Source: Bacteroidaceae bacterium
GTDB taxonomy: Bacteria > Bacteroidota > Bacteroidia > Bacteroidales > Bacteroidaceae
DNA: 64,000 nt
Assembly (NCBI GenBank): GCA_017445925.1
Contig: JAFSRW010000073.1
Coordinates: 1-64,000, forward strand
Direction of reading: 5' to 3'
The translations under genes were made by a program, and so were the position numbers. The notes below the pieces were generated by a model, which searched no databases, was not told the DNA's origin, and saw nothing but the letters and a program-made list of their open reading frames with translations. Of the stretch, positions 1 through 64,000 are shown in pieces (positions within the stretch are counted from its first letter, which is position 1; each line of letters opens with the position of its first letter).

Positions 1-1222
1 GCACAGTGAAACTAAGAGTCTTCGGTGTATTGGAAGTCTTGAGCACAAGTGCATTCCTCCTGGCGGGATTAATGGTATATACGGTTCCACTGTTTGTGGT
101 CAACTTACCATTGGCAATTGGCAGAGCTCCGCTTTCCCTGACTTCGGGAGAATAGAAACACCAATCCGATTTATCGAGAGTTTCGTTCGTGTAATTGACT
201 GCTGGCGTTTCCTCTGCAATAACATCGTCATACCAGTTGGCTATCTCTGCAGAAACATCTTTTTCCTCTATTGTCAGCGTACCCTTCACATAGCTCATCG
301 TATAGTTCATTGCCTCGGCACCCGATACGATAATGTCGTATGTGCCGGGAGCGCTGGAGGAGGTCGCAGAGCAGCTGAACTTCGGCTGCTTGGTCAGCAC
401 GCTTTCCGTATTTCCGTTGCGGAAACCGCTGTACGTGGCTGTGAAGGCAGGCATTGCATCACCCTGCGTAATGGTGAAGCTCTTGGCGGTCACAGTAAGA
501 GGCGTCTGAGTAATAGTCAGCGTACCGTTTACCAGTTCCACCGACTTATTGCTTACCGTTCCCTTCTCGACTATAATATCGTAAGTACCTACAGGAGATG
601 TTTTCGTTGCTGAACATGAGATGGTTGGAGTACCTGATGTTATCGTTCCTCCAGTCACTGTGTATTCGAACGTTGGATTGTCCTCTCCGTATTCACGTGT
701 ATAACTTAGGACTGTGATGGTTATGGGCACAACAACCGCTTCAATCATAATCTGAAAGGGGATGTCGCTCCATTTGTACTGTTCGCCGCCAACTTCCGTG
801 AATACCTGCGATTTAATGTTAGCTGTCTTGTTACCCTCACTGATACCATTGCTGGCCTGTAGGGTTACATATATCAAAGCACCCTCAGTACCGTAAAATT
901 CAGCATTTGTCATCGAGAATGACAGGAAACGATATGTATTCGCACCCATCTCCGACACATTCAGCGTATGGTCATCCTTTCTGTCCTCGTTCAGACTTGC
1001 AATCAGTTTTCCCTTATCGTTCTTTGCAATGCTGATACCGTCAGGTAACACCAAGTCGAACTGGAAAGCCGCATACTGATGCGTGGGGTTATTCAATACA
1101 ATAGCGACTTGCTTCGTTTCCCCCGCACTCATCTTGACAGTTTCTACTGTCAGGTTATCGGCCATAGTTCTGCCCACCATCGTGAGCAGAGCCGCCAACA
1201 TAATCATTCGGTAGTTTTTCAT
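1..1222 (-). CDS. Secreted protein with cohesin-like and MBG repeat domains (3' end cut by window)
   Basis: The first 407 codons of a gene that runs off the left edge. It starts with a signal peptide (MKNYRMIMLAALLTMVGRTM, then AD). Residues about 22-165 resemble the cohesin-like beta-sandwich often found in Bacteroidetes surface proteins (NNPTHQYAAFQFDLVLPDGI). Residues about 170-325 hold two MBG-type repeats with the recurring pattern YG..NP.F.Y / PVGTYDIIV / NGTLTI. After that comes a stretch with no family I recognise. The ATG overlaps the TGA of the upstream C10 protease gene as ATGA, so translation is probably coupled and both products belong to one operon. The role is probably as a surface or extracellular adhesin-like protein; this is inferred from domains only. 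The missing 3' end may carry a T9SS tail or BspA-type repeats, which cannot be seen here. Confidence 0.8.
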   Translation of the reverse strand, partial: MKNYRMIMLAALLTMVGRTMADNLTVETVKMSAGETKQVAIVLNNPTHQYAAFQFDLVLPDGISIAKNDKGKLIASLNEDRKDDHTLNVSEMGANTYRFLSFSMTNAEFYGTEGALIYVTLQASNGISEGNKTANIKSQVFTEVGGEQYKWSDIPFQIMIEAVVVPITITVLSYTREYGEDNPTFEYTVTGGTITSGTPTISCSATKTSPVGTYDIIVEKGTVSNKSVELVNGTLTITQTPLTVTAKSFTITQGDAMPAFTATYSGFRNGNTESVLTKQPKFSCSATSSSAPGTYDIIVSGAEAMNYTMSYVKGTLTIEEKDVSAEIANWYDDVIAEETPAVNYTNETLDKSDWCFYSPEVRESGALPIANGKLTTNSGTVYTINPARRNALVLKTSNTPKTLSFTV

Positions 1223-4200
1223 TTTATTACGAACTTTTTGCCATTATTGATATAAATTCCCTTCTTTGATGATTGCTTGTTCAACTTCCGTCCATCAAGA
1301 GTGTACCATTGTGAGGTGGTCGATTCTTCACTCTTCATTCTTAACTCTTCACTAAAACCGATTCCTGTAGTTCCGCTACCGAGTGGTGCAAAACGCTTCT
1401 CCTGATGTCCGGCTGTTACGAATATGATATTCTCAATGCTAACATTTCCTATTCCTGTTAACATGAAGTCTATCAATTGACCGCAATTGCCAGCGAATGC
1501 CTCGTTAGTCAAAGAGTAAACCAAAACCTTATAGAGATTGTCACCAGTCTTAGCGTATGTTATTATATGCCCATCACCACGGTTACTGTTCAAGCTGATA
1601 CTTTCAAGTTTCTGTCCTTCAGCAAGCCTAAGATCAAACTGTGTTGCTACATATTGATCTTCATTGTCGAGACAAAGCGAGAATACATTATCATCATCTA
1701 CGGATAGGGTCAGTCTGTCATTATCTGCCATATCAGTTACATAGGCCCGAACAGATGCGTCATTGCTGTTTGCTGACATAATGATAGATACCATTTTAAC
1801 AATATCTGTCACATTTATCTCACCATCACCATTCAAATCAGCAGCAGCTTGTACAAAGTTTGCCGAAGGTTTATCCATGATATAGTTGACAATCTCCACG
1901 ATATCCGACACATTAACCTCACCATCTCCGTTGGCATCACCAGAGATGAAGGATGAGGGCATATCATTCACATCCATCTCAACGATGTTGATAAATGCGC
2001 TCCAGGCCTTGGCATACGCATCCCGACTTCCTATAGGTACATACAATGTAATGCTGTCATAGTTTGTTTCGACGGTTCTTGTAATCCAATTTCCATCGTC
2101 ATCAACAAAAAAGTCCTCATACGAGAAAAAACCTTTGTTTCGCATGCCATCTGCAAATACTGGTTCGCAAACTATCGTGGGTGGGACAGGGTTCTTAGAA
2201 TAGATCGCACACAAATTAGGACAATAGCCAACAGACTTGTAATCAATATATTGCATGGATGCTGGGAAAGTTATCGTTTCCAACTTTTCAAAGTTATCTA
2301 TTGGAGTAAATGGACTACTGATACTCGTTATCCCTTCGCTCATAATGAGATTTCTGATTTCTTTACACTCAAAGATGCTACCTTGTCCAATCGCTGTAAC
2401 CTTATACACAACACCTTCTTCATTTGTTATTTGACTTGGCAAAACCAAAATATCAGAGGATGATCTTGCACTTTCAATGTATGCACAATGGTTAACTTTG
2501 TCATAGATGGTATAAAAGTACACATCGTCACCAGCAATTATTGTCAATTTTTCAAGATCACCTTTTTGAGAGGTTAAAGTACATAACGATACTTGAGCTG
2601 TGCTTCTATCAAAATCATAAATATCCCTATCCGTATTGCGGCACCATACAACTTGGGCCAGATCAGAAAGACCTAATTTGGCTCCTTTACAATCTATCAA
2701 TATTGTTTTGGTCTCGCCTGGAGCTATGTTGAGTTTGCCGCTGCTGAATATTTTTGATTCGGTATCCTCTTCTCCGGGAATACTAAATCGAACCTTTATT
2801 TCTTTTGTGTATGCTTTGGTGTCGTTATTTTCTACAGTAAAGACAAACGTCTGAGTGTCCCAGTCGTAATACTTTGGGGTGCCAACCGGGAGGATGTTGA
2901 AAGCATTGCTGATAGTAACGGTCTTTTCTGTCAAAATATTGTCACCAGATGGGTCTGCAGAGATAACAACTTTATAGTCACCAGCTTCTCCGCAAAAAAA
3001 ACCGCCAGCAATAGTGACAGTCTCACCTTCTCCAAGTGCTACATATCTACCAAAAGGACCTTCATCTTCTAATGTGGTTAAATTAGATATTTTAGTGTAA
3101 ATGTATTGCATAAAGTCCGCTCCTTGATTGGAAAGAGAGAACTGAAAAATTATATTATCCGGAGCAACAAGATTTCCCAAGAATTCTATCTCACCTACTG
3201 CTAAATGACTTTCCTCTGATGGATGAACAACGATACTTGTACCATTATTGCTAATGTCGAGGTTGGCTGTCATTCGTCCATCCTCATGCCACGTACTTTC
3301 CGAAGTATGCTTCCATATGGCGACAGCCTTGTAATAGCCGTCAGCAAGTCCTGACGGCTGTATAGATGACTCCGTGAACGTATAACCAACGGGGATAAAA
3401 TAATCTGAGATTATAATATGGTCAATAGTATTAGCATCTATAGAGATGTAGCGTATACCTAAATCAAAGTGTTCGCCATCGTGTCCAACATTAGCGTATT
3501 TGGCGGTTAATGTAGATGCATCGCTATTGCAACTAATATCTGCTCTGATGATTATACCTCCCAAAGGGTCTTCCTCATTATCGCCAGGCCGTTGTATGCC
3601 AATAACGGCTTGAAGGTCTTTCCAAAAGTCATCACCATAGCTACCGATTGTCCCTCCTGATCCAAAGAATACAATAGGGGGCATAATGGATAAGCGATAA
3701 TAGCCGTTGGTGTAGCCATTCCACCCGAAGTTCATGTGATAGTATCCGCTTCCGTCATACCCATCAACGACAAATGCATGTGCACCGCCAAACAGTAATT
3801 TCTCTGACCCATCGCCTGCATACAGAACAGGACGACCTGACTCTATTTCATGATAGATAAGGGCATCCCATTCTGCTGCGCTAAATGCCGTGTGTCTAAC
3901 AAGCCTTGCCTTGTCACTATATCCGAAATACTCTGTTAGCGACTTAAAGAAAGAAAAGTTAGTTCCAGATTCCTCTATTCCATAATCCATCTGGAATGCA
4001 CGACCACAGTATTGCATCAGCTTTGCTACGGCATCTGCCTGAGTTCCTGTTGCTGATGAAACATAAGTGTTCTTCATCTGATTCCAGTCAAACTTAGTGG
4101 GAGGCAACTCCTCGAATTCAGAATAAGCAGGAATTGCCGTAGTGCTACCCTGCGGCCACTTGTGGTAGTTCATAATTTGTGCCAAAGCGGTTGCTACGCA

Positions 4201-4701
4201 TCCTGTGACACACTGTTGGCCGTTTACCGTAGGGCATTGTAAGTTATATGGAGATTGCTGGCCCCACCTTGTGGTCAACATTGGAGCAATGACTGGATGA
4301 GAAGATACCATGGCTGATGTTGTTTTGACATCAGCTGGTATAGCCATAATCTGCTCCTCATAGCCTTTCAGCCATGCCTTCATATTCTCTGGCATGGTCT
4401 GCGGGGCGATGCTCCCCTCGGTGCTATAGCCAAGGATGGCCTCCGTGCGCTCGTCACCACTTACAATAACGAAACCGCCATTGTCTTCTGCATTGAAGAC
4501 ATAGTAAGCATCATTCTCTGCTGCCTTTGCCAGCTTCCGCATTTTGCGTGGCGCATTATGCCTGCTGCCTGTTGCAGCCGCAACTTTACTTTGCATGAAA
4601 GCATGAGCTTTCTGCAGAGCTTGCTCTTCAGTTACACGCTGAGCGTTCACGCAGATGCTCGCCAGCAGCACAGCTGCAATAGTAATTAGAAGTCGTTTCA
4701 T
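1219..4701 (-). CDS. C10 family cysteine protease (streptopain-like) with dockerin-like repeats and T9SS-type tail
   Basis: Secreted protease of 1160 residues. Signal peptide at residues 1-20 (MKRLLITIAAVLLASICVNA), then a pro-region and a C10 catalytic domain. The nucleophile is probably Cys168 in GCVATALAQIMNYHKWP and the partner His308 in GGAHAFVVDGY; both match the streptopain pattern. Beta-rich domains follow. Residues about 918-975 carry two Ca-binding dockerin-like loops (DANGDGEVNVSD and DLNGDGEINVTD). The last 30 residues (YTLDGRK...GIYINNGKKFVIK) look like a T9SS-type sorting tail. I chose the ATG at 4701 because it gives a clean signal peptide; an in-frame extension to 4788 would put 29 hydrophilic residues in front and overlap the upstream gene. 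It starts 5 bp after the stop of the 164-aa gene and overlaps the next gene by ATGA. Confidence 0.93.
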   Translation of the reverse strand: MKRLLITIAAVLLASICVNAQRVTEEQALQKAHAFMQSKVAAATGSRHNAPRKMRKLAKAAENDAYYVFNAEDNGGFVIVSGDERTEAILGYSTEGSIAPQTMPENMKAWLKGYEEQIMAIPADVKTTSAMVSSHPVIAPMLTTRWGQQSPYNLQCPTVNGQQCVTGCVATALAQIMNYHKWPQGSTTAIPAYSEFEELPPTKFDWNQMKNTYVSSATGTQADAVAKLMQYCGRAFQMDYGIEESGTNFSFFKSLTEYFGYSDKARLVRHTAFSAAEWDALIYHEIESGRPVLYAGDGSEKLLFGGAHAFVVDGYDGSGYYHMNFGWNGYTNGYYRLSIMPPIVFFGSGGTIGSYGDDFWKDLQAVIGIQRPGDNEEDPLGGIIIRADISCNSDASTLTAKYANVGHDGEHFDLGIRYISIDANTIDHIIISDYFIPVGYTFTESSIQPSGLADGYYKAVAIWKHTSESTWHEDGRMTANLDISNNGTSIVVHPSEESHLAVGEIEFLGNLVAPDNIIFQFSLSNQGADFMQYIYTKISNLTTLEDEGPFGRYVALGEGETVTIAGGFFCGEAGDYKVVISADPSGDNILTEKTVTISNAFNILPVGTPKYYDWDTQTFVFTVENNDTKAYTKEIKVRFSIPGEEDTESKIFSSGKLNIAPGETKTILIDCKGAKLGLSDLAQVVWCRNTDRDIYDFDRSTAQVSLCTLTSQKGDLEKLTIIAGDDVYFYTIYDKVNHCAYIESARSSSDILVLPSQITNEEGVVYKVTAIGQGSIFECKEIRNLIMSEGITSISSPFTPIDNFEKLETITFPASMQYIDYKSVGYCPNLCAIYSKNPVPPTIVCEPVFADGMRNKGFFSYEDFFVDDDGNWITRTVETNYDSITLYVPIGSRDAYAKAWSAFINIVEMDVNDMPSSFISGDANGDGEVNVSDIVEIVNYIMDKPSANFVQAAADLNGDGEINVTDIVKMVSIIMSANSNDASVRAYVTDMADNDRLTLSVDDDNVFSLCLDNEDQYVATQFDLRLAEGQKLESISLNSNRGDGHIITYAKTGDNLYKVLVYSLTNEAFAGNCGQLIDFMLTGIGNVSIENIIFVTAGHQEKRFAPLGSGTTGIGFSEELRMKSEESTTSQWYTLDGRKLNKQSSKKGIYINNGKKFVIK

Positions 4702-4706
4702 AGTTG

Positions 4707-5201
4707 TTATAGTTTGTTTTTTGATAAATAGACTATGATTTCGCGAAGGTCGGGGTGAAAAGTAGTCATCACTCGTTTCCAGACACATTTTTCCTGTCTA
4801 TAAATGGCAGGTTTGTCAAGTGCATAAACCCCAACAAACTCATAATCTGGAGCACCTCTTTTTTTTAGAAATGTAATTCTCAATTCCGGTTTTATTAAAT
4901 ACTTAACAATTTGTTTAAAGTTCTTGTCAGGGCTTTTCGGTATTTCGATAATTTTTTTTCCATGAGATGTATTACACCAGTAAATGTTTCGTTCTTGTGG
5001 AAACCATAAAGTAACATCCTCGAGTTTAGGGTTCGGAGTAAGTGCATTCTTAAAACGAGCGCCGGCTTTAATTAACCAACCACTTTGAATAGGCCTTAAG
5101 CCAAAGGCCACACATCCATCTTTAATTGTATGAAAACAAATAGGAGATTTTAAATTGTAAATGGAAGTCGGTCCTGACGTTTTACATAACTTTTTTGCCA
5201 T
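4707..5201 (-). CDS. Unknown 164-residue cytoplasmic protein, first gene of the C10 protease operon
   Basis: I do not recognise this gene. It has no signal peptide or membrane segment, is basic and lysine-rich, and by eye is clearly more AT-rich than its neighbours, which hints at later acquisition. A C-terminal block (DYEFVGVYALD, then CVWKRVMTTFHPD) has the look of a small alpha/beta or SRA-like nucleic-acid-binding module, but this resemblance is weak and I do not assign a function. It is not a Spi-type C10 protease inhibitor, because it lacks a signal peptide and does not resemble a C10 propeptide. Its stop lies 5 bp before the protease ATG, so the two are surely co-transcribed. The ATG at 5201 follows a long structured leader that ends about 43 nt upstream. 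Confidence 0.65.
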   Translation of the reverse strand: MAKKLCKTSGPTSIYNLKSPICFHTIKDGCVAFGLRPIQSGWLIKAGARFKNALTPNPKLEDVTLWFPQERNIYWCNTSHGKKIIEIPKSPDKNFKQIVKYLIKPELRITFLKKRGAPDYEFVGVYALDKPAIYRQEKCVWKRVMTTFHPDLREIIVYLSKNKL

Positions 5202-5243
5202 AGTAACTTGTTTTTTAGGTTAAATCTTCATCCTGCACAAAAC

Positions 5244-5484
5244 GGTGTGAGCCTTCTGTCACTCTTTGTCAGAAGGTTCCGGAATAACCTGTAGTAAAAA
5301 GAATGAAATCAGCCCACACCTATAATATATGGCGCACCTGCCGGAGCAGGGTACATCTATACGATTATAGGAGGAACGGCTCTCAATCTTTGTTCCTTAC
5401 TACACAGTGAATTTTCCGGATTCTCTGACGGAACGCAGATGTGATGCTCCTCGCATTGCGGTCGATGGCTTTTAACTCATCGAC
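5244..5484 (-). ncRNA. Structured 5' leader RNA of the C10 protease operon (candidate cis-regulatory RNA)
   Basis: A dense set of complementary segments lies between a -7 box and the first gene. In transcript order on the minus strand: a terminal hairpin (5478-5484 with 5461-5467, 7 bp); a 7-bp bulged hairpin (5454-5460 with 5434-5441); a long-range stem C (5414-5420 with 5278-5284, plus 5397-5404 with 5290-5297, 15 bp in two blocks); inside it 5364-5371 with 5319-5326 (8 bp) capped by a CCTGC/GCAGG hairpin with CGGA loop (5337-5350); a hairpin 5270-5276 with 5252-5258; and stem E (5312-5320 with 5244-5252, 9 bp with one G-U). The G-U is a pair only in the minus-strand RNA, which supports that orientation. 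Stem E crosses stem C, so it is either a pseudoknot or an alternative state. No known riboswitch class was recognised. Confidence 0.55.
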
Positions 5485-5488
5485 GCTA

Positions 5489-5496
5489 CAAAGATA
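5489..5496 (-). promoter_or_regulatory. -7 box for the C10 protease operon
   Basis: TATCTTTG on the minus strand matches the Bacteroidetes TAnnTTTG -7 element. The -33 region is weak (a TTTC lies closer than usual). The start of transcription would be near 5482, giving a leader of about 280 nt before the ATG at 5201. Confidence 0.55.
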
Positions 5497-5691
5497 GGAA
5501 ACTTTAGCGAAAGTCGTACCATAGTGGGCTGATTTTTTTGTTTGAAGGGTATAAGTTTATTAAGTACACACCCATGAGGTGTTATTTGATGCAAAAATAA
5601 TCGTTCATCTCGAAACAAGCTATGTCATTCCAATGCCACTTTGATGCCATTTGCATTTTTGAGACAAAAATGGTGCTTTCTTGATGTAAAA

Positions 5692-5723
5692 CTTGGTGAT
5701 TTGGATGAAGCTGTATACCTTTG
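5692..5723 (+). promoter_or_regulatory. Promoter for the 496-aa membrane protein
   Basis: CTTG at 5692-5695, 20 bp, then TACCTTTG at 5716-5723: a good Bacteroidetes -33/-7 pair. The start codon follows about 25 bp later. Confidence 0.6.
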
Positions 5724-5747
5724 TGACTGAATAAAAAGTAAAGCCAG

Positions 5748-7238
5748 ATGCAAAATGACTATCAACAACTATGTGAGGCTATAGAGCGCCAGGTGGGGCG
5801 AACGATTCAATCCCCACTGGACTTCAAATGGCTATCGGAACGTATCTTTGAACATGTTCATGAGACAATAAGTCCCACTACGTTGATGCGCCTGTGGGGT
5901 TATCGCACAGGTGTTGTACCACGACAGGCAACGCTTGACATCATGGCACGTTTCCTGGGCTATGAAGACTACAGGGAGTTCAAGAGTAAGAATCAGGAAA
6001 AGCCCGGCTCTTTAAATAATGAGAGGAAAATTGATGAGGAGAGATGCGAAGGTAAGCGTTGGAAGCAGAGATGGTGGATAGCTGGGATGATAATACTGGT
6101 CGCAGTTGTCGGTACATGGTGGTTGTATGGCAAATGTGGGAATACGGATACAAATATGCCTGCTGAGGCTGAGGATTGGACTAGGAAGTTACGGAATCCG
6201 CAGTGCGATACTGACAGCCTGGATGTCTGGACCTTCGCTCAGGGCGGAAGGCCATTAGAAGAAGACGGAACGCTGTCGTATTTTATGAAGGACTTTGATG
6301 TCTATCAGGTCATATATGGTTTACCTGCAGGCGAGTATGAACTGCGTGTAAAGGCATGGCATATCCCGAGCGACAAAGAAAAGGCACTCTACGATTATGA
6401 AAACGTCGAGGACAAGGAGGATGGAACAGCGCTGTCGAGAGCAGAAATCTATGCAGGCCCTTTCGCCCAGCGGGTAAAGAACTATGTGTCTGAGTTTAAT
6501 CAGCAGAACAGCAGCTATGAGAACGTGCTGCATTTTGTGGTTCTAGAGGATTCCGTTCGCATTGGCTTCCGTTCAAGTGAGAACTGGCAGCGTTTCTGCC
6601 GTGCCAAAGCCGATGATTTTCGGCTATACCTTCTGCGACGGGCAAACACAGAGGAGGACTATCGACAGATGGAAGCACTGCAGGACAGTGCCCAGCGCCT
6701 GGATGACGCCCGTCCTCACCCGAAAGCTGGTGACCGCATTCCTTTGACGTACAATGGCATGGAAGTAGATGTGTTATACAAATATACGAAGAACTGCAAG
6801 GTCGTAGACTGCTGGGAAGGGCACGAAGCACCACTGCCCGAGGGATGGATATCGGATCAGGAGGCAAGTCGCTGTAGGCTGGTACACAGGACTGACGTAA
6901 GTCGGGGAATGGGTGACAGTGATATCTATCTGGAATATCGCAGCGACAAGCCTGCTAAGCCTGGGCTATTGATAGGGCAACAAATGTTCCTGGAACCAGG
7001 CACATATTACCTCACCGCTATTTTCTTTGCTCAGGATGAAAACGAGATGCCGACAAATGTTAGTTTTGCAGCGAAAGGCTATGAAGGCAGTTGTCAAGCA
7101 AGCCGTTTGATGGATTGGCAATATTTCCCGATTACCCTTCACGAGGCGCAGGAGGTGACGGTAGGTCTTTGGGCTCCTGAAGGTTGCAACGTGAGGCGCG
7201 CCGGCATCACAGGAATTGTAGTGTGGGCCGCAAAATAA
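5748..7238 (+). CDS. Single-pass membrane protein with cytoplasmic helical domain and extracytoplasmic beta domains
   Basis: A 496-residue protein of unknown function. Residues 1-85 form a helical, possibly DNA-binding-like cytoplasmic domain (ISPTTLMRLWGYRTG; PRQATLDIMARFLGYEDYREF) that resembles the N-terminal module of many Bacteroidales membrane proteins. A charged linker leads to one transmembrane helix at about 107-126 (WWIAGMIILVAVVGTWWLYG). The rest is extracytoplasmic and seems to hold two jelly-roll-like domains, each with a GEYELRVKAW / GTYYLTAIFF strand typical of carbohydrate- or ligand-binding beta-sandwiches. That layout suggests an envelope sensor linking an outside ligand to an inside helical domain, but this is inference. 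The ATG at 5748 sits correctly behind its promoter. It is a single-gene unit, divergent from the protease operon. Confidence 0.75.
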   Translation: MQNDYQQLCEAIERQVGRTIQSPLDFKWLSERIFEHVHETISPTTLMRLWGYRTGVVPRQATLDIMARFLGYEDYREFKSKNQEKPGSLNNERKIDEERCEGKRWKQRWWIAGMIILVAVVGTWWLYGKCGNTDTNMPAEAEDWTRKLRNPQCDTDSLDVWTFAQGGRPLEEDGTLSYFMKDFDVYQVIYGLPAGEYELRVKAWHIPSDKEKALYDYENVEDKEDGTALSRAEIYAGPFAQRVKNYVSEFNQQNSSYENVLHFVVLEDSVRIGFRSSENWQRFCRAKADDFRLYLLRRANTEEDYRQMEALQDSAQRLDDARPHPKAGDRIPLTYNGMEVDVLYKYTKNCKVVDCWEGHEAPLPEGWISDQEASRCRLVHRTDVSRGMGDSDIYLEYRSDKPAKPGLLIGQQMFLEPGTYYLTAIFFAQDENEMPTNVSFAAKGYEGSCQASRLMDWQYFPITLHEAQEVTVGLWAPEGCNVRRAGITGIVVWAAK

Positions 7239-7290
7239 ACCTCACATATACTACAGGTCAGATGCACCATTAGGGCTGCCTTTTTCTACC

Positions 7291-7340
7291 ACACGTAAGA
7301 AAATTTACTAGTACACGTAAGAAATATTTTTCCTACGTGT
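7291..7340. repeat. Three-copy ACACGTARGAAA element with hairpin
   Basis: ACACGTAAGAAA occurs at 7291-7302 and 7313-7324, and the inverted form TTTCCTACGTGT at 7329-7340. Copies two and three can fold into a hairpin of 10-12 bp with an AT loop. It lies between the convergent 496-aa gene and cysQ, so a terminator is likely; the extra direct copy is not needed for that. Confidence 0.55.
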
Positions 7341-7398
7341 ATCCGCAAAAAATGCTTAACTAATGCCTTTGGATTTCTCAACCATGCAGGGGAGGATC

Positions 7399-8160
7399 TT
7401 ATTCCACAAGGAACCAGGGATTATGTAAGTCTTCCTTATTATATGTAAGAGGATTACCCGTCTGGACATCCAAAACTTGCTTGCCGGCTGCACGTGCTAT
7501 GGCATCACCGGCAGCAGTATCCCACTCCATTGTAGGAGCAAAACGGGGATAAGCATCGGCAGCACCTTCGGCAACCAAACAAATCTTTATGCTACTGCCA
7601 CAGCTTATCAGTTCTACCTGGGAATACATACGCCTTACGTCCGCAACGTAAGCCTCTGTCTCTGGCGTCATGTGACTACGGCTGGCAACAACAACAAAGC
7701 CTTCATGTTTCGTCGGCGTGGGCAACTGTATAGATTTTTCATCTATCTGCTTCCATGCGCTCTCACCTACTATACCATAATATAATATGTCTGTGGTAGG
7801 AATATAAATAACGCCCAAAACGGGTATACCATCTTCTACCAATGCAATATTCACGGTAAACTCACCATTCTTCTTGATAAACTCTTTGGTGCCATCAAGG
7901 GGGTCAACTACCCAAAGTCGATTCCATACCCTACGCTCCTCATACGGCATATGCGAACCCTCCTCGCTAAGAATGGGGATACCTGTTTCCTGCAGGTAAC
8001 GTACAATACAAAGATGGGCTGCTTTATCTGCTAACGTAAGCGGACTATTGTCGGATTTTTTCTCCACCCCGAAGTCTTGTACAGGATCTGTGTATATCTT
8101 CATTATTTCAGCCCCAGCCTCCAATGCCGCAGTTTTGGCTAACTCCAAAAGTTCATGCAT
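7399..8160 (-). CDS. cysQ: 3'(2'),5'-bisphosphate nucleotidase CysQ
   Basis: Hydrolyses 3'-phosphoadenosine 5'-phosphate (PAP), the by-product of sulfate assimilation and sulfotransfer, to AMP and phosphate; cytoplasmic or membrane-associated, Mg-dependent. 253 residues, the normal length. The inositol-monophosphatase superfamily motifs are present: EEGSHMPYEER, the metal site WVVDPLDGTKEF (Asp86 and Asp89) and the C-terminal WDTAAGDAIARAAG. It lies 2 bp downstream of ruvA on the same strand and is therefore probably expressed from the ruvA promoter. I see no sulfate-assimilation genes nearby. The ATG choice is clear because the frame is bounded by the ruvA stop. Confidence 0.95.
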   Translation of the reverse strand: MHELLELAKTAALEAGAEIMKIYTDPVQDFGVEKKSDNSPLTLADKAAHLCIVRYLQETGIPILSEEGSHMPYEERRVWNRLWVVDPLDGTKEFIKKNGEFTVNIALVEDGIPVLGVIYIPTTDILYYGIVGESAWKQIDEKSIQLPTPTKHEGFVVVASRSHMTPETEAYVADVRRMYSQVELISCGSSIKICLVAEGAADAYPRFAPTMEWDTAAGDAIARAAGKQVLDVQTGNPLTYNKEDLHNPWFLVE

Positions 8161-8162
8161 AG

Positions 8163-8765
8163 CTACAGCATCTTAAGGGCTAACTTGATAACCTTCTCAA
8201 CGGGTGCATCAGGCTCGTCCTTCAGTATCTGTTGTACAACTTTGTGGGTTGGAGCAGGACTGAAGCCCAGCATTGTCAAGGCCGAAACAGCCTCATTCTG
8301 CACCTCCACATTAACCGCTGGAGCCAACTTGTTAACTCCACCTGTTGCAGAAGCATCTACACCCAAGGTAGCAATCTTATCATGCAGGTCTACAATAATA
8401 CGCTGAGCGGCCTTGGGACCTATGCCCTTCACTTGTTTCAGCATTTTGTCATTGCCTTCGCTTATAATACTACACAACTCGGCAGGAGTCATAGCGGACA
8501 GAATCATGCGAGCCATAGCGGCGCCTATACCGCTCACACTGGTAAGAAGAAGGAACAATTCCCGTTCCACTCGTGTAGAAAACCCCCACAATTGGTAAGC
8601 ATCTTCTCTGATGGACTCTGTTATCCATAATTTAACGACATCTTTTCCTTGTATACTGGAAAAGGTATTAAGACTGATGTTTACACCATACCCTACCCCG
8701 TTGCAATCTACAACGGCCAAAGCGGGGGTGAGATCGGCAAGGGTGCCTTTCAAATATTCTATCAT
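8163..8765 (-). CDS. ruvA: Holliday junction branch migration protein RuvA
   Basis: RuvA binds four-way junctions as a tetramer and loads the RuvB helicase for recombination repair. 200 residues, standard length. Visible parts: N-terminal OB domain ([20 protein letters not shown]), helix-hairpin-helix motifs ([20 protein letters not shown] and [19 protein letters not shown]) and the flexible C-terminal domain that contacts RuvB ([20 protein letters not shown]). Divergent from sprA, an arrangement I recall from other Bacteroidetes, and followed directly by cysQ. A -7 box at 8794-8801 gives a short leader. Confidence 0.96.
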
Positions 8766-8793
8766 AAATGCTTGTTTTACTCAATTTCGAAGC

Positions 8794-8801
8794 CAAAGGT
8801 A
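8794..8801 (-). promoter_or_regulatory. -7 box of ruvA-cysQ
   Basis: TACCTTTG on the minus strand, about 29 bp before the ruvA ATG. No convincing -33 TTTG; a T-run lies at that distance. Confidence 0.55.
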
Positions 8802-8879
8802 CATATATTTCTGAAAAAACAGAAAAAAGATGAAGAAAAACCTTCCTCAGAATAATAAATTGATGTACCTATACGTTAT

Positions 8880-11800
8880 ATGTTTAACGTGAGCGCGCGA
8901 AAATTCATATCAGTCCTACTTGTTCTGGTAAGCATAAATATGCTTGCCCAAGTTCCTGCTGACACTATACAGAAACGTAAACCTAGGTTTAGTGTACGTA
9001 AAACGGGAGCAGAAAATCAAGATAATTTGAAGACCAAAACGGCCGACCTTAAGGAGCCAGATAACCTGAAGACAGATGTTATCTATGACGAAAAGGATAA
9101 CACCTATACAGTTGGTACGACATTGGATAAATTGTCTTCCGGCCAAGGTTCTAGCTCTAACAACACGTCAGGCAATAAGACCACATCACCAACCATGACT
9201 CTCGGTCAGGCAACAAGCTACCTGAATGCACCGTTACTGATGTCGCCCGAGGAATATCAGAAGTGGTCACTCAAGAATAGTATGCAGGCATATTGGCGTA
9301 AAAAAAATGCAGATGCTTTTGAATCCGAAGGCAAAAACAAATTCGATTTCACTGATATGCATTTCGATTTGGGCCCTGCAGAAAAGATTTTCGGCCCTGG
9401 TGGTGTACAGATTAAAACACAGGGAAGTGCAGAACTGAAACTGGGTATCAACTCTAAGAAGGTTAACAACCCTGCTTTGGCTGCTTCACGTCGCAAAACC
9501 ATTGGATTCGATTTCGACCAGAAGATTAACCTTAGCCTCAATGGTAAGGTGGGAGACAAGGTCAATATGAACCTAAACTACAACACCGAAGCAACATTTG
9601 ATTATGACTCTCAGATGATGAAGCTGAAGTATGACGGCAAGGAAGATGAGATCATCAAACTCATTGAGGCAGGTAACGTATCCTTCCCTAGTAACATGAA
9701 TCTGGTTAATGGCATAAGCAGTTTGTTTGGTTTAAGAACAGATGTCCAATTTGGAAAATTAAAGCTTCAAACCGTTGTAAGTCAGAAGAAAAGTGCTAGT
9801 GCAAGCGCTACCAGTAAGGGTGGAAAGCAGACAACGCCCTTTGAATTCAGCGCCACCAATTATGAGGAGAACCGCCATTTCTTCCTCTCCCATTTCTTCC
9901 GCGAACATTATGACGAAAACATGAAGACCTTACCCACGGTAAGTAGTGGTATTACTATTAAGCGAATAGAAATATGGGTAACCAACAAGAGTGCAACCAC
10001 AGAGAATAACAGAAATATCATTGCTCTAGCCGACCTTGCTGAGCCTTCATATATCAGCAACCCTATGTGGACCTCTAGTGGCAACGTTCCTTCCAATCGA
10101 GCCAACAACGAGTACGAGACCATAGTCACCAGCTACCCTGAGGCCAGAGACATCTCACAGGCAACTGCTATATTAGACGGAATTGGTGACTCTGAAGAAA
10201 GCAGATTTGAAGGCAGTCGCGACTATGAAAAGTTGCAATCGGCCCGCAAACTGAACAGTAACGAATATTACCTCAATGCAGCCATTGGATATGTCAGCCT
10301 GACCAACAATCTGCAAACTGACGATGTATTGGCCGTTGCATATGAGTACACATACAATGGCGCTACATATCAGGTTGGTGAATTTGCATCCGACATTACT
10401 AATAACTCCCAAGCCCTTTTTGTAAAGCTTCTTAAGAGTACTACCGGTAGTCCCAAATTCCCCACTTGGAAGTTAATGATGAAAAATGTCTATAACCTGG
10501 GAGGTTCAAACACCCAGGGGGTCACATCCGTCCAGAAAGAGAATTTCCGCCTAGATGTAAAATACCTCAGCGACTCAACGGGCGTATATCTATCTTATTT
10601 ACCTAACGAACGTTTAAAGAGTACGCCCCTTATTAAGGCCTTGAATGCCGACCGACTAGACGACAAAAACAATGCACATAGCAATGGCTTTTTTGACTAC
10701 GTGGAAGGGTACACTATCCTGAAGGGTGGACGTGTAGTATTCCCCGTTGCAGAGCCTTTCGGTTCACACCTTCGAAACTGGATTGCTGATGACGAGTTGG
10801 CAGACAAATTCTGTTTCCAAGAACTATACGACAGCACCAAGACTGTTGCCAAGCAGATAGCTGAACACGACAAGTTTCTCATCACAGGTAAATTCAAAGG
10901 CAACATAGCCGGAGAGATTGATTTGGGCGTTACTAATGTTGCACCAGGTTCTGTTAGAGTAACTGCTGGGGGTGTAACACTTACAGAGAACACTGATTAT
11001 ACGGTTGATTACAACATGGGCCGCGTAACCATTATTAATCAAAGCATCATTGATGCAAAAACTGACATCCACGCCAGCGTTGAGAGCAACGACACATACG
11101 GCATGCAACGGAAAACAATGTTAGGTTTCAATGCCGACTATGAATTCAATAAGAACCTGACTGTGGGTGGTACATTAATGTACCTCAACGAGCAACCTCT
11201 TACCACTAAAGTCAACATGGGCAGCGAGCCTCTTAAGAACACGCTTTGGGGTGCTCATGTCAGTTGGAAGAAGGAAAGCCAATGGCTGACAAACATGATA
11301 GACAAACTACCTCTAATACAATGTACACAGCCTAGTCTTATCACCTTCAACGGTGAATTTGCACAACTTATTGCCGGCCAGAACCATAGTGTACAAGGGC
11401 GAGCTTCATACCTTGATGATTTCGAGCAAAGCAGCATAAAGAATAGTCTCACACAGCCTACCTACTGGACGATATCTAGCACACCCAGTATGTTCCCGGA
11501 AAGTAAACTGTCTAACAACCTGACATACGGCTATAATCGTGCGCTTTTAGCTTGGTACTATGTCGACCCCATTTTCACCCGTCGTAGCAGTACCCTTACA
11601 CCCAGCCACATCAAGAGTGACCTCGACCAACTCTCCAACCATTATGTACGTGAGGTACACGAACGTGAGCTTTATCCATTAAAAGCCCAGAACAGTTACA
11701 ATAGTGCCAGTAGCCTTAATGTGTTGAACCTGGCATACTATCCTAACGAACGTGGACCCTATAACCTTACCACAGATATCGATCAGGACGGACACCTGCT

Positions 11801-14800
11801 AAATCCTCAATCAAGATGGGGAGGTATGATGCGTAAGATTGACAATACCGACTTTGAGGCTCAGAACATTCAGTACATTGAGTTCTGGATGATGGACCCC
11901 TTTATCTATAATACCACAGGAAACAATCGCGGTGGTGATTTCTACATTAATTTGGGAGAAGTTAGCGAAGATATTCTTAAAGATGGAAAGAAATTCTTTG
12001 AGAGCGGAATGCCCGTTGATGGTAACAGCCAATACTGGACAGAAGAGCTATGGGGACATATACCTAACACCACCAGCGTCACTTATGCCTTCAATAATGA
12101 GGCTGGTTCACGCAGTCGCCAGGATGTGGGTCTAAATGGTTTGAACGACGAAGAAGAGCAGCAATACGAAACTTACCAGCAATACCTGCAGCAGATTCAG
12201 AACATTGTCCGACCTGAGGTTTATGATAGCATCTTTGCCGACCCTGCCAATGACAACTATCATTATTACCGAGGAACCGATTTCGACCAACTCAAGACCT
12301 CTATTCTTGACCGTTATAAGCGTATCAATATGCCCCAAGGTAATAGTGCAGACAGCGATACTAGCCCTGAAAGTTATGAAACATCTTGGAAGAGCACACC
12401 CGATATTGAAGATATCAATCAGGACTTTACCCTCAACGAGTACGAGAAATACTACCAATACCACATTAGTATCCGTCCAGAGGATATGGTAGTAGGCCGG
12501 AACCACATTGCGGATATGCGTACAGCCAGCGTTAAACTGAGAAATGGCAATACTGAGGATTGTAAGTGGTATCTTTTCCGCGTACCTTTGTCGGATTACG
12601 AATCTAAAGAAGGAAACATCAACGACTTCACCAGCATCCGTTTTATGCGAATGTTTCTTACAAACTTCCAGCAGGATGTAATAATTCGTTTGGCCACCCT
12701 CGATATGGTTCAGGGTAACTGGCGTCCTTACGAGCGGCCGCTCTATACGGGTCAGGCTCCCAGCAGCAACGGTACATTGGAAGTCAGCAACGTAAGCATT
12801 GAGGAGAATAGCGACAAAAAGCCTGTCAATTATGTACTGCCTCCTGGCATCAGCAGGATTACAGACCCTTCACAGTCACAATTAGTTGAGAATAATGAGC
12901 AAGCAATGTGTCTGATAACCCGTAATTTGAGTCCAGGCGATGCACGTGCTGTTTACAAGAATTGCACATATAATATGCGACAATACAAGCACCTACAACT
13001 CTACCTGCACGCCAACGCATTAGCCGAGAATATCACAGAAACAACCGATGGTGAGTGCAGCGTATTCCTCCGTCTGGGTTCCGATTATAAGAGCAACTAC
13101 TACGAATACGAGGTTCCCATGCAGCTAACTCCCGAAGGCACTTATGACACCTACAGTGCTGCAGGCTGTCGTGCGGTCTGGCCCGAGGAGAACATGATGG
13201 ATATTAATCTGGAACTCTTCACCGATCTGAAGAAAAAACGTAATGCACAGGTAAGTGCCAACATTACCAGCATCAACCAGCTTTTCTATGAATACGACGA
13301 GAATCATCCCAGCAACCGCATCTCTATCATGGGTAACCCCACATTGGCCGAGGTGAAAACCATCATGATTGGTATCAGAAACAACGGCAGGACCGTTAAG
13401 AGCATTGAGGTTTGGGCCAACGAACTCCGTCTGCAGGAATTCACGAACAGCGGTGGTTGGGCTGCACAAGGTAACCTGAACGTTCAATTGAGTGATATTG
13501 GTTCTGTAAATGTAACCGCCAAATACATAAAGGCTGGATTCGGTGGTATTGAACAGACCGTAGCACAACGTACGGACGAGGACAACCTTGACTACACCAT
13601 CACTACCAACGTGGAACTGGGCCGTCTTTTGCCCGAGAAGGCCAAGGTTAACTTCCCCATGTACTATTCTTACAGCAAAGAGACGATTAAGCCCAAGTAC
13701 AATCCCTTTGATACTGATATGCTCCTCTCTGATGCTTTGGATGCTATGGCAACTCAGAAAGAAAGAGATTCGTTAAGCAGCCTTACCAATCATGTGGAGG
13801 TCAGCAAAAACATCTCGTTTAGCGGTGTTAAGGTGAACATTGCCACCCGCAAACACCCCATGCCATACGACCCTGCTAACTTTACCTTCAATTACAGCCA
13901 CTCGCAGCAGACCATTGAGGGACAAACCATTGTCTATGAGCACGAGTATAACTGGAAGGGAGGCATGAACTACGCTTGGAGTCCTAACTGGAAACCTTGG
14001 GAGCCATTCAAGAATCTGAAAGGCAAGAGTAAGTGGCTGGATATTATTAAAGCACAGAACTTGGCGTATGCACCGCAAAGCCTTACCTTTAACACAGATA
14101 TCACACGCAACTACTACGAGTTACAAGAGCGTGATCTAGAGAGTCTTGGCACCCCCAACTCCATTCCCGCCACCTGGAGCCAGAGTTTCTTCTGGAACCG
14201 CAACTTCCAACTCCGCTGGGACATCTTCAAGGCACTGCATTTTACCTTCCAAAGTGGCACTAGGGCAGAAATTGAAGAGCCCTACATGCAGGTCAACAAA
14301 GACCTTTACCCAGACCAGTATCAGGCTTGGAAAGACTCTATCAAGCATAGCCTACTGCACTTTGGCCGTCCCCTGGACTACAGCCAAAACGTACAGATAA
14401 GTTATAAGGTGCCGTTCGATAAGATTCCTGTTACAGACTGGCTTTCTGCCGATGTTTCTTACAACAGTAACTATTCTTGGCGCCGAGGCAGTACGCGTGA
14501 AGACGGAACCAGTTTGGGAAACACCATCAATACACAGCGAAACATCAATGTAAACAGTAAGATAGACCTAGAAAAGATATACAACCACAGCAAATTCCTG
14601 CAGGACGTGAACAAACGCTTCTCTGCTTCAAGCGCTAAATCGGAAGCCAGCAAGAAGAAACAGGAGAAACAACGCGAAAAAGACGCAAAGAAGAAAGAAC
14701 AGGCAAAGCAGGACGATGCTCGTGTAAAAGCCGAGGAAGAGGCTATGAAGACTGGTGAGCCCGTGGATTCTATCCTTGCACGCCAAAAGGCAGCTCAAGC

Positions 14801-16637
14801 AGGTCGTCAGACCAATAAGAATGGTATCAGCCAGAAAAAGGAACCCGAAAAGAAAGGCTTTGCTCAGGAAGTGACACTGCTGCCCGACAGCAACATCACC
14901 ATTAACCACGGCCAGAAGAGCAAGCGCCTCAGGATCACAGCCCTCGACACAGCCGGTCACGCCTTTAAAATTTATTATAAGAAGAAAGACGAGAACACGC
15001 TGGTACTTCGTAAGACTCCCGTCGACACCACCCAGATTCGTCTGAACGTTGTGGCACTGCCAGAACTCTCCGAGAAGAAGTGGTTCGACTGGGCTCAGGC
15101 CGGTGCACGCTTCCTCATGTCGCTGCGAAACATCAGCGTATCATACCGCAACACATACAACCTGGCACTGCCTGGTTTCCGTCCCGAGATTGGCGATATG
15201 TTGGGTCAGGGAAAGGACAACGGTTTCCTATCGCCGGGTATCGACTTCGGTCTGGGCTTCATTGACGACAGTTACATCGAAAGGGCACAGGAACGAGGAT
15301 GGCTGCTGGGCAGCGAGGACGGTGTATCCTCACCAGCCAGTTCTGCCACAACCGAGGATGTACAGGTTAAGATGGCAGTGGAGCCGTTTACCGATTTCAA
15401 GATAGACCTGAACATGAGCCGCACCCATAACCGCAACCGCAGCATCCAATACATGTATCGCGATGCCGATGGATTCTTCCCCTCTACTCACAGCGGCTCA
15501 TTCAATATTACAACCATCTCTCTTAAGACTGCTTTTGCCAGCGGAGGTTCGGCTGCCAACGGATATTATAGCGCCCCGTTCGAGAATTTTGTCAAGAAGC
15601 TCGACGTCTATCAACAGCGTGTTACAGAGCAATATGCAGGCGTTAAGTATCCTGCCAGATCGGGTAAGTCGGGCACATATAACCCGGAAACCGACCTCCC
15701 GGTTAACAAGTTCGGACCCGATGTGATGATACCTGCCTTCCTGGATGCATACACGGGCTCCAGTTCTTTGGATATCTTCCCCACCATTACACGCATGCTT
15801 CCCAACTGGACGTTTACTTATAAAGGGCTGAGCAATCTGCCATGGGTTCGTGACCACCTGAAGAGCGTTACCCTGACACATGCCTATAAGAGCATCTACG
15901 CCGTTGGTTCTTATAACTCATACAGCTCTTGGCTGGAATGCATGGGAGCTGGCAACGGAATGGGCTTTGTACAGAATACCACCACCGGCGAGTACCAGCC
16001 ATCATCCATGTACGATATCAGCACCGTCAGCATTAACGAAAGCTTTGCTCCGCTGATGGGTTTGAATATGACGTTCAACAATAACATGACCCTGAAGGTG
16101 GAATACCGCACCACCCGAGTGCTGAACCTAAGCCTTACCAGCGCACAGTTGAATGAAACTGGCTCTCAGGACTTTGTAATTGGTTGGGGTTACAAGATTA
16201 ACGACTTCAAGATGTCTGATCTCTTCCGTTCCAAGAGAGCCGCTGCGCGTCAAGAGACCAGGAACAAACTCAGAAACAAGAACGGCAATAATGCCAACAA
16301 CAAGAACAATTCCGCTAACCAGAATAACAATAATAACAACTCCAACAACAGCAGGAGCAGCAAGAGCAACTTTGCTCACAGCCTGTCAATGCGCTTCGAT
16401 TTTAGCATCCGTAACCAGGATGCCATCAAACGAGACATTCAGACGGGTCTTTGCGAAGCTACCAGCGGCCAGAAGGCGTTCAAGACCAGTGCACAGTTGG
16501 ATTACTCAATAAGCCGTCTGACAACCCTCAGCGTTTATTACGACCGCCAACGCTCGCAGCCATTGCTCTCCAGCAGCAGTTACCCCACCATTACCCAAGA
16601 CTTTGGTATCAGCATGAAGTTCTCATTGACCAGATAA
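8880..16637 (+). CDS. sprA: T9SS outer-membrane translocon protein SprA (Sov)
   Basis: SprA/Sov is the giant outer-membrane barrel that forms the protein-conducting channel of the type IX secretion system and, in gliding species, is needed for motility. 2585 residues, in the usual size range. It has a signal peptide (about residues 1-24, ending LAQ), the typical N-terminal region (PVDTIQKRKPRF-like start, MSPEEYQKWSLKNSMQAYWR), long repeated barrel strands, and ends with an aromatic/basic barrel terminus (SMKFSLTR). Two low-complexity insertions stand out: a Lys/Glu/Ala-rich stretch at about 1920-1985 (nt 14630-14850) and an Asn-rich stretch at about 2460-2495 (nt 16255-16370); both probably form loops outside the barrel. 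It is the main reason to expect working T9SS export for the tailed proteins in this window. Confidence 0.95.
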   Translation: MFNVSARKFISVLLVLVSINMLAQVPADTIQKRKPRFSVRKTGAENQDNLKTKTADLKEPDNLKTDVIYDEKDNTYTVGTTLDKLSSGQGSSSNNTSGNKTTSPTMTLGQATSYLNAPLLMSPEEYQKWSLKNSMQAYWRKKNADAFESEGKNKFDFTDMHFDLGPAEKIFGPGGVQIKTQGSAELKLGINSKKVNNPALAASRRKTIGFDFDQKINLSLNGKVGDKVNMNLNYNTEATFDYDSQMMKLKYDGKEDEIIKLIEAGNVSFPSNMNLVNGISSLFGLRTDVQFGKLKLQTVVSQKKSASASATSKGGKQTTPFEFSATNYEENRHFFLSHFFREHYDENMKTLPTVSSGITIKRIEIWVTNKSATTENNRNIIALADLAEPSYISNPMWTSSGNVPSNRANNEYETIVTSYPEARDISQATAILDGIGDSEESRFEGSRDYEKLQSARKLNSNEYYLNAAIGYVSLTNNLQTDDVLAVAYEYTYNGATYQVGEFASDITNNSQALFVKLLKSTTGSPKFPTWKLMMKNVYNLGGSNTQGVTSVQKENFRLDVKYLSDSTGVYLSYLPNERLKSTPLIKALNADRLDDKNNAHSNGFFDYVEGYTILKGGRVVFPVAEPFGSHLRNWIADDELADKFCFQELYDSTKTVAKQIAEHDKFLITGKFKGNIAGEIDLGVTNVAPGSVRVTAGGVTLTENTDYTVDYNMGRVTIINQSIIDAKTDIHASVESNDTYGMQRKTMLGFNADYEFNKNLTVGGTLMYLNEQPLTTKVNMGSEPLKNTLWGAHVSWKKESQWLTNMIDKLPLIQCTQPSLITFNGEFAQLIAGQNHSVQGRASYLDDFEQSSIKNSLTQPTYWTISSTPSMFPESKLSNNLTYGYNRALLAWYYVDPIFTRRSSTLTPSHIKSDLDQLSNHYVREVHERELYPLKAQNSYNSASSLNVLNLAYYPNERGPYNLTTDIDQDGHLLNPQSRWGGMMRKIDNTDFEAQNIQYIEFWMMDPFIYNTTGNNRGGDFYINLGEVSEDILKDGKKFFESGMPVDGNSQYWTEELWGHIPNTTSVTYAFNNEAGSRSRQDVGLNGLNDEEEQQYETYQQYLQQIQNIVRPEVYDSIFADPANDNYHYYRGTDFDQLKTSILDRYKRINMPQGNSADSDTSPESYETSWKSTPDIEDINQDFTLNEYEKYYQYHISIRPEDMVVGRNHIADMRTASVKLRNGNTEDCKWYLFRVPLSDYESKEGNINDFTSIRFMRMFLTNFQQDVIIRLATLDMVQGNWRPYERPLYTGQAPSSNGTLEVSNVSIEENSDKKPVNYVLPPGISRITDPSQSQLVENNEQAMCLITRNLSPGDARAVYKNCTYNMRQYKHLQLYLHANALAENITETTDGECSVFLRLGSDYKSNYYEYEVPMQLTPEGTYDTYSAAGCRAVWPEENMMDINLELFTDLKKKRNAQVSANITSINQLFYEYDENHPSNRISIMGNPTLAEVKTIMIGIRNNGRTVKSIEVWANELRLQEFTNSGGWAAQGNLNVQLSDIGSVNVTAKYIKAGFGGIEQTVAQRTDEDNLDYTITTNVELGRLLPEKAKVNFPMYYSYSKETIKPKYNPFDTDMLLSDALDAMATQKERDSLSSLTNHVEVSKNISFSGVKVNIATRKHPMPYDPANFTFNYSHSQQTIEGQTIVYEHEYNWKGGMNYAWSPNWKPWEPFKNLKGKSKWLDIIKAQNLAYAPQSLTFNTDITRNYYELQERDLESLGTPNSIPATWSQSFFWNRNFQLRWDIFKALHFTFQSGTRAEIEEPYMQVNKDLYPDQYQAWKDSIKHSLLHFGRPLDYSQNVQISYKVPFDKIPVTDWLSADVSYNSNYSWRRGSTREDGTSLGNTINTQRNINVNSKIDLEKIYNHSKFLQDVNKRFSASSAKSEASKKKQEKQREKDAKKKEQAKQDDARVKAEEEAMKTGEPVDSILARQKAAQAGRQTNKNGISQKKEPEKKGFAQEVTLLPDSNITINHGQKSKRLRITALDTAGHAFKIYYKKKDENTLVLRKTPVDTTQIRLNVVALPELSEKKWFDWAQAGARFLMSLRNISVSYRNTYNLALPGFRPEIGDMLGQGKDNGFLSPGIDFGLGFIDDSYIERAQERGWLLGSEDGVSSPASSATTEDVQVKMAVEPFTDFKIDLNMSRTHNRNRSIQYMYRDADGFFPSTHSGSFNITTISLKTAFASGGSAANGYYSAPFENFVKKLDVYQQRVTEQYAGVKYPARSGKSGTYNPETDLPVNKFGPDVMIPAFLDAYTGSSSLDIFPTITRMLPNWTFTYKGLSNLPWVRDHLKSVTLTHAYKSIYAVGSYNSYSSWLECMGAGNGMGFVQNTTTGEYQPSSMYDISTVSINESFAPLMGLNMTFNNNMTLKVEYRTTRVLNLSLTSAQLNETGSQDFVIGWGYKINDFKMSDLFRSKRAAARQETRNKLRNKNGNNANNKNNSANQNNNNNNSNNSRSSKSNFAHSLSMRFDFSIRNQDAIKRDIQTGLCEATSGQKAFKTSAQLDYSISRLTTLSVYYDRQRSQPLLSSSSYPTITQDFGISMKFSLTR

Positions 16638-16640
16638 AGA

Positions 16641-16677
16641 AAACAAGAGGCACCCCAAATCGGGATGCCCCTTGTTT
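16641..16677. terminator. Bidirectional terminator between sprA and the GH78 gene
   Basis: AAACAAG at 16641-16647 pairs with CTTGTTT at 16671-16677, with an inner GGCACCCC/CGGGATGCC stem. T-rich on one side and A-rich on the other, serving both convergent genes. Confidence 0.75.
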
Positions 16678-16685
16678 ATTTTTCT

Positions 16686-19262
16686 TTATTTCACTACAGT
16701 ATAGCTTCCTGAGCTGTATTCCTTCGGGGTAGTCTCACCAGGAAGGGTAACAGTAGCTGTGGTACCTGTAGGTATAGTAAACTTCCATATCCACGTATCG
16801 CCCTGATACTTCCATTCACTCTTAATGGTACCGGCAGCACTCTTGTATTCAGCCTTCAGGAATCCCAGGCGCTTGTCAGGCACGGGTGACATGATGATGT
16901 GCTTAAAGCCAGGCACCTTCGGATCAGCGGCAATACCTGCAGCAGTTTCCCATATCCACTCGCAGACGCAGCCGTAGGCGTAGTGGTTAAAGCTATTCAT
17001 ACCACGGGGCCCCATTCCGCTATCCTTCATATAGCTGTTCCAACGCTCCCAAATGGTGGTAGCGCCATTGTCGATAGAATAAAGCCAACTGGGGTTCTTG
17101 CGCTGGAAGAGCAGCTCGTAGGCAATGTCGCTCATACCGTTCTCGGTTAGTGTCTGCATCAGTATGCTGGTTCCCAGAAAGCCCGTTTGCAGGCAGTTAC
17201 CATGGTCTGCAAAATTCTGACGCAGGCGTGCCAGCATAGCATCCTTAGCTGCTCCGCTCACCAGTTGGTTCTTGAGGGCGAAGAGAGCAGGAGTCTGCAT
17301 GGTATTCAGAATTTCGGTCTTGAAAGTGCCATTCTGGTTTAGGAACTGAGTCTGCAAGTACTTCTTTGCCTCGCTGACCATCGTCTCGTACTTCTGAACA
17401 TCCCGGCCCGTTGCCTGAGCCATATCGCGCATCATTCCAGCATCTATCAACCAATAGCTGGCACATAGGTAATTCCAGTAGTCGAGGGCTTCGGGCTTAA
17501 GATTGCCGTCCTGGTACTGCTTGCCGCTGCAACTTTCCAGCGGTTCGTAGCTCAGCCAATCAGCCCACTGATAATTGCTATTCTCATCCTTCAACGTCGT
17601 ATGGTCGTACTTGGTTTCGTTCACATGATTCATGAACTTTTCCATCGATTCCCAGCTCTCGTCAACGATTTTATTGTCGCCAAACTGCTTCCATACCGTC
17701 CAGGGAACAATGATGCCTGCATCGGCCCAGCCCACACGCATCATATCGCCATGTCCATTACCGTCACCTGCGCCGTACTGAGCAAAAGGTGCAACACCCG
17801 GGTATGCTCCCGTTTCAGACTGCGTGTCACGCATATCATGCAACCATTTATGGAAAAAGGCGTCGGTGTTGGCAAAGAAAGTACCCGTTTCGGTGAACAC
17901 CTGCGTGTCGGCAGTCCATCCCAAGCGCTCGTTACGCTGTGGGCAATCGGTAGTCACACTCAGATAGTTGGAACGCTGACCCCATAGAGTGTTTGAGATT
18001 AGCTTATTTACCAAATCGTTGCCCGTGGTGACGGTACCGATTTCCAAATCCTTGCTGATAGAGGTCACAGGTACGCTGGTGATGCTCTTAAAGGTGACAT
18101 CATCGGTTGCCGTAACTGAAATGAGACGGTATCCGAAGAATGTATTCTGTGGGCGGAAACTGACAGGCTTCTTGTCACCGCTGAATGTGTATTCCAACTG
18201 CATGCCCGTGTCGGGAATACGCAGATTCAGTCGGTGCACACTTCCCTCGGGACCATCCATGCCTCTTTTCTTGGAACCGTTGCCATCGTTCAGCAACTCC
18301 GAAGGCAGACACATCAGTTGGGTACCCTCCTTGGCACTAAATACAAAGCTGGGTACTGCCGAGCAGTTCTGGCCAAAGTCCACTACCAGCGTCTCACCCT
18401 TCCTGAGTGTTACGGGCTCGCCCTTCTTATATTCCTTTTTTATTATAACCTTTCCGAAGGCATCTCCGCTGGCGCCTTCCACACCTTCCCAGATATATGT
18501 TCGAACAGGCTGAAGGGTTAAATCCTCTCGTAAGTAGATTTCTGCTCCGTTGGTAGGAAAAATCTGTCCTCGGAACTCCTTGTTCTCCTCGGGAGTCTTC
18601 AAAAGCTCAGGGGTTTCATATCCCTGCTTCACACGAGCATCGTAAACCTCTCCGTCAAAGATGGCGGCATGCTTAACCGGTCCGGCAATACCAGCCTTCC
18701 ACGTCTTGGTATCTGTCCCGTAATACTTTTTGCTGCCATCGGCATATGTCAACTCCAATACGCCACGGAAAGCACACTTGGTGCCAAACATACCCTTGGT
18801 ACCACCAGGTGTTACAATCTTGTCACCCCACCAGCCGGGAGTAACCTGTACAGCCAGTTGGTTCTCGGCTCCAGCCTTGGTAACCATCAGCTTGGTAACA
18901 TCGTAGGTAAAAGAACGCTTGGTCTTTAACGGATGTGTAAAGCCTGGCTTCAGCACCTCCTGTCCCACCAGCTCACCATTTATATAAAGGTCATAAACGC
19001 CCAGACCTGCAGTCATCCACTTGGCGCAGACAATTTTTTTTTCGTTCTTCACGTCCGATACGAACCAGTTGGCTCCGTCGGCAGCTCTGGTTCCATCGTT
19101 CACCACTCCCGTCACAACGGGGGCATCAACAACAGAAAGCCATACCGAGCAGTCCCATGCTCCGTCCTTCAGCGGTTCTGTTAGTTTAGCCCCATCATTT
19201 CTGGCTGTCATGTTAAGTGCAAATAGCAAACTGGCAGCAAAAGCAATCGTTTTCATATTCAT
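16686..19262 (-). CDS. GH78 alpha-L-rhamnosidase
   Basis: Removes terminal alpha-L-rhamnose from plant glycosides, pectin side chains or other rhamnosides. About 858 residues with a signal peptide (MNMKTIAFAASLLFALNMTA). The domain order fits GH78: N-terminal beta-sandwiches (TAGLGVYDLYINGELVGQEV; PVRTYIWEGVEG), then the (alpha/alpha)6 barrel with the family block TTDCPQRNERLGWTADTQVF near residue 435, GWADAGIIVPWTVW, and TTIWERWNSY, followed by a C-terminal beta domain. I prefer the ATG at 19262 or 19256 over 19304 because it starts the signal peptide. It is not next to a SusC/SusD pair, so its transporter must be elsewhere. A -7 box lies at 19290-19297. Confidence 0.93.
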   Translation of the reverse strand: MNMKTIAFAASLLFALNMTARNDGAKLTEPLKDGAWDCSVWLSVVDAPVVTGVVNDGTRAADGANWFVSDVKNEKKIVCAKWMTAGLGVYDLYINGELVGQEVLKPGFTHPLKTKRSFTYDVTKLMVTKAGAENQLAVQVTPGWWGDKIVTPGGTKGMFGTKCAFRGVLELTYADGSKKYYGTDTKTWKAGIAGPVKHAAIFDGEVYDARVKQGYETPELLKTPEENKEFRGQIFPTNGAEIYLREDLTLQPVRTYIWEGVEGASGDAFGKVIIKKEYKKGEPVTLRKGETLVVDFGQNCSAVPSFVFSAKEGTQLMCLPSELLNDGNGSKKRGMDGPEGSVHRLNLRIPDTGMQLEYTFSGDKKPVSFRPQNTFFGYRLISVTATDDVTFKSITSVPVTSISKDLEIGTVTTGNDLVNKLISNTLWGQRSNYLSVTTDCPQRNERLGWTADTQVFTETGTFFANTDAFFHKWLHDMRDTQSETGAYPGVAPFAQYGAGDGNGHGDMMRVGWADAGIIVPWTVWKQFGDNKIVDESWESMEKFMNHVNETKYDHTTLKDENSNYQWADWLSYEPLESCSGKQYQDGNLKPEALDYWNYLCASYWLIDAGMMRDMAQATGRDVQKYETMVSEAKKYLQTQFLNQNGTFKTEILNTMQTPALFALKNQLVSGAAKDAMLARLRQNFADHGNCLQTGFLGTSILMQTLTENGMSDIAYELLFQRKNPSWLYSIDNGATTIWERWNSYMKDSGMGPRGMNSFNHYAYGCVCEWIWETAAGIAADPKVPGFKHIIMSPVPDKRLGFLKAEYKSAAGTIKSEWKYQGDTWIWKFTIPTGTTATVTLPGETTPKEYSSGSYTVVK

Positions 19263-19289
19263 ATTAATGTTAGAATTAGTTTTCTGCTG

Positions 19290-19297
19290 CAAAAATA
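19290..19297 (-). promoter_or_regulatory. -7 box of the GH78 gene
   Basis: TATTTTTG on the minus strand, with GTTG 18 bp further upstream as a partial -33 element. This supports a start codon at 19262 or 19256 and argues against 19304, which lies upstream of the box. Confidence 0.6.
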
Positions 19298-19399
19298 TAA
19301 TCAAATCTGTTTTTCAACCTTTAAAACTTGACATAAAACCCTAAAAAAATGATTTATGTACGAAAAACCATAAGAATTTGTATTTTTTTTGCAAAAATG

Positions 19400-19429
19400 T
19401 TTGTTTTTGTTGATTTATTTGTATCTTTG
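19400..19429 (+). promoter_or_regulatory. Promoter of the lipoprotein gene at 19469
   Basis: TTTG at 19400-19403, 18 bp, TATCTTTG at 19422-19429: a near-ideal Bacteroidetes promoter. It lies inside the longer open frame that begins at 19349, so the true start must be downstream, at 19469. Confidence 0.7.
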
Positions 19430-19468
19430 CGCTGCGATTTAGAAAAAAGCATTCCATTTAGGTATTAT

Positions 19469-20059
19469 ATGAAAAAGATTCTCCTTCTTGCTGCCCTTTT
19501 GTGCTGCATCTTTACTACTCTCGTCACCACGGGATGTAAACAGAAACCGAATGACGATTTCGTCATGGATACTGCCACGGTGATTATCGATCTGGATTCC
19601 ATTGTTTTGTACCCATTTCTCCCATGGGATGCAATGCTTGCCGACTTAAAGATTCACCTGGATGAAAAATATGCCGATTGGACAATTGAGAACCTAGATT
19701 CTCTGACATACGATGAAGGCACACAAAGGTGGAAGATGAGCGTCGTACGGGGTAATATTCAAAATCTGTATTACTTTGCAGACAAGGAGGGTAATTACCT
19801 GAAATATGTTTCATTCCTGTACAAAGGCTCCATGCCCCTGGAACCCGTAAAAGACGAGATATTACGCAACGGTTTCATCTTTAAGGGCAAGATGGACTTC
19901 CCTGGCAATGATTCAAAGGAATGTGACCTCTATCTTTCTCCATCGGGTGCATTGGAAGTTCAGATAGCAGGATGGGAAGATGGCAGTTGGATTCTTACCT
20001 TCCAGCCCACGGATGAAACAGACTTCCAGTATCTGGTCAAGAAAAAGAAGAAAGCATAG
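19469..20059 (+). CDS. Putative lipoprotein of unknown function
   Basis: 196 residues. The N-terminus is a lipoprotein signal with lipobox-like LVTTGC, so the mature protein should be anchored through that Cys. The body is mixed alpha/beta with no family I recognise. It contains an aspartate-rich start (DTATVIIDLDSIV) and ends in a Lys-rich tail. The start at 19469 is chosen because the promoter lies just upstream and it gives a proper lipoprotein signal. It is a single-gene unit, divergent from GH78 and followed by a strong terminator at 20076-20105. Confidence 0.75.
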   Translation: MKKILLLAALLCCIFTTLVTTGCKQKPNDDFVMDTATVIIDLDSIVLYPFLPWDAMLADLKIHLDEKYADWTIENLDSLTYDEGTQRWKMSVVRGNIQNLYYFADKEGNYLKYVSFLYKGSMPLEPVKDEILRNGFIFKGKMDFPGNDSKECDLYLSPSGALEVQIAGWEDGSWILTFQPTDETDFQYLVKKKKKA

Positions 20060-20075
20060 AAATAACAAATAAAAT

Positions 20076-20105
20076 GAAGCCTGCTATCACTCGACAGCAG
20101 GCTTC
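20076..20105. terminator. Terminator after the lipoprotein gene
   Basis: GAAGCCTGCT at 20076-20085 pairs perfectly with AGCAGGCTTC at 20096-20105 (10 bp), followed by a T-rich run. It also lies downstream of the convergent minus-strand cluster and may serve both. Confidence 0.8.
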
Positions 20106-20128
20106 TTTATTGCTTTATATAGTAGAAG

Positions 20129-21418
20129 TTAATAGAGAACTTTCCTTCCATTAACAATATATAATCTCTTTTTCGTTTGAGAATTAACCTTGCGGCCTGA
20201 GAGGTCATAGATATTCTCTTGAACTCCTTGAATCTTTTGAACCTCTTGAACTCCTTTTATTCCTGTTGGGTTATAGTCTTCAATAGTAGTCTGGGCCGTA
20301 TTGACAATGGCACCCGTAGAGCGGTCGATGAGCAAAGCAATGACATTCAGTTTGTTTTTGTTCTGAATAAGAGTCTTGCCTGCAATGCTGACATTGTAGC
20401 TGTATTGCAGTTCCTCTCCTGCCTGAAAGGTGGGACTAACGGAACCCTTTATACCATTTTCAAGTCCCCAGGCTGCTACGCTCACATGGTTGAATTCTAC
20501 GCCAGTAACCCTCGAAGGAGCATTATACCAGAAAGGAATAGAACTATAATTGCTGTTGCCGCTTAGGTTGTTAGCCTGCGCCCAACTAGAACCCGACCCT
20601 TTCATTCCATCTTGTGTCAGCACAAATCCTATGCCATAGTTGGCGTTATCATCGGAATAAACAAAACTGGTCTTAGTGTCTATCTTTATGGCACTTTTAG
20701 CAGAATTGGCCCACGATGCACTTACCTGGATGGTTCCTGCGGCAATCTTGTTGATAATGTCGTTATTAATCTGTTTCTTCAACTCGCCAGCCGTGGGATA
20801 GATGTCTTCATCCCCTCTGTCGATGAAAGCACTAGGGTAACCTCCTACCCTCTTAATCAGATTCTGAAATTCACTTGCCTCCATAACATCGCCGCTATGA
20901 ATGGCTATCAGAGAAACCTTCTCGCCAAATTCCTCATTGATACGCTCCATGCCATCGAAGCCTACCGGACACCATCCGCACCATGTTCCGGTGTACTCCT
21001 CTATCAATGGGGTAACAACAGGTTTCTCCAATATGGTAACAATAGTTCCTGTTGCAGTTTTATTTTTCGATGCATTAAGAACGCTGTTCAGACGGGTAAT
21101 GGTAAACACCTTTTCACTCTTACGGCATTCTGCATCTGCCTTGAAGGTAAGCGTTACCTGTGCCTTTTCGCCCGACTTTATGGAAGGGTCAAATTTTACC
21201 AGTTTCTTTTCCAGATTCCCACCATCAGAAGTCAGTTCGTACATCAGGTTGTTAATAACGTTGGTACCTGTGTTGGTAATGGTAATGGGCACCTTTACCG
21301 TTTTACCCTTCAGAATGATGGTCGTTCCGAAGTTTGAGGGATTAGCACTGTTTTTGTCCTGCGCATAACCGCAAAATGCCATCAGTATGGCAATAATGAG
21401 TAAAAATGTTTTTTTCAT
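20129..21418 (-). CDS. Omp28-like secreted thioredoxin-fold protein with T9SS-type tail
   Basis: 429 residues with a signal peptide (MKKTFLLIIAILMAFCGYAQ). Residues about 25-125 form a beta-sandwich (FGTTIILKGKTVKVPITITN). Then a thioredoxin-like domain with the active-site pair Cys147-Gly-Trp-Cys150 in YTGTWCGWCPVG, and the cis-proline region GGYPSAFIDRG. The C-terminus (IYDLSGRKVNSQTKKRLYIVNGRKVLY) is a T9SS-type sorting tail, so surface or extracellular location is likely. The linker just before the tail (GVQEVQKIQGVQENIYD) is encoded by a repetitive satellite. Last gene of the redox cluster; its ATG overlaps the TGA of the 204-aa gene (ATGA). The likely role is thiol-disulfide or redox chemistry outside the cell; the substrate is unknown. 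Confidence 0.85.
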   Translation of the reverse strand: MKKTFLLIIAILMAFCGYAQDKNSANPSNFGTTIILKGKTVKVPITITNTGTNVINNLMYELTSDGGNLEKKLVKFDPSIKSGEKAQVTLTFKADAECRKSEKVFTITRLNSVLNASKNKTATGTIVTILEKPVVTPLIEEYTGTWCGWCPVGFDGMERINEEFGEKVSLIAIHSGDVMEASEFQNLIKRVGGYPSAFIDRGDEDIYPTAGELKKQINNDIINKIAAGTIQVSASWANSAKSAIKIDTKTSFVYSDDNANYGIGFVLTQDGMKGSGSSWAQANNLSGNSNYSSIPFWYNAPSRVTGVEFNHVSVAAWGLENGIKGSVSPTFQAGEELQYSYNVSIAGKTLIQNKNKLNVIALLIDRSTGAIVNTAQTTIEDYNPTGIKGVQEVQKIQGVQENIYDLSGRKVNSQTKKRLYIVNGRKVLY

Positions 21419-22029
21419 TTGAGTGTGTGTTTATAATATTTTTTTCCGTTTTTAATATAAAGTTTATTTAATTGAACATTAATCTTTCGTCCTGAAAGGT
21501 CGTATATTTCTTTATTATGAATTTTGTATTTTGTATTTTGAATTGAATTGATGCCATCGGTATCCCCGTTCACAAACTGAATAAAGACCGTTCTGTTTTC
21601 ACCGAGAAGCTTTACTGTCAGCTTTGCCATGAGGGCACCATCACCTATGATGTTGGTGGCATCAAGGAGCACCTGAATATTATAGCCTGGAGGGAACGAC
21701 TTTGTCAGCTGCGTCTTGTTGCGCACTAATGTACACTCGCCACCCATGCACCATTGAACGGTAGAAGCATTTAGTGTGTTGGAAAGAATCTGCAGTTCGG
21801 CACTTATGGAATTGGAGTAGAGAGGATTACTATTCAGCACCAAGCCATTCAAAGGGGCTGAACTGGGATTGGTCTCGCAAGACATCTCGCCAAAGAAATC
21901 CTCCTCAGCCATAATGGTTACGATGGCACCATCCTTCAAGCTCTCACCTTTGTACTCAAAGACCAGATTCTGCGCTTTAATCGCTACACTTGCAAGTAAA
22001 AATGCTGTTAACAATAATATTTGTTTCAT
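21415..22029 (-). CDS. Small secreted protein with T9SS-type tail
   Basis: 204 residues with a signal peptide (MKQILLLTAFLLASVAIKAQ) and a single beta-rich domain of no known family (LVFEYKGESLKDGAIVTI; VQVLL-type strands). Two cysteines (CMGGEC) near residue 95 could form a disulfide. The tail IYDLSGRKINVQLNKLYIKNGKKYY is T9SS-type and is preceded by a satellite-encoded linker (SIQNTKYKIHNKE). It sits between two Omp28-like thioredoxin genes, 28 bp after the first and overlapping the second by ATGA, so it is probably a partner or substrate of them. Confidence 0.75.
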   Translation of the reverse strand: MKQILLLTAFLLASVAIKAQNLVFEYKGESLKDGAIVTIMAEEDFFGEMSCETNPSSAPLNGLVLNSNPLYSNSISAELQILSNTLNASTVQWCMGGECTLVRNKTQLTKSFPPGYNIQVLLDATNIIGDGALMAKLTVKLLGENRTVFIQFVNGDTDGINSIQNTKYKIHNKEIYDLSGRKINVQLNKLYIKNGKKYYKHTLK

Positions 22030-22076
22030 TTTTTCATTTTTTCATTCTTTCATTCTTTCATTCTCTCATTTTCACC
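22028..22076. repeat. TTCATTCTTT satellite at a gene junction
   Basis: Several imperfect copies of a 9-10 nt TTCATTYTTT unit fill the 28-bp gap between the Omp28-like lipoprotein gene and the 204-aa gene and run into the last codons of the former. Confidence 0.7.
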
Positions 22077-22843
22077 CTCCCCTTCGCCGCTTGCAGCACG
22101 CCGTTTGCGTTATACACAAAGGCCACAATACTCAGATGCGCCGGATTCCATGCCTCATCAGGTTGGAAAGTTAGCTGTTGTTCTTTCCATTCGCCCTCAT
22201 CGACGATGAAATCATCACCCCACAAGCCGTTCACAGTAGCACGTAGCACATGATTATGTACGTATTCGGTGTTGACGCTACCATCTGGCATCATCTGCAT
22301 GGCCATGACGCTGTCTTCCAGCAGCCACACTTGCAACTTGCCCTCAACCAGTCCGTCAGTTCCGTGTGCCTCTACCATTATACTTATATGTTCTGTATCT
22401 TGTGTAGCATCTACCTTTAACTCCAATGGGGCAGGCTTTGCAAGTTCTTCACGGACAGCAGCGGCCCAGTCGGTATACTTTACTGCACCATGCCTATCCA
22501 CTAAGCCCACAGGCTGGTACTCCAGCCCCCAATGGTCAAAGTATTTGTCGCCTGCATCTGTAGCCAGACCCACGAACTTGGCATTGCCAGCAAAGCCTAA
22601 AGGTCCGCCATGAATACCTACAGCAATTATGGCAGTTTCTCCGTATGTCTTTTGCAACTCTTCTATAACCTCAGTACCCAAGGGACAATTCACACACCTC
22701 TGACCAGTAAAGTCCTCCAGCAGCACCACACGTTTGGCCGGCTCTGGCTTCACATAGATAAGTCGTTCTTCCTCACCAATATAGCTGCAATCCGTCAGAA
22801 GGAAAAGTGAAAAAAGAAAAGTGAGATATTTGCTACCGCTCAT
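22058..22843 (-). CDS. Omp28-like lipoprotein with thioredoxin CxxC
   Basis: 261 residues. Lipoprotein signal ending in LLTDC (MSGSKYLTFLFSLFLLTDC). The thioredoxin-like domain begins VVLLEDFTGQRCVNCPLGTE, with Cys50 and Cys53 as the redox pair, and continues as the Omp28-related pattern seen in Porphyromonas and other Bacteroidetes, with a C-terminal beta domain (QVWLLEDSV... VYNANGVLQAAKG). It has no T9SS tail, so unlike its relative at 20129 it should stay in the outer membrane. Located between the DUF6029 barrel and the small secreted protein. Confidence 0.85.
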   Translation of the reverse strand: MSGSKYLTFLFSLFLLTDCSYIGEEERLIYVKPEPAKRVVLLEDFTGQRCVNCPLGTEVIEELQKTYGETAIIAVGIHGGPLGFAGNAKFVGLATDAGDKYFDHWGLEYQPVGLVDRHGAVKYTDWAAAVREELAKPAPLELKVDATQDTEHISIMVEAHGTDGLVEGKLQVWLLEDSVMAMQMMPDGSVNTEYVHNHVLRATVNGLWGDDFIVDEGEWKEQQLTFQPDEAWNPAHLSIVAFVYNANGVLQAAKGRVKMRE

Positions 22844-22849
22844 ATTGTT

Positions 22850-23004
22850 TACTGTTTACCGTTTATTATAGTTTAGGGTTTAGAGTTTAGAGTCAGTGTT
22901 AAGTTCAGAGTTAAATCTGTATATTACGTTATACTTCTTACTATCCACTTTTTCAACTGACTTTCAACTCTACACTCTAAACTCTCAACTATAATTCATA
23001 ATGT
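22850..23004. repeat. GTTTAGAGT-type satellite tracts in an intergenic gap
   Basis: The 161-bp gap holds imperfect copies of GTTTAGAGTTTAGAGT-like units (about 22865-22910) and their inverse (ACTCTAAACTCTC, about 22972-22990). They could pair into a long hairpin. No promoter was recognised. Confidence 0.5.
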
Positions 23005-24594
23005 TCAAAAGTTATAATTATATGAGAGAGTGAAACCCTTTGTAGCAGGAACATACCTGCACACGCCACCCGAGCAGTTGTAGCCGGCACGTGTTCGTCC
23101 GTACCCAGCCTGTATTCGATGCGACTTAATATTAAACGTCACCAGTCCCTGATAGTAATGCGTCTTGGTAGAACCATTGTTCCACATATCGCTGATGGTG
23201 AACATCCAATGGGGAGCCAGCGAGAGTTCAAGGAGGCCGAACAACCAGTCGCCCTGATCATCAGCCGTCTGCAGGTACTGCAACTCAGAGCGCTGTTTCA
23301 CTTTGGGAGCCAACTGGAACAGTCCGTCGGCAATAAAGATATTGGAACGTATCATACCGCCCGACCCTTCTATTACCGTCTTGTTGTAACGTTGGTTCAT
23401 ATACATCAAATTCAACTTAATGATCTTGCTCAGCTTGCGCGAGAGCAGCACATCTATATCCTGATAATAGGTAACACCATGCCAGCGAACATGCGAGAAG
23501 TTTGCCTTCACATTCATGCCGTACTTGCCGCCAAGAGCAGTTTTGCGTTTGAAGTTATAACCTGCTTCGGCCTGCCAAGCCCATTCGCCGCCAGCCAGTT
23601 GAGTGGCATACGGATAAAGGGCAGCCAGAGCATAGGTATGGTCTTGCGTAAAGGCCGGCAGATGATTGATAAACGATGAAGTGCCCAACTGCGAGCGCTT
23701 GCTACGGAACGACATATTTTCACTTCGCTTAGCCTGCAATAATATGCTAAGTCCCTTTTTCGAGTAAGAACCAGAGACCATCGCAGCCGAACCGCAGTCA
23801 TAACTGTATCCATTATCAAACGATGGGTCTTGCGTCTTATGTGCATATTCCAGCAACAAGCTCCAAGGCCCCTTGTCCAGTTGCGTTCTAATATCCCATG
23901 CATTCACGAACTCAGGAAAGTTGTACAAGTGAGTCGGGTCGGCATACACATCCTCCTGTTTCTCATATTTATTTACCCAAGAACCACCTAACATTAGTCT
24001 TGTATCCGATTGCTGCAAACGAGGAATCCATTCTTCCAGATGTAACTCAGCATCAGCACCGCTGACTACCGATTTGTTCCATTCCCAATAACAGCGTTGC
24101 ATACCACATAACGCCTTCACGGTGATGCCTTTATACGGCTTTACCACCACTCTACCGCCCAATAGTGCATTATCTATCCCCAGGGAGCGTTCCTCGTAAG
24201 TACGGAAGATAAAACCCGAACCAAACTGATCGTAAAACGTACCGCCCGTCAGTTCCACGCAGCCCAGACGTCCTTTTACCCAGAAGCTAGGTAAGCCCCA
24301 GCCCTTAAAGTCATTTTCGAATCCGGGCAGCGGATGCTCCAAATACTCAAGTCTGGCACCAGCATCTACCTTGCTGCCCTGCAACAGAATGTCGGCATAC
24401 ACATTCGCCTGAAAAGCCTCTTCCTTCAGCGCCCCTGTCCGTTCATCATTCTGCGGCACCAACATATCGGTCTGAACACTACCAGACACTTTGATAGGCT
24501 TCTGCTCTTGCGCGCAAAGCCTCCCCATTGAACATTGAAAATTGATAATTGATAATTGGGTAACAAGCAGCAATAAAATACGTAGGAACTTCAT
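23005..24594 (-). CDS. DUF6029-type outer-membrane beta-barrel protein
   Basis: 529 residues, full of alternating aromatic/polar strands (ELTGGTFYDQFGSGFIFRTYEERSLGIDNALLGG; WMFTISDMWNNGSTKTHYYQG) and ending in F (SYNYNF), as expected for an outer-membrane barrel. It resembles the DUF6029 family, whose function is not established to my knowledge. The signal peptide region is odd: its end (QLSIINFQCS) is encoded by an AATTATC satellite at 24527-24559, which seems to have expanded into the gene. Second gene of the redox cluster, 28 bp after the TlpA-like gene, so a link with thiol chemistry or cargo transport is possible. Confidence 0.8.
   Translation of the reverse strand: MKFLRILLLLVTQLSIINFQCSMGRLCAQEQKPIKVSGSVQTDMLVPQNDERTGALKEEAFQANVYADILLQGSKVDAGARLEYLEHPLPGFENDFKGWGLPSFWVKGRLGCVELTGGTFYDQFGSGFIFRTYEERSLGIDNALLGGRVVVKPYKGITVKALCGMQRCYWEWNKSVVSGADAELHLEEWIPRLQQSDTRLMLGGSWVNKYEKQEDVYADPTHLYNFPEFVNAWDIRTQLDKGPWSLLLEYAHKTQDPSFDNGYSYDCGSAAMVSGSYSKKGLSILLQAKRSENMSFRSKRSQLGTSSFINHLPAFTQDHTYALAALYPYATQLAGGEWAWQAEAGYNFKRKTALGGKYGMNVKANFSHVRWHGVTYYQDIDVLLSRKLSKIIKLNLMYMNQRYNKTVIEGSGGMIRSNIFIADGLFQLAPKVKQRSELQYLQTADDQGDWLFGLLELSLAPHWMFTISDMWNNGSTKTHYYQGLVTFNIKSHRIQAGYGRTRAGYNCSGGVCRYVPATKGFTLSYNYNF
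24527..24559 (-). repeat. AATTATC satellite inside the signal peptide of the barrel protein
   Basis: Tandem CAATTATCAATTATCAATTTTCAAT-like units, read as residues about 13-22 of the protein at 23005-24594. Confidence 0.7.
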
Positions 24595-24610
24595 AATGTC
24601 AAACGAAAAT

Positions 24611-24644
24611 AATTATCAATTGTCAATTATCAATTGTCAATTTT
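24611..24644. repeat. AATTGTC/AATTATC satellite across the end of the TlpA-like gene
   Basis: Alternating AATTATC and AATTGTC units cover the last codons and stop codon of the TlpA-like gene (encoding LTIDN and TGA) and reach into the gap before the barrel gene. Confidence 0.7.
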
Positions 24645-25120
24645 AAGAGTTCCCTCACTTTCTCAATCAATTCCTCTTCGGCTCCATCCGTATAACCATT
24701 ATGCTTATACACGATGTTGCCCTTTCCGTCCACAATCAGAACGTAGGGAATCATCTGAATGCCAAGGGCACGTTTCAGGTCGCCGTTTGGGTCCAGTAGC
24801 ACCTCGTACTCCCAGCCGTGATTATCCACCAGCGGCTTTACCTTATTTATATTCTGCGCCTGATCTATGCTCACGGCAATGATTTTCACACCAGTCTCCT
24901 TCTGCCAGTCGGCATACACCTCATGAATGGCGTCCAACTCGCGATTGCAAGGTTTGCACCAAGTGGCAAAGAAATCAATGATAAAGGGTTTACCTCCGTT
25001 TGACAGCGTATCCGTCTGCACCGTCTTTCCGTTAATATCCTTCAAGGAAATTTTAGGCAACTGAGCCTGAACGGCTTGTACGCCCAAAATGATTAAAAAT
25101 AGTAATAAGAACCTCCCCAT
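24623..25120 (-). CDS. TlpA-like thioredoxin (thiol-disulfide oxidoreductase)
   Basis: 165 residues with a signal peptide (MGRFLLLFLIILGVQAVQAQ) and one thioredoxin fold. Active site Cys55-Lys-Pro-Cys58 in FFATWCKPCNREL, and the cis-proline loop IQMIPYVLIVDGKGNIV. TlpA/ResA-like proteins keep envelope cysteines reduced, for instance in cytochrome maturation; the partner here is more likely the downstream Omp28-like proteins and barrel. First gene of the redox cluster, with its own -7 box at 25149-25156. The last residues (LTIDN) come from an AT-rich satellite, so the C-terminus has probably been altered by it. Confidence 0.9.
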   Translation of the reverse strand: MGRFLLLFLIILGVQAVQAQLPKISLKDINGKTVQTDTLSNGGKPFIIDFFATWCKPCNRELDAIHEVYADWQKETGVKIIAVSIDQAQNINKVKPLVDNHGWEYEVLLDPNGDLKRALGIQMIPYVLIVDGKGNIVYKHNGYTDGAEEELIEKVRELLKLTIDN

Positions 25121-25148
25121 TTCTGCGTGTTTTCTATATTTTGCGACG

Positions 25149-25156
25149 CAAATTTA
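25149..25156 (-). promoter_or_regulatory. -7 box of the redox cluster
   Basis: TAAATTTG on the minus strand, about 30 bp before the ATG of the TlpA-like gene. The -33 element is weak. Confidence 0.5.
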
Positions 25157-25197
25157 TGATTATTTTTCGAGAAAAACGAAATAAAAATCTGATTATT

Positions 25198-25228
25198 TTT
25201 GTTCTTCTCACACTTATTCGTATTTTTG
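25198..25228 (+). promoter_or_regulatory. Promoter of the 3-keto-glycoside gene pair
   Basis: TTTG at 25198-25201, exactly 19 bp, TATTTTTG at 25221-25228. Matches the Bacteroidetes consensus. Leader of about 35 nt. Confidence 0.75.
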
Positions 25229-25268
25229 AGACCAGAATATTAACTGTTGAATTAAAATCAGAACAACC

Positions 25269-26039
25269 ATGAAGCGATTATTTACATTAGCGATAACCAT
25301 CGCCGTATGCTGTGCATCACAGGCACAGGAGAAAAAAGAGTACCCCAAGCCAGAACCCATGCGTCCAGGAATGTCGGAATACTGGACACCTCAGCCCAAA
25401 GTAGTTACGCCTGGCGACATCAAGACCAATACCGCTCCCAACGATGCCATTGTGCTTTTCGATGGGAAAGACCTCTCTGCCTGGATGAATTCCGATGGTG
25501 GGAAAGCCGAATGGACCGTTAAGAACGGCGTAATGACAGTCGACAAGTCGAAGGGCGACATTCTTACCCGCCAGAAGTTCGGCAGTTTCCAACTGCATCT
25601 GGAGTGGTGTGTACCACAGGGCATTACAGGCGAAAGTCAGGCAAGAGGCAACAGCGGCGTCTTCCTGCAGGATATGTACGAGGTGCAGATTCTCGACTGT
25701 TACCAGAACGAGACCTACGTGAACGGTATGACGGGAAGCATCTATAAGCAGACACCCCCATTGGTGAACGCCATGCGTAAGCCGGGCGAATGGAACGTAT
25801 ATGACATTATCTATACAGCTCCCATCTTCAAGGAAGACGGCACATATCTCTATCACCCATTCGTGACGGTAATTCAGAACGGAATTGTCTTGCAGAACCA
25901 TACCGAGATACAGGGCACCACAGAGTACATCGGCTTCCCACGTACCGTTAAGCACGCCGATGGGCCCATCCGTCTGCAATCTCATGGCGACCCCAGTCAG
26001 CCCATCAGTTTCCGTAACATTTGGATTAGACCTTTATGA
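25269..26039 (+). CDS. DUF1080 protein, probable 3-keto-disaccharide (3-keto-glycoside) hydrolase
   Basis: 256 residues with a signal peptide (MKRLFTLAITIAVCCASQAQ). The DUF1080 domain, a concanavalin-like jelly roll, shows the usual marks: IVLFDGKDLSAWMN, GDILTRQKFGSFQLHLEWCVP, GNSGVFLQDMYEVQILDC and the C-terminal GPIRLQSHGDPSQPISFRNIWIRPL. Members hydrolyse glycosidic bonds after the sugar has been oxidised at C3. It is followed 38 bp later by a Tat-exported Gfo/Idh dehydrogenase, which would supply that oxidation. The TGA stop is part of an ATTATGA satellite that spans the whole gap. Confidence 0.88.
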   Translation: MKRLFTLAITIAVCCASQAQEKKEYPKPEPMRPGMSEYWTPQPKVVTPGDIKTNTAPNDAIVLFDGKDLSAWMNSDGGKAEWTVKNGVMTVDKSKGDILTRQKFGSFQLHLEWCVPQGITGESQARGNSGVFLQDMYEVQILDCYQNETYVNGMTGSIYKQTPPLVNAMRKPGEWNVYDIIYTAPIFKEDGTYLYHPFVTVIQNGIVLQNHTEIQGTTEYIGFPRTVKHADGPIRLQSHGDPSQPISFRNIWIRPL

Positions 26040-26094
26040 ATTATGAATTATGAATTGTGGATTATGAATTGTGAATTATGAATTATGAATTAAC
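26033..26094 (+). repeat. AATTATG satellite bridging a stop and a start codon
   Basis: About eight imperfect AATTATGA/AATTGTGA units run from the stop codon of the DUF1080 gene through the gap and into the first codons (MNYEL) of the Gfo/Idh gene, providing both the TGA and the ATG. Confidence 0.75.
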
Positions 26095-27385
26095 CCGAAG
26101 GGCCTTCCTGCGTCAGTCGGCTACAGCGCTGGCCGCAGGCATCCTTCTACCCAATACGCTATATGCAGTAACGGGGTCTCCCCGACCAGTTGCTGCCAGC
26201 GACCGTTTGAATGTCGCCCTTGTGGGCTGTCGTTCCATGGGATGGTATGACCTTTCAGACATCATGAAATACCCAGGTACCAGTTGCGTTGCCCTATGTG
26301 ATATAGATAGCGGTATCTTGTCCAATCGGGCTGCCGAAGCCGAGAAGAACTGGGGCAAACGTCCTGCCTGTTATAGCGATTACCGAAGGGTTCTGGAACG
26401 AGACGATGTAGATATCATCATCATAGGAACACCCGACCATTGGCATTGCAAAATAGCCGTTGATGCCTGTTCAGCGGGGAAAGATGTATATGTGGAGAAG
26501 CCTTTGGCCAACAGCATTGCCGAATGCGATGCTATGGTAGCCGCGGCCCAGCGGTACGGTCGTGTGGTACAAGTAGGCCAACAACAGCGAAGTGCTAATC
26601 TCTGGCACAGCATGAAGGAGTACATCGATAGCGGAGCCTTGGGGCATATCGGTCGTGTTAATGTATGGGCCAACTTCACCTATGCTGCCATCCTGAACCC
26701 CGCTATGGACGGCCCTGTACCCAAAGGTGTCGACTTCGACATGTGGCTTGGCCCAGCACCAAAGCGAAGCTTCAATGCATCACGCTTTCATGGTTCCTGG
26801 CGTATGTTCTGGGACTATGGAGGAGGCTTGCTCACCGACTGGGGCGTGCATCTGCTGGATATGGCTTTGTGGGGCATGAATGTCAAGGATATGCCTCAAC
26901 GTGTAATGGCTGCCGGAGGAAATTATGTATATCCAAATAATTTTGCCGAGACGTTCGACACTCTCAGCGTCACCTATCAGTTCCCCCAATTCCTTATTCA
27001 GTGGTCAAATATGACTATAGAATCAGGTCCTTATGGTCGGAACTACGGCCTTGAGTTCAAGGGAACCAACGGCACCCTCATTGCCAATCGCGAGAGCTGG
27101 GAGGTAATTCCGGAAGCAGGCAAACTGGAGGCAAAATTGGTAAAGCCGTCCAACAACGACCATCTGGATCATACCAATAATTTCATGGAGTGCGTGAAGC
27201 GTCGCGATATGCAGACCGCCTGCCCCATTACCAACGGCAGTTTTTGTGCCAAGTATGCCCATATCGGCAACATTGCAGCCCGTACCCATGAGATGCTGAC
27301 CTACGACGATGCCAAGCATACTTTCCACAACAAGGCGGCAGACCATTTCATCACCCCCAGCTACCGCAATCCCTGGAAGTTGTAA
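26078..27385 (+). CDS. Tat-exported Gfo/Idh/MocA family oxidoreductase
   Basis: 435 residues. Starts with a twin-arginine signal (TRRAFLRQSATALAAGILL), so the folded, NAD(P)-loaded enzyme is exported. The Rossmann domain (LNVALVGCRSMG, DDVDIIIIGTPDHWH) and the family motif VEKPLANSIAECDAMV are clear; the C-terminal alpha/beta domain follows (WRMFWDYGGGLLTDWGVHLLDMALWGM). Such enzymes oxidise sugar hydroxyls, often at C3. With the DUF1080 hydrolase upstream it most likely forms a two-step oxidation/hydrolysis module for glycosides. The related pair I recall in Bacteroides thetaiotaomicron (the glucosinolate operon BT2156-BT2160) is organised similarly. The first codons come from the satellite at 26033-26094. 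Confidence 0.92.
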   Translation: MNYELTRRAFLRQSATALAAGILLPNTLYAVTGSPRPVAASDRLNVALVGCRSMGWYDLSDIMKYPGTSCVALCDIDSGILSNRAAEAEKNWGKRPACYSDYRRVLERDDVDIIIIGTPDHWHCKIAVDACSAGKDVYVEKPLANSIAECDAMVAAAQRYGRVVQVGQQQRSANLWHSMKEYIDSGALGHIGRVNVWANFTYAAILNPAMDGPVPKGVDFDMWLGPAPKRSFNASRFHGSWRMFWDYGGGLLTDWGVHLLDMALWGMNVKDMPQRVMAAGGNYVYPNNFAETFDTLSVTYQFPQFLIQWSNMTIESGPYGRNYGLEFKGTNGTLIANRESWEVIPEAGKLEAKLVKPSNNDHLDHTNNFMECVKRRDMQTACPITNGSFCAKYAHIGNIAARTHEMLTYDDAKHTFHNKAADHFITPSYRNPWKL

Positions 27386-27452
27386 AACATTTTCTTCCCC
27401 AAGCCCATAACATTCTAAACGGAATGTCCTTAGGCAACGTCTAAAACAAAAA

Positions 27453-27479
27453 AGCCTACTATCCGAATGACGGTAGGCT
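27453..27479. terminator. Bidirectional terminator
   Basis: AGCCTAC at 27453-27459 pairs with GTAGGCT at 27473-27479, with an A-run before and a T-run after; lies between the convergent oxidoreductase and FAS1 genes. Confidence 0.8.
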
Positions 27480-27500
27480 TTTTCTTTTCTTATACCAATA

Positions 27501-29591
27501 TTACCAAACATCTTCTGGAGTATTTGGGTTGTCGTAGATTTCCTTGGGGCACCACTCTATGTAGTCGAGGAAGAGCTGCTTGTTGGGATTATCCTGCACA
27601 CTCTTGAAGCGCAGGTAGTATACTCTGTCGGCATCCACATGGGTGCGGAGCAAGATACGACGGGTGGTCTTGGCCAGCGAACGAGCGGTCTGGTTTCCGC
27701 CTGGGATTTCAGTAAAGTACTCGGGGCCCTTCATGAATCCGTTGTTACGCATACGCTTGTCCACCTCGGCATTATAGTCATCGTCCTGCGTGTCGACCTC
27801 CCATTTAAGCGTTGGGTCGGTACCACCCAATCCCATGTTCACAGGGATTCCGGCAGGATAGAGGGCATCCTTGTTCTCGCCGTAATAAACCTGACAGATA
27901 CCTCGCCAAGGACTCTCGGTGGATACACCCATTCTTATCTCGTAAGTACCTGAAATGGGCACAGGCGGCAGGCGAAGTGTTACGTCGTACGTTCCCTCGC
28001 AGAGCATTTCGTCGGCCTGATAGTTGGGCCAGTCCTGATTAATACCGTTCAGCAGGTAGAAAATCATGTCCTTGGTGTTGATGTTGATGTCGTTAAAGTA
28101 CTGATATACCTCGTCGGCGGGGAATGAGTAGCGGTAGAAGTAGCTCATGCATCGCATATCGTTAGACATCATTTCGGGAGCAAATTCCCATACGTCGTAA
28201 CGGAGGCGGGTCTTCATCAGTTCAGTGCGGACGTGATTGTCGTAAACCAGCACCTTGTCGATGGGATAGATGATGGAGTTTAGGAGCTTAACCATCTTAG
28301 ACTCCACACCGGTATTCAGGTATATTCCTTCGTTATCATGGGTGCATGACAACTCGTGATAGGTTCCTCTGCGGCCATTATCCATAACGGGGAAACGGTT
28401 CAGGTAAACGCCCTTGCTTTCAGCACTTTCCCACAGACGGAGCAGGCGTCGTTTTCCCATGGTAACGTAATGGTTCCATGCAGCTACCGTAGGCGCTTTG
28501 TTACGGCCTTTGGGGTTATAGCCTTTCTCGTTGTAATGCAGTACCAACTTGTCAACCGCTAATCGGCAAGGCAGCAGATGATAGGTAACAAACTGGTTGA
28601 TGAGGTTGTTCTCGTCCTCGTAATTCTCATCGTTAATGGCATCGGGATAGAAGTTCTGTGATACTAACCATTCCCTTACATCATCGATGGTAATAGCCAT
28701 CAGATCCTTTTTCAGGGTCTTTACCCAGAAATCATCCGTCTCGGCAAACAGGGTAAAGCCGTACTTGCGGGATGGCTGTGGCGGTACATAGGTACTGAGG
28801 TTGGGCCACCAGCTGTCGCCAATGATACCTATCTTCACCATTTTCTCGTACTCATAGTCTTTAACAGCTGACAGAGTATCGGTCAGTCCGCAAACTTCTA
28901 CCAGCTTGGCCATGATGAAGTATCCGCAATCGGGCAACGTGGCATAAAGGTGAAGGGTACTACCGAGGGTCTCGTTGGTAGGATTGATGGCATAACCCAC
29001 CTCGTGGATAAAACCGTTAAGACATTCTATATCGCGGTTCCTAAGAGAGACGGGGCATTTGCCGTCGATGAAACAAGAGTCGCGGTCGTTCTTGGCATAG
29101 ATAACGCTGATTTTGCAGTCTGCCATGGTGTTAAGTGAGAATTCCTCGTTATTATCGGGAAACTCGCTCACGGTAAACATCTTGCGGTCAGCATCCTTAC
29201 CATCGATAAGGCTGTTCATTACTATCACGTAGCGGATAGAGTCCAGAACGCGCTCGCTGGGGAATCCTTCCCAACTGGGTTCTGAGATAACACCCTTAAT
29301 GCATAGGGTGTCCAGATAAAGTTGGATAGCTGCGTTGGTGGGTGCAAAACAAGTGTAGGCTCCGTAAGCCGTCAATAACTGATAGACAGAGGTTTCTGAA
29401 ATCTCGCTTACCTTCTGTTCTTTGCATAAGCGAACGTATTCGCTGAACTGCTCGTGGTCAGTTAGGTAGCCGCCAATGGTGCGCTCCTTAAAGACATAGC
29501 GTGCCGAGGTGTCGACATCCTCGGTACAACTGGTGACCAGAAAGGCCCCCAATAGTAGAATGGAAATTAGGTTAAATACTTTGAATTTCAT
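27501..29591 (-). CDS. FAS1 (fasciclin) domain lipoprotein
   Basis: 696 residues. Lipoprotein signal with lipobox LVTSC. A first FAS1 domain is visible at about 35-205 (GGYLTDHEQFSEYVRLC; LLTAYGAYTCFAPTNAAIQLYLD, the classic fasciclin H1-like TVFAPTN block) and a diverged second one at about 215-400 (YFIMAKLVEVCGLTD; INQFVTYHLLPCRLA). The C-terminal 200 residues include a jelly-roll-like beta domain (GTYDVTLRLPPVPISGTYEIRMG). FAS1 lipoproteins in Bacteroidetes are common in carbohydrate-use clusters and probably act as surface adhesion or binding proteins. No SusC/SusD pair is nearby. A -7 box lies at 29618-29625. Confidence 0.85.
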   Translation of the reverse strand: MKFKVFNLISILLLGAFLVTSCTEDVDTSARYVFKERTIGGYLTDHEQFSEYVRLCKEQKVSEISETSVYQLLTAYGAYTCFAPTNAAIQLYLDTLCIKGVISEPSWEGFPSERVLDSIRYVIVMNSLIDGKDADRKMFTVSEFPDNNEEFSLNTMADCKISVIYAKNDRDSCFIDGKCPVSLRNRDIECLNGFIHEVGYAINPTNETLGSTLHLYATLPDCGYFIMAKLVEVCGLTDTLSAVKDYEYEKMVKIGIIGDSWWPNLSTYVPPQPSRKYGFTLFAETDDFWVKTLKKDLMAITIDDVREWLVSQNFYPDAINDENYEDENNLINQFVTYHLLPCRLAVDKLVLHYNEKGYNPKGRNKAPTVAAWNHYVTMGKRRLLRLWESAESKGVYLNRFPVMDNGRRGTYHELSCTHDNEGIYLNTGVESKMVKLLNSIIYPIDKVLVYDNHVRTELMKTRLRYDVWEFAPEMMSNDMRCMSYFYRYSFPADEVYQYFNDININTKDMIFYLLNGINQDWPNYQADEMLCEGTYDVTLRLPPVPISGTYEIRMGVSTESPWRGICQVYYGENKDALYPAGIPVNMGLGGTDPTLKWEVDTQDDDYNAEVDKRMRNNGFMKGPEYFTEIPGGNQTARSLAKTTRRILLRTHVDADRVYYLRFKSVQDNPNKQLFLDYIEWCPKEIYDNPNTPEDVW

Positions 29592-29617
29592 TTATGTAAT
29601 GTTGTTAATTTGGCTAC

Positions 29618-29625
29618 AAAAGTAC
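29618..29625 (-). promoter_or_regulatory. -7 box of the FAS1 lipoprotein gene
   Basis: TACTTTTG on the minus strand, about 27 bp before the ATG. It lies in the 55-bp gap after the CotH gene, so the FAS1 gene probably has its own promoter. Confidence 0.55.
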
Positions 29626-29646
29626 ACACTTTTTTTAAATAAAACA

Positions 29647-32600
29647 TCATTTTTGCATCATTTTCTTCACAATTACAGTACCATTACTGTAAATTTGCCT
29701 GCTGATGCTTACACCTTTAACGGGTCCGGACAGCTTAAGGCCATCCAAACTGTAGTATTCTGTGCCGACGAGTTGGCCTGCTATATCAGGCGTCAGTTCC
29801 AACACCTTATCTATAATCTCCTGCTCTCGCTCATTCCGACTGCCATCGCCGTTTTCGTAGAGGTCTTCGATGCTGAAATCATAGGTGCTCAGTACATTAC
29901 TCTTGCCTATGGTGGGGGTATTCATCAGGTAAGTCTTGTTGCCGCCATCGGGATAACGGCCAAAGGTCTGCTTGTCGCCTTGGGCATTGTAGCAGAGGGC
30001 ATCAGCCCAACTTCCATTCTCGGCCTGAATAATCACGGCAGCTCCGTCAGAATTCTCCAGCTTAAAAGGTGCATGCAGTTGGCTTATCTGCTCTCGCTTG
30101 GAAGCCCAGATAACCAATGTGCCATGTGCCGGAACGATGGTGGAAATACCTTCACCACTCGTTATCTGGTACTTGGCGGGCTGGTCGGCCTTGTCGCTCA
30201 GATACATGCCAGCAATATCAATATCCTGGTTGGTGGTGTTGTAGAGTTCTATCCAATCGTCTTTCTTCGCATATTCATTCACGTAGATGCTGTTGTTGGC
30301 ACTCACCTCATTGATACGGATGGGCGAAGCGCCGGAGGCAGCATATTTGGCAGGATTGCTGATGGGCTCGAACAGAGCGGTATAGGAGTCGTCCACATCC
30401 TCCGTGAGTGTCAGTTGGTTGGTGCGGATGCATGAAGTGTTATTTACCCAACCTGTGAACCTATATCCTGCCGGTGCCGTTGCGGTAAGTGTTACAGGGG
30501 CAAAGAGGGTGCCATCGAAGCTGTTTCCGGGAACGGGCAGATTGTCCAGCATGAGAGATGCCTGCGGAATGTTGGCCCTGAAGCTCACCTTCATACCCTC
30601 ACCCAGATGATAGCTGTTGCGCAAAGCGTTGATACGTGCCTGCCGACTGGAGCTGCTTATCATTCTCTCTATCTGTTCGCCATTAGAGGTCCAAGGCTGT
30701 TTGCCCTCGATGGCAAGAGCTGCTTCCACCAGCTGGCAGATGCTGTCACTAATGCTGCTGCATCTTTCAGGGGTGAACACGCTACCGCCCAACAGGCAGT
30801 AGGCATTTACAAACTGGCGCTGGAACTGGGGATTCTGCCTCATGCCGTTGTATATCTGCAGCATCTCGTTGCCGTTATTGTTGTTGATAAGACTCACGCC
30901 GTTATTGTTGCTCCATCCCCAATCCTGATCGTGCAGCACAAGGTGGAACTTTCCGTCGGGCAGACTGCGATAGCCCTTTACATTATTATTATTACAAATC
31001 CAGTCGGAACAGCCTATGTATGAGATGGCGGCAAAGAAGTTTATTACCTCGTCCATATCCGCTTTCTGCCTGATTTCGTTGTATACCTCATCATCAGCCG
31101 CTCTTTTGCTAAGTGCAAGCCATTCGCTGAAAGCATCCTTTGTTCCTGCCTTCTGGAAGTAACCATTGCTGTACTCAAAGGCATCCATCTCATCATCGTC
31201 GTACCCGTAGTTGGCGGCGCCGTTGTATCGGTTGTTGGGCTCTCTGAGGTTCAGCATACCAATGTACTCTCCGTTGAAGAAAACATGAACGGGCTGATAA
31301 TCCTGTGCGTCGATATAGAAACCGTTGGAGATAAGTACCTGCTGCGTGATGGCATCCCTCACACGCCCGTGTTCCCATGAGTTGTTGTCGTTTCCTCCAT
31401 TACGGATTTGCAACTGCTTGTATTTATTATAAGGTTTATAACGGAAGAACGGATAGTCGAAGCTGGTGGTACCTTCGTATAGCCTGCTGGCTTTCAACTT
31501 GAAGGAAGAGGGTGCATAATGCCGGCTCCATCCACCACTTATAATGAATTCTGCTTCCTGATTGATGACCATCTTTCCGTCTGGAGTAATGTATTCGAAG
31601 TTCACGGGGCGCTCCCAGTCCATATTGATGTTGGACTTGCCGTGATTTCTTCCGCTCACGCCGTTGGTGCCATCCACGTAAACGCCAATCATATCATCGT
31701 ACAGGTTATCAGGATTGGTGGTAATGGCCAGAACGGGCAGGTAATAATCCTCATCCTTAAAGATATAAGAGCGGGTTATTACTTGGCTGGGCAGATACCC
31801 CTTCTGGAAGAGTCGCAGCCTCAGGCTGGTAGTTTCGGACATGTGGAACACGCCGTCCTTGCTAACCGTTCCGTTCTGAAGGGTTGGAGTAGTGCCGTCT
31901 GTGGTATAACGGAGAGTAGCGCCAACGGGGATATCCACTTTTACATCAAACGGATTGGTAAACAGATGCGAGTCAGTATCCACCTCAGGGGCATTCATAC
32001 GGAATTCCGCAAACGTTTCGGCATTATTGGCATCCTCTGGTGTCGGGTCGCCGTTATAGCCCCAATCGTCGTGAGAAAGGTCTTTCTTTGCCCAGGAGCA
32101 ACGGGCAATAGCCGTTGGATAGTCAATCGTAAGGAAGGGCTTCCGTCCGTCCTCGCTCAGGAAGATTTGCCCGCCTTCGGTATTCAGCTTGAAAGGCACT
32201 TGCTTGGTGGCTTGGTCACCAAACACACCATCCGCTGCATTGTGGTCGAAGAAGATACATTTGTAACCCTGAGGTTCAATAACCCCTAAGTCCGGCAGCA
32301 CGAATTTCTTCAGGTCGGCAGCATCATCGCTGATGTACAGATAGCGCAGGGATATACGTTTGTCTGACTGATTGTACAGCTCTACCCATCCGCCATAGTT
32401 CCAGGAATAGTCGATGGTCTGGTCTATGTTGGCCACATTTACCTCTGTGGCAATTAGCGAGGACGGGATATCCGCTTCGGCATCTCCTTCATCGTAGGCA
32501 TCCTCCACAATGCTCATACCCACATCATAGAATTTGCCGCCCCAGTTCTCCTGAATGTACGTGGCAATCACGTTTCTGCCCACTTGCAGGTAACGGGCAG

Positions 32601-33552
32601 GAATCTCTATCGTTACGGGATGTTTACCATCGGTCCAGTTGTCCTGTTTGTCTATCAGGTGCCCATTCACATAGATGGAGTAGGCATCATCATGACATAC
32701 ATTTATATAATAGGCCGTGGAGTTTTTCACTTCATCCAGTTCAAAGTCGCGTCTGATCCAGAAGTTGGTATTCTCGCCGCCAGGCCAGATGGTCTTGACT
32801 TCCGGCATATAGCCGCTGTTGCCGATGGGCATAGGAGCCTCGGTCCACATACTGTCATCAAAGTCGGCATCAGTCCAACTGAGCGTTTCCACACGCCCCT
32901 CTATCTTCATATCCTTAATGCGAGTCCACGATTCCTCGTCGCGGTAGTAACAGTAGTTGTAATAGGATGTTCCCACCCATAGTTCCTTCTGCTCTGTCTC
33001 ATCGAAAAGTCGGATATTGGAGAGTTTAATTTCAGTATTCTCTTCCTCGGTGGTTATGCTCAGCGCTAACTTCATGTCTTGGATATTTGTTCCTTGCAGT
33101 CCGTTACGAGTAATCTTTATGTTTTTCCCAGCTTCAAGGTTCAGGGTGTTAGAGTAGAACTCTATGTTGTTATCCTCGTTTTCAGAGAGTTGAAGTTGAA
33201 TAGATGCCGGCTTGTCGGCACGTAGCACCGCCTGGAACTTATATTTGTGATCGGCCTGCAAGGTGATAGGTGTCTTAAACTGAACCCTACCGTTGCGTGG
33301 AGTGGATACACGGGTGGGCATACTGATAGTATAGACATCATTCTCCTGCGCCTCATACAACTTGCTCCAACCGTGAATATCGCTCTCCACATTGGTGTAG
33401 TTTCCTGCATATCCTCCTTCCGAGTTAAAGAGCAGTCGGGCCGTCCAAGTTTCCTCGTAGCCCAGCGGCAAATCACCTAATCTTTGTGCAAATGCATGAC
33501 AATTAATCAGCAAGATGGCAAGTAATGCCTTTATAATGCGGTTTGTTCTCAC
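29647..33552 (-). CDS. CotH kinase-like secreted protein with two lamin-tail domains
   Basis: About 1301 residues. Signal peptide MRTNRIIKALLAILLINCHAFAQ read from a GTG at 33552. Domains in order: N-terminal galactose-binding-like and PA14-like sandwiches; lamin-tail domain (WVELYNQSDKRISLRYLYIS); chitobiase-type sandwich (RYTTDGTTPTLQNG); CotH kinase domain (FEYITPDGKMV..., and the acidic HDQDWGWSNNNG motif); second lamin-tail domain (RINEVSANNSIYVNEYAKKD); short tail (YYSLDGLKLSG). CotH proteins phosphorylate proteins in spores; the role in Bacteroidetes is unknown. A TTG at 33621 would add 23 residues with a KTKTKTKTK run, but that TTG overlaps the -7 box, so I reject it. Confidence 0.85.
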   Translation of the reverse strand: MRTNRIIKALLAILLINCHAFAQRLGDLPLGYEETWTARLLFNSEGGYAGNYTNVESDIHGWSKLYEAQENDVYTISMPTRVSTPRNGRVQFKTPITLQADHKYKFQAVLRADKPASIQLQLSENEDNNIEFYSNTLNLEAGKNIKITRNGLQGTNIQDMKLALSITTEEENTEIKLSNIRLFDETEQKELWVGTSYYNYCYYRDEESWTRIKDMKIEGRVETLSWTDADFDDSMWTEAPMPIGNSGYMPEVKTIWPGGENTNFWIRRDFELDEVKNSTAYYINVCHDDAYSIYVNGHLIDKQDNWTDGKHPVTIEIPARYLQVGRNVIATYIQENWGGKFYDVGMSIVEDAYDEGDAEADIPSSLIATEVNVANIDQTIDYSWNYGGWVELYNQSDKRISLRYLYISDDAADLKKFVLPDLGVIEPQGYKCIFFDHNAADGVFGDQATKQVPFKLNTEGGQIFLSEDGRKPFLTIDYPTAIARCSWAKKDLSHDDWGYNGDPTPEDANNAETFAEFRMNAPEVDTDSHLFTNPFDVKVDIPVGATLRYTTDGTTPTLQNGTVSKDGVFHMSETTSLRLRLFQKGYLPSQVITRSYIFKDEDYYLPVLAITTNPDNLYDDMIGVYVDGTNGVSGRNHGKSNINMDWERPVNFEYITPDGKMVINQEAEFIISGGWSRHYAPSSFKLKASRLYEGTTSFDYPFFRYKPYNKYKQLQIRNGGNDNNSWEHGRVRDAITQQVLISNGFYIDAQDYQPVHVFFNGEYIGMLNLREPNNRYNGAANYGYDDDEMDAFEYSNGYFQKAGTKDAFSEWLALSKRAADDEVYNEIRQKADMDEVINFFAAISYIGCSDWICNNNNVKGYRSLPDGKFHLVLHDQDWGWSNNNGVSLINNNNGNEMLQIYNGMRQNPQFQRQFVNAYCLLGGSVFTPERCSSISDSICQLVEAALAIEGKQPWTSNGEQIERMISSSSRQARINALRNSYHLGEGMKVSFRANIPQASLMLDNLPVPGNSFDGTLFAPVTLTATAPAGYRFTGWVNNTSCIRTNQLTLTEDVDDSYTALFEPISNPAKYAASGASPIRINEVSANNSIYVNEYAKKDDWIELYNTTNQDIDIAGMYLSDKADQPAKYQITSGEGISTIVPAHGTLVIWASKREQISQLHAPFKLENSDGAAVIIQAENGSWADALCYNAQGDKQTFGRYPDGGNKTYLMNTPTIGKSNVLSTYDFSIEDLYENGDGSRNEREQEIIDKVLELTPDIAGQLVGTEYYSLDGLKLSGPVKGVSISRQIYSNGTVIVKKMMQK

Positions 33553-33618
33553 AGACTTCGTTTTTGTTTTCGTTTTAGTTTTCGTTGTTGATTGGTATAA
33601 ATTCTCGTTATGTGGCTG

Positions 33619-33626
33619 CAAATTTA
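33619..33626 (-). promoter_or_regulatory. -7 box of the CotH gene
   Basis: TAAATTTG on the minus strand. Its position rules out the upstream TTG start and gives a leader of about 60 nt that contains hexamer-like GAAAAC repeats. Confidence 0.6.
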
Positions 33627-33669
33627 CGATATTTTGCAGAAAAGATGTAAAAAAACAACAAATTAATTA

Positions 33670-33677
33670 TATCTTTG
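33670..33677 (+). promoter_or_regulatory. -7 box of the GH97 gene
   Basis: TATCTTTG, about 30 bp before the ATG at 33708. No clear -33 TTTG at 19-21 bp. Confidence 0.55.
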
Positions 33678-33707
33678 CCGCCACAATAACCTAAAAATGG
33701 AAATGTA

Positions 33708-35735
33708 ATGAAGAATTTTTTGTTTTCAACCCTTCTCCTCATGTTGCCGTTCAGCATGATGGCGCAGCAGGAGTATCGTGTTCTCTCACCAGATGGTCTT
33801 ACCTATCTTAATGTGAAGTTGGCCGATGGCCGTCTTACCTACAATGCAGGCTATCGCACCGTTGTTAAAGCCAAGAAGAAAGGTGCTGTGGCCGACACAC
33901 TGGATGTGCCTATGATACTGGAATCTCCCCTCGGCCTTTATACAAGTGTGGGCGACTTTAGCAAGGGACTGGAGTATCGGCCTATGCCGAAGAACGTGGA
34001 AAGACTAAATCAAAAGCACGAATATACCCTTCGTCAAGGTAAGCAGAGCAAGATTAGCTCCGAGGAGAACACACTTCTTCTCTGTTTTACCAATCCAGAG
34101 GCTAAGGCAAAGAAACTGGTGATGTGGGTCTTGTTCAACGTCTTCAACAACAATATTGCATATTGTTATCGCATCTGTCAGGAGCAGGGAAGCCAGACTT
34201 CTGCAGTAGTAGTTACGGGCGAGGCCAGCGGCTTCCGTCTGCCTACTGATGCTACAGCTTTCATCTGTCCGCAGAGCGACCCGATGATTGGCTGGATGCA
34301 GACCAAACCCAGCTACGAGGAAGGCTACATCTGGGACGAGCCCATCACTAAGCGCTCTGGCTACGGTCACGGCTGGACTTTCCCCTGCCTCTTCCGCGAA
34401 GGTGATAAGGGATGGGTTTTGATCTCCGAAACTGGTGTCAGCAGCAGCTACTGTGGCAGTCACCTCAGCGATGCCACCTCCGACGGCCTCTTCACCATTG
34501 CCTTCCCCATGGAGGGCGAGAACAACGGTTTTGGCAGTACGGGTGCCCAAATGGGATTGGCCGACAGCCACGTATCTCCTAACGACAAGGATACGCAATG
34601 GACGCCCTATCGCACCATCACCTTCGGTCGCACGCTGAAACCTATCGTGGAAACCACTATTACGTGGGATGTTGTTGAACCGCTTTATGAACCCAGCATC
34701 GACTACAAAGGCTCTCGCAACACATGGTCTTGGATTATCTGGCAAGACGCCAGCATCAATTACGACGATCAGGTGAAGTTCATCGACCTGGCTGCCAGCC
34801 TGGGTTGGGAAGGCTGCCTGATAGATGGTGGCTGGTACGAGAATATCGGTCGCGAGGGCATGGAGAAACTCTTTGCATATTGTAAGCAGAAGGGCGTTCG
34901 GCCTTGGGTTTGGTACAACAGCAACGGAGGCTGGAACAATGCACCTCAGACTGCCCGCCAGTGTATGCACAACTCCATTGTCCGTAAGAAGGAGATGAAA
35001 TGGTTGCACGATAATGGTGTTGCAGGTATCAAGGTAGATTTCTTCGGCGGCGACAAGCAGGAGACCATGCGTCTGTACGAAGGCCTTCTTTCCGATGCCA
35101 ACGATTTTGGCATTCAGGTTATCTGTCACGGTTGTACGCTGCCTCGCGGTTGGGAAAAGATGTATCCCAACTATTGCAGCTCCGAGGCTGTTCTTGCCTC
35201 CGAGAACCTTTATTTCAGCCAAGGTTTCTGCGATATGGAAGCACGTCACGCCTGTCTGCATCCCTTTGTGCGTAACGCTGTAGGTTCTATGGAATATGGT
35301 GGCACCGTGCTGCAGAAGCGCCTGCATAAGGAACCGGGCAAGGGCAATACCCGTCGTACTACCGATGTGTTCGAGTTGGCAACCGCTATCGTCTTTCAGT
35401 CCAGCGGCCAGAACTTTGCCCTCACACCCCGTAACCTTACCGAGCAGCCTCAGTTCGAGATCGATTTCATGAAGCAAGTCCCCACTACATGGGACGAAAC
35501 GCGTTTCATTGATGGTTATCCCGGCAAGTATGTAGTCTTAGCTCGTCGCCATGCCGACAATTGGTACATCGCTGCCCTGAATGCGCAAAAGGAGCCGCTT
35601 AACCTTACCCTCAACATCAATGGTTACCATGTTAAGACCCTCCTTGTGGACGAGGCTCCCCAGCCCATGAATCCAGACAAGAAGGGCAACCTAAACATCA
35701 CCATCCAACCCAGCAGCGGCGCGGTATTGTATTAA
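33708..35735 (+). CDS. GH97 glycoside hydrolase, predicted retaining (alpha-galactosidase-like)
   Basis: 675 residues with a signal peptide (MKNFLFSTLLLMLPFSMMAQ). The layout matches GH97: N-terminal beta-supersandwich (YRVLSPDGLTYLNVKLADG), central (beta/alpha)8 barrel (WSWIIWQDASINYDDQVKFIDLAASLGWEGCLIDGGWYE), C-terminal beta domain. The barrel motif GIKVDFFGGDKQ contains Asp444 where retaining members such as the alpha-galactosidases of the family carry their nucleophile; the inverting SusB group has no Asp there. A retaining enzyme is therefore predicted. The usual acid/base region is PNYCSSEAVLASEN. It has its own promoter and terminator, so it is a stand-alone gene, periplasmic or outer-membrane facing. 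Confidence 0.92.
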   Translation: MKNFLFSTLLLMLPFSMMAQQEYRVLSPDGLTYLNVKLADGRLTYNAGYRTVVKAKKKGAVADTLDVPMILESPLGLYTSVGDFSKGLEYRPMPKNVERLNQKHEYTLRQGKQSKISSEENTLLLCFTNPEAKAKKLVMWVLFNVFNNNIAYCYRICQEQGSQTSAVVVTGEASGFRLPTDATAFICPQSDPMIGWMQTKPSYEEGYIWDEPITKRSGYGHGWTFPCLFREGDKGWVLISETGVSSSYCGSHLSDATSDGLFTIAFPMEGENNGFGSTGAQMGLADSHVSPNDKDTQWTPYRTITFGRTLKPIVETTITWDVVEPLYEPSIDYKGSRNTWSWIIWQDASINYDDQVKFIDLAASLGWEGCLIDGGWYENIGREGMEKLFAYCKQKGVRPWVWYNSNGGWNNAPQTARQCMHNSIVRKKEMKWLHDNGVAGIKVDFFGGDKQETMRLYEGLLSDANDFGIQVICHGCTLPRGWEKMYPNYCSSEAVLASENLYFSQGFCDMEARHACLHPFVRNAVGSMEYGGTVLQKRLHKEPGKGNTRRTTDVFELATAIVFQSSGQNFALTPRNLTEQPQFEIDFMKQVPTTWDETRFIDGYPGKYVVLARRHADNWYIAALNAQKEPLNLTLNINGYHVKTLLVDEAPQPMNPDKKGNLNITIQPSSGAVLY

Positions 35736-35840
35736 TTGTAGGCTGTGAAGGCTGTCAGTTTTCCTCGTGGTTCATCTCTTCCTCCATGGGTTTTGAACCT
35801 TAATAAGAATCTAACAGCTAACCTCTAACCCAACAAAAAG

Positions 35841-35866
35841 ACTGCTATCCTAAACGTGGTAGCAGT
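35841..35866. terminator. Terminator after the GH97 gene
   Basis: ACTGCTA at 35841-35847 pairs with TAGCAGT at 35860-35866, followed by a long T-run. Confidence 0.8.
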
Positions 35867-35906
35867 TTTTTTTGTTCTTTCATTCTCTCATTCTTTCATT
35901 TTTTTT

Positions 35907-35914
35907 TACCTTTG
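35907..35914 (+). promoter_or_regulatory. -7 box of the DMT transporter gene
   Basis: TACCTTTG, 26 bp before the ATG at 35941. The upstream stretch is a TTCATTCT satellite with no proper -33. Confidence 0.5.
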
Positions 35915-35940
35915 CAGCCGATTTTAGCAAAACATACGTA

Positions 35941-36840
35941 ATGAGTACATTAATTAACAGCTTAAGACAAAACATTGCCATAGTGGTGGGACTGTGCGTT
36001 TGCGCCATCTGGGGCGAGACATTTGTATCTACCAAAATACTGTTGGAGAACGGGCTGATGCCAGGCGACATCTTCTTCTACCGCTTTGCATTAGCTTACG
36101 TTTGTATCTGGTTCTTCTCGTACAAACGTCTGTGGGCCGACAACTGGCAAGACGAGTTTCTGCTGTTAATACTGGGAATTATGGGTGGCTCGCTGTATTT
36201 CTTGACAGAGAATATGGCGCTGATGTTCTCTACCGCCTCTAACGTGGCTATCTTAGTAGGCTCCACGCCGCTGATTACTGCTGTACTGTTGGCGCTGTTC
36301 TATAAAGACGAGCGTATGTGTACCAGACAGATGGTAGGTTCGCTATTGGCTTTCGGGGGTATGGCGTTGGTTATTCTGAACGGTCAGTTGATGCTGCACC
36401 TGAATCCCAAGGGTGATATACTGGCGCTGGGTGCCTCGCTAACTTGGGCTTGCTATTCGCTCATCATCAAGAAACTTTCAAGGCACTACAATGCATTATT
36501 TATTACCCGTAAGATTTTTATCTACGGCATCATTACTATCCTACCCTATCTGTGGACAGAAAGTCCGCTACAGACCGACCCCACTATACTAAGCAAGCCC
36601 ACCGTTTGGGTGAACTTGCTCTATTTGGGAGTGGTAGCCTCCATGCTATGCTTTTTTGCCTGGAACTGGACGCTGAAACAACTGGGCACCGTACGCGCCA
36701 CCAATATTATCTACTTGCAGTCGTTCTTTACCATGTTCTTCTCTTATCTGATACTGGACGAACGCATTACACTGATGGCCATCTGTGGAACTGCCACCCT
36801 GATATTGGGTATGTATCTGGCAGGCAAATCTGCTACTTAA
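35941..36840 (+). CDS. EamA/DMT superfamily transporter
   Basis: 299 residues with ten predicted membrane helices and the two internally repeated EamA halves (first: VGLCVCAIWGETFVSTKILL...; second: GASLTWACYSLIIKKLSRHY... TNIIYLQSFFTMFFSYLILDE). EamA proteins export amino acids, nucleotide metabolites or other small molecules from the cytoplasm; the substrate cannot be told. The start at 35941 is chosen over 35872 because the -7 box lies between the two and because the upstream codons come from a T-rich satellite. Its end overlaps the end of the convergent esterase gene by 8 bp. Confidence 0.9.
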   Translation: MSTLINSLRQNIAIVVGLCVCAIWGETFVSTKILLENGLMPGDIFFYRFALAYVCIWFFSYKRLWADNWQDEFLLLILGIMGGSLYFLTENMALMFSTASNVAILVGSTPLITAVLLALFYKDERMCTRQMVGSLLAFGGMALVILNGQLMLHLNPKGDILALGASLTWACYSLIIKKLSRHYNALFITRKIFIYGIITILPYLWTESPLQTDPTILSKPTVWVNLLYLGVVASMLCFFAWNWTLKQLGTVRATNIIYLQSFFTMFFSYLILDERITLMAICGTATLILGMYLAGKSAT

Positions 36841-37990
36841 ACAACTTCTGGGAGAAGATGGTAAGATAGATGCGCCAGTTGCGCCAGATGTGACCATCCT
36901 CGTTCTCGTAATACTCGTAGGGATACTTCATTTTATCCAGATAAGTACGCAGACCCTTGTTCTGCTCGTACAGGAAGTCGGTCTTTCCTATACCTATCCA
37001 GTACAGATGGGGCTTTGCCTTGAAGACTGCAGCTATCTGACCGCTTACTGTAGCATCGTCGGCAATTTGTTGGTCGATGGGCTTATCAGACCCTCTGTCC
37101 ATTCGAACGGCAGCTGAGAAAAGACCCAGATAACCAAACATGCCAGGATTCATAAGGCTGATGTGGAAGGTGTGGTAACCACCCATGCTAAGACCACACA
37201 TAGCTGTATTGTCGGCACCCTTCTTCACACGGAAATTCTTCTCGATGTACTGTTTAACCTCTGGGAAACTCTCCTCGAAGCTGGCCTTCTGACGCTCACG
37301 CTTAGCCAGAGCGGTAAATTCGGGGCTGGCATCGTTATCGGCATGTCCGTTGGTCATTACCACAATCATGGGAACAGTCTTACCGGCAGCAATCAGGTTA
37401 TCTAATATCTGAGAAGCACGACCCAGCGTAAGCCAGGCATCCTCGTCTCCACCCATTCCATGCAAGAGATATAGAACGGGATAGTTGCCGCCCTTCTCGT
37501 ATCCGGCGGGGGTATAGATGCTCATACGACGTGACATGCCCAATGTGGGACTGTCATACCATACTTGCTGGATATTGCCGTGAGGTACGTTGTGATTCTC
37601 ATATAGATAGCCCGCATCACCCTCTTCCTTACTTATAATAAAGGTACTCATGAAACTGCGAACATCACGACTGCGATGCCAGTTAGACGGGTCTTGCATC
37701 TCTACACCATCGGCATAGAAACGATAACTGTAAAGCTCGGGGGCAAGAGGCTGTGTAGTGAAAGTCCATACGCCATCATCGTCTTTGGTCATAGGCTTAA
37801 AATAACCGTCGATACAGTCACCTGCCACATTTACCTTTTGTGCCTCAGGTGCACGCAAGCGGAAGGTTACGGTACCATCATCGTTCTTCTGGGGAGAAAC
37901 AATGTTCTGACGTTCAAAGATAGCTTGCTGTGCAAACAAGGAGCTGATTCCCATGACAAAAGCCACAAGGGATAGGGTTGTTCTTCTCAT
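36833..37990 (-). CDS. CE1-family esterase with N-terminal E-set domain
   Basis: 385 residues with a signal peptide (MRRTTLSLVAFVMGISSLFAQ). Residues about 25-120 form an E-set/CBM48-like sandwich (VTFRLRAPEAQKVNVAGDC). Then an alpha/beta hydrolase of the esterase D / CE1 kind: oxyanion-hole strand VLYLLHGMGGDEDAW, nucleophile Ser268 in CGLSMGGYHT, and the late His in DGHIWRNWRIYL. Relatives cleave feruloyl or acetyl esters on plant xylan, or act on other polysaccharide esters. It probably works in the periplasm or on the surface alongside the GH97 and GH43 enzymes nearby. The gene stands alone and overlaps the DMT transporter gene tail-to-tail by 8 bp. Confidence 0.9.
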   Translation of the reverse strand: MRRTTLSLVAFVMGISSLFAQQAIFERQNIVSPQKNDDGTVTFRLRAPEAQKVNVAGDCIDGYFKPMTKDDDGVWTFTTQPLAPELYSYRFYADGVEMQDPSNWHRSRDVRSFMSTFIISKEEGDAGYLYENHNVPHGNIQQVWYDSPTLGMSRRMSIYTPAGYEKGGNYPVLYLLHGMGGDEDAWLTLGRASQILDNLIAAGKTVPMIVVMTNGHADNDASPEFTALAKRERQKASFEESFPEVKQYIEKNFRVKKGADNTAMCGLSMGGYHTFHISLMNPGMFGYLGLFSAAVRMDRGSDKPIDQQIADDATVSGQIAAVFKAKPHLYWIGIGKTDFLYEQNKGLRTYLDKMKYPYEYYENEDGHIWRNWRIYLTIFSQKLFK

Positions 37991-38081
37991 AATGTTGTTT
38001 TGTATTTAGGTTATAAAATCAGTTAATTTCTGCGTAAAATTACACATTTTTTTTATTTGTACCACACAAAAGGTGGTTTCT

Positions 38082-38113
38082 TTTGATTTTTCGCTCACTA
38101 ATTTGTAATTTTG
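38082..38113 (+). promoter_or_regulatory. Promoter of the MFS-AraC pair
   Basis: TTTG at 38082-38085, 20 bp, TAATTTTG at 38106-38113; 32 bp before the ATG of the MFS gene. Confidence 0.65.
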
Positions 38114-38145
38114 CCCTCCGAAACAAAGGCATCGCCTAAAAAGAA

Positions 38146-39318
38146 ATGGAAAAACTCTGGAACAGTAACTACAAGAAAGCCTGGTGCGCCAACTTCATGA
38201 TGTATTTTTCCTTCATGATTCTGACGCCTCTGCTGCCGTTGTATCTGAGCGAGGAGTTTGGGGCCAACAAAGACCAGATAGGTCTGGTGCTGAGCGGATA
38301 TGCTCTGACAGCATTGTTGATAAGGCCCTTCAGCGGATTCTTTGTGGACAGTTTCCCACGCAAAGCAGTCCTGCTGATCTGTTACTTTCTGTTCTTTATC
38401 CTGTTTGGCGGCTACATAGTGGCAGGTTCCCTACTCTCTTTCTGCATCATACGAACTCTTCACGGAGCTCCCGTAGGCGCTACTACGGTAGCCAACAGTA
38501 CGGTGGCCATAGATGTGCTGCACCCTACCCGCAGGGCCGAAGGCATTGGTTACTACGGACTGAGCAACAATATGGCAACGGCTATCTCGCCTACCGTAGG
38601 ACTGCTCATTTACCAGTGGACCAACAACTATACATTTATCTTTTGTGTATCATTACTGACAGCCGGAATAGGATTGCTCATCAACAGCACGCTGAAGCTG
38701 AAACCCAGAGAATGTGCTACACAACGACCTAAAATCCAGTTGGACAGATTTCTCCTGCTAAAAGGTTGGAGTCAGGCTTTATGTATGGCGGGATTCAGTT
38801 TTTCGTATGGCGTTATCAGTACTTATCTGGCTATTTACGGCAAGGAGGAACTGGGTATCACTACAGGAACGGGTATCTTTTTTGCCTTGCTGAGTTTAGG
38901 CCTGATGTCGAGTCGGTTAGTGGGTGCTCGCTCTCTGCGTAAAGGTCTGGTGGTGAAGAATGCCACACACGGCGTGTTAGTATCACTCTTCGGTTATCTG
39001 CTCTTTGCAGCCGTCCATAATCCCATAGGCTACTACGGAGCGGCCTTGATAATAGGTTTGGGCAACGGACACATGTTTCCTGCTTTCCAGACAATGTTTC
39101 TGAACTTAGCTCCCAACAGCCAGCGAGGAACAGCCAACAGCACACTACTGACAGCTTGGGACTTAGGGGTGGGGCTGGGTATCATCTTAGGTGGAACCAT
39201 TGTGGAGCACACCTCTTATAATACGGCTTTCTGGGCTGCGTGGATTAGCAATGCCGCTGGTGTCCTCTTCTTCTTCGCCTACGCCAAAGGTCACTTTGAA
39301 CGGAACAAATTAAGGTAA
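38146..39318 (+). CDS. MFS transporter
   Basis: 390 residues, twelve hydrophobic segments, with the MFS motif between helices 2 and 3 (RPFSGFFVDSFPRKAVLL) and a matching motif in the second half (SSRLVGARSLRKGLVVKN). The family is the drug or siderophore exporter type (TTVANSTVAIDVLHPTRRAEGIGYYGLSNNMA is the usual helix 4-5 block). It is followed 1 bp later by an AraC regulator and then a TonB-dependent receptor, a set often seen for uptake or recycling of siderophores and similar chelates. A substrate cannot be named from sequence alone. Confidence 0.9.
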   Translation: MEKLWNSNYKKAWCANFMMYFSFMILTPLLPLYLSEEFGANKDQIGLVLSGYALTALLIRPFSGFFVDSFPRKAVLLICYFLFFILFGGYIVAGSLLSFCIIRTLHGAPVGATTVANSTVAIDVLHPTRRAEGIGYYGLSNNMATAISPTVGLLIYQWTNNYTFIFCVSLLTAGIGLLINSTLKLKPRECATQRPKIQLDRFLLLKGWSQALCMAGFSFSYGVISTYLAIYGKEELGITTGTGIFFALLSLGLMSSRLVGARSLRKGLVVKNATHGVLVSLFGYLLFAAVHNPIGYYGAALIIGLGNGHMFPAFQTMFLNLAPNSQRGTANSTLLTAWDLGVGLGIILGGTIVEHTSYNTAFWAAWISNAAGVLFFFAYAKGHFERNKLR

Positions 39319-39319
39319 T

Positions 39320-40057
39320 ATGCAGCAAATCCTTCATCTACTTTGTTCAGCCGGAAGTTGCCAACTACACTTCTCAGGGCATGAGCATACGCTAACAGCG
39401 GGTTGTTGCATGATAGCTATGGCCAGTCATGTGGGACATATCCAGCCCTCAGAAGATTGTCAAATATACCAACTGTTGTTGCCTGCCGACCAGCAAGCCA
39501 GCTGTATGCCTCACAGCAGCTATGGAACCTGCGGCTGGCTGCATCTGTTTATGCATCCTATCTTTAAGTTAGAAGATGATGCGCTGGCTATCCTGGAGCA
39601 CGACTTCAAGGATGTAGCCTTCCGTTCTGAACATACCCCAGAAGCTTACCGTCAAGAGGCTATCTTGCAAAGCATGCGTACCCTTTATCTGGATGCCATG
39701 AATGCACATGCTGCCATTTTTGAACAAGAAGAAGCCACACAGCGGGCCGCAGACATCATGTCGCGCTTCATTCAGATGTTGGAAGGGGGAAGCTACAGAG
39801 AACAAAGAACCGTTGCCTACTATGCGCAGGAACTTTGTATAACGCCTAAACATCTGCATAAGATTTCAACTCAGGTGAGCGGACGGACACCCAGCTACTG
39901 GATTCAGCAATTCACGGTAATGGAAATAAGGCATTTATTGATGCACAGCAAACTTACCGCAAAGGAAATTGCAGAAAAATTGAACTTCGACAACGCATCG
40001 CACTTTAGTCGCTATGTATCTGAACATCTTGGAGTTACAACCAAAAACATAAAATAG
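39320..40057 (+). CDS. AraC family transcriptional regulator
   Basis: 245 residues. The C-terminal 95 residues hold the two helix-turn-helix motifs of AraC proteins (VAYYAQELCITPKHLHKISTQVSG and TAKEIAEKLNFDNASHFSRYVSEHLGV). The N-terminal sensing domain is cupin-like and unusually rich in cysteine (seven in the first 75 residues, including a Cys-Cys pair), which might bind a metal or respond to redox state; that is inference. It starts 1 bp after the MFS stop, so the two are co-expressed, and it probably controls the TonB-dependent receptor promoter at 40106-40138. Confidence 0.9.
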   Translation: MQQILHLLCSAGSCQLHFSGHEHTLTAGCCMIAMASHVGHIQPSEDCQIYQLLLPADQQASCMPHSSYGTCGWLHLFMHPIFKLEDDALAILEHDFKDVAFRSEHTPEAYRQEAILQSMRTLYLDAMNAHAAIFEQEEATQRAADIMSRFIQMLEGGSYREQRTVAYYAQELCITPKHLHKISTQVSGRTPSYWIQQFTVMEIRHLLMHSKLTAKEIAEKLNFDNASHFSRYVSEHLGVTTKNIK

Positions 40058-40105
40058 CCCACATCACTTTAAGGGAAATATTGGTAACACGCTGCGAAAT
40101 ATAGG

Positions 40106-40138
40106 TTTGGCTGTGTGAATACATTATTAATATATTTG
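40106..40138 (+). promoter_or_regulatory. Promoter of the TonB-dependent receptor gene
   Basis: TTTG at 40106-40109, 21 bp, TATATTTG at 40131-40138. It follows the AraC gene directly, so AraC control is plausible. Confidence 0.65.
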
Positions 40139-40182
40139 CACTCAGATTTATTAACATTTATAACAAACAAGCATATTAAGTC

Positions 40183-42081
40183 ATGCAAATTCGCACATTG
40201 TTACTATTGGGTGCCGGCGCTGCAAGTCTATCTTCGCAGGCCGCAACCCTAAGTGAAGAGATTCAGGACACCACTCAGATGAGTGAGGTCGTAGTTACAG
40301 GTACACGTAACGCCACAGATGCACGTTACCTACCCCTAACCATTACCAGCATCAACAACGAGAAACTGAACGAGAATTTCCGTTCATCTGTCCTCCCTAC
40401 TGTTACGGAGCAGACTCCCGGTCTGTTTACTACCAGCAGAGGTATATTAGGCTACGGCGTTAGCACAGGAGCTGCAGGAAGCATTAAGATTCGTGGTGTA
40501 GGAAGCGGCGCACAACTGTTGGTTCTTATTGATGGCCAGCCACAATATGCCGGTCTTATGGGTCATCCCATTTCTGATGCCTATCAGACCATGATGGCCG
40601 AGAAGGTGGAAGTGGTTCGTGGTCCTGCCAGTCTGCTATACGGCAGCAACGCTATGGCCGGCGTAGTGAATATCGTTACCCGCCAGATGAACGAGGACGG
40701 TTGCAAGACCAACATCCGTCTGCAGGGCGGTAGCTACGGAACCGTTCAGGCCGATGGTGTGAATCGTTTCCGGATGGGAAAATTCTACAGCGTTGTAGGT
40801 GCTCAGTATCAGCGTACCAGCGGACATCGCGAGAACAGCAAGTTTGAGCAGTTTGGCGGCTATGCCAAGTTGGGTTACGACTTCTCTGAGCATTGGAAAG
40901 CCTTTGCCGATGCAAATGTTACGCACTTCAATGCCAGCAACCCTGGACCATCCTATGCTCCCCTTATCGACAACGATTCTAAGATAACACGCGGACTGGC
41001 CAGCATCAGCCTTAGCAACAGCTATCAGAACACCAACGGTACCCTGCGCGCTTTCATCGACTGGGGCCATCACAACATCGATGATGGATATACCGCAGAT
41101 GCAGCCCCCAAGACATACCTTTACCTGCACGACGATTACATTGCCGGAATCACATGGTATCAGACTGCCAGCTTCTTTAAGGGAAATACCATTACCGTAG
41201 GACTCGACTGGCAGAACTTTGGAGGAAGTGCCTGGAACGAGGATAAGACAACTGCAGCCAAGACATATCTGGTAAAAGATGCAGATGGTAATCTGGTAGA
41301 GAAGCAGTGTGCCAACGAGGTGGGAACATACGTAGATTTCCGTCAGGACCTCTGCAAATGGTTGACGCTGGATGCCGGACTGCGTGTCGACTGGCATTCC
41401 GTAGTTGGTACAGAACTGGTTCCCCAAGGCGGTCTTTCGTTCCATCCTACCCGTAATGCCGACATCAAGGCTCTCATAAGCAAAGGCTTCCGTAACCCCA
41501 TCATCCGCGAGATGTATATGTTCCCTCCCGCAACCACAGATCTGTTGCCCGAGAGCATGATGAACTACGAGATTGCATACACACAGCGCATTGGCAAGAA
41601 GGCTCACATTGGTGCCAATATCTTCTATATCAAGGGAAAGAATCTTATCAATACCGTTAGAATAGACGGGCGTCCACGCAATGTGAACACAGGCGACTTT
41701 GAGAACTGGGGTATTGAACTTTCAGCCGATTATGCTATCAACAACCATTGGAGCGTAAACGGTAACTACTCGTTCCTGCGTATGGACAAGCCCATCGTAG
41801 GTGCTCCCGAGGGCAAACTCTATATTGGTGCCAACTACCATAGCGAGAAGTGGACCGTTTCTGCAGGTCTGCAGAACATCAGCGGCCTTTATATCACCAC
41901 TGATGCCAACGCCCAAAAGGAAAACTTTACCCTGCTGAACGCTACCGTCAGCTACAAGGTGCTGCCTTGGATGGCAATCTTTGCCAAGGGCGACAACCTG
42001 CTGGCTGAGCGCTATCAGACTTACGACGGGTTCTACATGCCTAAGGCTACCTTTATGGGCGGTGTAAATATAGATTTCTGA
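40183..42081 (+). CDS. TonB-dependent outer-membrane receptor
   Basis: 632 residues with a signal peptide (MQIRTLLLLGAGAASLSSQA). A TonB box (MSEVVVTGTRNAT) is followed by a plug domain (IKIRGVGSGAQLLVLIDGQPQYAGLMGHP; VEVVRGPASLLYGSNAMAGVVNIVTRQ) and a 22-strand-type barrel ending in F (MGGVNIDF). It lacks the carboxypeptidase-like N-terminal extension of SusC proteins and is shorter, which fits receptors for siderophores, heme or other small chelates better than glycan importers. It is next to MFS and AraC genes, supporting a small-molecule uptake unit. No dedicated TonB or ExbBD gene is in the window. Confidence 0.93.
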   Translation: MQIRTLLLLGAGAASLSSQAATLSEEIQDTTQMSEVVVTGTRNATDARYLPLTITSINNEKLNENFRSSVLPTVTEQTPGLFTTSRGILGYGVSTGAAGSIKIRGVGSGAQLLVLIDGQPQYAGLMGHPISDAYQTMMAEKVEVVRGPASLLYGSNAMAGVVNIVTRQMNEDGCKTNIRLQGGSYGTVQADGVNRFRMGKFYSVVGAQYQRTSGHRENSKFEQFGGYAKLGYDFSEHWKAFADANVTHFNASNPGPSYAPLIDNDSKITRGLASISLSNSYQNTNGTLRAFIDWGHHNIDDGYTADAAPKTYLYLHDDYIAGITWYQTASFFKGNTITVGLDWQNFGGSAWNEDKTTAAKTYLVKDADGNLVEKQCANEVGTYVDFRQDLCKWLTLDAGLRVDWHSVVGTELVPQGGLSFHPTRNADIKALISKGFRNPIIREMYMFPPATTDLLPESMMNYEIAYTQRIGKKAHIGANIFYIKGKNLINTVRIDGRPRNVNTGDFENWGIELSADYAINNHWSVNGNYSFLRMDKPIVGAPEGKLYIGANYHSEKWTVSAGLQNISGLYITTDANAQKENFTLLNATVSYKVLPWMAIFAKGDNLLAERYQTYDGFYMPKATFMGGVNIDF

Positions 42082-42172
42082 TAATTTTTCTGTTTGTTCC
42101 TGTTTTTTTGCCTGTTTCGGTTGCTTTTCTTCGGTTAATTTCCGTAATTTGCCATGAAATACGGATTACATT

Positions 42173-43153
42173 ATGAAGATTAGCATTGCCGGAACGGGCA
42201 AAATAGTTGAAGAGGTGCTGAAAATGCTTCAGCACGAATTTGCAGGAAGAATAGAGGTTACAGGCATCTACTCGCGCGAGAAAAGCGTTGAACACGCCAT
42301 CGACCTTTGCCAGGCCTACGCACCTACGGGTTTCGTGTACACCGATTATGCACGAATGCTACAGGAAGCGGAGGCTGATTTTGTTTATATAGCCAACGCC
42401 AACCACGTACATTACCAGTATGCCATGCAGGCCATAGAGGCTGGTCACAATGTGATTGTGGAGAAACCCATTACGGTGGACCGTGTGGAGACGGAGGCAC
42501 TCTTCGATGCTGCTATCCAGCACTGCGTCTATTGTCTGCCGGCTTTCAGCCTGCTTTATATGCCCATGTTCCGACAGCTTACAGAACTGCTGCCACAGTT
42601 AGGAACCATTCGTATGGTGAATGGTTGTTACTCGCAGTACAGCAGTCGGTACGACCGTTATCTTCGAGGGGAAATCACCCCTGTCTTCGACCCTGAGCAG
42701 TCGGGTGGCTGCCTGCGCGACCTTAACATCTATAACCTCTGCTTCACCATTGGCCTGTTTGGTCCTCCACGCATCATCCGCTATGCCCGCAATCTGGGCT
42801 TTAACGGTGTAGATACCAGCGGCACGTTGCTCATGCAATATCCCACCTCTGTGGTCAGCATGGGAGCGGCCAAGGATTCCGATGGACTAAGCTTTGCCTG
42901 CATTCAAGGGGAAAAAGGATACATCGAGGTAAAAGGTTCTGTGAGTGTGCTGCAAGAGTTCACCTTGCATCTGCGCGGTCAAGAGCCTCAGACTTTCAAG
43001 GCCGATACAACTCGCCATCGCCTAAGCTATGAGTTCGAAGAATTCCTGAACCTGATAGAAGACCGCGAGAACTGCCATATTGTTATCCCCTACGTTTGCC
43101 GTGTGGCACAAGAGATTGCCATCGCGCTGGAGAGAATGAAGATTGAAGAGTGA
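42173..43153 (+). CDS. Gfo/Idh/MocA family oxidoreductase (cytoplasmic)
   Basis: 326 residues, no signal peptide. Rossmann start (MKISIAGTGKIVEEVLKML), ADFVYIANANHVHYQYAMQA, and the catalytic motif VEKPITVDRVETEALF, then the C-terminal alpha/beta domain with the DNA-like family block SGGCLRDLNIYNLCFTIGLFGP. It is an NAD(P)-dependent dehydrogenase acting on a sugar, inositol or related compound; substrate unknown. It lacks the Tat signal of the relative at 26078. Its stop lies 38 bp before the tex ATG, so the two may be co-transcribed. Confidence 0.9.
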   Translation: MKISIAGTGKIVEEVLKMLQHEFAGRIEVTGIYSREKSVEHAIDLCQAYAPTGFVYTDYARMLQEAEADFVYIANANHVHYQYAMQAIEAGHNVIVEKPITVDRVETEALFDAAIQHCVYCLPAFSLLYMPMFRQLTELLPQLGTIRMVNGCYSQYSSRYDRYLRGEITPVFDPEQSGGCLRDLNIYNLCFTIGLFGPPRIIRYARNLGFNGVDTSGTLLMQYPTSVVSMGAAKDSDGLSFACIQGEKGYIEVKGSVSVLQEFTLHLRGQEPQTFKADTTRHRLSYEFEEFLNLIEDRENCHIVIPYVCRVAQEIAIALERMKIEE

Positions 43154-43159
43154 AGAATC

Positions 43160-43191
43160 ACCCCATTAGTCCCATTAGACCCATTAACCCC
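43160..43191 (+). repeat. CCCATTAGA satellite before tex
   Basis: Three to four imperfect CCCATTAGW units fill the gap between the oxidoreductase stop and the tex start. Confidence 0.6.
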
Positions 43192-45306
43192 ATGATAAAA
43201 TTAATCGCCCAGAAGCTGGGACTGAAAGAGCAATACGTTGCTAATACTGTTGCGTTGCTGCAGGAAGGTGCTACCATTCCGTTTATCAGCCGATACCGCA
43301 AGGAAGCCACTGGCGGCATGACCGATATTCAGGTGGCACAGGTGAGCAACGAACTGGACCGACTGACCGAACTGCAGAAACGTCGTGAGTATATCCTTAC
43401 CACCATCGAGGGGCAGGGAAAACTTACACCCGAACTGGCAGAGCGCATTCAGCAATGTTGGGACAGCACAGAGTTGGAGGACATCTATCTGCCCTACAAA
43501 CAAAAGAGACGTACACGTGCACAGGTAGCACGCGAGGCTGGTTTGGAACCGCTGGCAAAACGTCTGATGCGCCAAGGCCCAGAACCGATATCGTCTTTGT
43601 TGGCAGCCTACAAGGATTGTCCTATGGACCCATTGCAGGGCGCTCAGGATATTATTGCCGAATGGGTGAGCGAGAACGAACGTGCACGCAACACGCTGCG
43701 AACTACCTTCAACCTGCATGCTGAAATTAGCAGTAAGGTGATAAAGGGCAAGGATGCCGAGGGACAGAACTTCCGTGATTACTTCGACTGGTCTGAACGA
43801 CTGGACCGTTGTACTAGTCATCGCCTCCTTGCTATGCGCCGTGGTGAAGCCGAAGGCATCCTACGCATCAGCATCAGCGTGGATGACGAACGTGCCATTG
43901 AACGTATCTCGCGCCAGTTTGTGCGTGGTAACAGCGAGAGCAGTAAGGCCGTACAGGAAGCTGTAGAAGATGGTTACAAACGACTCTTAGAGCCCAGCAT
44001 CAGCAACGAGTTTGCTACCTCATCGCGCCAGAAAGCCGACGAGGAAGCTATCCGTATCTTTGTACGCAACTTAGAGCAACTGCTCATGGCAAGCCCCTTG
44101 GGTCAGAAACGTGTCATGGGCATCGACCCAGGCTTCCGCACCGGTTGTAAGGTGGTCTGTCTGGATGAACAAGGCAACCTGCTGCATCACGATGTTATCT
44201 TCCCCCACCCGCCTCGCGCCGAACGTGTGCAGTCGATGCTCACCATAGGCAACCTGATTGAGAAATACCGCATTCAGGCCATTTCCATTGGCAACGGAAC
44301 AGCAGGTCGTGAGACAGAGGACTTTATCAATCATTTGGAACTACCCGAAGGAACCGAGGTATATAGTGTCAGCGAGGACGGCGCCAGCATTTACAGCGCC
44401 AGCGAGGTGGCTCGCGAGGAGTTTCCCAACGAGGATGTTACTGTACGCGGAGCCGTAAGTATCGGTCGTCGCCTGATGGACCCGCTGGCTGAATTGGTAA
44501 AGATAGACCCCAGCAGCATTGGTGTGGGACAATATCAGAAGGATGTCAACCAGAGCGCCCTCAAGAAGAGCCTCGACCAGACGGTAGTGAACTGCGTGAA
44601 CCGTGTGGGCGTGAACCTGAATACCGCCAGCAAGTTCCTGCTGACCTACGTCAGCGGTTTAGGCCCCGTCTTGGCCCAGAACATCATAGATTACCGCAAG
44701 CAGAACGGAGCCTTCCGTACCCGTCGTGAACTGCTGAAAGTTCCCCGTATGGGCGCCAAAGCTTTTGAGCAGTGTGCTGGCTTCCTGCGTGTTCAGGGAG
44801 GTACAGAGCCATTGGATAACAGCGCCGTTCACCCCGAGCGTTATGCATTGGTACAGCAGATGGCCAAGGATTGCGATTGTAACGTTGAAACCCTGCTTTC
44901 CGACAGCGCCAAACGCAGCCAGATAGATATCAACCGCTATGTTTCTGCTTCTGTGGGACTCCCCACCCTGCATGATATTATGGCAGAGTTGGAGAAACCG
45001 GGTCGCGACCCTCGCAAACCGCTCACACAGTTTGCCTTCGACCCAACGGTTCATGAACTTTCGGATTTACGCCCAGGCATGATTCTACCCGGCATCGTAA
45101 GCAACATCACCAACTTTGGCGCTTTTGTAGATGTAGGTGTACATACCAAGGGATTGGTGCATGTGAGCCAGTTGGCCGATAAGTATGTAAAAGACCCCAC
45201 CACCGTAGTCAGCCTGCACCAGCATGTAATGGTACGCGTGGTGGAAGTGGATATGCAGCGCGACCGCATCTCGCTCTCCATGAAGGGGCTTCATAATGAA
45301 CAATGA
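43192..45306 (+). CDS. Tex-like S1 RNA-binding protein
   Basis: 704 residues, cytoplasmic. Tex is a conserved nucleic-acid-binding protein linked to transcription and RNA handling. Visible domains: N-terminal helical Tex domain (QEGATIPFISRYRKEATGGM), YqgF/RNase H-like domain (KRVMGIDPGFRTGCKVVCLDE), helix-hairpin-helix motifs (FLLTYVSGLGPVLAQNIIDYR; LLKVPRMGAKAFEQCAGFLR) and a C-terminal S1 domain (GIVSNITNFGAFVDVGVHTKGLVHVSQL). I chose the ATG at 43192 because it matches the usual N-terminus (MIKLIAQKLGL); the longer frame from 43150 begins in the satellite before the gene. Confidence 0.95.
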   Translation: MIKLIAQKLGLKEQYVANTVALLQEGATIPFISRYRKEATGGMTDIQVAQVSNELDRLTELQKRREYILTTIEGQGKLTPELAERIQQCWDSTELEDIYLPYKQKRRTRAQVAREAGLEPLAKRLMRQGPEPISSLLAAYKDCPMDPLQGAQDIIAEWVSENERARNTLRTTFNLHAEISSKVIKGKDAEGQNFRDYFDWSERLDRCTSHRLLAMRRGEAEGILRISISVDDERAIERISRQFVRGNSESSKAVQEAVEDGYKRLLEPSISNEFATSSRQKADEEAIRIFVRNLEQLLMASPLGQKRVMGIDPGFRTGCKVVCLDEQGNLLHHDVIFPHPPRAERVQSMLTIGNLIEKYRIQAISIGNGTAGRETEDFINHLELPEGTEVYSVSEDGASIYSASEVAREEFPNEDVTVRGAVSIGRRLMDPLAELVKIDPSSIGVGQYQKDVNQSALKKSLDQTVVNCVNRVGVNLNTASKFLLTYVSGLGPVLAQNIIDYRKQNGAFRTRRELLKVPRMGAKAFEQCAGFLRVQGGTEPLDNSAVHPERYALVQQMAKDCDCNVETLLSDSAKRSQIDINRYVSASVGLPTLHDIMAELEKPGRDPRKPLTQFAFDPTVHELSDLRPGMILPGIVSNITNFGAFVDVGVHTKGLVHVSQLADKYVKDPTTVVSLHQHVMVRVVEVDMQRDRISLSMKGLHNEQ

Positions 45307-45329
45307 ACAATTAATAATTAACAATAGGA

Positions 45330-45401
45330 GTTAGAGAAGTTAGAGAAGTTAGAGAAGTTAGAGAAGTTAGAGAAGTTAGAGAAGTTAGAGAAGTTAGAGA
45401 A
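45330..45401 (+). repeat. Eight-copy GTTAGAGAA tandem repeat
   Basis: Eight perfect 9-nt units in a row, 24 bp after the tex stop codon. It lies in the 299-bp gap before the GH43-like gene. Confidence 0.9.
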
Positions 45402-45465
45402 GTTAAAGACGATACATTAGACCTATTGAAAACTAATTGAGAGCATGTGTAGAACAAACGTCCTA

Positions 45466-45558
45466 GCCTGCAAAGCAGGCAATAACTCCTTAGGGCTGAA
45501 AGCCCGATAACTCCTAGGCCGCAGGCCGATAACTCCTTAGCGAAGCGGTAACTCCTTA
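45466..45558 (+). repeat. Array of four mini-hairpins with GATAACTCCTTA spacers
   Basis: Four small perfect hairpins with 3-nt loops: GCCTGC-AAA-GCAGGC (45466-45480), GGGCT-GAA-AGCCC (45493-45505), GGCC-GCA-GGCC (45517-45527) and GC-GAA-GC (45540-45546). Each is followed by an RTAACTCCTTA spacer (45482-45492, 45507-45516 with one T missing, 45529-45539, 45548-45558). Stems differ in sequence while spacers stay the same. It ends 47 bp before the GH43-like start codon, so it is probably in its 5' leader. A related array lies at 60069-60176. Confidence 0.75.
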
Positions 45559-45605
45559 AAAGAAGAATAAAAACAAAACCATAAACCAAAATAATAACTT
45601 TCATC

Positions 45606-47645
45606 ATGAAAAGATTATCATTTCTTTCCGTTCTGGCCTTCTTTGCCCTCCTTGGGCAGGCTCAGAACCCTTATCTCCCCCTATGGGAGCATCTGCCCGA
45701 CGGCGAACCCCGTGTATTTGAAGACCCCGACAATCCAGGCAAGTTGCGTGCCTACATCATCGGTTCGCATGATACACACTACTCTGAATACTGCGGAAAC
45801 GACGTCCGCATGTGGTCGGCTCCCGTTGAGGACCTTACCCAGTGGCGCGATGAGGGTCCTATCTTCTCGTATTACGTCGACGGAAGGTGGGATACCATGT
45901 ATGCTCCCGATTTGGTAGAGATTAAAGACCCTCAGACGGGCAAGAAGACCTATTGGCTCTATCCCCACTCTCGCGGATGGAGACGTGTGCCCTTGGTATG
46001 TAAGGGCGACAGACCCAACGGTCCCTTCACGCCTGTAAACCTTACCGAAGACGGTCGTGCCTGTGTGGAAGGTTCGATGATTGATTTCGACCCCTCTGTA
46101 TTCGTGGAGAATATCACCGATAAGAAAGACCCCGACTTCTCCAAGGGCTTCCGTGCTTACGTGTTCTACGGCTTCCAGCACAGTACAGCTTGCCAGCTCG
46201 ACCAGAACACCATGTTCTCCAAGCGTCCCGGCACAGAGCTCATAGACCCCTTCATCCCTGCCAGCAGCGCAGATGGTCGTTTGTTGGATAAGGCAGGCAG
46301 CGAGTATAAGGCACTCTACCAAGGTCAGAATCCGCTCGACTTCAACTTCTTCGAGGCCTCTTCTATCCGTCAGGTAGGTAACAAGTACGTGATGGTATTC
46401 TCGGGCTACAGCGGAAAGGAATATGGTCTTGGTAACACAAACTCCGCTTTGCGTTATGCCTATGGCGACTCACCCCTCGGTCCTTGGCGAAGCGGCGGTG
46501 TGCTGGTAGATTCACGCGGTGTGGTGCTGAACCAGGATGGCTCAAAGCTCATCACCACCAACTTCGGTCACAATACCCACGGCTCACTGCAGGAAATCAA
46601 TGGCCAGTGGTACGTCTTCTATCACCGTCCTCCACGCGGTTTCGGCAATGCTCGTCAGGCTATGGTAGCTCCCGTGAAAATTGAGTGGGACAAGAAGCCC
46701 GTTGCCAAGGGAGGAAAGGTACGCATAACGGGTTACGACCCCTTTATCCCCAACAACGAATGGACGGCAAAGGCATCCGATGGCAACGAATATACTGGAG
46801 CTGAGGTCACCAGCGAAGGTTTCCAGATTTTTGGCCTTCCACCTTACCAGTATTATTCTGCAGGTCTGGCTTGCTTCGTATATGGTCCCAATGCCAACAA
46901 CTGGATGCAGGACAACCACGACGTGTGGAACAACTCGATGGACCTTGCCGGCATTCAGAACGGCGGCATCGTAGGTTTCAAGTACTTCGGATTCGGCGGT
47001 TTGGAGCAGGATACTAAGGGCTGCAAAGCCTTCGAAGGCACGAAAAAAGGCGACGATACAAGATTCAACCTGTTCCTTACCCCCAGCGGTAAGGGTGCCT
47101 TCAGCATCCATGTGCGTCTTGACAATCCTTGGAAGGGCAAAGAGTTAGGTGTCATTGCCGTTCCTGCCGAAGCATCGAAGGAACCTATGATTTACTCTCT
47201 CAAGGCAGATGGTGTAGAAGGTCTGACAGGCAAGCACGCCATCTACTTAGTGGCAGAAGGCCCCGAAGTACAGCAGCCCGACCAGCAGCAGCGTCCGCAG
47301 TGGGGTCGCCGTCAGGAGCCTCAGCGCCCACAGGGTCTCTTCGACCTCCACGGTATTGGTTTCACAAAGGGCGGAACTTGGAGGGTTCCTGTGGTTCCGC
47401 AAGTTACCATCGAGGCCGACGGGAAGCGTCTGCAGTTGCCCGAGAAACCTCTCTTCACCAGCAACGCCAATGGTTACACCGAGGTAAGCAATTATCAAGT
47501 GTATGCTCCGCTGAAGGCTAACTCCAAATTGTCGGCCACTTCTGCAAACCCTGAAGTGAAGTTCGAGATAAGCCCCGTCACTGCTGGTCGGGCCACAGTC
47601 AAGGCCACCTATAAGGGAAAAACAAAAACGTTCCTGATAAATTAA
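45606..47645 (+). CDS. GH43-like glycoside hydrolase with C-terminal beta-sandwich domains
   Basis: 679 residues with a signal peptide (MKRLSFLSVLAFFALLGQAQ). Five-bladed propeller features: RVFEDPDNPGKLRAYIIGSHD at the N-terminus with an Asp expected to be catalytic, the middle Asp in TMYAPDLVEI, and Glu250 in FNFFEASSIRQVGNKYVMVFSG as likely acid. GH43 enzymes cleave arabinose- or xylose-containing plant glycans. Residues about 395-545 form a CBM6-like sandwich. A Gln/Pro/Arg-rich linker (about 557-575, EVQQPDQQQRPQWGRRQEPQ) is a low-complexity spacer. The gene is preceded by the tandem repeat and mini-hairpin array and followed by a strong terminator at 47714-47740. Confidence 0.88.
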   Translation: MKRLSFLSVLAFFALLGQAQNPYLPLWEHLPDGEPRVFEDPDNPGKLRAYIIGSHDTHYSEYCGNDVRMWSAPVEDLTQWRDEGPIFSYYVDGRWDTMYAPDLVEIKDPQTGKKTYWLYPHSRGWRRVPLVCKGDRPNGPFTPVNLTEDGRACVEGSMIDFDPSVFVENITDKKDPDFSKGFRAYVFYGFQHSTACQLDQNTMFSKRPGTELIDPFIPASSADGRLLDKAGSEYKALYQGQNPLDFNFFEASSIRQVGNKYVMVFSGYSGKEYGLGNTNSALRYAYGDSPLGPWRSGGVLVDSRGVVLNQDGSKLITTNFGHNTHGSLQEINGQWYVFYHRPPRGFGNARQAMVAPVKIEWDKKPVAKGGKVRITGYDPFIPNNEWTAKASDGNEYTGAEVTSEGFQIFGLPPYQYYSAGLACFVYGPNANNWMQDNHDVWNNSMDLAGIQNGGIVGFKYFGFGGLEQDTKGCKAFEGTKKGDDTRFNLFLTPSGKGAFSIHVRLDNPWKGKELGVIAVPAEASKEPMIYSLKADGVEGLTGKHAIYLVAEGPEVQQPDQQQRPQWGRRQEPQRPQGLFDLHGIGFTKGGTWRVPVVPQVTIEADGKRLQLPEKPLFTSNANGYTEVSNYQVYAPLKANSKLSATSANPEVKFEISPVTAGRATVKATYKGKTKTFLIN

Positions 47646-47713
47646 ACGTAAAAAAAGTTTAAGGGCCTTTGGCAGTTGGCTTCGCTAACCGATAACCAAT
47701 AACCCTTAATCAT

Positions 47714-47740
47714 AAAAAGGAGCCTCGCGGGCTCCTTTTT
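47714..47740. terminator. Bidirectional terminator between the GH43-like and M6 genes
   Basis: GGAGCC at 47719-47724 pairs with GGCTCC at 47730-47735; A-run upstream and T-run downstream, serving both convergent genes. Confidence 0.85.
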
Positions 47741-47744
47741 TTTC

Positions 47745-50243
47745 TTATCTGATAATCTTCTTTCCGTTAACAATGTAAATGCCCTTGGGCAGGTGAGAGT
47801 TGGCAGGTGACAGTTGACAGTTAACCTTACGGCCACTGAGGTCGTAAACAGCGCCAGCCGAATTATCAATTATCAATTGTCCATTATCAATTGAATCGAT
47901 TCCTTCCGGATCGTCCGGCAACAGCACTTCTACGGGGTTACTCCATTTGCTGTGGGCTTTTTCGTTTAAGGCACAGACGCTATAAGTGTATTGGCATTTG
48001 CTAGAGAGGTTGGTAAACTGGTACTGCGTCTGATCGGTCTCCACAGTGATGGTCTGGGAATTCTTTTTGCTGATTACGCCAGCCTCCAACTGCTCTTGGG
48101 TATAGCTACCATCGTACACACACACCTCGGAGATGTAACAACGACCCTCGCAGTAAAGACTCACCCAGAAGATGTTATCCTGTACAGCGGCAGTTACGAC
48201 ATAGCGGACAGGATCTTCAGTAAGCTCAAATTCGGTGTCAAGTTCAACAGTCTTCTCGTCGCCAACATAAATCATCAAGGGCTCACTGTCTGTTTTATAT
48301 TTGCGGGCAGTAAAGGCGAGGGTTATGCTCCCCGACTGTGCACTCAGCCAAGGAGTTACAATTTGTCCGTTGCTTCTGGCAGTCCCTAACTTCACCTCGT
48401 CCTGTGGTGTTGTAAATAGTTTCTCGCCATCCCATCCGGGGATAGCGGTATATTCATCCAAGGTGGAACTCAGGTCCGTGGAACCGTCACTTGTCATTCC
48501 GTTGTTAAACTTGCTGAAGTCCTCGTTCATTATGGTTAGCTCTTCGAGACTGTACTCCTGCGGCTCTATATCCTCGGCTGTGAGCTTTACCATATAGTTG
48601 GCAGCATTCTCTACCGCATTCCATTGGGCTGTGAAGCCGTAGGAGGTCACAGCTGAAGCTTCCGATGCCACAGGTGAATCTATCTTCATTCCGCCGTTAA
48701 ACATGAAGCTGATTTTGCCGTTTTGGTCCACGATATCCTCTATGGGCTTGCTCATGAACCTTTCACCGTCCGGATTGGGCGTGTAGAGTGTAGCGGCGGG
48801 GAAAGATATGTCGGTAAGCGCAGTATTCCCCGTCAAGCCCGGCCAAGTGTCGGTGTTATTGCTAAAATGCGACAAAACCGCATCGGCAGGAATAATTGTC
48901 ATGTGCTGAATATTGGTATTGTTAGTAGTGTTGCTTGACCATACTTCGGAATCAAAGAGCACATGTAGCACCAGCATACCCTTGGCCGGAGAAGAAGCGT
49001 CAAATCCCTCACCCTGACGATTCTCCAGCATGTAATACTCGTTGGGATTGGCATCATTATAAATAATGTAAGCCTCGGGTGACTGATATAGCGTCCCCAT
49101 GTCGGTTACCATACAAGGCTCGGAAAGCACCTTCGGGGTCAGCCATCCGCAGTACATGCGTTCGTAGCTGGTATAGGGAGCCGGGCAGTTGCCATTCTGG
49201 TTGCCAGCATAGGAACCGTAGTCCATCAGGTCCCATACATCCATACCGTAACGACCTGTACCTGTTGTATCGTAGAAGTCAGGGATACACATGCAGTGGC
49301 TAAACTCGTGGCAGGCTACGCCGATGCCGGCTGGTGTGTCGCCCGATGTACCATCCAGCTCACAGGATATGGCGTATGTGTCGATAGTTACGCCGTTGAA
49401 AGATACAGGCCCGTCACCATCGCCGTACCAAGCCTCTTCGGTAAGTGTACATTCATGGGGCCAGAGGGTATTGGCAGGGGCATAGGAATTTTCGCCATAG
49501 CCGGCATAGATGCAGAACACCTGGTCAACCAATCCATCGCCGTCCCAGTCGTACTTACTGAAATCCACTCCCATTTCGGCTACTTTGGTACAAGCCTCTA
49601 TCACCATCTCGGCGGGAAACATATCATAGCCATTGGTGTCATTTCTCCCATAGTAAGTGTATGACTTGCTTACGGTAACGGGGCCGTAAACATCAAAGGT
49701 AGGGTTAAACTGCCCGTAGCTGCACTCATAGAAATAGTCGTGTACGCTGCCACAGTTGTTGTCGGCCGAGAAGCCCTCCTCGTTAAAAAATCTGTCGTAG
49801 TACTCCTTCCCGTGATTTTCGTTCAGCTCCTTATCGGAGAAATTAACCAGAATCACCAGCCCCGTGTGGTTGCCGCTGATAGGATTGCTCTCGGCACCCC
49901 AATGAGCTTTTCTACGGAAACCTGGTTCTTGTCCATTCCTGGGATTTATGGACATGCCGCGAGCCTTAGCCCGTTCCAGTCGATGCTTGTTCCGCCGGGC
50001 AAGGCGTTCCTTCCACGTCTTTTCCAGTTTCCTGCGGTCGCTCTTCACATATACGCCCTCAGCATTGCAGGTATAGGCATTGTTTTCGGCATCCAGATAA
50101 AAGTGTATATTCTCATCGCCCACCAGCATCAGCTCTTTTTGTGTACCGTCGGCCAATGTGATGGTTTTCTTTACTCTCTTGGCGGGAACAGCCAGTATTG
50201 TAACCGATATCAAAAGCAGACAAACTGCCAGTATGTGCTTCAT
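47745..50243 (-). CDS. M6-family secreted metalloprotease with T9SS-type tail
   Basis: 832 residues with a signal peptide (MKHILAVCLLLISVTILAVP). A basic pro-region (KLEKTWKERLARRNKHRLER) precedes the immune-inhibitor-A-like catalytic domain. The zinc site is HEFSH (His312, Glu313, His316) with the third ligand in the following CIPDFYD, and a nearby GMDVWDLMDYG block. A C-terminal jelly roll and fibronectin-III domain follow. The end (VYDLSGRKVNCQLS...LPKGIYIVNGKKIIR) is a T9SS-type tail flanked by two satellite-encoded linkers: IDNGQLIIDNSAG before it (47861-47892) and CQLSPANSHLP within it (47787-47825). It probably degrades extracellular proteins and leaves through the SprA channel. Confidence 0.9.
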   Translation of the reverse strand: MKHILAVCLLLISVTILAVPAKRVKKTITLADGTQKELMLVGDENIHFYLDAENNAYTCNAEGVYVKSDRRKLEKTWKERLARRNKHRLERAKARGMSINPRNGQEPGFRRKAHWGAESNPISGNHTGLVILVNFSDKELNENHGKEYYDRFFNEEGFSADNNCGSVHDYFYECSYGQFNPTFDVYGPVTVSKSYTYYGRNDTNGYDMFPAEMVIEACTKVAEMGVDFSKYDWDGDGLVDQVFCIYAGYGENSYAPANTLWPHECTLTEEAWYGDGDGPVSFNGVTIDTYAISCELDGTSGDTPAGIGVACHEFSHCMCIPDFYDTTGTGRYGMDVWDLMDYGSYAGNQNGNCPAPYTSYERMYCGWLTPKVLSEPCMVTDMGTLYQSPEAYIIYNDANPNEYYMLENRQGEGFDASSPAKGMLVLHVLFDSEVWSSNTTNNTNIQHMTIIPADAVLSHFSNNTDTWPGLTGNTALTDISFPAATLYTPNPDGERFMSKPIEDIVDQNGKISFMFNGGMKIDSPVASEASAVTSYGFTAQWNAVENAANYMVKLTAEDIEPQEYSLEELTIMNEDFSKFNNGMTSDGSTDLSSTLDEYTAIPGWDGEKLFTTPQDEVKLGTARSNGQIVTPWLSAQSGSITLAFTARKYKTDSEPLMIYVGDEKTVELDTEFELTEDPVRYVVTAAVQDNIFWVSLYCEGRCYISEVCVYDGSYTQEQLEAGVISKKNSQTITVETDQTQYQFTNLSSKCQYTYSVCALNEKAHSKWSNPVEVLLPDDPEGIDSIDNGQLIIDNSAGAVYDLSGRKVNCQLSPANSHLPKGIYIVNGKKIIR

Positions 50244-50384
50244 TTTCCTAATCCTTTTCTAATTTCGGGGGGTAAAATTACGAATAAATAGGCGGAACAC
50301 AAAAGAAAAGTTCATTTTTCTTTCGTATTCCTCATCCAGCCTGTTCCCTTCAAGGAGTTTTCCCCCCCCGATTGGGGATAAGCA

Positions 50385-50666
50385 CTAACAAGTCGGCTTC
50401 CGGGTTTTCCTATACCTTTGCACAAAAAAGAAACAGAGTACAAGGGCAAATAGTACAACTGCAATCGTCAGCAGGAGATTGACATTTGACTGTTCCGTAA
50501 CCTCGGGAGGAATGGGAGAAATATCAGCAGCCTGCTGTGTATATCCCGAACCATCGGAAATAGTAATAGTCTTGGCAGTATCCTGAGGAATGGTATCAGG
50601 AAGAACTTTCTTGGGAACCCGAATTGTATCGGGTATCCTACGGAGAACGTCTAATAATTGTAGCAT
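50385..50666 (-). CDS. Small C-terminally anchored membrane protein
   Basis: 93 residues of unknown function. Residues 1-60 are soluble and rich in Asp/Thr/Pro; one transmembrane helix lies at about 64-84 (LLLTIAVVLFALVLCFFFVQR), with a basic cytoplasmic end. The start ATG follows the end of the 113-aa gene by 27 bp. Together with the MFS and 113-aa genes it appears to form a three-gene membrane operon. No known family was recognised. Confidence 0.6.
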   Translation of the reverse strand: MLQLLDVLRRIPDTIRVPKKVLPDTIPQDTAKTITISDGSGYTQQAADISPIPPEVTEQSNVNLLLTIAVVLFALVLCFFFVQRYRKTRKPTC

Positions 50667-50693
50667 AACACTTGATTTTTATAGGATTGATAT

Positions 50694-51035
50694 TTATATA
50701 CTTTGGAAGAATTGGCATAAAAGCTCTGCCAAAAGGCCTAAGAGGAAACTGATGGCGTTACATAGGAAACTGTATACAAAGGAGCATCCTATATCCCTGA
50801 TGAACAGATAGTACCACAGCGCCTCTATGAGAACAACAATCACTTCGCCACAGATGATGACAAGGAGGCTGCTGCTGATGTAGTTTACATAGAGGTTAAG
50901 CGGAACATTAGTTAGAATGTTTATGATGACCGATGCCACAAGCACTCGCCTCCTGCGCTCTCGCAAGAGCAATAGTACCGCCAACTCTATCAGAATGGTT
51001 GGAATGAGGGCATATAACAGAAGTTGCATCATCAT
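50694..51035 (-). CDS. Small polytopic membrane protein of unknown function
   Basis: 113 residues, four likely transmembrane helices (LLYALIPTILIELAVLLLL; VLVASVIINILTNVPLNLYV; LLVIICGEVIVVLIEALWYYL; LCNAISFLLGLLAELLCQF) and a basic loop RERRRRV. Its ATG overlaps the TGA of the MFS gene (ATGA), so translation is coupled. No family I can name. Confidence 0.65.
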   Translation of the reverse strand: MMMQLLLYALIPTILIELAVLLLLRERRRRVLVASVIINILTNVPLNLYVNYISSSLLVIICGEVIVVLIEALWYYLFIRDIGCSFVYSFLCNAISFLLGLLAELLCQFFQSI

Positions 51036-52000
51036 AACAGGTGTAAGGCTATTAAATATCCTGGCATCAAGGCTGCAGCAAGAAGTCCGAATGCCAGCCC
51101 TTCCCTTCCAGGAAGGACGATATTAGCCAGATACAGCGTAACTGGCATTGTACAGTTCACAACAAACAAGGCTGCCAATAAGACCATTGTACCCAGACCT
51201 CTGAAGAGGAAACAGACAGCAAGTATCACCATCACCAGTACAAGCATCCTGACGATACCCAGCCAATGGGCCATCCAGCCGCCAGCCATCTTTCCCAGCA
51301 TCGACAAAGCTCCTGCCATCAGCAGCATAGTACTATTTTTGGATAACCCTGCAGAAAAGGACTCGCTGACAAAAGAGCGCAACATAACAACTGCCATTAT
51401 AGCCGTAACTGCCAACAGCACAAACGCCGAACTGAAACGGCTAACATTAACATTGGCAGCATCGGCAGAGGCTTCCGGCTCATCAACGTTCAAGCAGGCA
51501 ACAGCCAAAAGACAGAAAGATATCAGCAACACATAAAGCAAAGTCCAGGAAAAGAACACCATTCCAAGCGAAAGGCCTAAGGCACCCGTCGCCACAAAAA
51601 CACCCAATGCACGAATGTCATTGTCTGTTCCTACTGCTACCAGCTTGCCGCCCCATACGTGGAACAGCGAGTTACCCACTCCCAACAAAGCAGCCACAAC
51701 TGGCATCCCAGCAGAACAGTATTCCACATTCATAACAACCGATGTAGCCAATACAGCCAAAGTGAGCAGCACAGCAGATACCAACAGCATCCAATGCTTA
51801 CGTTCCATCCGGTCTGCCCACATACCCGTAAACGGCTGGGACAGGAAGGCCAGTACATTATATAATAGGAATATGCCCAAGATATGTGTATCAGAGAAGG
51901 AAGAAGCCATCAGATACATACAGCAGACACATATCCCGTCAACCAACAGGTGCATAACGGAACTGAATCCAGTCATCTGATATACAGCCGGAACTCTCAT
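51032..52000 (-). CDS. MFS-type transporter, short form
   Basis: 322 residues, about ten to eleven hydrophobic helices. The loop 2-3 motif QPFTGMWADRMERKHWMLL fits the major facilitator superfamily. It is shorter than the usual 390-420 residues, but the frame shows no break and the end is coupled to the next gene by an ATGA overlap, so it is probably a real short member and not a fragment. First gene of the membrane operon with the 113-aa and 93-aa proteins. Substrate unknown. Confidence 0.75.
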   Translation of the reverse strand: MRVPAVYQMTGFSSVMHLLVDGICVCCMYLMASSFSDTHILGIFLLYNVLAFLSQPFTGMWADRMERKHWMLLVSAVLLTLAVLATSVVMNVEYCSAGMPVVAALLGVGNSLFHVWGGKLVAVGTDNDIRALGVFVATGALGLSLGMVFFSWTLLYVLLISFCLLAVACLNVDEPEASADAANVNVSRFSSAFVLLAVTAIMAVVMLRSFVSESFSAGLSKNSTMLLMAGALSMLGKMAGGWMAHWLGIVRMLVLVMVILAVCFLFRGLGTMVLLAALFVVNCTMPVTLYLANIVLPGREGLAFGLLAAALMPGYLIALHLL

Positions 52001-52018
52001 ATTAAAATTACAGAAAGT

Positions 52019-53032
52019 TTATTCTATAGCCTTTATTTTCTTGAACTTTTTCCACACCTTATCCGCCTTGTAAAACCATATAGATTCAGCAGGAACATGA
52101 AGGGTTATAGATTTATACTTAAGATATTCGTCATAAGAAGACACTGGTGGAACGCTTGCATAGCAGTAAATATCTTTCAGGCTGCAACAAGAGAAAGCAG
52201 AAGATCCTATCTTGGTAATGCTCTTGGGAATAGTGATGGAAGTCATGTTTTTGCAACCGCCAAAAGCACAGAAGCCGATTTCTGTAACACTTTCTGGGAT
52301 AAAAACAGATTTCAGATTGACACAGTTTGTGAAGGCCCATCTGCTTATGCAAGTAATACCAGTACCAATGGAGGCAGAGACAAGATTCCTGCAATCTCGA
52401 AAAACCTCTTCACCAAGGGTAGTCACATTATTAGGGATAGTGATAGACTTCAGGCCGCATCCATAAAATGCTTCAAAGCCAATGCTGGTGACACCATTCC
52501 CCAAATCTACAGATTCCAAGCCATAGCAATCCGAGAATGCCCAAACGCCAAGGGAGGTCACACTATTGGGAATGCTGACAGATACCAGTTTATCACAATA
52601 ACAGAAGGCTGCTGTGCCTATGCGGGTAACACCCTCAGGAATGGTGATGGAGGTCAGGCTACGACAACCACGGAACGCATAATTACCTATGGAGGTTACA
52701 GTCTTGGGGATGCTAACAGACTTCAGACCGCTACAATTACGGAAAACGGCATTGCCTATACGGCTCAGACTTTTGGGGAGGCTCACAAAGGTCAGCTCCT
52801 TACAATCGGAGAAGGCAAAATCATCCATGTCGGTCACAGCAAATCTGACACCATTATAAAGAACAGATTCCGGAACCGACAAAGCACCTTTGTATTTGTC
52901 GGGATTCTCAGTAACTACGGCCTCACTACCACCTACATTTAGGTTGTAGCAAATACCCTCTACATTTACTATTTCTGCGTTTACAAGTAGCGATGCAGAA
53001 ACCAACAGGACAGAACAGAATAGTCTTTTCAT
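52019..53032 (-). CDS. BspA-like leucine-rich repeat surface protein
   Basis: 337 residues with a signal peptide (MKRLFCSVLLVSASLLVNA). About ten LRR_5 (BspA/TpLRR) repeats of 22-23 residues follow, with the pattern SVTSIGNYAFRGCRSLTSITIP. BspA-type proteins bind host proteins or other bacteria. There is no T9SS-type tail, so how it is anchored is unclear. It has its own -7 box (53059-53066) and lies 18 bp upstream of the MFS gene; read-through is possible. Confidence 0.9.
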   Translation of the reverse strand: MKRLFCSVLLVSASLLVNAEIVNVEGICYNLNVGGSEAVVTENPDKYKGALSVPESVLYNGVRFAVTDMDDFAFSDCKELTFVSLPKSLSRIGNAVFRNCSGLKSVSIPKTVTSIGNYAFRGCRSLTSITIPEGVTRIGTAAFCYCDKLVSVSIPNSVTSLGVWAFSDCYGLESVDLGNGVTSIGFEAFYGCGLKSITIPNNVTTLGEEVFRDCRNLVSASIGTGITCISRWAFTNCVNLKSVFIPESVTEIGFCAFGGCKNMTSITIPKSITKIGSSAFSCCSLKDIYCYASVPPVSSYDEYLKYKSITLHVPAESIWFYKADKVWKKFKKIKAIE

Positions 53033-53058
53033 TTTTCTAGTATTGATTGGTTACGGCA

Positions 53059-53066
53059 CAAATGTA
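53059..53066 (-). promoter_or_regulatory. -7 box of the BspA-like gene
   Basis: TACATTTG on the minus strand, 27 bp before the ATG. -33 not clear. Confidence 0.55.
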
Positions 53067-53153
53067 CGAAGACTTTTTTTAACCACAAGGAAATCAGGTA
53101 AAAAAGATTAGAAAAAAAAGTTAAACCTTGTTGGTGGATATTACAAAAACCTA

Positions 53154-53161
53154 TATCTTTG
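53154..53161 (+). promoter_or_regulatory. -7 box of the YidB-like gene
   Basis: TATCTTTG, followed by a leader of about 70 nt before the ATG at 53239. A CTTG lies 23 bp upstream. Confidence 0.5.
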
Positions 53162-53238
53162 CAAATACATAACTATATAAGATAGTAAATAGTCAAGTTA
53201 TTCACTTTTATATTATAAACCTTTTAAATTTAGTAACA

Positions 53239-53703
53239 ATGGCATTCAACATTCAAGACTTCATCACCAAGCAGGTGACATCAGCAATGGGAAGCGTTGA
53301 CGTTCCCTCTGCAGCAAAGAACCAAGTACTGAATGGTCTCACAGAGTCCATTCTGGGCAGTCTGACGCAAACCGCCACCAAGGCAGGCGGCATTGACCAG
53401 CTGAAGAACCTTCTCACGGGCAAGACAGAGGCAGCATCAAGCCCCATCACCGCTCTGGCCACAAACATATTCAGCAAGAACATCCTTGGCTCGCTGGGCT
53501 TGGGCGATGGAACCAACAGCGCACTTACAGGGCTCATCCCCGTCATCATCGGTCAACTGGGCGGCATCCTGAAGGATCAGGACGGCGACGGAGACGTTGA
53601 CCTCAACGACATCCTTGCTACCCTGGGCGTAGGAGGTGGCGCAGGCTCCATTATTGGCACTGCTGCCAAGAGCATCTTAGGCTCCCTCTTCGGAAAGAAG
53701 TAA
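53239..53703 (+). CDS. Small YidB/DUF937-like protein with a calcium-binding loop
   Basis: 154 residues, no signal peptide. N-terminal amphipathic helices (FNIQDFITKQVTSAMG), a Gly/Leu-rich central part (LGSLGLGDGTNSALTGLIPVIIGQLGG) like the DUF937/YidB group, then one EF-hand-like loop DQDGDGDVDLND and a glycine-rich end. The DUF937 assignment is tentative and no function is established. It stands alone, with its own -7 box and a strong terminator at 53724-53755, and lies upstream of the sigma/anti-sigma pair. Confidence 0.65.
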   Translation: MAFNIQDFITKQVTSAMGSVDVPSAAKNQVLNGLTESILGSLTQTATKAGGIDQLKNLLTGKTEAASSPITALATNIFSKNILGSLGLGDGTNSALTGLIPVIIGQLGGILKDQDGDGDVDLNDILATLGVGGGAGSIIGTAAKSILGSLFGKK

Positions 53704-53723
53704 CGCGCTTCACTACTGGCATA

Positions 53724-53755
53724 AAAACTGCTACCTCAACTGAGATAGCAGTTTT
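53724..53755. terminator. Terminator after the YidB-like gene
   Basis: AAAACTGCTA at 53724-53733 pairs with TAGCAGTTTT at 53746-53755, with a second inner CTCA/TGAG stem and a T-run. Nearly identical in sequence to the hairpin at 55369-55398. Confidence 0.85.
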
Positions 53756-53881
53756 TTGGTTTAGCGGTTAGAGGTTAGTGAAAAGAAAAAAGTGGATTCA
53801 ATCGTAAAAAAACAATATGTCTGAAGTGTCTTATAGGTAGAAGTGCCCCTAAACGGGATGCACAAAATCAAAAAAACTGAT

Positions 53882-54403
53882 ATGCTTGAACAAAGAAAAC
53901 TTGAGGAGCTTTTCCGTCAGAACTACAGCAAGATGATCCATCTGGCCAGCGTGTTGCTGGGTGATGGCGGCGAAGCAGAGGATGTGGTGCAGGACATCTT
54001 CCTGAAACTGGCGGACAGCGATATTCTGCCCCAGAACAACAGCTATTTGCTGATGGCAGTTAGGAACGCTTGCCTGAACAGAATCCGACAGATGCAACTG
54101 CAACAGAGGGTGAAGAACCTGTTGCCAGTTGAGACTGAAACTGACCAGCAGACCGTTAATCTGGAACAACTGGAGGATATTGCAGCCTATGTGGATGAGC
54201 AGTTGGAGGAGCCGCATCACAGCATCTTCCGCCTTCGCTTCGACGAAGACCTGACCATCGCAGAGATTGCCCGTAGGCTTAACCTGAATCCAAATACCAC
54301 CTACAAGTATCTCACGCAAAGCATTCAGAAAATTAAGAATCACTTTAAACATGGTAATTATGAAAGAGGAAAAGAATATCCAGCAGCTTCTGGAAATGCT
54401 TGA
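53882..54403 (+). CDS. ECF-type RNA polymerase sigma factor
   Basis: About 173 residues. Region 2 (LFRQNYSKMIHLASVLLGDGGEAEDVVQDIFLKL) and region 4 (HSIFRLRFDEDLTIAEIARRLNLNPNTTYKYLTQSIQKIK) are both visible, with the linker between. I prefer the ATG at 53882 (MLEQRKLEELF), which gives a normal ECF start; an in-frame ATG at 53843 would add 13 residues. It overlaps the next gene by about 44 bp, which is strong evidence that the downstream protein is its partner (anti-sigma). Confidence 0.9.
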   Translation: MLEQRKLEELFRQNYSKMIHLASVLLGDGGEAEDVVQDIFLKLADSDILPQNNSYLLMAVRNACLNRIRQMQLQQRVKNLLPVETETDQQTVNLEQLEDIAAYVDEQLEEPHHSIFRLRFDEDLTIAEIARRLNLNPNTTYKYLTQSIQKIKNHFKHGNYERGKEYPAASGNA

Positions 54404-55319
54404 TCATCCTGAGGCTTATACCGAGCAGGAAATCCGTGATATCATCAACCAGGATGAAGAGACCCGCGAGGTCTACCGCATGATGGTGGAAGCCAAGCGC
54501 AGCAGTCGGCATACTCACGCCAACAATCTTTCCAACGTCGATGCCGCTTGGGAACGTTTCAATCAGAAACGCAACAAGCAAAGACAGCCTTCGCAGCACT
54601 GGTGGATACGCGTCGCAGCCATATTCATTGCCGCAGCTTTCCTTTGCGGACTGTCCTATGCAGCCTATCATTCCATTTCGTCAAGGAAGAGTGCAGAGGA
54701 AATGGCAGACAGCCTGGCAGCTGCTAAAGAGAAACTTGTCAGAATCTCAAATGACGGCAACCTCTTTATCGTAAATTGGCCCAGAGGAACTTGGGTGGTA
54801 GGAACAGACGGAGATTCCTTTAAGGAAGAACGACTAGTGCGCCATTCGCCATTCCTTGATGCAAAGACAACTACTGTAAAAATAAATGGCAAGGCGTATG
54901 ACATCCATGAATTGACAGAGCAATCTGCCGCAATCGTGAAGAAGGTAGAACTGGACCTCCATTCAAAGACAATAAACCTCATCACCACCCCTGTTCAGAT
55001 TCCTGCCAACGTAAAGGGCAACATCAACCCCGAGATGACGATTCTGCTCACGGGAACGCCACCAAAGGACAGCGGAACCAAAACCACTATTTGGATTAGG
55101 CACGACATTTATGATGGCTTCAGCTGGAAGAACTACTCCTTCACCTCATGGAAGTGGAATGTAGATAACATCAGCCATTATTTGGAGGAAATAGCCTACC
55201 GCAAAGACCACCACGTTCGCGTCAACATCTGCAAAGGCGTTCCTCAACAACACATCGACCGCATCAAGAAACTGATGCAAGAAAAGGGTGTAACCAACTA
55301 CGAACTGGTAAAGCAGTAA
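54360..55319 (+). CDS. Putative anti-sigma factor with plug-like and ExbD-like extracytoplasmic regions
   Basis: About 319 residues. Cytoplasmic N-terminal helices (IQQLLEMLDHPEAYTEQEIRDIINQDEETREVYRMMVEAK) fit an anti-sigma domain, followed by one transmembrane helix at about 78-98 (IFIAAAFLCGLSYAAYHSI). The extracytoplasmic part is not FecR. It has a block (VKINGKAYDIHELTEQSAA...VELDLHSKTINLITTPV) that looks like the small plug-like modules of Bacteroidetes BlaR1/M56 proteins, and a C-terminal block (HHVRVNICKGVPQQHIDRIKKLMQEKGV) that resembles the periplasmic domain of ExbD. Both comparisons are by eye and tentative. It overlaps the sigma gene by 44 bp. Confidence 0.7.
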   Translation: MKEEKNIQQLLEMLDHPEAYTEQEIRDIINQDEETREVYRMMVEAKRSSRHTHANNLSNVDAAWERFNQKRNKQRQPSQHWWIRVAAIFIAAAFLCGLSYAAYHSISSRKSAEEMADSLAAAKEKLVRISNDGNLFIVNWPRGTWVVGTDGDSFKEERLVRHSPFLDAKTTTVKINGKAYDIHELTEQSAAIVKKVELDLHSKTINLITTPVQIPANVKGNINPEMTILLTGTPPKDSGTKTTIWIRHDIYDGFSWKNYSFTSWKWNVDNISHYLEEIAYRKDHHVRVNICKGVPQQHIDRIKKLMQEKGVTNYELVKQ

Positions 55320-55368
55320 GATAAATTCCACACCCCATTCGCCCTAACGACGCTAACCTATAAACCAA

Positions 55369-55398
55369 AAACTGCTACCTCACCTGAGATAGCAGTTT
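55369..55398. terminator. Bidirectional terminator
   Basis: AAACTGCTA at 55369-55377 pairs with TAGCAGTTT at 55390-55398 around an inner CTCA/TGAG stem; lies between the convergent anti-sigma and efflux genes. Confidence 0.8.
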
Positions 55399-55425
55399 AT
55401 GTTTGTAATTACGAACCGGGAGTCT

Positions 55426-56841
55426 TTACTTTGCTCCACCACCTAAAGCGATGTAGAGGGCTATGATAGCCTTGGCACCGTTGTAAAGGTTGGAAGCCTC
55501 ATCGAGCTGGGCGGAAAGGAGTGATTCCTGAGCGGTGAGTACCTCCAGATAGTTGGCCTTGCCGTTATCCATCAGCTCGTGGGTGCCTCGGTATGCCTCG
55601 TGCAACACATCCACCTCACGTTTGTAATAGTCGTGCTTCTCACGAGCAGCCAGGCAGTCGGCAATGGCCTCATTGACCTCGTTTCCTGCCTCTATTACGG
55701 TCTGCACGTACTGCTTCTTGAGGTTCTCCTCATAAAGCTTGGAGGTCTTCAGGTTAGCCTTCAGCTTGCCTCGGTTAAAGAGGGGCTGACTGAGCTGTCC
55801 TACGAAGTTGAGCAGCAATCCGCCCGGATTAACTACTGCACCACCTCCGCTGTTGGTCCATCCCAGAGTTCCAGCCAGGGTGATGCTGGGGAAGAAGGCA
55901 GAGCGTGCCGTCTGGGTATTGTAGAAGGCCTCCTCCATAGCGTAGTTGGCCATGCGAATATCAGGACGGAACTCCAGCATCTGGGCAGGAACGCCCACCT
56001 TCAGGTAATCTGTATTGAACATTCGCAGTCCCTCGGTGGCAGAATGGTACTTATCGGCAGAGCCCCAGTGAGAACGGGCAATGTGCTGCGGCTCAACGGC
56101 GAGCATATTGCAGATATTGTTCTCGGTGGCACGGATGCTGCGACGCGTGTCAACAATCTGGGTCTTGACGCCGATATATGAAGCCTCCAACTGGTTAACG
56201 GCGGTGCTGTACGCCTTACCGTTCTCAAAAAGGCTCTTCTCCGTCTCCAAGGATGCCTTCCAGAGGCTGTCGGTGAGCAAAAGGATGTCCAACTCGCGGT
56301 CCAGCAACTGTAGCAAGTAATACTGCTGAGCTACGGTGCTGACAAGATTAGAGCGGACGGCATCCTCGTAACACTGGGACTGTAGGAGCACAGCCTTGGC
56401 AGCGCGTTTCTTATTGGTAAGGCTACCGAATGCATCTATATCCATGGAAAGCTGGAGGGGAAGCTCGTAGCTTTTAGTCCAAGGATTATTGTCGAACTTG
56501 CTAAGGGCTCCCTGAGGCGACAGGCTGAGCATGGGCAGATATGCCATCTTAGCCGTCTTGAGCGAAGCCTCGCTCATCTCCACGGTTATGCGAGCCGAAT
56601 TCAGGTCGGTATTATTAGCCAGCACCTGTTCGATGAGCTGCTGTAGCAATGGATCGGGGAAGAAATCCCTCCAGGACTGCTGCGCCAGTGATTCGGTACT
56701 GGTATTAGCGTTTATTCCCAGCGTGGTACCGAAAGGATTGGCCGGTGCCTCCACATTCTTTTCGTATTTCTTGAATAGGCCGCAACCCGTAAGCATCAGG
56801 CTCACGGTTGCAGCAACGATTATATAACTTAGTCTTTTCAT
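55426..56841 (-). CDS. RND efflux outer-membrane factor (TolC/OprM family lipoprotein)
   Basis: 471 residues. Lipoprotein signal with lipobox LTGC. Two homologous halves of long coiled-coil helices (PLLQQLIEQVLANNTDLNSARITVEMSEASL; EAYRGTHELMDNGKANYLEVLTAQESLLSAQLDEASNLYNGA) and barrel strands typical of NodT/OprM proteins. It forms the outer-membrane exit duct of the pump. Last gene of the operon; its ATG overlaps the TGA of the pump gene (ATGA), right after a 24-nt tandem repeat. Confidence 0.95.
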   Translation of the reverse strand: MKRLSYIIVAATVSLMLTGCGLFKKYEKNVEAPANPFGTTLGINANTSTESLAQQSWRDFFPDPLLQQLIEQVLANNTDLNSARITVEMSEASLKTAKMAYLPMLSLSPQGALSKFDNNPWTKSYELPLQLSMDIDAFGSLTNKKRAAKAVLLQSQCYEDAVRSNLVSTVAQQYYLLQLLDRELDILLLTDSLWKASLETEKSLFENGKAYSTAVNQLEASYIGVKTQIVDTRRSIRATENNICNMLAVEPQHIARSHWGSADKYHSATEGLRMFNTDYLKVGVPAQMLEFRPDIRMANYAMEEAFYNTQTARSAFFPSITLAGTLGWTNSGGGAVVNPGGLLLNFVGQLSQPLFNRGKLKANLKTSKLYEENLKKQYVQTVIEAGNEVNEAIADCLAAREKHDYYKREVDVLHEAYRGTHELMDNGKANYLEVLTAQESLLSAQLDEASNLYNGAKAIIALYIALGGGAK

Positions 56842-59800
56842 ATTTGATCGTTTGGGAGATTGGTCGTTTGGTCGTTTGGGAGATTGGTCGTTTGGTCGTT
56901 TGGGAGACTCTCAACTACTTTCCCCCCTTGGAATCTTTCGTGCAACTTCTGGAAGATGATGAAGAATGCGGGAACCACAAAGAGCAGGGCTATGGTGCCG
57001 ACGCTCATACCACCTACCACACCCATTGCAAGGGCACGGTTTCCGTTGGCACCGGCTCCACCCTCAATAATCAGAGGTATCATACCTGCAATCATGGTAA
57101 CAACGGTCATCAAGATGGGGCGCAGACGCTCCTTACAAGCCTCGAAGGCGGCCTCGGAGATGCCCAAACCCTGAGCACGGCGCTCACTGGCAAACTCTGT
57201 TATCAAGATAGCCGTCTTGGCCAGCAAACCAATCAGCATGATAACTCCCGTCTGCAAATAGATGTTATTATCTGAGCCGGGCAATTGGAACTTTGAGCAT
57301 ACGAAGGCCATGATGAAGGCACCCATCAGTCCGAAAGGCACGCTCAGCAGCACAGCCATAGGTGTAAACCAAGAGTTATACAAAGATGCCAAGATGAGGT
57401 AAATCAGGATGGCACAGATGCAGTAAATGATAACGGTGTCGTTAGAACCAGCTGTCTCCGCTACCTCACGCGACATACCGCTGTACTCATACGTAGCGGT
57501 GGTGGGCATCTCTTGCTTGAATACCTGGGCAATAGCTTCGTGGGCCTGACCCTCGCTATAGCCACTTGCAGGAGTTACCTGACAGGTGATGCTCTGGAAG
57601 AGGTTGAAGTGCTCGATGCTTGACGAACCGACAATCTCCTTCAGTCTCACAAACTGCGAGATGGGCGACATCTTACCGCCCTGCACCTTCACGAAGATGT
57701 TGTTGAGCGAAGATGGGTCAAGGCGATACTCGGGAGCGGCAGCCACCATCAGACGGTAAACCTTACCGAACTGGTTGTAATTGCCAATGTAGGCACCGCC
57801 ACAGAAAGCACCTAACGTGCTCAGCACGTCCTTAGGCGACACGCCGGAGCGGTCGCACTGGGTGGCATCCACATCTACCTGATATTTCGGGTAGCGCTCG
57901 CTGTATGTTGACATGGCCGAGCTGATTTCCGGACGCTCTGCTAACTTGAGCAGAAAATGGTCGGTCTTCTGTGCAAACTCTGACAAGTTGCCGCCAGTGG
58001 GGTCTTGCACAATCAGACTGATGTCGTTACTGGTACCGTAGCCGGGCACCTGAGGCATCTGGAAGGGAAGCACCTTGGCATTCTTAATGCTCAGGCAGTC
58101 CATATAGAAACGACCCAACACAAGTTCGATGTTGTGATTCATGCCCGGACGGTCGTCCCAGTTCTTCAGGCGGACTACCATCGTAGCCATATTAGAGCCG
58201 TAACCAGATATCAGACCATAGCCGCAGGATACGGCGTAACTCTCCAATTCGGGAACATTCTTCAGCTTCTTCTCTACCTCCTTCACCAGCTCAAACGTCT
58301 GCTGCAGTGTATAGCCTTCCGGTGCGCGAACCTCTGCCATGAAACAGCCCTGGTCCTCCTGTGGTACCAGACCCGAAGGAAGGCTCTTCATAAAGAACAC
58401 TAACAACACGCCGGCAATTACCAGCAAGCCCCATGCCAGCACAGGACGCTTAATGAATTTATTCACTGCTTTCGAGTACTTGGCAGCGATGGCATTATAG
58501 CTTGCATTATAGGCCATCTTAACATAGTAGTTGATGTTTTTGCCCTCATTGTTGTCCTCCGACTTCAGCATAATAGCGCACAACGCGGGACAGAGCGTCA
58601 AAGCCGACACGCACGACAGGCCGACTGACGAGGCAATCGTTACACCGAACTGCGTGAAGAACGTACCTGACGTACCGCCCATAAAGGTCACAGGAATGAA
58701 TACGGCCATAAATACCAAGGTACACGAAACGACAGCCACCGATACATCGTTCATGGCCTGACGTGTGGCCTCACGGGTATCACTAATACCGCCCTCCACC
58801 TTGGCCATGACGGCCTCGACTACCACAATGGCATCATCCACCACCGTACCGATGGCGAGTACCAACGCAAATAGCGTTAGGATATTCAGCGAGAAGCCTG
58901 CCATCATAACGATGGCAAACGTTCCTAACAGGGAAACAACAATCGAGATAGACGGAATAATCGTAGCCTTGAAGTTCTGCAAAAAGAAATATACCACCAG
59001 AATTACCAGAATGATGGCAATAATCAGCGTCTCCACTACGTTGTGGATGGCAGCAAAAAGGAAGTCATCGCTGGTCATCAGCGTGACAAACTCCAATCCG
59101 GCAGGCATCGTCTTCTCCATATCCTCGCAGATCTTCGAAATGCGGGCGTTTACCTCTGTAGCGTTAGCACCAGGAGCCTGGAAAATCATCATCATAGAGC
59201 CGGGGTTGCCGTTGATGTCTGACATAAAGCTGTAGCTCTCGGCACCAATCTCCACCTTAGCCACATCGCTCAAACGCAGCAAATGGCCGCCTTCGGTGGT
59301 GCGAAGCACGATATCGTTGAATTCCTCAACGGTCTTCAACGTACCTTTATATTCCATCGAGTACTGGTACTTGTTCTCAGAATTCTCACCTAATGAACCC
59401 GTAGAGGAAACGAAACTTTGACCGCTGATGGCATAGATAACATCGTCCGGTGTCAGGTTGTACTGAGCCATCACATCGGGCTTCATCCAAACACGCAGGG
59501 AGTATTTGTTACCCAGTGCTATAACTTCACCCACACCAGTAATACGCTGGATGCGCGGTTTGATGTTGATGTCCACGTAGTTGGAGATGAAGTCGTTGTC
59601 GTACTTACCGTCCGAACTCCTCACAGCCAGTACACGCAGGATGCTGTTCTGCCTCTTCGACACCTGAACGCCGACCTTCGTAACGTCGGAGGGTAGCGAA
59701 GATGTTGCCTTCGACACGCGGTTCTGTACGTTCACCGTTGCCATATCGGGGTCGGTGCCCTGTTCAAAGTACACCGAGATTTCTACGTTACCTGACGACG

Positions 59801-60050
59801 TAGCTTTAGATGTCATATAAATCATGTCCTCCACGCCGTTGATGCTCTCCTCCAATGGCTGGATGACCGATTCCATAATGGTTTGCGGGTCAGCACCGGT
59901 GTAGGAAGTGGAGACACTCACCGTAGGCGGCGCAATGTCGGGGTACTGCTCCACAGCCAGCGAGTTCATGCTGATGTAACCCACCAGCGCTATCACAATA
60001 CTGATGGCACAAGCCATCACGTACTTATTTATAAATATATTGTTCTTCAT
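56838..60050 (-). CDS. RND efflux pump (AcrB/MexB family) with repeat-encoded C-terminal tail
   Basis: 1070 residues, inner-membrane proton/drug antiporter of the HAE-1 group. Twelve transmembrane helices and two large periplasmic loops. The proton relay is present: Asp405 and Asp406 in GTVVDDAIVVVEAV and Lys945 in GLLAKTAILITEFA, matching Asp407/Asp408/Lys940 of E. coli AcrB. The start at 60050 (MKNNIFINKYVMACAISIVIALVG) is the family start; the longer frame from 60092 runs into the hairpin array. The end is unusual: the last 20 residues are copies of LPNDQTTN, encoded by a 24-nt tandem repeat. It is the middle gene between the adaptor and outer-membrane factor. Confidence 0.95.
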   Translation of the reverse strand: MKNNIFINKYVMACAISIVIALVGYISMNSLAVEQYPDIAPPTVSVSTSYTGADPQTIMESVIQPLEESINGVEDMIYMTSKATSSGNVEISVYFEQGTDPDMATVNVQNRVSKATSSLPSDVTKVGVQVSKRQNSILRVLAVRSSDGKYDNDFISNYVDINIKPRIQRITGVGEVIALGNKYSLRVWMKPDVMAQYNLTPDDVIYAISGQSFVSSTGSLGENSENKYQYSMEYKGTLKTVEEFNDIVLRTTEGGHLLRLSDVAKVEIGAESYSFMSDINGNPGSMMMIFQAPGANATEVNARISKICEDMEKTMPAGLEFVTLMTSDDFLFAAIHNVVETLIIAIILVILVVYFFLQNFKATIIPSISIVVSLLGTFAIVMMAGFSLNILTLFALVLAIGTVVDDAIVVVEAVMAKVEGGISDTREATRQAMNDVSVAVVSCTLVFMAVFIPVTFMGGTSGTFFTQFGVTIASSVGLSCVSALTLCPALCAIMLKSEDNNEGKNINYYVKMAYNASYNAIAAKYSKAVNKFIKRPVLAWGLLVIAGVLLVFFMKSLPSGLVPQEDQGCFMAEVRAPEGYTLQQTFELVKEVEKKLKNVPELESYAVSCGYGLISGYGSNMATMVVRLKNWDDRPGMNHNIELVLGRFYMDCLSIKNAKVLPFQMPQVPGYGTSNDISLIVQDPTGGNLSEFAQKTDHFLLKLAERPEISSAMSTYSERYPKYQVDVDATQCDRSGVSPKDVLSTLGAFCGGAYIGNYNQFGKVYRLMVAAAPEYRLDPSSLNNIFVKVQGGKMSPISQFVRLKEIVGSSSIEHFNLFQSITCQVTPASGYSEGQAHEAIAQVFKQEMPTTATYEYSGMSREVAETAGSNDTVIIYCICAILIYLILASLYNSWFTPMAVLLSVPFGLMGAFIMAFVCSKFQLPGSDNNIYLQTGVIMLIGLLAKTAILITEFASERRAQGLGISEAAFEACKERLRPILMTVVTMIAGMIPLIIEGGAGANGNRALAMGVVGGMSVGTIALLFVVPAFFIIFQKLHERFQGGKVVESLPNDQTTNLPNDQTTNLPNDQI
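56845..56906 (-). repeat. 24-nt tandem repeat at the 3' end of the pump gene
   Basis: Two and a half copies of CTCCCAAACGACCAAACGAC-CAAT, encoding LPNDQTTN LPNDQTTN LPNDQ. It ends at the TGA/ATG overlap with the outer-membrane factor gene. Confidence 0.85.
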
Positions 60051-60068
60051 TGTTATATTGAAGTTAAA

Positions 60069-60176
60069 GGAGTTATCGCTTCGCTCGTCCATTCGGACAG
60101 AAGGCTGCGATTAAGCGAGAGCAATGATAAGCTTGCTTAAGCATTGCCGAGCGGTAGCAGGCTCGACCGTTAGGTC
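60069..60176 (-). repeat. Mini-hairpin array between the adaptor and pump genes
   Basis: Read on the minus strand: GACC-TAAC-GGTC (60165-60176), CGAGC..GCTCG (60148-60165), GCAATG..CATTGC (60121-60147), GTCC-GAAT-GGAC (60087-60098), then GAGCGAAGCGATAACTCC (60069-60086). The last block matches the last unit of the 45466-45558 array (GCGAAGCGGTAACTCC), in the same orientation relative to the downstream gene. It ends about 18 bp before the pump ATG at 60050. Confidence 0.65.
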
Positions 60177-60244
60177 AAGTTAAAGACGATAGTTCTGCAC
60201 ATTTCTATGTAACTTCCATTTTTCACTTTTCACTCTTTCATTTT

Positions 60245-61363
60245 TCACTTTTTTTTCGGCTCTGCCGGAAAAAGCACCTTCTGACCCTCCGTCACGTTAT
60301 TAGCTCCAACGGTCACAATCTTATCGCCTACTTTCAAGCCGCTGGTGATGATGAAGTCCTTACCATTGCCGATATCTTCAGTTGTCACCTCGATGGCTGT
60401 TGCCGTGCTGTCGGCCTTCACCAGATACACCTGCTGCTTGTCCAGGAGTTTCACCACAGCCACCTGCGGAACCACAATTACATCCTTCTCGTCGAGGGGC
60501 ATAACCACAGTACCCTGGATACCAGAAAACAGTTGTCCATCCGGATTGGGGAACGTAGCCTTAGCGCCTAATGAACCAGTGGCGGCATCCACTACGCCGG
60601 TCAAGCTGGTAATGCGCCCCTTATGCTTATATTCCGTACCGTTTTTCATCAAGAAGGTTACGTCGGGGAGTGCGGATAAGAACTTAGCCTTGTCCTCCCG
60701 AGTCACACCAGCCGTAACAGATTCCTCGATGAGGGCCTCGGTCACTGAGAACTCTGCGTCCATATTGGTATTGCCGCTGACGATAGTCAGCTTTGTACCT
60801 GGCGAAACCTGATCGCCTGCGCGCACAGGAATCTCACCGATAAGACCCTCCACAGGAGCCGAAATGGTACAGTAACCCAGGTTCACCTTGTAGCGGTTCA
60901 CCGAGGCGCGCTGCTGAGCCACCGTAGCCTGGGCCTGCTTGTAAGAGTTTTCTGCATTGTCGAGCATATATTTGCTCACGATACCCTTATCATACAGATT
61001 CTTGTTTGATTCATACTCCAGTTTAGCACTGTTCTCTGCGGCCAGTGCTGCCTGTAGATTAGCCTGAGCAGCTTCCAGCTCGAGCTGTGCATCACGCTGG
61101 TCGATTACAAAGAGCAACTGACCCTTCTTCACCAACTGACCTTCGGTGACGGCAATCTTCATCAACTGTCCGCTTACCTGGGGCGAGATGGTTACATCGG
61201 TCTTTCCTTTCATCTTGGCGCTAAATTTTAAGGGCACCGTAATGTCCTGTTTCTCAATTGTCATCGTTTCGAAAGATGTCTGTACTTCCTTGGGGATATC
61301 CAACCCACATGCAGTCAGTCCACTGACCACCACAGCCCACATCAGGGCATTTTTTGTTTTCAT
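60245..61363 (-). CDS. RND efflux periplasmic adaptor (AcrA/MexA family lipoprotein)
   Basis: 372 residues. Lipoprotein signal ending in LTAC. Order of parts: lipoyl half-motif (VSGQLMKIAVTEGQLVKKGQLLFVID), coiled-coil hairpin (LEAAQANLQAALAAENSAKLEYESN... YKQAQATVAQQRASVNRY), second lipoyl half (APVEGLIGEIPVRAGDQVSPGT) and beta-barrel/membrane-proximal domains. It links the pump with the outer-membrane factor. First gene of the operon; 194 bp with a mini-hairpin array separates it from the pump gene. Its 3' end runs into a GTGAAAAATGAAA satellite. Confidence 0.95.
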   Translation of the reverse strand: MKTKNALMWAVVVSGLTACGLDIPKEVQTSFETMTIEKQDITVPLKFSAKMKGKTDVTISPQVSGQLMKIAVTEGQLVKKGQLLFVIDQRDAQLELEAAQANLQAALAAENSAKLEYESNKNLYDKGIVSKYMLDNAENSYKQAQATVAQQRASVNRYKVNLGYCTISAPVEGLIGEIPVRAGDQVSPGTKLTIVSGNTNMDAEFSVTEALIEESVTAGVTREDKAKFLSALPDVTFLMKNGTEYKHKGRITSLTGVVDAATGSLGAKATFPNPDGQLFSGIQGTVVMPLDEKDVIVVPQVAVVKLLDKQQVYLVKADSTATAIEVTTEDIGNGKDFIITSGLKVGDKIVTVGANNVTEGQKVLFPAEPKKK

Positions 61364-61403
61364 GTTGTAATAGTATTTTTTTTTGTTTTAATTAATCAGT
61401 TAA

Positions 61404-63980
61404 TCAATAAGTTACGATAGGCAGTTCCAGCCACTTGATGTAGCAGAAGTCCTGACGGTGCGGCAGGTACTGGCTCTTCGGGTACATGCGCAAAGCACTC
61501 TTGTACTGACCGGACTGCTTGGGAGTCAGGTCTGCCTCGAAGATATAGTTATTACCTTCCCTTCTGGTCACGTTCAGCGGTTCCACGCTATAAACGTGTT
61601 CCACACCTTCATTATCAACGCATACATTTACCTTCTCCAATCCTACGGCATCGTCCAACCCCTGCTCGTTGAGAACTACCTTCAGGTGATAGCTCTGACC
61701 CGTCTGGCCGCCATTCACCGGATATGAATATTCGCTGCTGACCACGCTGATTTTATCCCAGCGCTCTGCCACAGTCTCCTTCCATTGGGCTATTTGCTTA
61801 GCCAAAAGATAGTTGTCCTTAGCCAACTGCTTGAAGCGCTTGGCTTGTTTCTCATAAAACTTGAAGTAATAGTCGTCAAGCTGGCGTTTCATGGTATAGT
61901 GCGGTGCTATCTGTGCGATGGAGTTCTTGATAACCCGAATCCATTCCTTAGAGACACCCTTCTTATCCTTTTTATAATATAATGGTATAATTTCGTCCTC
62001 CAACAGATGATAGATAGTGGCTGCATCCAGACGGTCCTGATATTCCTGGTTCTGGTAGGTTCGATGCTCGGTGAGTGCCCATCCAGCGCCCTCGCGATAT
62101 CCCTCAAGCCACCAGCCGTCCTTTACGCTGAGGTTCACAACGCCATTCATCAGGGCTTTCTCGCCTGATGTTCCGCTGGCTTCCATGGGACGGGTAGGCG
62201 TGTTCATCCAAATGTCCACACCACTTACCAGATTGCGAGCCAACATAAAATCGTAGTCTTCCACAAAGATTATCCTGGCCTGGAACTCGGGACGCTGAGA
62301 AATCTCATAAATCATCTTTATGAGTCCTTGTCCGGCTCCGTCGGCAGGATGAGCCTTTCCTGCAAACATGAAGATAACGGGCCGATCAGGATTGTTCACT
62401 ATCTTGGAAAGACGCTCCAGGTCGGTAAACAGCAAGTGAGCACGCTTGTAAGTGGCAAAGCGGCGACAGAAGCCGATAACCAGCGAGTTAGGATTAAAGC
62501 GCTGTGCCAACCGAGTGATACGGGAGGGGTCGCTCTGGTTCTTCAGCCATGTATCGCGCAACTGAATCTGTACATACTCAAAGAGTTTCTGCTTGAGCGC
62601 CATACGGGTTTCCCAAATCTCCTCGTCGGGGCAGTCATAAATGCCATGCCAGATCTTCTCGTTCGACTGATCCTGCATGAAATTAGCATCGAAGTACTTA
62701 TTATAAATCTTGCACCACTCTCTGGCAGCCCAAGTGGGAAAATGCACACCATTGGTAACGTAGCCTACATGGCTCTCCTCGGGGTAATACCCCTTCCAGA
62801 TGTTGTTGAACATCTTCTTGCTTACCTCGCCGTGAAGCCAGCTTACGCCATTCACTTCCTGACAGGTATTGCAGGCGAAGGTGCTCATACAGAACTTCTC
62901 GCTGGAGTCCTCTGGGTTTGTCCGGCCCATGCCTATGAATTCATCCCACGTGATGCCGAGCTTCTGGGGATAACCGCTCATGTACTTGCCGAAGAGCCCT
63001 TCCTCGAAATAATCGTGTCCGGCAGGCACAGGAGTGTGTACGGTGTAGAGACCGCTGGCACGCACAAGTTCCAGGGCCTGATTGAAATTGAGCCCTTCCT
63101 CGATGTAATCGCAAAGACGTTGTAGGTTGCAGAGGGCTGCATGCCCTTCGTTGCAATGGTATATATCCTTCTTGATACCGAGTTTCTTCAACAGCAGCAT
63201 ACCACCTATACCCAGCAGGATTTCCTGCTTCAGACGATTCTCCCAGTCGCCGCCATAAAGACTATGGGTAATGGGCTTGTCGTACTCCGAGTTCATCTCG
63301 TTGTCGGTATCAAGCAGGTAGAGCTTCACACGACCCACATTGACACGCCATACGTAGGCATGCACCATGAAGTTCATAAAAGGAACATCTATCACCATAG
63401 GATTGCCGTCGGCATCCAACTGACGCACTACGGGTAGTGAGCTGAAGTTCTGGGCCTCGTAATTGGCAATCTGCTGCCCGTCCATAGCCAGACTCTGAGT
63501 GAAATAGCCGAAACGATAGAGGAATCCCACGGCACACATATCCACATTACTGTCGCTGGCTTCCTTCACATAGTCACCGGCCAGCATTCCCAAGCCACCG
63601 CTGTATATCTTCAGGGCCGAGTGCATACCGTACTCCATACAGAAATAGGCTACGGAGGGACGGGTGTGATCGGGCTCCACATCCATATATTTACGGAACT
63701 TGGCATAGACATCTTTTATACGCTTTAAGAGAGCCTTGTCCTTAAGGATTTCCTGCTTGCGGTCGTATGTCAGACGTTCCATCATCATTACAGGATTGTG
63801 TTTCACCTCGTGATACAGGTCGTGGTCGATGTCGCGGAACAGGTCACGGGCTTCGGGGTTCCATACCCACCACATATTATGTACTATCTCGTCTAAACAC
63901 TTTAGCTCTTCCGGCAAGGTAGCTTTCACGGTGAGCATAGTCCACTGTGGAACATTTGAATAACTGGCTTTAATCTTCAT
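61404..63980 (-). CDS. glgP: Alpha-glucan phosphorylase (GT35)
   Basis: Releases glucose 1-phosphate from glycogen or maltodextrin; cytoplasmic, PLP-dependent. 858 residues. The N-terminus carries the DUF3417-type extension of this bacterial subgroup ([24 protein letters not shown]). The catalytic part includes [33 protein letters not shown] and the PLP site [14 protein letters not shown] with the Schiff-base lysine at Lys608. It stands about 40 bp upstream of the RND adaptor gene on the same strand; there is no obvious functional link. It would mobilise stored glycogen or imported starch fragments. Confidence 0.95.
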
Positions 63981-64000
63981 GGTCCTTTTTTATAAAAATT

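Follow-up and report, generated by a model that had tools for sequence, protein, structure and literature searches.

A candidate structured leader RNA with crossing helices, found in many copies in Bacteroidota

Introduction

Several classes of metabolite riboswitches, among them the purine, SAM-I and cobalamin classes, are organized around kissing loops and pseudoknots. The RNA considered here resembles them in its predicted form, being a 5′ leader with a compact junction, loop–loop or pseudoknot contacts and competing strands close to the start codon; it differs from them in matching no Rfam family and in preceding genes that span no single pathway. Structured RNAs that lie upstream of an ORF and occur in several genomic copies are also familiar from HEARO (omega) RNAs and from the bridge RNAs of IS110. 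The leader is likewise multicopy and upstream of an ORF, but no common endonuclease or transposase family stands out in the 25 of 62 first-gene families that were listed. A further comparison is with the invertible promoters of Bacteroidales and with rAID or integron-like arrays, in which inverted repeats lie at a promoter or downstream genes are swapped. The leader, too, has inverted repeats around its promoter and exchanged downstream genes. Unlike invertible promoters, it gave no inverted allele when 139 genomes were searched with one exact pattern, and unlike the arrays, its copies, among the matches listed, are mostly scattered.

Bacteroidota largely initiate translation without the usual ribosome-binding sequence, and leader-based control in this phylum is poorly known. 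Structured RNAs described from the same phylum include the Bacteroidales-1, Bacteroides-1 and Flavo-1 motifs (Weinberg 2010; PMC2864571), which became RF01693, RF01694 and RF01705; as far as the available part of that paper describes them, they share with the leader their structured nature and their phylum, but none of the three was reported by any Rfam scan of the leader. Bacteroides-2 is listed in the same part of PMC2864571 without an Rfam number and so falls outside the Rfam comparison. If the interpretation offered below is right, the standard catalogue lacks a regulatory RNA that is present in many copies in a major bacterial phylum, and unrelated surface, secreted and other proteins could be placed in one regulon.

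The copy from which the family was recognized lies in a window of 64,000 nucleotides, the whole stretch of DNA analysed, from a contig of a Bacteroidaceae bacterium. Coordinates refer to this window, and the RNA, its promoter and the genes behind it are on the minus strand.

Distribution and Probable Novelty of the RNA Family

A first DNA search of 139 genomes from the genus found matches at E ≤ 0.01 in 17, the own genome among them; in some genomes the match was a short promoter-like piece only. A covariance model, R1, was then built from seven core-covering sequences. In the genus it matched 37 of the 139 genomes and in the order 20 of 295, each count including the own genome. A pattern search of genome contigs for the E region described below yielded 74 contigs, mostly labelled as metagenome bins of Prevotella, Prevotellaceae, Bacteroidaceae or Bacteroidales; of the other labels, one names a Hoylesella loescheii strain, one Erysipelothrix rhusiopathiae, and one, on a bin, says no more than 'bacterium'. 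When R1 was run on these contigs plus the window, 74 of the 75 matched, the miss being a 143-nt fragment (L144). A second model, R2, was made from 51 loci that R1, and not the pattern, had found, although one of its sources (L053) seemingly lies on the same contig as a pattern locus (L107). In the order, 134 of 393 genomes had an R2 match, in 81 of 207 genera; in a sample of the phylum, 25 of 345 genomes did: the own genome, one of the same family, 21 from other families of the class and two from other classes. All genomes searched with R1 and R2 were within Bacteroidota. A deeper search of the own genome found six copies; since only seven or eight candidates were scored per genome in the order and the phylum, copy numbers there are lower bounds.

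Three alignments were used. A6 holds the window-type sequences (72 distinct rows), and A7 holds 50 rows of loci found by covariance model. A9 comprises 75 rows (27 A7 sources, the window and 48 further loci) and overlaps A7, the source of its model.

The initial annotation had recognized no described class with this layout, and comparison with Rfam 15 agrees with it. No match at or above the gathering score was found in the whole window and only tRNAs were found in 25 relative loci, while loose E-values brought up two models of snoRNAs and one of a miRNA, each scoring far under its cut-off. Membership in any Rfam 15 family was rejected because, tRNAs apart, neither the window nor the relative loci reach the gathering cut-off. 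Nothing matching was found in open-access papers on RNA classes, supplementary tables excluded, and the terms looked up are absent from the available parts of PMC11109978 and PMC8632094. Structured 5′ regions without Rfam hits have been reported from a flavobacterium (PMC9723704), and from what the available part of that paper gives, these could include relatives of the leader. Taken as a family, the leader RNA is probably new and is absent from Rfam 15.

Carriage by phage or plasmid was considered as well, and no match with one element was found. A hairpin pattern matched 44 viral contigs, of which only three (L235, L245 and L228) match R2, possibly through host flanks; the Prevotella-type pattern matched no viral contig.

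Fold and Helices of the Leader

The initial annotation described a densely folded leader on the minus strand, and this description holds, with the stems located where it had placed them. The minus strand from 5230 to 5500 has a predicted folding energy of −92.1 kcal/mol, against −68.59 ± 4.48 in 200 shuffled sequences (z −5.25; none of the 200 folds as well). The plus strand of the same leader also folds strongly (z −4.10; one of 200 shuffles as good), so folding energy alone leaves the strand undecided.

At the 5′ end lie hairpin hp1 (5461–5484), with compensatory changes in 66 A6 rows (for example CG41/TG7/GC6/TA4), and hairpin hp2 (AUGC-GAGGA-GCAU; 5444–5456), which was read by hand and has AUGU/ACAU in locus L013. 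The core is bounded by helix C-outer, in which GUCAGA (5424–5429) pairs with UCUGAC (5268–5273). Its paired cells amount to 95.4, 99.3 and 98.7% in A6, A7 and A9, with double changes at 5, 6 and 6 of its 6 pairs. Helix C-inner pairs UCCGGAA (5414–5420) with UUCCGGA (5278–5284), and in A9 99.8% of its cells are paired and all seven pairs show double changes. In helix D, formed by GUAGUAA (5397–5403) and UUACUAC (5291–5297), the same alignment has 96.9% paired cells over six pairs and 87.3% at one, all seven again with double changes.

The 5′ strand of C-inner is the loop of hairpin K (GAAU-CCGGAAA-AUUC; 5409–5423), which is supported through its first pair (AU44/GC19/GU7 in A9, z 6.9 in A7, both alignments being unfitted to K), while its fourth pair is often broken (CA 26 in A9). 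The 3′ strand is the loop of a proposed hairpin M (AGGUU-AUUCCGG-AACCU; 5274–5290), for which support is moderate: GC pairs stand in 75 and 73 of the 75 A9 rows, the next pair reads UA42/CG13/UG6/AU1 with 13 of 75 non-standard, and the innermost pair fails in A6, where it is standard in 10 of 72 rows. C-inner would then be the loop of K joined to the loop of M, probably as a kissing interaction, and K and M, placed between C-outer and D, would give a junction with kissing loops.

Two further helices cross this core. Helix J (GUUCC at 5430–5434 with GGAAC at 5392–5396) crosses C and D, joining the strand before C-outer to the strand after D. Its mean longest helix is 4.88 in A9 against 3.75 (sd 0.11) with swapped partners and 4.62 against 3.55 in A7; it is weak in the window-type A6 (3.53 against 3.32). 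Helix E is formed by a 5′ arm, GGUGUGGGC (5312–5320), and a 3′ arm, GCUCACACC (5244–5252), at which the conserved RNA ends. It joins the region within D to the strand after C-outer, and its support comes from alignments unfitted to it. In the initial annotation stem C took in both C-inner and D (5397–5420 with 5278–5297); the 5′ arm of E lies within this stem and its 3′ arm beyond it, so that the two cannot be nested, just as the initial annotation had read from the sequence. Hairpin F (5364–5371 with 5319–5326; span 5319–5371) and the inner hairpin G within it (5346–5350 with 5337–5341) were included in fitting A6, where F has 98.5% paired cells over six pairs and 90.2% over two, and G 76.9%.

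For the 5′ half alone, the predicted minimum consists of J and an extended K, with a z of only −1.23. Several other helices were tried and rejected. A basal stem, P1, proposed from the flanks, gave 6.35 against 6.58 with swapped partners in A6 and 6.78 against 6.68 in A7 and A9 together; hairpin H (CCUUCUG/CAGAAGG) pairs in window types, largely from conservation and with two pairs often broken, and was not seen by eye in other types; and hairpin I (CACAC/GUGUG) was considered and then dropped.

Compensatory Change

The covariation that the initial annotation predicted for homologous leaders is strong in C and D. In A6, 93.7% of 2,161 cells pair and both sides change at 25 of 33 pairs (score 0.409 against 0.151 shuffled); in A7, 96.4% of 1,165 cells pair, with change on both sides at 32 of 33 pairs (0.629 against 0.133). 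For C and D in A9, 98.1% of 1,555 cells pair and both-sided change is seen at all 21 pairs. The core score in A9 is 1.034 against 0.206 shuffled and falls to 0.079–0.103 in slid versions; the number of pair types alone is not above shuffles, 469 of 500 being as high. Since fitting of the alignments took C, D and F into account, paired-cell counts lean towards these helices. The diversity of pairs through all four letters and the collapse on sliding would nevertheless be hard to explain otherwise, and the sequence comparisons yield overwhelming evidence of compensatory change for C and D. The shuffle and swap controls ignore the kinship of the sequences, their null being one without a tree.

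Compensatory change also supports E as a pseudoknot, in two alignments unfitted to it. In A7, 87.0% of 347 cells are paired (18.7–70.9% when slid), with 34 double-change cells against 14.2 shuffled; in A9, the figures are 92.5% of 652 cells (19.7–73.4% slid) and 32 against 7.8. In both, the double-change count exceeds all 500 shuffles, while the numbers of varying pairs and of pair types in E are not clearly above them (135 and 160 of 500 as high in A7; 33 and 74 of 500 in A9). An unguided scan of A7 placed 18 C and D pairs on top, followed by the K pair with its z of 6.9, and lower down, among correlations between non-pairing positions, a pair of E (z 5.3) and one of M (z 4.4). In A6 the C and D pairs also came first, and non-pairing correlations entered sooner than in A7.

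The pairs also bear on the strand. Stem E has nine pairs, one of them a G-U that would be A-C if read on the plus strand, and from it the initial annotation had argued for a minus-strand RNA. Homologs point the same way: at paired positions in A9, G-U outnumbers A-C by 63 to 17 in E and by 17 to 4 in C and D, and because it does so in every helix set counted, the pattern fits a transcript of the minus strand. G-U makes up only about 1% of the C and D cells in A9, although these stems vary through all four Watson–Crick pairs; such a proportion is low for RNA helices.

Promoter Box and Upstream Segments

The leader lies between a predicted promoter and a start codon on the same strand, both read from the sequence. 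At 5489–5496 is the putative −7 box TATCTTTG, of the promoter type TAnnTTTG. It predicts a start near 5481, next to the start near 5482 guessed in the initial annotation. Of 68 window-type loci, 58 have the box in the 110 nt upstream (letter-shuffled mean 2.45, maximum 8), and in 56 of these 58 it stands 54–61 nt before the core; it is upstream in 37 of 50 A7 loci, against a shuffled mean of 3.93, with looser spacing. On the other side of the RNA, an ORF starts 30–70 nt after it in 74 of the 109 distinct ORFs listed, these being the first ATG within 260 nt that opens at least 60 aa (125 rows minus duplicates, other loci omitted).

Upstream of the main promoter lies a segment complementary to the 5′ arm of E, here called anti-E (AATCAGCCCAC; 5524–5534). 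Of 68 window-type loci, 45 contain a match of at least 9 nt to it (shuffled mean 0.23, maximum 3), and none of 57 loci of other types has the motif. Its variable letter tracks the 5′ arm of E, with A/T in 37 loci, G/C in 10, G/T in 2 and A/C in none, the motif being absent from 19. The anti-E motif is followed by an ATG in 51 of 68 loci, and in 28 of these 51 a second TAnnTTTG box stands 31–37 nt before the ATG. A transcript from this second box could bring along a competitor of the 3′ arm of E; the window itself has the anti-E segment and lacks the second box.

The ATG opens a possible upstream ORF in the window (MVRLSLKFPIFVASMS plus a stop; 5472–5522), and ORF length ranges from 6 to 150 aa among the loci. 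A conserved upstream peptide was rejected: the start is common to the loci and the length is not, the ORF overlaps the promoter, and its significance is doubtful. By eye, a GCCGAAAAUCC..AGAGUAGG-like motif occurs between the RNA and the gene in six Prevotella-type loci (L100, L104, L106, L152, L163 and L166).

Genes behind the RNA

The first gene behind the RNA (4707–5201) starts 43 nt past the model match. Its 164-aa product, a small unknown protein in the initial annotation, can now be named as a stand-alone SRA-like domain (PF18491, E 3.3e-11), and it also matches the PADLOC model mREase_II (E 1.7e-15). Relatives of this protein were found in none of the genome contigs, viral contigs, plasmids, phages and solved structures searched; own genome aside, there were weak partial matches in two of 60 relative genomes. 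The second gene (1219–4701, with the start at 4701 inferred and the ORF reaching to 4788) had been read as a secreted cysteine protease. It encodes a C10 protease, with matches to Peptidase_C10 (E 3.7e-61), Inhibitor_I69 (E 4.8e-28) and, above cut-off, Dockerin_1 (E 9.9e-11) and one below cut-off to LRR_5; the signal peptide was judged by eye. Beyond it lies the ORF that the initial annotation called adhesin-like.

The same annotation had tied the leader to C10 protease operons, and this tie was not supported by comparison; its picture of a structured, covarying leader outside the Rfam 15 families was. Among 108 first proteins (the 109 listed minus one near-duplicate), 62 Pfam families were matched at E 0.001, and Peptidase_C10 is matched by a single protein. 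The 25 families listed include LRR_5 (15 proteins), SRA (4), CD225 (3), Zn_Ribbon_1 (3) and Band_7_1 (2). PADLOC matched mREase_II in four of the first proteins and ten further models in one protein each. Of the five further copies in the own genome, one directly precedes a C10 protease; the others stand before an LRR_5 protein, an EcoRI-type methylase, a protein whose match to a sorting domain is below cut-off, and a tail-collar protein.

Three relatives show how the genes behind the RNA can differ. At 78–83% identity, homology to the window runs from 7234 to 5245 in L028, from 7234 to 5236 in L027 and from 7207 to 5234 in L026, and then stops; it resumes in L028 within the C10 gene (4644–4334), and in L027 at 528–6. 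Since homology halts at the 3′ end of the RNA with another gene beyond it, the genes behind the RNA have been exchanged. From this halt and from the diversity of first genes, the C10 protease link appears mostly incidental.

Among ORFs of at least 200 aa, a heuristic called signal-like N-termini in 45 of 84 first genes and in 120 of 330 others (odds ratio 2.0, p 0.006); for first genes of at least 80 aa, the counts are 18 of 56 in A6, 21 of 36 in A7 and 30 of 35 in the new A9 loci. An enrichment for export is suggestive only, because the control contains spurious ORFs and the A9 loci are the best-scoring matches. Acquired interbacterial defence islands were also considered as a setting for the RNA and set aside.

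Proposed Function and Alternatives

That the RNA exists as a family is about as certain as sequence analysis permits. As to what it does, the comparisons make it probable that it is a cis-acting, switch-like 5′ leader of about 240 nt that pivots on helix E; action in cis is likely, and the switch mechanism is a reasoned proposal. The RNA would be transcribed from the TAnnTTTG box and act on the next gene, with pseudoknot E as its moving part. E is put in this role because its 3′ arm lies just before the gene and because several segments can compete for its arms: in some types other than that of the window, the loop of a downstream hairpin close to the start codon (loop L); in window types, anti-E; and in certain loci, hairpin F. 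The forming or loss of E would then change access to the start codon or the passage of RNA polymerase. The covariation suits a single pseudoknotted fold as well as two states, and if the crossing helices are present at the same time, as they may be, no switching would be required.

Complements of the 3′ arm of E bear on the competing loop. This arm could be located in 148 of the 173 rows, and an exact reverse complement of its 6-mer occurs downstream in 9 of 36 A7 rows (swapped mean 1.8, maximum 5), where, by eye, the complements form part of hairpin loops ahead of the start codon. For another 36 loci, from A9, the count is again 9, against a swapped mean of 4.3 and tying the swapped maximum of 9, and in 70 window-type loci it is zero. 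The genes that would be regulated, as represented by the 108 first proteins, have no common pathway or function, which is unusual for a metabolite switch. Some riboswitch classes have diverse genes too, so the missing common pathway only lowers the claim of a riboswitch. A wider reading is possible, if a little doubtful: that this many-copy Bacteroidota switch RNA senses one signal and sets unrelated, often exported genes, with the 5′ arm of E, the start-codon loop and anti-E in competition. The consensus, the models and the competing helices make ligand screening, probing and reporter tests straightforward.

Helix E could also serve as a transcription attenuator, forming an intrinsic terminator with a U tract so that its refolding decides read-through. 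E is rich in G+C and lies directly before the gene, and a T5 follows its 3′ arm within 10 nt in 34 of 73 A7 and A9 loci; yet among window-type loci T5 is found in only 4 of 66, the window itself having T4, and at about 59 nt the loop of E would be long in a terminator. Attenuation is an unlikely account of the family, although the difference between 34 of 73 and 4 of 66 means that termination may contribute in some groups of loci. Another alternative would make the element one of DNA, either inverted repeats flanking an invertible promoter or an integron-like recombination site for gene exchange. The inverted repeat of 5524–5534 with 5312–5320 around the promoter, the halt of homology at the 3′ end of the RNA with a different gene after it and the very low G-U in C and D would all suit such an element. 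Against it, none of 57 loci of other types has the repeat, paired positions on the transcribed strand show more G-U than A-C, and E, J and K suit an RNA fold; the one exact inverted-allele pattern gave no match in the 139 genomes of the genus, whose assemblies show a single orientation, and an invertible promoter was rejected on this count. A DNA-level role is very unlikely.

Equally improbable is an independent small RNA that acts in trans, with the following gene incidental. Its own promoter-like box, a compact fold, several copies per genome and neighbours without a common function would agree with this, but most listed loci sit directly before a start codon on the same strand, and in A7 a downstream segment covaries with the 3′ arm of E. 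The remaining alternative concerns the novelty of this leader, since the class may already have been described in subscription journals, supplementary files or other collections. So widespread a family ought to be easily found, and PMC8040213 reports 3,161 candidates. With no match in Rfam 15 and nothing similar in the open-access literature on RNA classes, a prior description seems unlikely.

Additional Observations

Several of the R2 matches listed (for example G280:C26:36, G052:C54:223 and G208:C564:191) are no more than a few hundred bases from the end of a contig, a possible sign of repeated sequence adjoining the RNA. In one genome (G285; loci L080 and L092), a partial second copy seems, by eye, to start within about 100 nt downstream in a tandem-like arrangement. 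The contig labelled Erysipelothrix rhusiopathiae (L097) has a cut-off R1 match of 59.7 bits; the label, a Firmicutes name, may mark a misassigned bin or a transfer.

In the window, the SRA-like gene that matches a PADLOC model of methyl-directed restriction enzymes sits between the RNA and the C10 protease, and in three other loci (L099, L134 and L141) the first protein bears an SRA-like domain in its C-terminal half. The divergent neighbour of the leader (5748–7238, plus strand) matches no Pfam family above cut-off; it has an N-terminal stretch, ..LSERIFEHVHETISPTTLMRLWGYR.., labelled helix-turn-helix-like, and a membrane segment seen by eye. A similar N-terminal stretch opens the SRA proteins encoded immediately behind the RNA in L099, L134 and L141.
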